Assembly: GCA_027021085.1 (NCBI GenBank)
Contig: JALUVB010000107.1
Location: forward strand, 1 to 26,302
DNA from: a bacterium
GTDB lineage: Bacteria > CAIJMQ01 > JAADFP01
DNA: 26,302 nt
Reading direction: 5' to 3'
Every line of letters starts with the position of its first letter. Position 1 is the stretch's first letter. The translations under genes and the position numbers were made by a program. This document shows positions 1 through 26,302 of the stretch, one piece after another. The notes beneath the pieces were generated by a model, which was not told the DNA's origin, searched no databases, and worked only from the letters and a program-made list of their open reading frames with translations.

Positions 1-1815
1 TTTTTATCCCCTCTTTCTCTCAAAACTTTACCCAGGCACTCTGAAATAGAAGGCTGGGTGGTTTCTCCCCCGCAAAGAAGGGGAAGCGCGTTGAGTTTTT
101 TGTTTCAGGTAGAACGATTTAAAGTGAGGGAGTGGGAGGAAATAAGAAAGAAAGTAAAAGTGAGGGTTTATTTTCCCCTTGCTTATTCTCCCCGGGTAGG
201 GGAGAAATATGTACTAAAAGGCAAATTATCATCCTCTATTCTCCCGCGGGGTAATAAATATCCGCTTTTCACAGTCAAAAAGAGAAAGGATTTTATTTAT
301 AAGGGAGAAAATAACGGTCTTTACGTAAGTTTTTTGCAGGGCTCCTATTATCTCAAAGAAAAATTTAAGCATTTACTCGAACAGGCAATTCCTCCTCCTT
401 ATTCTGATATCTTGAAGGGACTTATCCTGGGAGGAAGAGAGGTGCCTTACCAGCTGCGTGAACTCTTTTTGAAAAGAGGGATTATGCATCTTCTGGCAGT
501 CTCCGGGCTTCATGTGGGAATTGTGGTGTTGCTTTTCTATTCCCTGCTCAGGCTATTTCCCCTGGACCCCAGGCTTCCTCCCCTCGTTTCGGTAATCTTT
601 ACTTTTTTCTACCTTTATGTGGTGGGATTCCCGCCTTCCGGCCTGAGAGCAGGCATCATAGCCGGCGTCTATCTTCTGGGAAAAGTTATAGGGAGGGAGA
701 CAAATTTTTTGAACGTGCTCTCCTTATCCTGTCTGCTGCTTCTTTCTCTAAATCCCAACAATCTTTTCTCTCCCGGTTTTCAGCTTACTTTCCTGATTAC
801 CTTTTTTATTGTCTATCTTTCTCCTTTCCTGGAATCTGAACTTGCCATTAAACCGCTATTTTTAAAACGGGTGGTAACTGTCACTATATTGGCGCAAATT
901 GCTGCTATGCCTCTGGTGGCTTACCATTTCCACTATGTGAGCATATTCGGCTTTTTCTGGAATTTTCTTTTCTTTCCACTGTTACCTCTGCTGCTGGGGG
1001 GCGGGCTGCTTATTCCGCTTTTTACACTGTTGCCGGGAGGTCTGGATAGATTGATTACTTTCCCACTGACCATGATGCTGAAATTTACCCTGCAAAGCCT
1101 GGAAAGAATACGGATGGCAGGATTCTTTTACCCGGTATTTGTTCCCTTAGGAGTAGTTATAATAATCTACCTTTTTTATCTCCTGCTTCCCCGCATGGGC
1201 AGAAGGAGTTGTTTTATCTTTTTGTCCCTTCTCCTGAGTCCTATTATTTCTGCGTTGCCGCAAGTTTCTCTGTATCCGCTGGGGAAGGGATATATTGCGC
1301 TCTTTCCGGAGAAAGGAAAGAATTTTCTCTACATAGCGGTGAAAAGATGGAGGAAGAGCGATGAATCCTACCTTTTGCAATACCTTGCCGGAAAAAGAAT
1401 AGATTACATTGTTCTTTCCCAGGGAAACTGGGAGAATATCCTGGTAGGAGAGATAGTGCGAAGAGGCTGGAAAGTAAAAAATATTTTCCTTCCTCCGGGA
1501 GATTTAATTCCCTATGTAAAAGGTGGTATGAAGGTGCAGGTGATGCGGGGAGAGAGTCCTATTCCGGCAGAAACTCTGCGTTGGGAATATAAGGGGGCTT
1601 CTCTTTTGCTTTACCAGGAAATTCCGGGAGGAGAAGTAATTTTCTCTCCCCGGGAAATAAAGATTGTAAGAGGGAAAATTATTTATCCTGTCACTCCTTA
1701 CCGCTCTAAAAAGAAAGGGTATTCTTTGAATTTATCACGAGAGGGGCTGATATCATTGAGGGTAGATGATGAAAAAGTTTATCTTGCTATTACTCGGCTT
1801 GCTTATTCTTTCTGA
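1..1815 (+). CDS. comEC: ComEC/Rec2 family DNA-uptake channel, 5' end cut by window
   Basis: The reading frame is open from base 1, so the true start lies upstream; the GTG at 58 is internal. The first visible residues (EIEGWVVSPP) fit the end of the N-terminal OB-like DUF4131 region. The competence domain follows, with the family signature HLLAVSGLHVG at about 484-519 and then about eight to ten hydrophobic segments to about 1260. In this family the membrane domain carries single-stranded DNA across the inner membrane in natural transformation. The C-terminal part (about 1260-1812) sits where the metallo-beta-lactamase domain normally lies, but the expected HxHxDH after the 'lDyivlS' strand is absent: the sequence reads IDYIVLSQGNWEN at about 1399-1437. 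The next gene starts inside this one. Identification as ComEC is firm; the loss of metal ligands is read directly; the functional consequence is inferred. Confidence 0.93.
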   Translation, partial: FLSPLSLKTLPRHSEIEGWVVSPPQRRGSALSFLFQVERFKVREWEEIRKKVKVRVYFPLAYSPRVGEKYVLKGKLSSSILPRGNKYPLFTVKKRKDFIYKGENNGLYVSFLQGSYYLKEKFKHLLEQAIPPPYSDILKGLILGGREVPYQLRELFLKRGIMHLLAVSGLHVGIVVLLFYSLLRLFPLDPRLPPLVSVIFTFFYLYVVGFPPSGLRAGIIAGVYLLGKVIGRETNFLNVLSLSCLLLLSLNPNNLFSPGFQLTFLITFFIVYLSPFLESELAIKPLFLKRVVTVTILAQIAAMPLVAYHFHYVSIFGFFWNFLFFPLLPLLLGGGLLIPLFTLLPGGLDRLITFPLTMMLKFTLQSLERIRMAGFFYPVFVPLGVVIIIYLFYLLLPRMGRRSCFIFLSLLLSPIISALPQVSLYPLGKGYIALFPEKGKNFLYIAVKRWRKSDESYLLQYLAGKRIDYIVLSQGNWENILVGEIVRRGWKVKNIFLPPGDLIPYVKGGMKVQVMRGESPIPAETLRWEYKGASLLLYQEIPGGEVIFSPREIKIVRGKIIYPVTPYRSKKKGYSLNLSREGLISLRVDDEKVYLAITRLAYSF

Positions 1816-2734
1816 ATTGCGGGGAGAAGGGATAGAAGTGTTTTTTTCTCCGCACAGAAACCTGGAAGACATTTTGGTAAAAGAAATTAGGGCAGCCAGG
1901 GAAGGGATTACGGGAGCCCTTTACATCGTAAGGGGCAGGGTGGGGGAGGCACTGGTAAAAGCCAGGCGCAGAGGGGTTAAGGTGAAGATTTTAGTGGAGA
2001 GAGACAATATTTATGCTCCTTTTAGTTTCTATCCCAGGCTGCAGAACGAGAACATGGCTATTGTAGATAAGAATAAGGCTCTCATGCATAATAAGTTCCT
2101 GGTAGTGGATAGGGAGAAAGTCTTTACCGGCTCTTACAATCCGGGAGCATCCTCCTATCAATTCAATGATTTAATCTTGCTGGACTCCAGGGAGCTGGCG
2201 AAAAATTATCTCCAGGAATTTAACCATTTAAAAAATTTAAAAACGAGAAAGGGAAGAAAGGGTTATAATAATACGGTGTATGTTTCCGGAGTAAAGGTGG
2301 AGAATTATTTCACGCCGGGCAAGGAGGCTTTTTTCAGGGTAAAGGAGTTAATGGAAGGGGCCAAAGAAAGCATATATTTCTCCCAGTTTTCTTTTACCCA
2401 TAAGGAGCTGGCAGAGTGTATTTTGAGAAAGGCATCAGAAGGAGTGGAGGTTAAGGGAATCGTGGATTATTACGAAGCAAGGCAGTCTTCTCCCTGCCAG
2501 TTGATGGCCCTATCAGGCTTAAGAGTGATAGAGGATAGAAACTATGCTTCCCGCTGGCACAGCAAGTTTATAGTTATTGATGGGAAGATTGTAATTACAG
2601 GCTCACTGAACCTTTCCTACTCAGGCTTCAAGAGGAATAACGAGAATATTCTGGTTATATATTCTCCTGCCATTGCCCGGAAGTACGGAAAGGAGTTTGG
2701 AAAGTATTTTAAGTTATGGGAAGGAAGAATTTAG
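1769..2734 (+). CDS. Exported phospholipase D-like protein with two HKD motifs
   Basis: About 321 residues. Two HxK(x)4D motifs are present, at His107/Lys109/Asp114 and His264/Lys266/Asp271 (numbered from ATG 1769), each followed by a GSxN segment. Two HKD copies form one active site in the PLD superfamily, which includes phospholipases, cardiolipin synthases and nucleases. The N-terminus is Lys-Lys followed by about 14 hydrophobic residues, a signal peptide or anchor, so the protein probably acts outside the cytoplasmic membrane. ATG 1769 is preferred over ATG 1766 because GAGGG at 1758-1762 is 6 nt upstream of it. The gene overlaps comEC by 47 bases and the next gene by 19 bases, implying translational coupling. 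At this size and with a signal sequence it resembles PLD-type nucleases more than the larger cardiolipin synthases, but substrate cannot be read from sequence. Confidence 0.88.
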   Translation: MKKFILLLLGLLILSELRGEGIEVFFSPHRNLEDILVKEIRAAREGITGALYIVRGRVGEALVKARRRGVKVKILVERDNIYAPFSFYPRLQNENMAIVDKNKALMHNKFLVVDREKVFTGSYNPGASSYQFNDLILLDSRELAKNYLQEFNHLKNLKTRKGRKGYNNTVYVSGVKVENYFTPGKEAFFRVKELMEGAKESIYFSQFSFTHKELAECILRKASEGVEVKGIVDYYEARQSSPCQLMALSGLRVIEDRNYASRWHSKFIVIDGKIVITGSLNLSYSGFKRNNENILVIYSPAIARKYGKEFGKYFKLWEGRI

Positions 2735-3174
2735 ACCGGATAAGAATTTACCAGGAAGTACTCAAGGCAGGAAGGCATATAGACCTTAACCTGGAAGGAA
2801 GGAGTATGTTCCCCTTCATTATGCCGGGCGATAAGGCGAAGGTGCGATGGGTGCCTTTAGCCAGGACAAGAATAGGGGAAGTAGTGGTTTTTAGGGGGGG
2901 GCAGGGAAAGCTCGTCTCTCATCGTATAATTTTTAAGAAAGGAGATAAGGTGATAACCAAGGGGGATTTTTCCCCCTGTTGGGATAGAAAGTGGAAGAGC
3001 GAGGATTATCTGGGAAAGTTGGAGGAGTTAAAAGGGAAACGGAACCTACTTTTCCAGCTCTCCCAGGCCTTTTATCCCTTGCCTATTCTCTGGTCTATTT
3101 CTGTTTCTCTGCTTAGTTTCTGGCTGCATCCCTTCTTCCGGTTGTACCTGACGATGAGGGAGAGAAGAAAGTAG
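2716..3174 (+). CDS. S26-type (signal peptidase I-like) serine peptidase
   Basis: 152 residues. GRSMFPFIMPGD at 28-39 matches the catalytic Ser box of S24/S26 peptidases (Ser30). LVSHRII places His69 where the ER/archaeal/SipW-type signal peptidases carry the catalytic His, in contrast to the Lys of ordinary bacterial LepB. ITKGD at 80-84 matches the conserved box that follows. There is no N-terminal membrane anchor; instead a hydrophobic segment lies at about 122-146, so the protein may be tethered by its C-terminus. It overlaps the PLD-like gene by 19 bases and ends the operon. The family cleaves signal peptides or small secreted precursors; the substrate here is unknown. The last bases of the gene, including the stop, form the first unit of a heptamer repeat array. 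Confidence 0.78.
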   Translation: MGRKNLDRIRIYQEVLKAGRHIDLNLEGRSMFPFIMPGDKAKVRWVPLARTRIGEVVVFRGGQGKLVSHRIIFKKGDKVITKGDFSPCWDRKWKSEDYLGKLEELKGKRNLLFQLSQAFYPLPILWSISVSLLSFWLHPFFRLYLTMRERRK

Positions 3175-3243
3175 CAGGTAGCGAGCAGAGGATAGTAAAC
3201 AGTGAATAGTGAACGGTGAATGGTGAGAGAGTAGCGAGTAGTT
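3170..3243 (+). repeat. Heptamer repeat array A (AGTGAAY / AGTAGYG units)
   Basis: In-register 7-bp units: AGTAGCA 3170, GGTAGCG 3177, AGCAGAG 3184, a 3-nt slip, AGTAAAC 3194, AGTGAAT 3201, AGTGAAC 3208, GGTGAAT 3215, GGTGAGA 3222, a 1-nt slip, AGTAGCG 3230 and AGTAGTT 3237. The first unit overlaps the TAG stop of the upstream gene (3172-3174). The same unit types recur near 12654, 19283-19417 and, inverted, 23846-23905. Confidence 0.8.
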
Positions 3244-3270
3244 AGGGAGGATATGAGATAGGTGTGAGGT

Positions 3271-3328
3271 GATAGGCAGAACTGGTCCCGATGTTCATTG
3301 GGAGCAACTCACAACTCTTCCAAGATAC
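3271..3328 (+). repeat. Repeat-block module shared with blocks at 12676 and 23565
   Basis: The 12-mer GATAGGCAGAAC at 3271-3282 occurs again exactly at 12676-12687, directly after heptamers in both places. Bases 3306-3328 (AACTCACAACTCTT, N, CAAGATAC) match the minus strand of 23565-23587 with two mismatches in 23. This is a dispersed composite repeat, not coding sequence. Confidence 0.65.
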
Positions 3329-3669
3329 AGGCGGGGGCACAGCAGGCATTATGTCTTGTCCCGTATGTGCGCAGTATAACCCAAGGACGTAATATATGGA
3401 ACGAGTATATTGATTATCTTTCCAGATGTAAAAAAAGTGATAAAAGAGAAAAGCGGATTGGCATAGATAGCATAAAAGGATAATATTATCCCCGGTGTTA
3501 GTGAGAGATGGGGTAGCAGGTGCCAGGAGCAGGGAAATAACAGACAGGAAATTGCCTTGCAGCAGGGCAGAGATCCTCTCTCGTTTCCTGGGAGATACTG
3601 CTTCCATAAAAAGAATCGACACCAGGCCAAACAGTCTATCCGGTCGTGGTGCACTAATAGACTTTCCAT
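3329..3669. other. Intergenic stretch with no recognisable gene
   Basis: Short frames exist on both strands here, but none has a convincing ribosome site, a recognisable motif or natural protein composition. One + frame (about 3370-3480, containing NIWNEYIDYLSRCKK) looks weakly protein-like and might be decayed coding sequence in line with the remnant that follows. I see no tRNA, RNase P, tmRNA or SRP RNA hallmarks. Confidence 0.4.
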
Positions 3670-3828
3670 ATGGTCAAGGCAATCCGGGAATATTATGGTA
3701 ACTATAACGAGTTTGAATGCGGTAGGTATTATTTCAGGGCTATGGCCAGCTGGTTGGTCTATCAGGGCTTTTCTATGCTGCAGCAAAGGGGGGTACCACT
3801 GCGACTTGAAGCTCTGGCATCAGGTTGA
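3661..3828 (+). pseudogene. Probable remnant of a GH116-like (alpha/alpha)6 glycosidase
   Basis: The frame ACT 3661, ATG 3670 to TGA 3826-3828 encodes about 55 residues. Its core, NEFECGRYYFRAMASW at about 3706-3756, resembles the C-terminal part of GH116/DUF608-type glycosidases, where an 'NP(F/Y)NE(I/F)ECG..YARAMAS' pattern is typical. A TAG stops the frame at 3658-3660, there is no ribosome site, and the similarity fades after LVYQGFS. This is far too short for the family (normally several hundred residues), so I read it as a decayed fragment. It lies just upstream of a carbohydrate regulator and two glycosidase genes, which makes a lost glycosidase plausible. The similarity is from memory of the family motif only. 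Confidence 0.4.
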
Positions 3829-4004
3829 AAATAGAGCTTATATGGTAGAGAGATAATAACTTCGATAGAATAAAGCAATAATTCCTTTTTTTCTGTTTTT
3901 TTTCGATTTTTGTAAGGTGGGCTGGAGATTGTCAGGGGAATAGCGGATAGCAATGTATAGCGGTGGTTGGGAGAGTCTGCAAGGTATCTGGAGATAGGTG
4001 TGAC

Positions 4005-4033
4005 TTGACAGAAGGGAGAAAAAGTTGTATACT
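4005..4033 (+). promoter_or_regulatory. Near-consensus sigma70-type promoter of the GntR/LacI regulator
   Basis: TTGACA at 4005-4010, a 17-nt spacer and TATACT at 4028-4033. Transcription would start near 4040, about 25 nt before ATG 4064. The -35 is perfect and the -10 differs at one base. Confidence 0.8.
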
Positions 4034-4063
4034 AAGTTGGTGTTATAACCAGGAGTTGCCAGG

Positions 4064-5098
4064 ATGGAAGAAGAGTTCATACAGATTGTGGAAGTTCCCT
4101 TATACAAACAGTTAAAAAATATTCTGAAAAATCTTATTGAGAAGGGGAAGATAAAAACAGGAGAAAGGATATTCTCGGAGAATGAGTTGATATCCAGGTA
4201 CAATGTCAGCAGTACTACAGCAAGAAGAGCGTTGAATGAACTGGTCTCGGAGGGGTTCCTTTACCGCATACAGGGAAAGGGAACTTTTGTGGCAGATTAC
4301 AAGAGTCTCAGAAACCATCGCACCGTAGGTGTGGTAGTGGAAGCGGAAGAATATTCACATCTTCCCTTTACCAGATATCTGCCTTCACAACTGCAATCTC
4401 TTGATTACTTTACTACTTTGATGGATATCAGGAACAATGTTAAACCACATCTGGAAAAGTTTCTTCAGGAAAAATATTTTGGCTTGATAGTGGATGGTTA
4501 TTCGGTTTTCCCCTTTGAAATTCTAAGTAAGTTAAGAAAATCTGCCCGACTGGTATTCATCCATCGTTTTGAAGGCCCGCAGAGGTACAATGCCTCCTAT
4601 ATCCTCGCCGATTATGTTAAAGGAGGCTATCTGGCAGCTAAACATTTATTAAAAGCGGGAAGGAAAAATGTGCTCATACTTTCCTTTAAGATAGAGCCGG
4701 GATGGATTTCGGATCTGTTCTACCGGGGATGCCTGCAAGCCCAGAAAGAGTATGGGGGTAAATTCACCTACCTGATTACCAGGGAGACATCTCCGGCAAC
4801 TTATCGGGAAATGTTCAACTCTTCTGATAGGCCGGAGGGGATTCTTTCTTTTGGTGATTTCCGGGTTATTCCGGTGTTAAAAATTTTGGAGGAATTGAAA
4901 GTGAAAGTGCCAGATGATGTTGCCATTATTGGCTATTACAATACCCTCTGGGGAGAAGGGTATAGTCTTACTTCTGTCTCTATCAATGAGAAATTAATTT
5001 CAACAAAAGCAGTGGAAATGTTGGAAAAAGGGAGAAACGAAAAGATTTATGTGGAGCCGAAAATTATTTTTCGGGATTCCTGCCCGGAGGATTTATGA
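4064..5098 (+). CDS. GntR-type HTH regulator with LacI-type sugar-binding domain
   Basis: 344 residues. Residues about 7-80 form a GntR winged helix: PLYKQLKNIL, GERIFSENELISRYNVSSTTARRALNELVSEG and RIQGKGTFV are the classic blocks. Residues about 85-340 resemble the periplasmic-binding-protein/LacI effector domain (GGYLAAKHLL, VPDDVAIIGYYNT, TSVSINEKLIS). This AraR-like arrangement binds DNA in response to a sugar. AGGAG at 4051-4055 lies 8 nt before ATG. The pseudopilin gene starts 55 nt downstream and the glycosidases follow, so these are the likely targets; the ligand is unknown. Family assignment is secure; target assignment is from position. Confidence 0.92.
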   Translation: MEEEFIQIVEVPLYKQLKNILKNLIEKGKIKTGERIFSENELISRYNVSSTTARRALNELVSEGFLYRIQGKGTFVADYKSLRNHRTVGVVVEAEEYSHLPFTRYLPSQLQSLDYFTTLMDIRNNVKPHLEKFLQEKYFGLIVDGYSVFPFEILSKLRKSARLVFIHRFEGPQRYNASYILADYVKGGYLAAKHLLKAGRKNVLILSFKIEPGWISDLFYRGCLQAQKEYGGKFTYLITRETSPATYREMFNSSDRPEGILSFGDFRVIPVLKILEELKVKVPDDVAIIGYYNTLWGEGYSLTSVSINEKLISTKAVEMLEKGRNEKIYVEPKIIFRDSCPEDL

Positions 5099-5153
5099 GA
5101 GAAGGATTGTGTTGGGATAAAAAACAGGGGTTGAGAAAAAAAGGAGGTGCGAT

Positions 5154-5774
5154 ATGATGGGTAAGATTCGTAAGTTGTGGGGGACAAGAGGAGCGTTCAC
5201 GTTGATAGAGCTCCTGGTGGTTATCGCTATTATTGCGATACTGGCGGCCATGCTGCTACCTGCTTTGCAGAAAGCCAGGGAAAAAGCAAGGCAGATATCC
5301 TGTGTGAGTCAACTTAAGCAGCTGGGATTGGGAAATTTAATGTATGCCCAGGATTGGGATAACTTTCTTCCCATGGGTGTAGGGTACAGAGACTACACCT
5401 GGTGGTGGTGGGGAGATAACAACCAATACGGATATACAGTACTGGCGTCCTATGTAAGAGCTAAAGGAGCGGGTGGAATACTTGCCTGTCCCACGGCAAA
5501 ATCTATAGGTCGGGGATATTCTCCGGATCTCTCCTATGCCCAGAATAATGATGCAAGAGGACGCAACTTGAGCCAGATACCTATTCCCTCTAACTTTATT
5601 ATGTACATGGATGCAGATTATTTCCGTATAGATCCTTATCCTAATGGTCTTCTCAATAGAGCCGGCGATTGGCATAGTGGCAACTTCAATGCTGTCTTTG
5701 CTGATGGTCATGCAGCATTGGTAGACAGGGGTAAACTTATGGCAAATCCCAGGAAATATCTCTTGGCTCAATAA
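5154..5774 (+). CDS. Type II/IV pseudopilin-like protein with H-X9-DG motif
   Basis: 206 residues. After a short basic leader ([14 protein letters not shown]) comes [20 protein letters not shown], the prepilin methylation/transmembrane helix with Glu at +5. The residue before the cleavage point is Ala14 rather than the usual Gly. A helical stretch with KAREKARQ follows, then a globular Trp/Tyr-rich domain. The C-terminus has His174, nine residues, then Asp184-Gly185, the H-X9-DG signature of a pseudopilin group expanded in Planctomycetes, Lentisphaerae and related uncultured phyla. AGGAGGT at 5142-5148 gives a very strong ribosome site for ATG 5154 or 5157. No other secretion gene is in the window. 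Being between a sugar-sensing regulator and glycosidases suggests a role at the cell surface in glycan use, but this is inference. Confidence 0.88.
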
Positions 5775-5811
5775 AGAAGTATTGTAGAAGATAACGGAGA
5801 TAATGTTTTCT

Positions 5812-5861
5812 CAGGTGACATGGTGCCCAGGGGTGACAAAAAGGAATAAATGAGGCAAAAT
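5812..5861 (+). promoter_or_regulatory. Possible promoter with direct repeat before the glycosidase gene
   Basis: GTGACA occurs twice, at 5815-5820 and 5833-5838, within the similar contexts CAGGTGACA and CAGGGGTGACA. The second copy, a 17-nt spacer and CAAAAT at 5856-5861 would make a weak sigma70 promoter. The repeat could instead be a regulator half-site. Evidence is positional only. Confidence 0.25.
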
Positions 5862-5902
5862 TAAAGATAGGCGTTTATAGGAACCTTTAATGGAGGTATT
5901 CG

Positions 5903-8311
5903 ATGGGATTACCCTGGCATCACTACTACTTCTCTGAAGGCCGTGTATGTGTGGAGGCTTCTGAAGAGGAAGACGGATTTAGTGAAATTCGTTACTATGG
6001 AATCCAGCCCTTACCCGGGGCAGTCATTTTTAAGGGCAGGGCCATTACCCTGAATTACGAGGGAAAGCTTATCCCTTTTTCCCATATGGAAATATTTCCT
6101 TTTGGGTTTATCAATGATTGGAGAAATGAGGGGGAGGAGCATCGTTATGCGATGGCTCTGTTTCCCCGGGGGGTAGTGTTCCTGTTCCCGGAAGAGAATA
6201 GGGAAAGAGAAATAATCCTGTCTATTCCTGTAGCTTCATTTGTAGATAAGTTGAAACATACAGATGAATTTGGCAGGACCCATGAGGTAAGAAGTGTAAA
6301 AGAAGGGTTGGGCTTCAAAGAAGAAATAGATGGGTTGTTCTTCAGAATTCATGACAGATTGACGGTAGAGAGGAAGCGTTCCTCACAGGTATTAAGAGAG
6401 GTCAATGTGCTCCAGTTGCCCGACTTAACCATGGAAGCGGATGTTTATGGTGTATGCGTGGCAAACCAGCCTTTAACTTACCGAAAGGTAAATGGCAATC
6501 ATCTCCTGAGAGTAAACTCAAAAGAAAAAACAGCCTTTGCTTTTATATTTACCAATGATGAGGGAGAATTGAAAAGAGAGACGAATTCTTTTAGAAAAGA
6601 TGCCGATAAATACTTCGAAACGCAATATAGACGCTACCAGTCCATAGCTGTCCGGCTTCCGGAGATTAAAATAAAAGGCTCACTCGGCATCGGGCATTAT
6701 CATCACATCCCGGAATTTTTTAAGAAGCAGCCTCTTTATATTGAATCCTGCAAAGTGGAAGATACCGGGGCATTTAAAGCCAATAATTTTTACTACTGGG
6801 TTTGGTCCTGGGATATGAGTTGTCCCTGTTTTGGGTTACTGGAAGCCGGAGATTACGAGGGAGTTAAAAAGGCCATACTGTTCTTGGACAATGTTTATTT
6901 AGATGGGGTGGGGATTGGCTCGGCCTATACAGGGGACTTCAAACATTATCATACATCTTCAATTTGTGGAGCGCATAACTTAAATTATATTGCCCTGGTA
7001 TATAGATACTACATTTATACGCTGGATGAGGAAACCGTAAGAAAAGTTTATCCCAACTTAAGAAAGCTCTTCCTGGAGATATACTCTCGTGCTGATGAAA
7101 CTGGCCTTTTTTTGGGCAGAGGTAGTGGAACGGATAACCCGGAAGAATTTGGCAGGACCGCGTTTGCCTATGTAGCGTTAGACAGCGGCTGGTGGTATGA
7201 GGCGTGCAGATGCTTAGGCAGGCTTTCTCTTTTACTGGGTGATGAAGAAATCAGAGAAAAAACAAAGGAGATAGCAGGCAAAATAAGGGATAATTTTATG
7301 CGTATATTTTATAACCCGGAGATGGGGTTTCTCTACGAAGGGGTACACCCTTTGAGCCAGCCCTTAGAATTAGCCGGGGAGAAGAACGATACTCCCTTGG
7401 TGAGTAACCTGGGTCTCTTCCACGGTTACTATGGTGAAGAGTTAGTAGATGAAAAAAGAATGGAAGAGCTAGCGGATTTTGCCGAGGAGGCATTTCTAAG
7501 GGAGGATGGAATACATTATAAACCGGTATGGGAAAAAAGGGGTTATTATGGCTGGACCAGGATAGGAGAGAACTGGTTTCCTTTCCACGATATGTATTTG
7601 TGTCGGCTTCTCCGTAAAACAGGGAGAGGAAAAGCGTTGGAAAAAATTTTAAATTTGTACGAGATAAACTTCGCTCTGTATAAAGCAGTCTTTGAAGGCA
7701 AGAGTTTCAAAAAGCCCATAGCTACTCCCGGTGTGTGGCAATCCTTTTCTGCGGGGAGCTGGTATTCCACCTTGGTGCAATCTATCGTGGGAATAGAAAT
7801 TGACGAAGGAGGCATCAGTTATATCCCGGCAGATATTTCCCTGGGTATGGATTTATCGGGGGTTAAATTCAGAGATAGTGTGTGGAATATTGAGGTGAGA
7901 GGAAGCGGAAGATGGGCCGAAGGAATTACTGTAGATGGCCGTTTATTGCCGGGAACTCTCAAGGTGCCCCGGGAAATGTTGGTGGACGGCGCGCATACTT
8001 TAAATATAGAACGGAAGGATATTGTTTCTCACCCGGTTCTCCTGGAAGCAGTCAATGCTTATGTCAAGAGAATAAGGATAGCAGAGGATAGTTTGTCCTT
8101 TAAGGTGGAAGGAAGGGGAAGTATCCCGGTAAAGTTCTATTCTCCGTGGATACCCGCAGTCGAGGTGGATGGTAAGCCTGTCCAATTATTCTGGCATTCA
8201 GTGGGTGCGGGTTACTCTGGTATGGGAAGGATAACCGTACAATTGAAAGAGGGAGAAGCCATTATAACTATTGGGAAAAAAGGTTGCTCGGGAACAGGAG
8301 GGAAGATATGA
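5903..8311 (+). CDS. Cytoplasmic six-hairpin glycoside hydrolase, clan GH-G-like
   Basis: 802 residues, no signal peptide. The start is set by GGAGGT at 5892-5897, 5 nt before ATG. Residues about 1-235 look beta-rich, about 250-640 look like an (alpha/alpha)6 barrel, and about 650-802 are beta-rich again. Within the barrel, YYWVWSWDM at 297-305 resembles the W-x-WD strand of GH63/GH37 enzymes, GSGTDNPEE at 407-415 resembles their 'SGxDNsP' acid motif (candidate Asp411), and RIGENWFPFHD at 553-563 offers Glu556 as a candidate base. I infer an exo- or oligosaccharide hydrolase acting on imported sugars; substrate is unknown and assignment to GH63, GH78-like or another six-hairpin family is not secure. 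Its TGA overlaps the next gene's ATG (ATGA), so the two are translationally coupled. Confidence 0.7.
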   Translation: MGLPWHHYYFSEGRVCVEASEEEDGFSEIRYYGIQPLPGAVIFKGRAITLNYEGKLIPFSHMEIFPFGFINDWRNEGEEHRYAMALFPRGVVFLFPEENREREIILSIPVASFVDKLKHTDEFGRTHEVRSVKEGLGFKEEIDGLFFRIHDRLTVERKRSSQVLREVNVLQLPDLTMEADVYGVCVANQPLTYRKVNGNHLLRVNSKEKTAFAFIFTNDEGELKRETNSFRKDADKYFETQYRRYQSIAVRLPEIKIKGSLGIGHYHHIPEFFKKQPLYIESCKVEDTGAFKANNFYYWVWSWDMSCPCFGLLEAGDYEGVKKAILFLDNVYLDGVGIGSAYTGDFKHYHTSSICGAHNLNYIALVYRYYIYTLDEETVRKVYPNLRKLFLEIYSRADETGLFLGRGSGTDNPEEFGRTAFAYVALDSGWWYEACRCLGRLSLLLGDEEIREKTKEIAGKIRDNFMRIFYNPEMGFLYEGVHPLSQPLELAGEKNDTPLVSNLGLFHGYYGEELVDEKRMEELADFAEEAFLREDGIHYKPVWEKRGYYGWTRIGENWFPFHDMYLCRLLRKTGRGKALEKILNLYEINFALYKAVFEGKSFKKPIATPGVWQSFSAGSWYSTLVQSIVGIEIDEGGISYIPADISLGMDLSGVKFRDSVWNIEVRGSGRWAEGITVDGRLLPGTLKVPREMLVDGAHTLNIERKDIVSHPVLLEAVNAYVKRIRIAEDSLSFKVEGRGSIPVKFYSPWIPAVEVDGKPVQLFWHSVGAGYSGMGRITVQLKEGEAIITIGKKGCSGTGGKI

Positions 8312-11300
8312 AAAGAGTCATGCTGGGTATTCTGGTTGCGATGATTATGATGGGAGTTAATGGACATATGTGGAGGGTCAATGCGGCCGAGGAAGGGGAA
8401 ACAGTTGGCAAGGAAATGTCTAATTGTGATAGCACGTCAGGTTGGAGTGCGGTGCGTGTTCAGAATTGGGGGGTAGATAGAGTAAACAAAAAAGAGGGGG
8501 ACGGATCCTTGTATTTTGTTACCAATGGAGTGGGTACCTATGCAAGATTATCTTTTTCCCTGAGAGGCCCTGGCGATTGGTCAGATTACAAGGGAATTAC
8601 CTTCTGGGTAAGAGTCTCGCAGGTGGGAGAAGAAAAACTTTCACTCTTAGTTTACTCAGTGCGCAACAAGGCGGGCAAAGTGCCCTGGTATGCTTCTATA
8701 GATTCTCTGATGCCAGCAAATCCTTACCAGTGGAAAAAAATGAGTGTATTTTTCCGAAACATGCGAGTGGGTAATAATCCTGACCTTTCCCGGGTTACAG
8801 GGATTGAATTTCGAGTTGTGCCCAACAAAAAAGCAGGAGTTAAAGTCTGGGTGGATAATATTCGCCTGATTACAAGCAAGGAAGAAGCGGGGAGAAATCC
8901 CTTTGATGTGAACGACCAGATTGCGGATATAGAGAGACAGCCTATTTCTATGAAGCGTGCAACAAAAGAGAACGGCGCTGATAAGCAGAAGTTACTTTCT
9001 GAGCTCTCAAAGATTAATAAAAAGGGTGATAAGGCTATTCTTCTCATAGAGCCGTATTTTACCATGTTCTGGGACCTGCGCCTATTACCTATCAATCTGG
9101 ACAAATTTTTAGCTCGAGATGGATGGGGGATTGTCTCTGTAAAAGCAAACCGTTTGCCTTATGATCTAAGTGATATTCTTTCCCGGGTTCAGTTGCTGGT
9201 CATATCACCGGGAGTATTCGCCGGTGCTTTTAACAGGGAACAAATGTCCCAGATAGTTTCTTATGTGAGAAACGGCGGAAGCCTGTTAATGATAGGAGGA
9301 AGAGAGACATTCGGGGGAGGCTGGAGCAGCCCCTACCTTAAAACGCGTGATTTAAAAAGTTACCAAGGGTCGCCGTTGGAGGTAATATTGCCGGTAAAGA
9401 TTCAGTCAAGTCCGGATTTTATAGATGCGGAAGTCAGGCAAATCTGGGTGGATAATCCTGACCATCCTGTTACAGCAGGGATAGACTGGGATATGTTTCC
9501 TCCTGTGCAGGGGTACAATCGGGTAGTGGCTAAGAAAGATGCTGTAGTGCTGCTCAAAAATGGAATGGAGGGAGACCCTTTGCTGGTAGTAGGGAAAGCG
9601 GACAGGGGACGAGTGATGGCATTGATGCTGGAGTTTGGTATGCGGGGAGGAGTATCCCTGCAGGAGTGGCCGCAGGCAAAGCAGTTCTGGCAGCAGGCAG
9701 TAGACTGGCTGGCAAATATTTCTCCTGGACGTATAGTAACCAATTTAAACACGGACAAGCAGAGATATACTACGGGAGAAGTAGTGCGGTATCAAGGTAA
9801 GATTATTGCCTTGCCAGAGCAGGGAGGAGGGGAGAGGGGAAAAGGAGAGGTAGAAGTTAAGATTATTGCTGCAAATGGCAGGGTATTGGCTTCTCAGAGA
9901 GAATATTTCCCCGGTTTGCAAGGAACCAGAGAGCGTATCAGGGGTACAATCACCTTACCCAGAGATACTCCGAGCGGCATTTATCGTCTCTCTCTTTCCC
10001 TTCAGAAAGATAGGGTGGAAAGAAAAGCAGTTAAATTTTTTAAAGTAGTGCCTCAGCAGGGGATTCTATCTCTTCATACACAGCGTGATGTATTTATGCG
10101 GGGAGAAAATTGGATACCTGCTATTTCATTTGAGCCAAAGGAAAAGCTGTATAATCTCTCTCTTAGCGTTAAATTGATGGATTCTTCCGGGAATACAGTG
10201 TACAGAGCGGAGAAAACCTATGATGCGGTAAAAGGTAAAGTGGTCTGGCGTCCTGAGATAAAACTCGTCGCCCTGCGATACGGAAATTACAGGTTCAACT
10301 ATTTGGCTAGTACAGGTTCTATTTTTATCGACCGGAAAACCTTCCCAATACAGATAGTAAAAAATTGGTGGGAGTATCCTGTCTTTGCCCGCGGTATGTA
10401 TGTCAGCCCCTGGCGAAACAGGAAAGCTATAGAGATAGCATACGATGATTTTCTCCGACATTCAGTAAATTATTTCTCTGACCAGGCACTCAGTCGACAG
10501 GTAGGGACCCAGTATTTTGTGCTTAATGAAAGCCTGAGAAGAGGACTTATCCCCGTTGCTACACTACAGGCTTCTTCCTCAGAGAGATTTCGAGATGAAC
10601 TTAGCAGATATCCAGAGCAAAGAATACGTCTTCCGGGAGGGAAGATATTTCGTGCTCCAATGGGAATGTTTAGTTTCTGGAGTCCTGTATTCCGCAGCCT
10701 GTTGGCTCAATATGTTCCCGGCTGGGTGAAGCAGTATGAAGGATTTCCCTCTTTCAAAATAGTTTCTATTGATGACGAGGCTTCGGTAATTGATGACACC
10801 AGCCCTCCTGCCCTGGAAAAGTACCGGGAGGTTTTTAATGAGTCTCCGCCCAAGGTGGAAGGGGCAGGATTCAATGTTACCTTTCCTCCCTCTACCCCTG
10901 AAGAGAAAAGGTTGCACTGGCAATACTTTAAAGCTTATACACGCCAGCAATATAACAGTTTAGTTGCCTCCCTCATCAAGAAAACATTACCCCGTATGCG
11001 TGTTACTACTACTCATGCCTCAGACGCACGCTCCCAGGTAGCAGCTTACGGCAACTATCTGGGGATGAATCCCCGTGACCTGGATATAATCTGGCAGCAT
11101 GTATACCCGATTGGAACACGAGACTGGGCTCTTGATCCAGGATTTACTGTTAAGTGGGGTGGAGAACATTCCTTTGCTGCCTATTTAACTTTCAATCGCA
11201 GGAAAAAGAGCTGGATAATGCCCCAGACACACTATGGCCTCCGACAAGTTAAAAATGGAAAAGTATCCTTGGGCGGGATTTTACCTCCCGAGTTTGTGGA

Positions 11301-12393
11301 AAAAGAATTCTGGCAGGCGTTAACCTCGGAGGTGCAGGGGATATGGTTCTTCGCTTACAACGTTCCGCAACACGGATGGGTAATGCCGGGGACAGATACC
11401 TGGGAACGATTGGGGCAACTCTTTAAAATTTTGAAAGAAGTAGGGCCTTTACTCATTACTACCGAACGTCCCCGGGGAAAGATAGCAGTGCTGTATGCCT
11501 TTACCACGGATGCGCTTAATAAAGATACCTGGGGACAGATGAGGAAACAGTCTGTTTTCTATAAACGATTGGTAGAGAAACATCTTCCTGTGGATTTGAT
11601 TTATGAGGAGGATATAGTAAAAAATAAGGCTCTGGAAAACTATAAACTGCTCTTTCTGCCCGGCGTGATAGCTGTGCGAAAAGAGGTAAGAGATGAAATC
11701 CAGAGATTTCTCCAGGAAGGTGGAGTAGTTTATCAGGGCGTGGAGTTACAGGATAAGTTTACAAAAGCCCATACCGTAAATTTTGCCAGCATAGATGGAG
11801 TTGAGTTAGACAAAATAGCACAAACTTTGCAGATAAAGAAGATAATTGATTCTCCTTCTAAAGAGTTAATGGTTGGGATAGAGAAAGGAAATGGTGTAGA
11901 TGTTCTTATTCTCTCCAACCAGGATGTCAGACGAGCTCGCACCTTTTCTTTTTCCGCGAATTCATTACGTTATCCTTTTGCCTATGACCTTGTTGAACAT
12001 CGGTTTGTAGGGAATGGGCAAAACGGAAGATTACAATTAACTATGAAGGCTTCCCAGGGCACTATCTTAGGCTTCTATCCTGAAAAAGTTTATAAAACTG
12101 TAGTGTCTGTGCCAGAGAGAGTAGAGGCAGGAGAAAAGGTTAATATCAGGATAGAGGTAAAGGGTTTCTCCAATCGGGTAATTGACTCCTCCTTTCCTCT
12201 GGAAGTGGTAGTCAAAACTCCTGCTGGCAAACGGAGTTTATATTCGGGATACCTGGTAACTTCGCGTGGCAGTATAGACTATCGAGTTAATTTAGCTAAG
12301 AATGATCCCAAGGGAAAATGGACGGTTATGGTAAGAAACTTGGCCACGGGAGAAACAGTGGAACAGGTATTTAAAGTGAAATATAATTCTTAA
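8308..12393 (+). CDS. Large secreted multidomain GH42-like glycosidase
   Basis: 1361 residues from ATG 8308, chosen because AGGAGG at 8296-8301 lies 6 nt upstream and the protein then begins with a signal peptide (MKRVMLGILVAMIMMG, cleavage near residue 27). Visible order: carbohydrate-binding-like beta-sandwich about 35-188, ending VWVDNIRLI; a class I glutamine-amidotransferase/ThuA-like alpha/beta domain about 240-470 (VRNGGSLLMIGG, NPDHPVTAGI); Ig/MG2-like beta domains about 474-686; an alpha/beta region about 690-1047 resembling a GH42 barrel, with IDDEAS (Asp822, Asp823, Glu824) where GH42 carries its acid/base 'NE'; a second flavodoxin-like domain about 1056-1148 like the GH42 trimerisation domain (FLQEGGVVYQG); and a C-terminal beta region. 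It probably hydrolyses a glycan outside the cytoplasmic membrane. The catalytic assignment is tentative. Confidence 0.65.
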   Translation: MKRVMLGILVAMIMMGVNGHMWRVNAAEEGETVGKEMSNCDSTSGWSAVRVQNWGVDRVNKKEGDGSLYFVTNGVGTYARLSFSLRGPGDWSDYKGITFWVRVSQVGEEKLSLLVYSVRNKAGKVPWYASIDSLMPANPYQWKKMSVFFRNMRVGNNPDLSRVTGIEFRVVPNKKAGVKVWVDNIRLITSKEEAGRNPFDVNDQIADIERQPISMKRATKENGADKQKLLSELSKINKKGDKAILLIEPYFTMFWDLRLLPINLDKFLARDGWGIVSVKANRLPYDLSDILSRVQLLVISPGVFAGAFNREQMSQIVSYVRNGGSLLMIGGRETFGGGWSSPYLKTRDLKSYQGSPLEVILPVKIQSSPDFIDAEVRQIWVDNPDHPVTAGIDWDMFPPVQGYNRVVAKKDAVVLLKNGMEGDPLLVVGKADRGRVMALMLEFGMRGGVSLQEWPQAKQFWQQAVDWLANISPGRIVTNLNTDKQRYTTGEVVRYQGKIIALPEQGGGERGKGEVEVKIIAANGRVLASQREYFPGLQGTRERIRGTITLPRDTPSGIYRLSLSLQKDRVERKAVKFFKVVPQQGILSLHTQRDVFMRGENWIPAISFEPKEKLYNLSLSVKLMDSSGNTVYRAEKTYDAVKGKVVWRPEIKLVALRYGNYRFNYLASTGSIFIDRKTFPIQIVKNWWEYPVFARGMYVSPWRNRKAIEIAYDDFLRHSVNYFSDQALSRQVGTQYFVLNESLRRGLIPVATLQASSSERFRDELSRYPEQRIRLPGGKIFRAPMGMFSFWSPVFRSLLAQYVPGWVKQYEGFPSFKIVSIDDEASVIDDTSPPALEKYREVFNESPPKVEGAGFNVTFPPSTPEEKRLHWQYFKAYTRQQYNSLVASLIKKTLPRMRVTTTHASDARSQVAAYGNYLGMNPRDLDIIWQHVYPIGTRDWALDPGFTVKWGGEHSFAAYLTFNRRKKSWIMPQTHYGLRQVKNGKVSLGGILPPEFVEKEFWQALTSEVQGIWFFAYNVPQHGWVMPGTDTWERLGQLFKILKEVGPLLITTERPRGKIAVLYAFTTDALNKDTWGQMRKQSVFYKRLVEKHLPVDLIYEEDIVKNKALENYKLLFLPGVIAVRKEVRDEIQRFLQEGGVVYQGVELQDKFTKAHTVNFASIDGVELDKIAQTLQIKKIIDSPSKELMVGIEKGNGVDVLILSNQDVRRARTFSFSANSLRYPFAYDLVEHRFVGNGQNGRLQLTMKASQGTILGFYPEKVYKTVVSVPERVEAGEKVNIRIEVKGFSNRVIDSSFPLEVVVKTPAGKRSLYSGYLVTSRGSIDYRVNLAKNDPKGKWTVMVRNLATGETVEQVFKVKYNS

Positions 12394-12561
12394 CATAATT
12401 ACAGGATAACCATTTCTCGATGTTCTTTCAGCGGTAGTAAGGCACCCCAAAGATCGCATTAGAGAATAGGAGAGGGCAAGGAGACAAAAGAGCAAAAAAT
12501 GAGAGAGGGTTCCCAGAAGACGAGAAATTTGATTCTCAGAAGTCTTTTTTGTTATTTGTTT

Positions 12562-12594
12562 GCCTTCACCCAGCGGTGAAGGCTTTTAATTTTT
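12562..12594 (+). terminator. Strong intrinsic terminator of the glycosidase cluster
   Basis: GCCTTCACC at 12562-12570 pairs perfectly with GGTGAAGGC at 12575-12583 around a 4-nt CAGC loop. TTTTAATTTTT follows at 12584-12594. It ends transcription about 170 nt after the secreted glycosidase gene. Confidence 0.9.
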
Positions 12595-12653
12595 CCCGCC
12601 TTAGTTTAACAAAGCTTTGAGCTCTCCCATTGAGATTTTCGGGGCAGGGAAAA

Positions 12654-12687
12654 AGTAGCGAGTAGTGAGGGGGCGGATAGGCAGAAC
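12654..12687 (+). repeat. Heptamer repeat array B plus shared 12-mer
   Basis: AGTAGCG 12654-12660 and AGTAGTG 12661-12667 are followed by GATAGGCAGAAC at 12676-12687, identical to 3271-3282. This is the shortest copy of the composite repeat, placed about 36 nt before the first glycosyltransferase gene. Confidence 0.7.
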
Positions 12688-12723
12688 CCAAAGCCGGGAC
12701 ATTTCTGGTAGAATATTATCTTG

Positions 12724-13641
12724 ATGTCTGAGCTGAGGATTCCTGAAAGCACCTCGTTTTTTTCCGTGGTTATCCCGGTTTATAATTCCCTCTCTTACCT
12801 GAAAAAGTCTCTCCCTTCTATTCTGGAGAGCGATACTACCGTTCCCGAGGTAGTGGTAGTAGATAACGGCTCCACCGATGGAACTGATGAATGGTTAAAG
12901 GAGGCCTACCCGTATATTCTTTTTCGCAGGTTCCCTAGCAATCGGGGGTTTTCCCGGGCAGTAAATGAAGGGATAAAGCTTTCTTCCGGTAAGTATATTT
13001 TAGTGATAAATGCGGATGTGGTGCTGGAGAAAGGCTTTTTCTCCCTTTTCCGCCAGAAAATCACCCGGGCTACTCAGGTAGGAATGTGGCAGCCTTTAAT
13101 TCTCTACCCGGAAGGGAATCTCGTTTATTCCCGGGGGCTTTATATCTCTCCTGCCCGCAGGTTCTACAACCTGGGAGAAGGGGAGCTATGCGGAGAAGAA
13201 AGAGAACGTGAAATATTTGGGCCGGCGGGTTGTTGCGCTCTGTACAAGCGGGAGTTGCTGGAAGAGGTGAAAATAGGAGAGGAGTACTTTGATGAGGACT
13301 TCTTTTTCTTATTGGAGGATTTTGATTTAGCCTGGAGGGCCAGGAAAAGAGGCTGGAAGGCTGTATATTATCCGGGGGTTAAAGCTTATCACTGGGGCAG
13401 GGTTACTTTTTCTTCCCGTTTCAGGCAGTACCTTTCTTTCAGGAATCGGTATCTCTTGCTGGCAAAAAATGAGCGGTTGTCAGAGTTTTTGCAAGATTTT
13501 CCTGCCTGGTTTCCTTACGAGATTGTCAGGTGTCCTTTCTTCCTGTTTTATAATCCTTACTCTATTAGGGCATACAGGGAAGTTATTCAGCTTTTGCCCC
13601 GCATGAGAAAGAAGAGAGAATGGATAAAAAAGTATCGGTAG
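12724..13641 (+). CDS. GT2 glycosyltransferase, WbbL/rhamnosyltransferase-like
   Basis: 305 residues from ATG 12724; TTG 12721 is directly upstream and no clear ribosome site supports either. GT-A fold features: SVVIPVYNSLSYL near the N-terminus, VVVVDNGSTDGTDEWL, INADVVL (the DxD-like position), GPAGCCALYKRELLEEV, and FFLLEDFDLAWRARKRGW, the 'ED.DL..R...G' acceptor/base block typical of rhamnosyltransferase-like GT2 enzymes. These transfer a nucleotide-activated sugar to a lipid-linked or glycan acceptor at the inner face of the membrane. The gene overlaps the next glycosyltransferase by 22 bases and heads a three-gene operon. Donor and acceptor cannot be read from sequence. Confidence 0.9.
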   Translation: MSELRIPESTSFFSVVIPVYNSLSYLKKSLPSILESDTTVPEVVVVDNGSTDGTDEWLKEAYPYILFRRFPSNRGFSRAVNEGIKLSSGKYILVINADVVLEKGFFSLFRQKITRATQVGMWQPLILYPEGNLVYSRGLYISPARRFYNLGEGELCGEEREREIFGPAGCCALYKRELLEEVKIGEEYFDEDFFFLLEDFDLAWRARKRGWKAVYYPGVKAYHWGRVTFSSRFRQYLSFRNRYLLLAKNERLSEFLQDFPAWFPYEIVRCPFFLFYNPYSIRAYREVIQLLPRMRKKREWIKKYR

Positions 13642-14516
13642 TGATTCTGAATTACAACGGCAAAAATTTCTTGAAGGAGCTTCTTCCTTCTCTTTATGCG
13701 CAAACTCGTCTTCCTGATGAAGTAATTCTTGTGGATAATGCCTCATCCGATGGCTCGGTGGAGTGGGTAAGAAAAGAATTCCCCGCGGTCAAAGTGAAAG
13801 TTAATCCTACCAACCTCTTTTTCTCCCGGGGAATGAATATCGGGATAAGGGAATCCCGGGGAGAGTTTGTGCTCTGCCTGAATAATGATTTAAAGCTCTC
13901 GGAGAAATTTTTGGAGAAAATTATCCGACCCGTAGATGACTCACCTGAGATAGGCATGGCCTGCGGCAGGATATACGACTGGGATGGAAAGCGGCTTGAT
14001 TCCTGCGGGCAGGCTATTTCTCTCTGGGGTGCTCCTAAGGATAGGGGCAGGGGAAGTAGAAAAAGCAGTAGGTTCTCAAAAGCGGAAGAGGTTTTCAGCC
14101 CGGGGGGGATAGCGGTTCTTTATCGCAGGGAGATGCTGGAAGATGTAAAAGAGGAGGAGGGATATTTTGATGAAGCCCTGAGGATTTTCTATGAAGACCT
14201 TGACCTTGCCTGGAGGGCCAGGAAAAAAGGCTGGAGGTGTGTCTTTGTCCCCTCAGCGGTGGCGTTTCATTACCGGGGAGGAACAACTATAAGGAAAAAG
14301 GGAAAGGGCCCCATGTTCATGTATCTTTCTCCCTACCTGAAAGAGCAGGTTATATTGAACCGGTATCGTACCTGGAAGAAAAATGCTCTCCTTAGAGAAT
14401 TTTTTGTGCGGTTGCCTTTCTTCCTGGCCTACGATATCTTTCTCTGGGCAGTGCATTTCTTAAGCTCGCCTTCCCAGGCTAAGAAAACATTCTGGAGGGC
14501 ACTCAGGGATGCTTGA
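13620..14516 (+). CDS. GT2 glycosyltransferase, paralogue of the upstream gene
   Basis: 298 residues. Same block order as the upstream protein: VSVVILNYNGKNFL, VILVDNASSDGSVEWV, CLNNDLKLS, FSPGGIAVLYRREMLEDV and FYEDLDLAWRARKKGWRC. The similarity extends through the whole catalytic domain and the C-terminus, so the two arose by tandem duplication or belong to the same close subfamily. It overlaps the upstream gene by 22 bases and the downstream polymerase by 8 bases, which implies a shared transcript and coupled translation. The likely role is a second sugar addition in building a surface polysaccharide repeat unit. Confidence 0.9.
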   Translation: MDKKVSVVILNYNGKNFLKELLPSLYAQTRLPDEVILVDNASSDGSVEWVRKEFPAVKVKVNPTNLFFSRGMNIGIRESRGEFVLCLNNDLKLSEKFLEKIIRPVDDSPEIGMACGRIYDWDGKRLDSCGQAISLWGAPKDRGRGSRKSSRFSKAEEVFSPGGIAVLYRREMLEDVKEEEGYFDEALRIFYEDLDLAWRARKKGWRCVFVPSAVAFHYRGGTTIRKKGKGPMFMYLSPYLKEQVILNRYRTWKKNALLREFFVRLPFFLAYDIFLWAVHFLSSPSQAKKTFWRALRDA

Positions 14517-16038
14517 AAGGAAAGAAAAAGTTTTTATTTTTGTTCTTGTCTCATTGGTTGTTGTCACTGCCCTTACTTTCCTGGATACCACCCCTTTTGG
14601 TTTCCTGCAGGTAAAGTATACAGTAGCGGGTTTTTTTATTATCCTGGCTATTTTTTGTTATCCCTATAAAGAAGTTCGCATCCCGGGAAAATCTTTTCTC
14701 CTTCCCCTGCTGTTATTCCTCCCGGCTGTCTGGATAGGGAATCCTGTGCGGGGAGGCAAGGTTTTTACCTGGTGGGTTTTTCTGGTTATCGCGTTCCTGC
14801 TTTTTTACCAGGTGAAAGAAGAAAACCGAAAGATATTCCGGCGTATTTTTTTCTTTTTTCTCCTTTTCTTTTCCTTCCTGGCTGTGCTTGATTTCTTTTC
14901 TCTTCCTCCTTTCCTGTGGGAAAAATTCGGGGGATTCCCACCCCAGATATGGGTTTCTATTGGGAATTCGAACATGGTGGGGGAATTTATTATCCTGTTA
15001 TTGCCCTTTGCGATTATTTACTACCGGGACAAAAGGCGGGAGCAGGGCTTTTGGGCGGGATTTTCCCGTGGCTCTTCATTGTTTTTGCCTGCTGCTGCGC
15101 TTATTCTCACTTTTTCCAAGGGATGCATACTGGGATTTTCGGCTTCTCTCCTTTTCTTTTATTCCAGGAAGAAAAAGAAGGTTTTGCTGGTTATCCTGGG
15201 AATAGCAGTTATCTTCCTGCTCGTTTTTGTCAAATTTACTCCCTTTCGGGAACTTCTTACCTTCCAGGGAAGGCGAGAGGTATGGAGGGTCTCCTGGAAT
15301 ATGCTGAAAGAAAAACCAGTATCAGGTTGGGGCTGGGGCAGTTATAAGTACTATCTTCCTTTTTTTAAGGATAAAAATTTCCGTAAAGTGCTTCCCGGGG
15401 TAAATATAGAACAGGCGCACAATGACTATCTCCAGGTGGCTATTGAAGGAGGGGTTATCTCGTTAGTGGCATTTCTTTTCCTGCTTTTCAGGGTAATGCG
15501 GCTCAATGCAGGAGGAATCTGGTTTGTGGGAGGATTAGCTCTAATCCTAGAGGGATTAGTGAGTTTTCCTTTTCACACTCCTCTCTCTTCCCTTCTCTTC
15601 TTCTCCCTGGCAGGCTTAGAAGGAAAAAGAGAAGGATTAAAGATGAAAATTCGCCCTTCTCTTTTAGGGCTGATAATTTTGCCTCTTTTTATCTACTTTC
15701 TTCTCTTCCCTTTCCTTGCCCACCTCCAGTTCAGGACAGGGAACCAGCTCTCCCGGGAAAATAAATTTGCCTCTTCTGTTCCCTATTACTATCGCGCTAT
15801 AGCCCTGGACCCTTCTTCCGAGCTTTCTTATGTAAATCTTGGTTTTGCCTACTTCCGCCTGGGAGATAAGGAAGAAGCCGAAAAACAGTGGGAAAAAGCA
15901 TTGAAAGTCAATCCTGCCAGCCTTCCTGCGCTGTTAAATCTCAGGACTTACTATGAAAGCACACGGGAAAAAGGAAAAGAGAAGGAAATAGATGCTGTTC
16001 TAAGAAAAATCAATCCTGCACTCAGGGGGGAAAGATGA
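14509..16038 (+). CDS. O-antigen ligase/polymerase-like membrane protein with TPR tail
   Basis: 509 residues. About ten or more hydrophobic segments lie between residues 8 and about 400. EQAHNDYLQVAIEGG (near 298-312) is the O-antigen ligase/Wzy-type periplasmic-loop signature with its conserved His. Residues about 420-500 form tetratricopeptide repeats (YYYRAIALDPSSELSYVNLG, GDKEEAEKQWEKALKVNP). Ligases and polymerases of this superfamily join lipid-linked glycan units on the outer side of the inner membrane; a TPR extension occurs in bacterial members, including protein-glycosylating ones. The gene overlaps the second glycosyltransferase by 8 bases, consistent with a surface glycan operon. 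Polymerase, ligase and protein oligosaccharyltransferase roles cannot be separated from sequence alone. Confidence 0.85.
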   Translation: MLERKEKVFIFVLVSLVVVTALTFLDTTPFGFLQVKYTVAGFFIILAIFCYPYKEVRIPGKSFLLPLLLFLPAVWIGNPVRGGKVFTWWVFLVIAFLLFYQVKEENRKIFRRIFFFFLLFFSFLAVLDFFSLPPFLWEKFGGFPPQIWVSIGNSNMVGEFIILLLPFAIIYYRDKRREQGFWAGFSRGSSLFLPAAALILTFSKGCILGFSASLLFFYSRKKKKVLLVILGIAVIFLLVFVKFTPFRELLTFQGRREVWRVSWNMLKEKPVSGWGWGSYKYYLPFFKDKNFRKVLPGVNIEQAHNDYLQVAIEGGVISLVAFLFLLFRVMRLNAGGIWFVGGLALILEGLVSFPFHTPLSSLLFFSLAGLEGKREGLKMKIRPSLLGLIILPLFIYFLLFPFLAHLQFRTGNQLSRENKFASSVPYYYRAIALDPSSELSYVNLGFAYFRLGDKEEAEKQWEKALKVNPASLPALLNLRTYYESTREKGKEKEIDAVLRKINPALRGER

Positions 16039-16094
16039 ACTCGCCCTTCCCCTCACCTGTTTATCTCTATAAAAGCAACGTATATCCTTTACAG

Positions 16095-16166
16095 CTGCCC
16101 GGTGAGGATTTGAACCTCAACTCTTGGCTCCAAAGGCCAGTGTGCTACCTGTTACACCACCGGGCA
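16095..16166 (-). tRNA. tRNA-Gln (anticodon UUG)
   Basis: A 72-nt cloverleaf on the - strand. The acceptor stem TGCCCGG/CCGGGCA is perfect, with U1 and discriminator G, both typical of tRNA-Gln. The D stem is GTGT/GCAC, and the T arm is TGAGG-TTCAAAT-CCTCA. The anticodon loop CTTTGGA gives UUG at 16133-16131. The outermost anticodon-stem pair (27-43) is a C-A mismatch. CCA is not encoded: the genome reads CTG after the discriminator, so the tail must be added enzymatically. It is convergent with the polysaccharide operon and divergent from the acyl-CoA synthetase gene. Confidence 0.95.
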
Positions 16167-16173
16167 CTGCAAT

Positions 16174-16202
16174 ATTTTACCAGATAATATGATATACTTC
16201 AT
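16174..16202 (-). promoter_or_regulatory. Possible promoter of the tRNA-Gln
   Basis: Reading the - strand, TAAAAT at 16179-16174 lies 7 nt before the tRNA 5' end and ATGAAG at 16202-16197 is 17 nt further upstream. The -10 is good and the -35 is weak. A second -10-like TATTAT occurs at 16189-16184. Confidence 0.3.
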
Positions 16203-16268
16203 GGTAAGGAGTGGGCATAAGTAGTTGAAATCCCCAGAACAAGAAGCCAAAATTGCCCCGGTTTAGAA

Positions 16269-17741
16269 ATGAGCTTGACTCTTCCTGATATTTTAGAAGA
16301 AAAAGCTGCTTCTTTCCCTGACAAACCTTTTCTCTATACAGGAAAGGAAGTGCTTACTTTCCGCCAGTTGAGGGATTACTCTCTCTCGTTTGCTTCCTGT
16401 TTCCTTAAAAAAGGCCTTAAAAAAGGCGGCCGGGTAGCCATAATCTCGCGTAATTCTCCCCGCTTCATTTTTGCTTTTTTTGGGACTCTCTACGCGGGTG
16501 GTATTCCCGTGCCCCTGAATTATTTTCTGGAAGAAGAAATGGCAGAAATATTCGCAGAGATTTCTCCTTCTCTCATTCTGCTCTCCGAAGAATTGCTGGC
16601 TACAAAACAGATTATCAGGAATAATTTTGCGGGAGAAATCTTGCCTTTGGAAGAAATCCCCCTGGAGATGGCACCCAGAGAAAAGCTCGGTAAAATTAGT
16701 TTTCCTGAAGAGGCAGTAATTCTCTATACTTCCGGCACCCTGGGATTTCCCCGGGGAGTGGTGCTTACCCATGCAAACTTGCTCTCCGATGTGGAGGCCT
16801 GTCTGGACAGAATCAAGGTATCTGTTGATGACCGTTTTTCTTTACTTCTCCCCCTTTTCCATTCTTTTGCACTCACTGCCTGTTTGCTTACCCCTCTCTA
16901 CCGGGGAGCAGGCGTGGTAATCTCGGGCAACCTGCAGAAATTTGAGCATGCCCTGGAAATCATACTGCGCAATAAAACCAGTATCTTCCTTGCTATACCG
17001 CAAATCTTCGCACTTCTTAACCAGATAAAGCTGCCGGCATTGCCTTTCCGTTTCTGTGTTTCCGGGGGAGAGAAGTTGCCGCCTGAGGTGGAAGAGGAGT
17101 TTGAAAGGAAATTTGGTATTCCGCTTTTGCAGGGGTACGGGCTTACCGAAACTTCCCCCGTGGTTTCCCTTAACCCGGAAGAAAGGAGAAAAAAGAATTC
17201 CGTGGGCTTACCCTTAAAAGGAGTGGAAGTCAGGATATTAAAAGAGGGAAAAGCTGTTTCTGCCGGGGAAGAGGGAGAAATAGTTATCAGGGGACCGATG
17301 GTTATGAAGGGGTATTGGAAAAAGGTAGAAGAGACCAGGAAAGTTATAAAGGGCAGCTATCTTTACACGGGGGATATGGGAGTAATGGATGAGGACGGTT
17401 ATCTTTATATAATGGACAGGAAAAAGGATATGGTAGTGCTTAAGGGACTCAACGTGTATCCCTCGGAGGTAGAGAGATATATCCTCAAGTATCCGGGGGT
17501 AAAAGAATCTGCCGTAGTGGGTATCAATACGGAAAGAGGAGAAGTGTTAACTGCCTTTGTGGTTTGCGAGAAGGAAATTGCAGAAGTAGCGTTACGTTCA
17601 TTTCTTCTGCAGCATCTTGCTCACTACAAAGTACCCCGGAAAATCGAGTTTCTTTCTTCGCTTCCCCGTAACCCTGCCGGGAAGGTAAAGAAACATGTCC
17701 TGAGAGACTTGTATTCCAGTAAGTGGAAATCTTCACAATAG
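16269..17741 (+). CDS. AMP-forming acyl-CoA / acyl-ACP synthetase
   Basis: 490 residues, normal length for the ANL adenylating superfamily. Motifs in order: phosphate loop YTSGTLGFPRGV (about 154-165; the usual TGxPKG reads LGFPRG, so Lys is Arg), GYGLTETSPV, YTGDMGVMDEDGYLYIMDRKKDM (hinge and adenylate-binding region) and NPAGKVKK at the C-terminus with the catalytic Lys. The enzyme activates a carboxylic acid, most likely a fatty acid, with ATP and transfers it to CoA or acyl carrier protein. ATG 16269 is the first usable start after an in-frame TAA at 16218, though no ribosome site is visible. The glutamyl-tRNA synthetase gene follows after 91 nt. Chain-length preference is not readable. 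Confidence 0.92.
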   Translation: MSLTLPDILEEKAASFPDKPFLYTGKEVLTFRQLRDYSLSFASCFLKKGLKKGGRVAIISRNSPRFIFAFFGTLYAGGIPVPLNYFLEEEMAEIFAEISPSLILLSEELLATKQIIRNNFAGEILPLEEIPLEMAPREKLGKISFPEEAVILYTSGTLGFPRGVVLTHANLLSDVEACLDRIKVSVDDRFSLLLPLFHSFALTACLLTPLYRGAGVVISGNLQKFEHALEIILRNKTSIFLAIPQIFALLNQIKLPALPFRFCVSGGEKLPPEVEEEFERKFGIPLLQGYGLTETSPVVSLNPEERRKKNSVGLPLKGVEVRILKEGKAVSAGEEGEIVIRGPMVMKGYWKKVEETRKVIKGSYLYTGDMGVMDEDGYLYIMDRKKDMVVLKGLNVYPSEVERYILKYPGVKESAVVGINTERGEVLTAFVVCEKEIAEVALRSFLLQHLAHYKVPRKIEFLSSLPRNPAGKVKKHVLRDLYSSKWKSSQ

Positions 17742-17832
17742 CCTGAAGAATAAAAATGGTAAAATACGACGGGAAACGGATACTGTTTTCTGTATTCTAC
17801 AGGCAGTAGGGTTGGTAAAATAAGGAGATGAA

Positions 17833-19287
17833 ATGGTAAGAGTTAGATTTGCACCGTCACCTACCGGGTATCTTCACATAGGAGGGGCCCGCACTGCTCT
17901 CTTTAACTGGCTATTTGCCAGGCACGCAGGAGGAAAATTTATTCTTCGTATTGAGGACACAGACCTCACTCGTTCCCGGAAAGAAGTAGTGGATAAGATA
18001 TTAATAGGCCTGCGTTGGCTGGGACTGGAGTGGGATGAAGGCCCGGAAGTAGGGGGAGAATACGGACCTTACTTCCAGAGCCAGAGGGTTTCTATTTACC
18101 AGCAGTATATCAACCAGTTGTTAGAAGAAGGCAAGGCTTACTTTTGTTTCTGCACTCCCCAGGAGTTGGAAGAGAGGAGAAAAGAGATGATGAGAAGGAA
18201 AGAGGTACCCCTGTACGATGGCAGGTGCAGAAACCTTGCTCCGGAGGAACAGGAGGAATTTAAAAGGGAGAAGAAGCGAGCAGTGGTAAGGTTCAGGTGG
18301 GATGGGCCCATCGGAGGATTTGAAGATAAAATCCGTGGTTACATAGATTTTTCGGAGCATCAATTCGATGATTTCATAATTCAGAAGGCAGATGGAACTC
18401 CTACCTATAATTTTGCCTGTATCATAGATGACCATCTCATGGGAATTACTCATATAATAAGAGGGGAGGACCATATCACCAATACTCCCCGCCAGCTTGC
18501 GCTTTATCGTGCTTTCGGGTGGCCTGTGCCTCAGTTTGCTCATCTCCCGCTTATCCTGGGCCCGGACCGGAGCCGCCTTTCCAAGCGACATGGTGCTACT
18601 GACCTCCTGGAATACAAAGAGATGGGCTATCTTCCCGAGGCATTGCTAAATTATCTGGCGCTTTTAGGCTGGTATCCCGGCTCGGAAGAAGAGATATTTA
18701 CCCGGGATGAAATCATTGCAAAATTTTCCCTGGAGAATATTTCCAAGAGAAACGCTATATTTAACCTGGACAAATTGGACTGGATGAATAGCCAGTACAT
18801 TCAGAGAATGCCTGTGGAGAAGTTCATGGAGGTGGGCTGGGAGTTTCTGGAAAAAGGAGGAGTAAAAAGAGAGGTAAGGGATAAGGAGTGGTGGGAAAGA
18901 TTTTTTCCCCTTTATAAGGTAAGAATAAAAACTTTCCAGCAGCTGGTTAAGGATTCTGCTTTTTTCTTTAATGAAGAATATCCTTTTGAGGAAAAAGCGG
19001 TTAGAAAGATATTGCGGAAAGAGTATGTCCCTAATCTTCTCTCTGAGCTTAAGGAAGAAATAAAAAACATAGAGCCTTTTAGCGTGGAAAACATTGAGAA
19101 AGTTTTACGGGATTCCTGCGAAAAACGCGGCATGAGCGGGAGGAAGTTTATTCATCCCTTGCGGGTTGCCCTTTCCGGCAAGATGGTAAGTCCTCCTATT
19201 TTTGACGTAATTTTTTTGTTAGGTAAAGAGGTCTGTGTGCGCAGGATTAACAGGGCGATTATGTTGCTTCTGGAGAAGGGCGAGTAG
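17833..19287 (+). CDS. gltX: Glutamyl-tRNA synthetase
   Basis: 484 residues, normal length. RFAPSPTGYLHIGGARTALF at 5-24 contains the class I HIGH box (HIGG), and SRLSKRHG at 247-254 is the KMSKS equivalent. CFC with YDGRC further on matches the zinc-binding insertion of bacterial GluRS. RIEDTDLTRS and GEDHITNTPRQ are also conserved. AAGGAG at 17822-17827 precedes ATG. The enzyme charges tRNA-Glu with glutamate in the cytoplasm; in bacteria without GlnRS the same enzyme also mischarges tRNA-Gln, which a GatCAB amidotransferase then corrects. A tRNA-Gln gene lies 1.7 kb upstream on the other strand, but whether this enzyme is non-discriminating cannot be settled here. The stop codon lies inside the first heptamer of the repeat array that follows. 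Confidence 0.97.
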   Translation: MVRVRFAPSPTGYLHIGGARTALFNWLFARHAGGKFILRIEDTDLTRSRKEVVDKILIGLRWLGLEWDEGPEVGGEYGPYFQSQRVSIYQQYINQLLEEGKAYFCFCTPQELEERRKEMMRRKEVPLYDGRCRNLAPEEQEEFKREKKRAVVRFRWDGPIGGFEDKIRGYIDFSEHQFDDFIIQKADGTPTYNFACIIDDHLMGITHIIRGEDHITNTPRQLALYRAFGWPVPQFAHLPLILGPDRSRLSKRHGATDLLEYKEMGYLPEALLNYLALLGWYPGSEEEIFTRDEIIAKFSLENISKRNAIFNLDKLDWMNSQYIQRMPVEKFMEVGWEFLEKGGVKREVRDKEWWERFFPLYKVRIKTFQQLVKDSAFFFNEEYPFEEKAVRKILRKEYVPNLLSELKEEIKNIEPFSVENIEKVLRDSCEKRGMSGRKFIHPLRVALSGKMVSPPIFDVIFLLGKEVCVRRINRAIMLLLEKGE

Positions 19288-19417
19288 TAAGTAGTAGTGA
19301 GTAGTTAGGGAGAGATTTTAGACCTTAGACCATAGACTTTAGACTATAGACTGGGGAGGATAGTGACCAGTGAACAGTAAGCAGTGAATAGTGAACAGTA
19401 GCGAGTAGTGAGTAGCG
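19283..19417 (+). repeat. Heptamer repeat array C1 (three unit families)
   Basis: AGTAGTA 19283 and 19290, then AGTAGTT 19300 after a 3-nt slip. Five exact-register units run 19318-19352: TTAGACC, TTAGACC, ATAGACT, TTAGACT, ATAGACT. Eight exact-register units run 19362-19417: AGTGACC, AGTGAAC, AGTAAGC, AGTGAAT, AGTGAAC, AGTAGCG, AGTAGTG, AGTAGCG. The first unit overlaps the gltX stop (19285-19287). Confidence 0.88.
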
Positions 19418-19428
19418 AGGGGAAATAG

Positions 19429-19508
19429 ATTCCTGCTTGCGCAGGAATGACAAAAGATAAGCAGAAAGGGAAAACAGCCCACATGTCATACCTGCGAAAG
19501 CAGGCATC
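19429..19508. repeat. REP-like inverted doublet
   Basis: ATTCCTGC 19429-19436, loop TTGC, GCAGGAAT 19441-19448, then GACA. About 35 nt later its inverted partner appears: TGTCAT 19484-19489, a, CCTGC 19491-19495, GAAA loop, GCAGG 19500-19504, CATCC. The second copy reads as an imperfect reverse complement of the first, so the pair resembles a REP doublet. Confidence 0.75.
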
Positions 19509-19514
19509 CAGAAT

Positions 19515-19549
19515 TTAGACTATAGACCTTAGACTTTAGACTGTAGCCC
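19515..19549 (+). repeat. Heptamer repeat array C2 (WTAGACY units)
   Basis: Five units in register: TTAGACT 19515, ATAGACC 19522, TTAGACT 19529, TTAGACT 19536 and GTAGCCC 19543. They follow the second REP-like hairpin directly after CCAGAA, the same order (inverted) as in 23650-23700. Confidence 0.82.
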
Positions 19550-19568
19550 TGGAGCTTTGCTAAACCAG

Positions 19569-19597
19569 TTGACTTTTGCCCTGTTGCGGGGTATATT
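19569..19597 (+). promoter_or_regulatory. Sigma70-type promoter of the isomerase-ispE-spoVG operon
   Basis: TTGACT at 19569-19574, a 17-nt spacer and TATATT at 19592-19597. This predicts a start near 19604 and a 5' leader of about 110 nt. The leader holds an 11-nt palindrome TAGTAATACTA (19689-19699) between two Shine-Dalgarno-like sites (AAGGAG 19683-19688, AAGGAGG 19704-19710). Confidence 0.7.
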
Positions 19598-19715
19598 CCA
19601 GGAAAGTATATAAGGCTTGTGTGACATGCAGGATGGCATTGAAAGGTAAAATGGTTAAGTTTAAAATATTCACCTTACAATTAAGGAGTAGTAATACTAA
19701 TATAAGGAGGCTTGT

Positions 19716-20546
19716 ATGATTCTCTCGGGTTTTGGTGATGAGATATCAGATGATTTAAACGAACAATTGGAGGTAATGGCAGGTGAAGGAATAAAGTACC
19801 TGGAATTGAGGGGAGTATGGGGTAAGAATGTTATTCAGCTTACTGATGAAGAAGCTAAAAAGGTAAAACATATACTTATGGAGCACAATTTTAAGATTTC
19901 CGCTATAGGTTCTCCTATAGGTAAAGTAGGAATAAAAGATGACTTCACAGAACATTTGAGAAGTTTCAAGAGAGCGCTGGAACTTGCCAGGATTTTCGAG
20001 ACGCATTACATCCGCATATTCTCTTACTACATTCCGGAAGGAGATAAACCCGAGAAGTATCGTGATGAAGTAATGAGAAGAATGGAGAAAAAGACGCAGT
20101 GGGCGGAAAGAGAAGATCTTATTCTGGTGCATGAAAACGAAAGAGGAATATACGGGGATATACCGGAAAGGTGCAAAGATATCCTTTCTACCATAGATTC
20201 TCCCTACCTTAGGGCAAATTTTGACCCGGCAAATTTTGTGTTTGAAGAAGTGAAGCCCTACCAGGAAGCTTTCCCTATGCTGGAAGAATTTACTGCTTAT
20301 GTTCACATAAAAGATGCTCGCCATACCCGGGATAAAGTTATATGTGTACCGGCCGGAGAGGGGGAAGCTGAGGTCAAGCAGGTGTTGAAAGCCTTGCGTG
20401 ATAACGGATATCACGGCTTCCTGTCCCTGGAGCCTCATCTGGCGGAAGCAGGTCAGTACAAGGGGTTCTCCGGCCCGGATAAGTTCCGGAAAGCGAGCAG
20501 AGCTTTAAAGAAAATTCTGGATGAACTTAATATAGATTACTCTTGA
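19716..20546 (+). CDS. Sugar phosphate isomerase/epimerase-like TIM-barrel protein
   Basis: 276 residues. The xylose isomerase-like/AP endonuclease 2 fold is indicated by the N-terminal GFGDEI and YLELRGV strands and by a full set of candidate metal ligands: Glu140 (VHENE), Asp170 (NFDPANF), His197 (VHIKDAR) and Glu239 (SLEPHL). Members isomerise or epimerise sugars, inositol derivatives or hydroxypyruvate; the exact substrate is not evident. AAGGAGG at 19704-19710, 5 nt before ATG, fixes the start. The stop overlaps the TTG start of ispE (TTGA), so the two genes are translationally coupled although their known functions do not connect. No signal peptide, so cytoplasmic. Confidence 0.9.
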   Translation: MILSGFGDEISDDLNEQLEVMAGEGIKYLELRGVWGKNVIQLTDEEAKKVKHILMEHNFKISAIGSPIGKVGIKDDFTEHLRSFKRALELARIFETHYIRIFSYYIPEGDKPEKYRDEVMRRMEKKTQWAEREDLILVHENERGIYGDIPERCKDILSTIDSPYLRANFDPANFVFEEVKPYQEAFPMLEEFTAYVHIKDARHTRDKVICVPAGEGEAEVKQVLKALRDNGYHGFLSLEPHLAEAGQYKGFSGPDKFRKASRALKKILDELNIDYS

Positions 20547-21412
20547 AGAAGATAACTTACGAATCGTTTGCCAAGGTAAACCTCTTTCTGGAACTTTTAG
20601 GAAAGAGGAATGATGGGTTCTGGGAGATAGAGACTATTTTTCAAGCTATTTCGCTTTCAGATATCCTTACTTTTGAAATCGTTGAGAAAGATACGATTTC
20701 TTTCTCCTGCAACTGGAAAGAACTGGAAAACGAAGAAAACCTGGTGATAAAGGCAGCCCGCATGTTGCAAAGGACAGGGAAAATAAGGAAAGGTGTAAAA
20801 ATTTCCCTGCAAAAGCGTATCCCCTTAGGAGCGGGGTTAGGCGGGGGGAGCAGCAACGCTGCCCTTGCTCTTAAAGTGCTGAGTTGCCTATGGGAGATTG
20901 ACGTCGGGAGTCAGGAATTACACGAGATGGCTGCTTCCCTGGGGTCTGATGTCTCCTTCTTTTTAACCGGAGGGACCTGCCTGGGGAAAGGAAGGGGAGA
21001 AGTGATAACCTCTTTGCCATCTTTACCCGCCTGGGAAATTTTTTTGATTTTCCCTCCGTTTTTAGTATATACTAAGGATGTATATGCTGATGCACGTTTG
21101 CCGAAAACCTATCTTTCTTCTGAACCTATGCAGAATGCTGTAAAAAAACAGGATAAGGAAGGAGTATTGTCAAATCTTTTTAACAGGTTGGAAGATGTGG
21201 TATTCAGAAGTTACCCTGAACTAAAAGCATGGCGGGAAGAATTGCGGTGGCTGGGACTTAAAAATACCCTGGTAAGCGGGTCAGGCCCCACGCTCTTTGG
21301 TTTCCTCTCCGGTGCAGAAGATGTTAGAAGGGTGCGGGAGTGGGCTAAAAAGAAAAAGCTGCGCTGTGAGTGCTTTCAGTTTCAACCGACAAAAATTCTT
21401 CATGTTCAATGA
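20543..21412 (+). CDS. ispE: 4-diphosphocytidyl-2-C-methyl-D-erythritol kinase
   Basis: 289 residues. It phosphorylates CDP-methylerythritol with ATP in the MEP isoprenoid pathway. GHMP-kinase features are clear: SFAKVNLFLELLGKRNDGF near the N-terminus, the ATP loop PLGAGLGGGSSNAA at 94-107, the ASLGSDVSFFLTGG block, and VSGSGPTLFGF near the C-terminus. The start is TTG 20543, overlapping the previous stop by 4 nt; the encoded MKKITYESFAK N-terminus has the family's expected length. There is no strong Shine-Dalgarno site, which fits translation by reinitiation. spoVG follows after 16 nt; the ispE to spoVG neighbourhood is also known in Bacillus-type genomes. Confidence 0.96.
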   Translation: MKKITYESFAKVNLFLELLGKRNDGFWEIETIFQAISLSDILTFEIVEKDTISFSCNWKELENEENLVIKAARMLQRTGKIRKGVKISLQKRIPLGAGLGGGSSNAALALKVLSCLWEIDVGSQELHEMAASLGSDVSFFLTGGTCLGKGRGEVITSLPSLPAWEIFLIFPPFLVYTKDVYADARLPKTYLSSEPMQNAVKKQDKEGVLSNLFNRLEDVVFRSYPELKAWREELRWLGLKNTLVSGSGPTLFGFLSGAEDVRRVREWAKKKKLRCECFQFQPTKILHVQ

Positions 21413-21428
21413 ATAACAGGAGGTTCGT

Positions 21429-21902
21429 ATGGAGATTACTGATGTTAGAGTACGTCTGGCTTCTCGTAAAAGGGACAAGGTAAAGGCATTTGCTTCGGTT
21501 ACCTTTGACAGCTGTTTTGTAGTGAGAAACATCCGGCTGATAGAGGGAAACAACGGCCTGTTTTTAGCTATGCCTTCCGAAGAAGCCAGGAAATCATGTC
21601 CTCAATGTACTTCCCGTATTCCCTGGAGCAGTCGGTTCTGCCCTCGTTGCGGGGCTCATCTGGGAGATAACGCGGTAGTTGCTTCTGCTAAACAGGGGTC
21701 CCGCGATTTGGCCCATCCCATAAACCAGGAAACACGGGAATACATTACCTCGAGGGTAATTGAGGCTTATAACGAAATACTTGCCGAGTCTCCTCCTTCT
21801 CTCTCAGAAGAAACAGAAGAGGTCGAAGAAAAAGAGGAAAAAGAAGAAGTGACAGGGGAAGAAACGGAAAGCCGGATAGAGGAAGAAGTAAGCGAAAGCT
21901 GA
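21429..21902 (+). CDS. spoVG: SpoVG family protein with inserted zinc ribbon and acidic tail
   Basis: 157 residues. Residues 1-50 (MEITDVRVRL, KAFASVTFDSCFVVRNIRLI, EGNNGLFLAMPS) and 91-115 (SRDLAHPINQETREYI) are canonical SpoVG. Between them, where usual SpoVG has only a few residues, lies an insert of about 39 residues with Cys57-x2-Cys60 and Cys71-x2-Cys74 (CPQC, CPRCGAHL), a single four-Cys zinc ribbon. The C-terminus (about 120-157) is a low-complexity Glu-rich tail. SpoVG is a small nucleic-acid-binding regulator of septation, sporulation and virulence genes in Gram-positives. AGGAGG at 21418-21423, 5 nt before ATG, fixes the start. The ribbon may add a second nucleic-acid or protein contact; that is inference. 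Confidence 0.92.
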   Translation: MEITDVRVRLASRKRDKVKAFASVTFDSCFVVRNIRLIEGNNGLFLAMPSEEARKSCPQCTSRIPWSSRFCPRCGAHLGDNAVVASAKQGSRDLAHPINQETREYITSRVIEAYNEILAESPPSLSEETEEVEEKEEKEEVTGEETESRIEEEVSES

Positions 21903-21940
21903 AAAAGTTTCCCTGCCATTGCCCGGTTTGAGGAGGAGTA

Positions 21941-21973
21941 ATGAGAAATGGAGGGCAGGGTGTGCTGCCATGA
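21941..21973 (+). CDS. Possible 10-codon leader ORF before the radical SAM gene
   Basis: AGGAGG at 21931-21936 is the best ribosome site in this gap, 4 nt before ATG 21941. The frame gives MRNGGQGVLP and stops at TGA 21971-21973. That TGA overlaps ATG 21970, which is in frame with the radical SAM gene but is interrupted by TAG 21982. This may be a leader peptide, a coupling device or a relic. Confidence 0.3.
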   Translation: MRNGGQGVLP

Positions 21974-22002
21974 TGAGGTTATAGGAAATTCAGAAATCTG
22001 AG

Positions 22003-23496
22003 TTGCCGGTTAAAACACTGAAGAGCAAAAGAGTAGTTATAGCTAACTCTATAGGCAGGGATTCGCAGGGCTTTTATATAATTCATTCTCCTTCCCGCTG
22101 GTCCTCCGGTGTGCGGGCAGAAAATCACTTCACCTATTATCCCTGGGAATTGGCATACCTTTCTTCCTTGCTGAAAAGGGATACAGACCACCAGGTCAGT
22201 TTCATAGACGGAAATCTTCAAAAATTAAACTGGAAAGAGTTGTCAGAAGAAATTCTCCGGTACTCCCCTCAATATCTAATCATGGAGCCATCTACCCGCA
22301 CGATTACAGAGGACTTGAAATGTGCCCTCAGGGTAAAAGAGAAGTTGGGAACATCTTTAATACTTTGTGGACAGCATGCCAGCGCGCTTCCTGCTGAGCT
22401 GCTCTCGCAGGGAGTGGATTTTGTGGTGAGTGGCGAGTACGAAAAAGCAGTCCTGCAGTTTTTCCGGGGAAAGGAGCCTCGCGACTTGCCCGGGTTCTAT
22501 CCCAATCCCCCCGGAGAATTGATAGAACTCGATTCCCTTCCCTTTCCTGAAGATGAAGATGTGAGCAGAATTGATTATGCTATTCCGGGTGAACCCTCAT
22601 CTGATTACATAGAAATCCAGGCGTATGCTTCTCGTGGTTGTCCCAGGTCCTGTAATTTCTGTGTATCCCGTCACCTTTACTACCGGAGACCGGTGTGGAG
22701 AAAACGGAAGGTAGAGAACATTTTGCGGGAAATCATCTACCTTAAAGAAAAGTATCCCCGGATGCAGGGAATTTTCTTTGATGAGGAATGCCACAACGGA
22801 AGCGAGGATTTTATCCTCGAGTTGTGCAGGGAGATGGTAAAAGAAGGGTTAAATACTCTCAAGTTTGAAGCTATGTGCGATGCCATGCTTCTTAGCCGGA
22901 GCATGCTGAGAGCCATGCGTGAAGCAGGTTACTACCAGATAAGAGTGGGGATTGAAAGCGGGAGTGAAAAGGTTTTGAAAGGCATTAATAAAAGCATAAA
23001 TTTAAGAAAACTGGAGGAAATACTGCATCTGGCAAAAGAACTGGGAATGCTTGCCTACGGCACTTTTATTGTGGGTGCTCCAGCCTCTTCCCAGGAGGAA
23101 GACCTGAAGACGGTAAAATACATTAAGTATCTGCTTCGTGGCGGTTTACTGGATAAGCTCCAGGTTTCCATTCTCACTCCCCAGCCGGGAACACCTTTTT
23201 ATGCCTGGAGCCTAAAAAATAATTACCTGAGTCGGGAGGATTTTTCTGCCTTTGATGGAGAGAGAAAAACAGTGGTAAGTTATCCTCATTATCCTTCTCA
23301 GTGTATAGAAAGAATGAAGGAGATGGCGGTAAAGGTTAGGGACAGGGAACTCTTGTGGAAAAATATACGAAGGGGAAATGTCTTTTCCTGGATAGGGAGA
23401 GTTTTCCGGAAACATGGGGTAAGAAAGGGATTGAAAAAAGCTTACCACCGGCTGCAGAAAGCCATTTTTCTGCATCGCACCTCTTTTAAATTCTAA
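22003..23496 (+). CDS. B12-binding-type radical SAM protein
   Basis: 497 residues from TTG 22003, the only usual start codon after the in-frame TAG at 21982 and before the conserved region; no Shine-Dalgarno site is evident. Residues about 1-150 fit a cobalamin-binding-like Rossmann domain (YPWELAYLSSLLKRD, GQHASALPAEL, VSGEYE). The radical SAM core starts with Cys213-x3-Cys217-x2-Cys220 (RGCPRSCNFC), the 4Fe-4S ligands, followed by FFDEE and VGIESGSEKVLKGINK. Such proteins, found in B12-radical SAM/Elp3-like groups, perform methylations, ring changes or couplings, often in lipid, cell-envelope or natural-product pathways. The C-terminus is basic. Substrate is unknown, and neighbours give no clear hint. 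Confidence 0.85.
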   Translation: MPVKTLKSKRVVIANSIGRDSQGFYIIHSPSRWSSGVRAENHFTYYPWELAYLSSLLKRDTDHQVSFIDGNLQKLNWKELSEEILRYSPQYLIMEPSTRTITEDLKCALRVKEKLGTSLILCGQHASALPAELLSQGVDFVVSGEYEKAVLQFFRGKEPRDLPGFYPNPPGELIELDSLPFPEDEDVSRIDYAIPGEPSSDYIEIQAYASRGCPRSCNFCVSRHLYYRRPVWRKRKVENILREIIYLKEKYPRMQGIFFDEECHNGSEDFILELCREMVKEGLNTLKFEAMCDAMLLSRSMLRAMREAGYYQIRVGIESGSEKVLKGINKSINLRKLEEILHLAKELGMLAYGTFIVGAPASSQEEDLKTVKYIKYLLRGGLLDKLQVSILTPQPGTPFYAWSLKNNYLSREDFSAFDGERKTVVSYPHYPSQCIERMKEMAVKVRDRELLWKNIRRGNVFSWIGRVFRKHGVRKGLKKAYHRLQKAIFLHRTSFKF

Positions 23497-23547
23497 CGCT
23501 CTCTGCTACTTTTAAGGTTGAGTGTCCCGAATCCCCACCTCTCTTCC

Positions 23548-23684
23548 CGCCTAAAGTCTAAAATGTATCCTGCAAGAGTTGTGAGTTATGAGTTGTTAGT
23601 TCCGCCTATGCCTCCGCCTGTATTTTGCCTTCTGGATCTTCCCTTTCCCAGTCTAATGTCTAAAGTCTACGGTCTAAAGTCTAA
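23548..23684 (-). repeat. Heptamer repeat array D1 (inverted TTAGACY and GAGTTRT units)
   Basis: CGCCTAA 23548 and AGTCTAA 23555 are followed by GAGTTGT 23576, GAGTTAT 23583, GAGTTGT 23590 and TAGTTCC 23597. Five exact-register units then run 23650-23684: AGTCTAA, TGTCTAA, AGTCTAC, GGTCTAA, AGTCTAA, which is TTAGACT-type sequence on the - strand. Bases 23565-23587 match the reverse complement of 3306-3328 with two mismatches. Confidence 0.85.
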
Positions 23685-23686
23685 AA

Positions 23687-23757
23687 TCCTGGATGCCTGC
23701 TTCCGCAGGCCTGCCCGCCCTCCCGACGGATGTCGGGGGAAAGCAGGCGGGCATGAC
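23687..23757. repeat. GC-rich nested hairpin, expanded REP-like element
   Basis: GCCTGC 23695-23700 pairs with GCAGGC 23705-23710 around TTCC. GCCCGCC 23713-23719 pairs with GGCGGGC 23746-23752, and inside it CCCGAC 23722-23727 pairs with GTCGGG 23732-23737. The outer ends (TCCTGGATGCCTGC and GCATGACA) match the reverse complement of the second hairpin at 19484-19508, so this looks like the same element enlarged by a nested palindrome. Confidence 0.75.
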
Positions 23758-23845
23758 AATCGGGCTGGTTGCTTGTTATTCTTGCGAAATCCACCCTCTT
23801 TACCAAGAAACCAGGATTACCAGGGAACCAGGATACCGAGTTACA

Positions 23846-23905
23846 GTTCACTGTTCACTATTTACTATCCTTCCCCTCGCTACTATCTACTCGCTACCCG
23901 CTACT
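23846..23905 (-). repeat. Heptamer repeat array D2 (inverted AGTGAAC and AGTAGCG units)
   Basis: GTTCACT 23846 and 23853, ATTTACT 23860, then after an 11-nt spacer CGCTACT 23878, ATCTACT 23885, CGCTACC 23892 and CGCTACT 23899. On the - strand these read as AGTGAAC- and AGTAGCG-type units in the same relative order as array C1. Confidence 0.83.
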
Positions 23906-23964
23906 CACTCCATCCTCCCTCCCTCTCTTCAACGGAATCTATGTAAAAAATTTACAAAAATAAC

Positions 23965-23993
23965 TTGACAAATAATAATAATTATTATACTAT
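23965..23993 (+). promoter_or_regulatory. Promoter of the RpiR-type regulator with palindromic spacer
   Basis: TTGACA at 23965-23970 is a perfect -35. TACTAT at 23988-23993 (17-nt spacer) or TATACT at 23986-23991 (15-nt spacer) is the -10. The spacer contains a perfect 14-nt palindrome, ATAATAATTATTAT, at 23975-23988, a candidate operator. Confidence 0.65.
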
Positions 23994-24035
23994 GCATCTG
24001 ATAAGCAGGGAGAAAAAAGAGGAAGAAATTATAGT

Positions 24036-24920
24036 ATGGGAAACAATAGAGCGGGAGCAAAGGAAACAAACTGCCTGGTGAAAATTCGCTCGCATTATCC
24101 CTTCATGAAAAAAGCCGAGCAGAAGGTAGCCGATTTCATCCTGAACAATGACAAAGTAGCAGTAAGCTTACCCATTACTGAGGTAGCCAGGCGGAGCGGA
24201 GTGAGTGTGGCCACGGTGAGCAGATTCTACCAGAACCTCTCTTTTGACAGCTATCAGCATTTTCGGATAAGACTGGCGCAGGACTTAGTCTCTCCCATTG
24301 CTGAGATTTACGAGGATATTGAAAAAGGGGATTCTTCCCACGATATTATCCAGAAAGTTTTCCGGAAAAATATTGAGAGCTTGCGGGACACGCAAAAAAT
24401 TCTGGATACGAAAAGCCTGCTAAAAGCCGCCCGGGCTATTAGCAAGGCAAAGGCAGTGCATCTTTTTGGTATAGGAGGCTCCGCCGTGATAGCCAGGGAT
24501 GCCCGGATACAATTTCTGCATCTGGGTATCAGTACCAGTTGTTACGATGATGTCTATCTCCAGCTGCTTTCAGCTCTTTCCCTGAAAAAAGGAGAGGTAG
24601 CCATAGGAATCTCTCATTCCGGGGAAACAAAGAGCACGGTAGATTTTCTGGCGCTGGCTAAAAGGGCAAAGGCTACTACCGTTTGTATTACCAATTATGC
24701 TAACTCTCCTATTACTAAGGTTGCTGATATTTGTCTCCTTACTGCTTTTAGAGAAAGTAAAGTGCAGGCGGCTGCTATCTCCTCCCGCATTGCGCAGCTT
24801 AGCATTGTTGATGTTCTGTATATACTTGTGGCTATGCAGAAATCCGGGGAAATTATACCCCAGGTAAGAAAGATAGATGAACAGGTGGAAAGGTACTTAA
24901 GGTATAGCCAAAAAAGGTAA
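24036..24920 (+). CDS. RpiR family transcriptional regulator (HTH + SIS domains)
   Basis: 294 residues. Residues about 15-90 form the RpiR-type HTH (KKAEQKVADFILNN, ITEVARRSGVSVATVSRFYQNL). Residues about 125-260 form a SIS domain (KAVHLFGIGGSAVIARDA, GEVAIGISHSGETKSTVDFL, VCITNYANSPITKVADI), which in this family binds a phosphorylated sugar or sugar acid. AGAGGAAG near 24019 precedes ATG 24036 at a somewhat long distance. The RuBisCO-like gene follows after 25 nt, so it is likely co-transcribed and probably controlled by this protein. The palindrome in the promoter spacer would allow autoregulation. Family assignment is firm; effector and targets are inferred. Confidence 0.93.
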   Translation: MGNNRAGAKETNCLVKIRSHYPFMKKAEQKVADFILNNDKVAVSLPITEVARRSGVSVATVSRFYQNLSFDSYQHFRIRLAQDLVSPIAEIYEDIEKGDSSHDIIQKVFRKNIESLRDTQKILDTKSLLKAARAISKAKAVHLFGIGGSAVIARDARIQFLHLGISTSCYDDVYLQLLSALSLKKGEVAIGISHSGETKSTVDFLALAKRAKATTVCITNYANSPITKVADICLLTAFRESKVQAAAISSRIAQLSIVDVLYILVAMQKSGEIIPQVRKIDEQVERYLRYSQKR

Positions 24921-24945
24921 CCCTAACGAACTGAAAGGAGAAAAG

Positions 24946-26280
24946 ATGAAACGCTATTACGACCCTGATATCTTTAATCACACTCTGGACGGTATTGACC
25001 GCGATGAGCATATCGTAGCCACTTACTATGTGGAAGATACTGTCCCGGGGGAAGATTTTATTGACCACTTTGCCCTGATGCAGAGCATGGCTCTGGAAGG
25101 TTCTACCGGAACCTGGGTGGAAGTAAAAGAGGAAACACCAGAGGTAAGAAGAAGGCTTTCGGGGAAAATGCTCGGTTATTACGAAATCCCGGCACCGGAG
25201 GGCGTAAAGAAAGCAGTTGTGCAACTGGGATTTCCCATCTCTGCCTGGGAGGGAAATATTCCCATGATGCTTCTCTCCATATCTGGCAACTGTTTTGCTT
25301 ATTCTAAAAAACTCAGGCTTCTGGATGTAATCTTCCCCAAAAATTTGGTTAAGCAGTTCCAGGGGCCCAAGTTTGGCATAGAAGGGATAAGGAAGCTTCT
25401 GGGGATAGAGAAAAGGCCGTTGGTTCTGCATATCATCAAGCCCAAGATGGGAATGACACCAGAATCCACCGCAGAGCAGGTCTATCAGACTGCCCTGGGA
25501 GGAGTGGATATGGTGAAAGACGATGAGATGTGCAGTGATGTTTATAACTGTAAGTTTGAGGATAGGCTCTCTGCAGTGATGGATGCTTTAAAACGGGCAG
25601 AAAAGAAAACCGGGAAAAAGGTTCTTTACTTCGTCAGTATAACAGACGAGGTTAACCGGATAAATGAGAAGGCAAGAAAAGCAGTAAAAGCAGGAGCAAA
25701 TGCCTTGCTGTTAACCTATTCAGCCGGTCCCTCAGCTTTGAGGGTGCTGGCAGAGGACCCGGAAGTGAATGCTCCCATATTGCTGCATCCTTCGCACATG
25801 ATTGCCATGACTCCCCGCATTAGCTGGCCGGTGATGGCGAAAATCTGCCGCCTGTGTGGCGCAGACATGATGCTTACTCCCACTTACTGGTCAAGCATTC
25901 CCATGGTCTCCCTGGAAGAAGGATTAAGGACAGCCCAGGTCAAGACAGCTCCTTTTTATCATATTAAAAAAACCTGGCCCATGCCCTGTGCAGGCATGTA
26001 TCCGGGATTGCTTCCCACTCTGGTTAAAGAATACGGCACAGATATCGTCATCCCGGCGGGAGGAGGAATGTTGGGACATCCTATGGGTTATACTGCCGGC
26101 GCGATGGCCTGGAGACAGGCTATTGATGCGGTCATGGAGGGGATTCCCCTGGAAGAGGCTGCCAGGACAAAACCAGAATTAAAGGCAGCTATTGACCACT
26201 GGGGAGTCTTGAAAAGGCCCCACACTCCCTGGCTGAGAATTTCTCCCAAGTACCAGCCTAAGAGACCGCACGAGGAATAA
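24946..26280 (+). CDS. RuBisCO-like protein (form IV type)
   Basis: 444 residues, normal for the RuBisCO large-subunit superfamily. Conserved relative to spinach RbcL: Lys165 and Lys167 (IKPK; K175, K177), the metal site Lys191-Asp193-Glu194 (VKDDE; K201, D203, E204) and the phosphate-binding AGGGMLGHPMG (G403-G404 region). Changed: H294 to Ser283, R295 to His284, H327 to Leu310, loop-6 K334 to about Ser317, S379 to Ala349 and G381 to Met351. A true carboxylase is therefore very unlikely. Known RuBisCO-like enzymes act in methionine salvage or in sugar-acid breakdown (apionate/isoapionate pathways). The adjacent RpiR regulator favours a phosphorylated sugar or sugar-acid substrate. AAGGAG lies 5 nt before ATG. 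The alignment was made by eye. Confidence 0.9.
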   Translation: MKRYYDPDIFNHTLDGIDRDEHIVATYYVEDTVPGEDFIDHFALMQSMALEGSTGTWVEVKEETPEVRRRLSGKMLGYYEIPAPEGVKKAVVQLGFPISAWEGNIPMMLLSISGNCFAYSKKLRLLDVIFPKNLVKQFQGPKFGIEGIRKLLGIEKRPLVLHIIKPKMGMTPESTAEQVYQTALGGVDMVKDDEMCSDVYNCKFEDRLSAVMDALKRAEKKTGKKVLYFVSITDEVNRINEKARKAVKAGANALLLTYSAGPSALRVLAEDPEVNAPILLHPSHMIAMTPRISWPVMAKICRLCGADMMLTPTYWSSIPMVSLEEGLRTAQVKTAPFYHIKKTWPMPCAGMYPGLLPTLVKEYGTDIVIPAGGGMLGHPMGYTAGAMAWRQAIDAVMEGIPLEEAARTKPELKAAIDHWGVLKRPHTPWLRISPKYQPKRPHEE

Positions 26281-26286
26281 AAAGAC

Positions 26287-26302
26287 GGAAAAAAGGGGTA
26301 AG
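26287..26302 (+). promoter_or_regulatory. Possible ribosome binding site of a gene beyond the window
   Basis: GGAAAAAAGGGG at 26287-26298 follows the RuBisCO-like stop by a few bases and is purine-rich enough to serve a start codon just past the right edge. This would extend the RpiR/RuBisCO-like operon. Confidence 0.3.

Follow-up and report, generated by a model that had tools for sequence, protein, structure and literature searches.

Almost half of all ComEC proteins lack a nuclease domain, and how these handle the non-transforming strand has been called an open question (PMC8579336). The locus described here raises that question in a specific form: a comEC gene whose metallo-beta-lactamase (MBL) domain has lost its metal site runs into a gene for a phospholipase D (PLD)-superfamily protein. 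Could the second protein do the work of the lost nuclease? The window, i.e. the whole stretch of DNA analysed (26,302 nucleotides), is the entire contig C107 of a draft genome, and the features that matter here are the following.

1 to 1815, + strand: comEC, 604 aa, its N-terminus lost at the contig start, with a partial OB fold (DUF4131), the Competence channel domain and a degenerate MBL domain.
1261 to 1812, + strand: the ComEC C-terminal domain, an MBL fold minus its metal site (alignment, structure model, fold match 9ic4).
1417 to 1437, + strand: SQGNWEN, replacing the (S/T)HxHxDH of motif II (alignment; SQSNWEN in the same-genus genome G001).
1766 to 1815, + strand: overlap of the comEC and PLD genes, 50 nt from ATG1766 and 47 nt from ATG1769.
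1766 to 2734, + strand: tandem two-HKD PLD-superfamily protein, apparently exported, 322 aa (PF13091 twice; NucT/Nuc-like; model pLDDT 92.5).
1766 to 1831, + strand: signal-peptide-like N-terminus (MMKKFILLLLGLLILSELRGEG), from sequence, with the hydrophobic N-terminus alike in all relatives.
2087 to 2140, + strand: HKD motif 1 (HNKFLVVDREKVFTGSYN), His108/Lys110/Asp115; His and Lys invariant, and Asp nearly so, in 55 relatives.
2558 to 2611, + strand: HKD motif 2 (HSKFIVIDGKIVITGSLN), His265/Lys267/Asp272; all three invariant in 55 relatives.

Because the contig begins within comEC, the N-terminus of the protein is not recoverable. In what remains, the Competence domain (PF03772) is matched at an E-value of 1.3e-48 (166 bits, Pfam cut-off 23), and the DUF4131 OB fold (PF13567), clipped by the contig end, is partial and below its cut-off (E 8e-6); in the ComEC of G001 it scores above the cut-off (E 7e-11). 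A search of the window genome returned this single ComEC. A split-off MBL elsewhere in the genome was considered and rejected for the window phylum, where a search with a ComEC-MBL profile found only generic MBL proteins (17–26 bits); the window genome itself gave no stand-alone ComEC-type MBL, its best generic match scoring 20 bits.

The C-terminal domain of the window ComEC has 184 aa, against about 255–265 aa in others, some 70–80 residues being missing, and a Pfam search of 1261–1812 returned no match at all, hence no PF00753 Lactamase_B. The initial annotation had placed this domain in the MBL position and proposed a structure prediction as a check; the AlphaFold2 model (pLDDT 83.5, pTM 0.82) indeed has the MBL fold, the closest structure being the ComEC beta-lactamase-like domain 9ic4 (Foldseek E 4e-5; VIA comparison Z 16.0, rmsd 2.7, 176 of 184 residues). 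At the motif II position sits KRIDYIVLSQGNWENIL, which in an alignment against 30 other ComEC C-terminal domains is paired with RIDYLISTHPHTDHL; in the ComEC C-terminal alignment RIDYIVLSQGNWEN falls opposite RIDYLISTHPHTDH. The His-His-Asp-His of motif II has therefore become Gln-Asn-Glu-Asn (THPHTDH to SQGNWEN; QxNxEN), and the alignment shows that further MBL ligands are missing as well, namely the Asp of LIDGG, the Asp of (T)GD and the His of KxxHHG. The loss of HxHxDH to SQGNWEN, as first reported from this sequence, is thus confirmed and extends to every ligand; it recurs in related genomes, and because the same pattern is found there it is not a sequencing artefact. Relative to G001, dN/dS is about 0.22 for the C-terminal domain, 0.14 for the channel part of ComEC and 0.11 for the PLD. 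With a value of about 0.22 the C-terminal domain is constrained, and we therefore regard it as a kept non-catalytic domain and not as debris.

The second gene was likewise described correctly at the outset. The 47-nt overlap is right from the second ATG (1769) and becomes 50 nt from ATG 1766, and the product is an apparently exported PLD-superfamily protein: both HxKx4Dx6GSxN motifs are intact, the two HKD halves lie within one 322-aa chain, and the signal-peptide-like N-terminus predicts export. Beyond it, a signal-peptidase-I-like gene (window 2716–3174) shares 19 nt with the PLD gene; it was not seen in other lineages, and the homologous stretch in the same-genus relative appears frameshifted (L017, about 5038–4573, minus strand).

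Is the arrangement peculiar to this contig? Five of the seven metagenome-assembled genomes sampled from the window phylum have a ComEC, and all five carry the comEC–PLD pair with frames overlapping by 14 to 50 nt (14–47 nt in the genomes other than that of the window); DprA is present in all five. The ComEC of G001 (666 aa) has SQSNWEN at motif II, and those of three genomes from a sister family (G003, G004, G005) are 498–525 aa long and end after the last membrane helix, without any C-terminal domain. In a second phylum (family f77) the pair was found in five of five genomes, with a 22-nt overlap; at the MBL motif these genomes have LNRVSDDHLG, or LNRVSNDHLG in the case of G292, the first His and the second ligand being lost together with the later motifs. 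None of the ten linked loci thus encodes an MBL domain that looks active from its sequence, and three states can be told apart: the domain is degenerate in two lineages (the window genus and the second phylum) and deleted in a third (the sister family). A survey for co-occurrence of a metal-site-less ComEC with this PLD gene, proposed in the initial annotation, accordingly found the two together, always overlapping, in ten of ten ComEC-bearing genomes. The coupling recurs across two phyla, and none of the ten linked loci, when examined for the case named there as contrary evidence, pairs this PLD gene with an intact HxHxDH.

When 290 genomes were searched jointly with the Competence domain and the PLD profile, the matches listed included two further adjacent comEC/PLD pairs outside the window phylum, both in family f77, and no other PLD adjoining comEC. 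When genome contigs were scanned with the PLD alignment (80 loci), ComEC stood beside the PLD only in the window phylum and the second phylum; the rest were mostly from DPANN archaea, plus Chloroflexota, Hydrogenedentota and Aerophobota. Many DPANN archaea (Woesearchaeota, Nanoarchaeota; L091–L170) have a relative of the tandem PLD without ComEC nearby. Viral contigs yielded no ComEC relatives. A single 17-row group of the PLD tree (SH-aLRT 92) contains every linked PLD together with the unlinked Aerophobota-type PLDs, and in the ComEC tree the window and G001 sit, with weak support, on a long branch apart from the other linked ComECs. Identity among the linked PLDs is 31–40%. The genes flanking the pair vary, from signal-peptidase-like in the window genus to a GH5 enzyme or nadD in G003–G005 and a TolB-like propeller in f77; since the neighbours differ between lineages, the comEC–PLD pair is the conserved unit.

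Two of these neighbourhoods contain other genes of potential interest. In the second phylum the TolB-like propeller gene overlaps the PLD gene by ~4 nt (L051:6021–7004, L052:7330–8334, L135:7873–8874), and its product may be a third member of the f77 unit. In G001 a secretin-like (PilQ/GspD) gene, split over two frames, lies downstream of comEC–PLD (L017:2665–4300).

MBL degeneration is common, and MBL loss by itself is therefore not special: the strict MBL motif is kept by 16 of 29 ComECs ranked by channel score only, leaving ~45% without an intact motif, and Lactamase_B has been reported in 52% of ComECs (PMC6299819). Given this background and only two or three independent lineages, the co-occurrence of the PLD with MBL loss is on its own weak statistics; from the 29-ComEC count we estimate the probability of a chance match between PLD linkage and MBL loss, at the base rate, as roughly 0.1–0.2. 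The linkage itself is stronger evidence than this match. No PLD was found beside ~27 other MBL-less ComEC loci, where comEC is followed by an ordinary gene, by nothing or, once (G212), by a separate MBL. In G212 comEC occupies two overlapping genes (L056:3684–6117; 29-nt overlap), the first encoding a channel part of 527 aa and the second an intact ComEC-type MBL of 292 aa, predicted to be exported, with THPHEDH. Thus the slot after a shortened comEC is there used for a nuclease.

Because the pair is conserved and always overlapping, no intact MBL accompanies it, and no PLD occurs at the ~27 other MBL-less loci, the best reading is that comEC and the PLD form a two-protein DNA-uptake unit in which the PLD stands in place of ComEC's MBL nuclease; we think this probable, though far from certain, the nuclease activity of the PLD and the competence of these bacteria being putative. 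ComEC would retain the OB fold and membrane channel, while its own MBL nuclease is dead in the window genus and the second phylum and deleted in the sister family. The exported PLD would most likely work on the outer side of the cytoplasmic membrane, cutting the non-transported strand (or trimming DNA ends) so that a single strand passes ComEC, by an HKD chemistry that would be metal-independent, as in NucT. The dead MBL domain, which is still held by purifying selection, may have a part in guiding DNA or in docking the PLD. We infer this takeover of strand degradation, and with it the export, nuclease activity and strand selectivity of the PLD, its physical contact with ComEC, and competence. 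An intact ComEC MBL has endonuclease and 5'-to-3' exonuclease activity with a preference for ssDNA, and it spares the strand entering 3' end first (PMC12455585); PLD3 and PLD4 are 5' exonucleases on ssDNA (PMC7857491), and NucT, an endonuclease that needs no cations, prefers ssDNA (PMC5714352). These activities match the classes of the MBL and, by analogy, a PLD at the outer face could supply the same kind without Mn. Replacement has evidence against it as well: G180 has an MBL-less ComEC and no detected PLD, and comEC is not a neighbour of the nearest unlinked PLDs, which are Aerophobota-type. If replacement is nevertheless correct, it would be a non-orthologous replacement of the strand-degrading step.

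A bolder version, possible but rather doubtful, would have the PLD belong permanently to the ComEC machine of both phyla, with the dead MBL as its docking platform and as strand guide; where that platform was deleted, the PLD would bind the channel directly. Strand degradation during transformation would in that case have passed from a metal-dependent to a metal-independent enzyme.

The window genome holds two other exported nuclease candidates. One (L176:1486–2364, contig C279), predicted to be exported, joins a staphylococcal-nuclease domain to a ComEA-like helix-hairpin-helix and is a candidate uptake nuclease; the other (L006:1489–2028, contig C16) is an exported single-HKD Nuc/NucT-like PLD whose gene overlaps the 3' end of an ornithine carbamoyltransferase-like gene. 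Their presence counts against replacement and favours a different role: the PLD would scavenge nucleotides as a general nuclease of the periplasm, acting beside or upstream of ComEC without taking over the MBL step, and the nuclease-less ComEC would just displace the second strand. Such a role is also favoured by Helicobacter pylori NucT, which has been implicated in purine salvage and whose loss has only a mild effect on transformation (PMC5714352), a result that itself counts against replacement, and by the fact that almost half of ComECs are without the domain and without a known substitute (PMC8579336). A scavenging enzyme, however, has no obvious need to overlap comEC in two phyla while the other neighbours all change, and we consider this role unlikely, if worth keeping in mind.

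Less probable still is a role for the PLD as a lipid enzyme, either a phospholipase or one of cardiolipin type, that tunes the membrane near the channel, or as an envelope enzyme with no connection to DNA. The folds nearest to the PLD model (pLDDT 92.5) lend this some support: the 5' exonucleases PLD3 and PLD4 top the list (Z 32–33) level with phospholipase D 7e0m (Z 32.7, and first in Foldseek); poxvirus F13 comes next (Z 30–31), then phosphatidylserine synthases and other phospholipases (Z 25–28), with PLD2 also present. With both nucleases and phospholipases in the list, structure leaves the substrate unsettled. Weak NCBIfam matches to cardiolipin synthase models, far under their cut-offs, also fit a lipid enzyme, but at the level of sequence profiles Nuc, Zucchini and NucT are preferred, with E-values many orders of magnitude lower: a PLD profile searched against the PDB gave Nuc at 1e-30, Zucchini at 4e-29, NucT at 2e-16 and phospholipase 7e0m at 3e-5, so that the solved relatives nearest by sequence are endonucleases. 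The best NCBIfam model, NucT, is itself below cut-off (76 bits against 297); judged by this equivalog cut-off the PLD is related to NucT but is no NucT ortholog. The PLD sequence thus favours nucleic acid over lipid as the likely substrate. Conserved basic charge was rejected as a sign of DNA binding, as the PLD pI is 9.4–9.8 in two lineages and 5.8–6.1 in the third. A role in anti-phage defence was also rejected: DrmC/DpdK models match as general PLD relatives, and no defence context was seen at the locus.

Equally improbable is coincidence, i.e. an overlap inherited as a gene arrangement without functional link and an independent decay of the MBL domain, since the high background of MBL loss (our 29-ComEC count; PMC6299819) and the unlinked members of the overall PLD clade, which favour it, are set against a pair retained through deep divergence (the 31–40% PLD identity) while flanking genes changed, and against the lack of such a PLD at the ~27 other MBL-less ComECs.

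Replacement of the MBL nuclease by the PLD has precedents in systems where a separate nuclease works beside a ComEC without an active MBL, namely pneumococcal EndA and H. pylori NucT (PMC8579336, PMC5714352, PMC5031224). In Streptococcus pneumoniae, as here, the metal site of ComEC motif II is substituted (His to Asn and Asp to Glu), and EndA, a separate surface nuclease, degrades the non-transforming strand (PMC8579336, PMC12455585), the part for which the PLD is the candidate here; EndA is, however, a beta-beta-alpha-metal (DRGH) nuclease and not a PLD, and the inactivity of the pneumococcal C-terminal domain is uncertain. H. pylori, like the lineages described here, combines an MBL-less ComEC with an exported PLD-family nuclease, NucT, which prefers ssDNA and for which degradation of the complementary strand has been proposed (PMC5714352, PMC5031224). 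NucT has a single HKD and ~180 aa, whereas the present protein is a tandem two-HKD enzyme encoded by an overlapping gene, and our literature search found no report of an operon link between nucT and comEC in H. pylori, nor any account of comEC sharing an operon with a PLD gene. The intact ComEC beta-lactamase-like domains (Bacillus subtilis, Moorella, 9ic4) share the position and fold of the degenerate domain, in which all metal ligands are missing. PLD3 and PLD4 have the same tandem two-HKD fold at ~17% identity but are eukaryotic lysosomal enzymes, while bacterial Nuc provides the closest sequence profile. A gene-coupled, conserved PLD in lineages that have lost the MBL is a concrete candidate enzyme for strand processing at nuclease-less ComECs, and what is new relative to EndA and NucT is the dedicated PLD partner in an overlapping gene.
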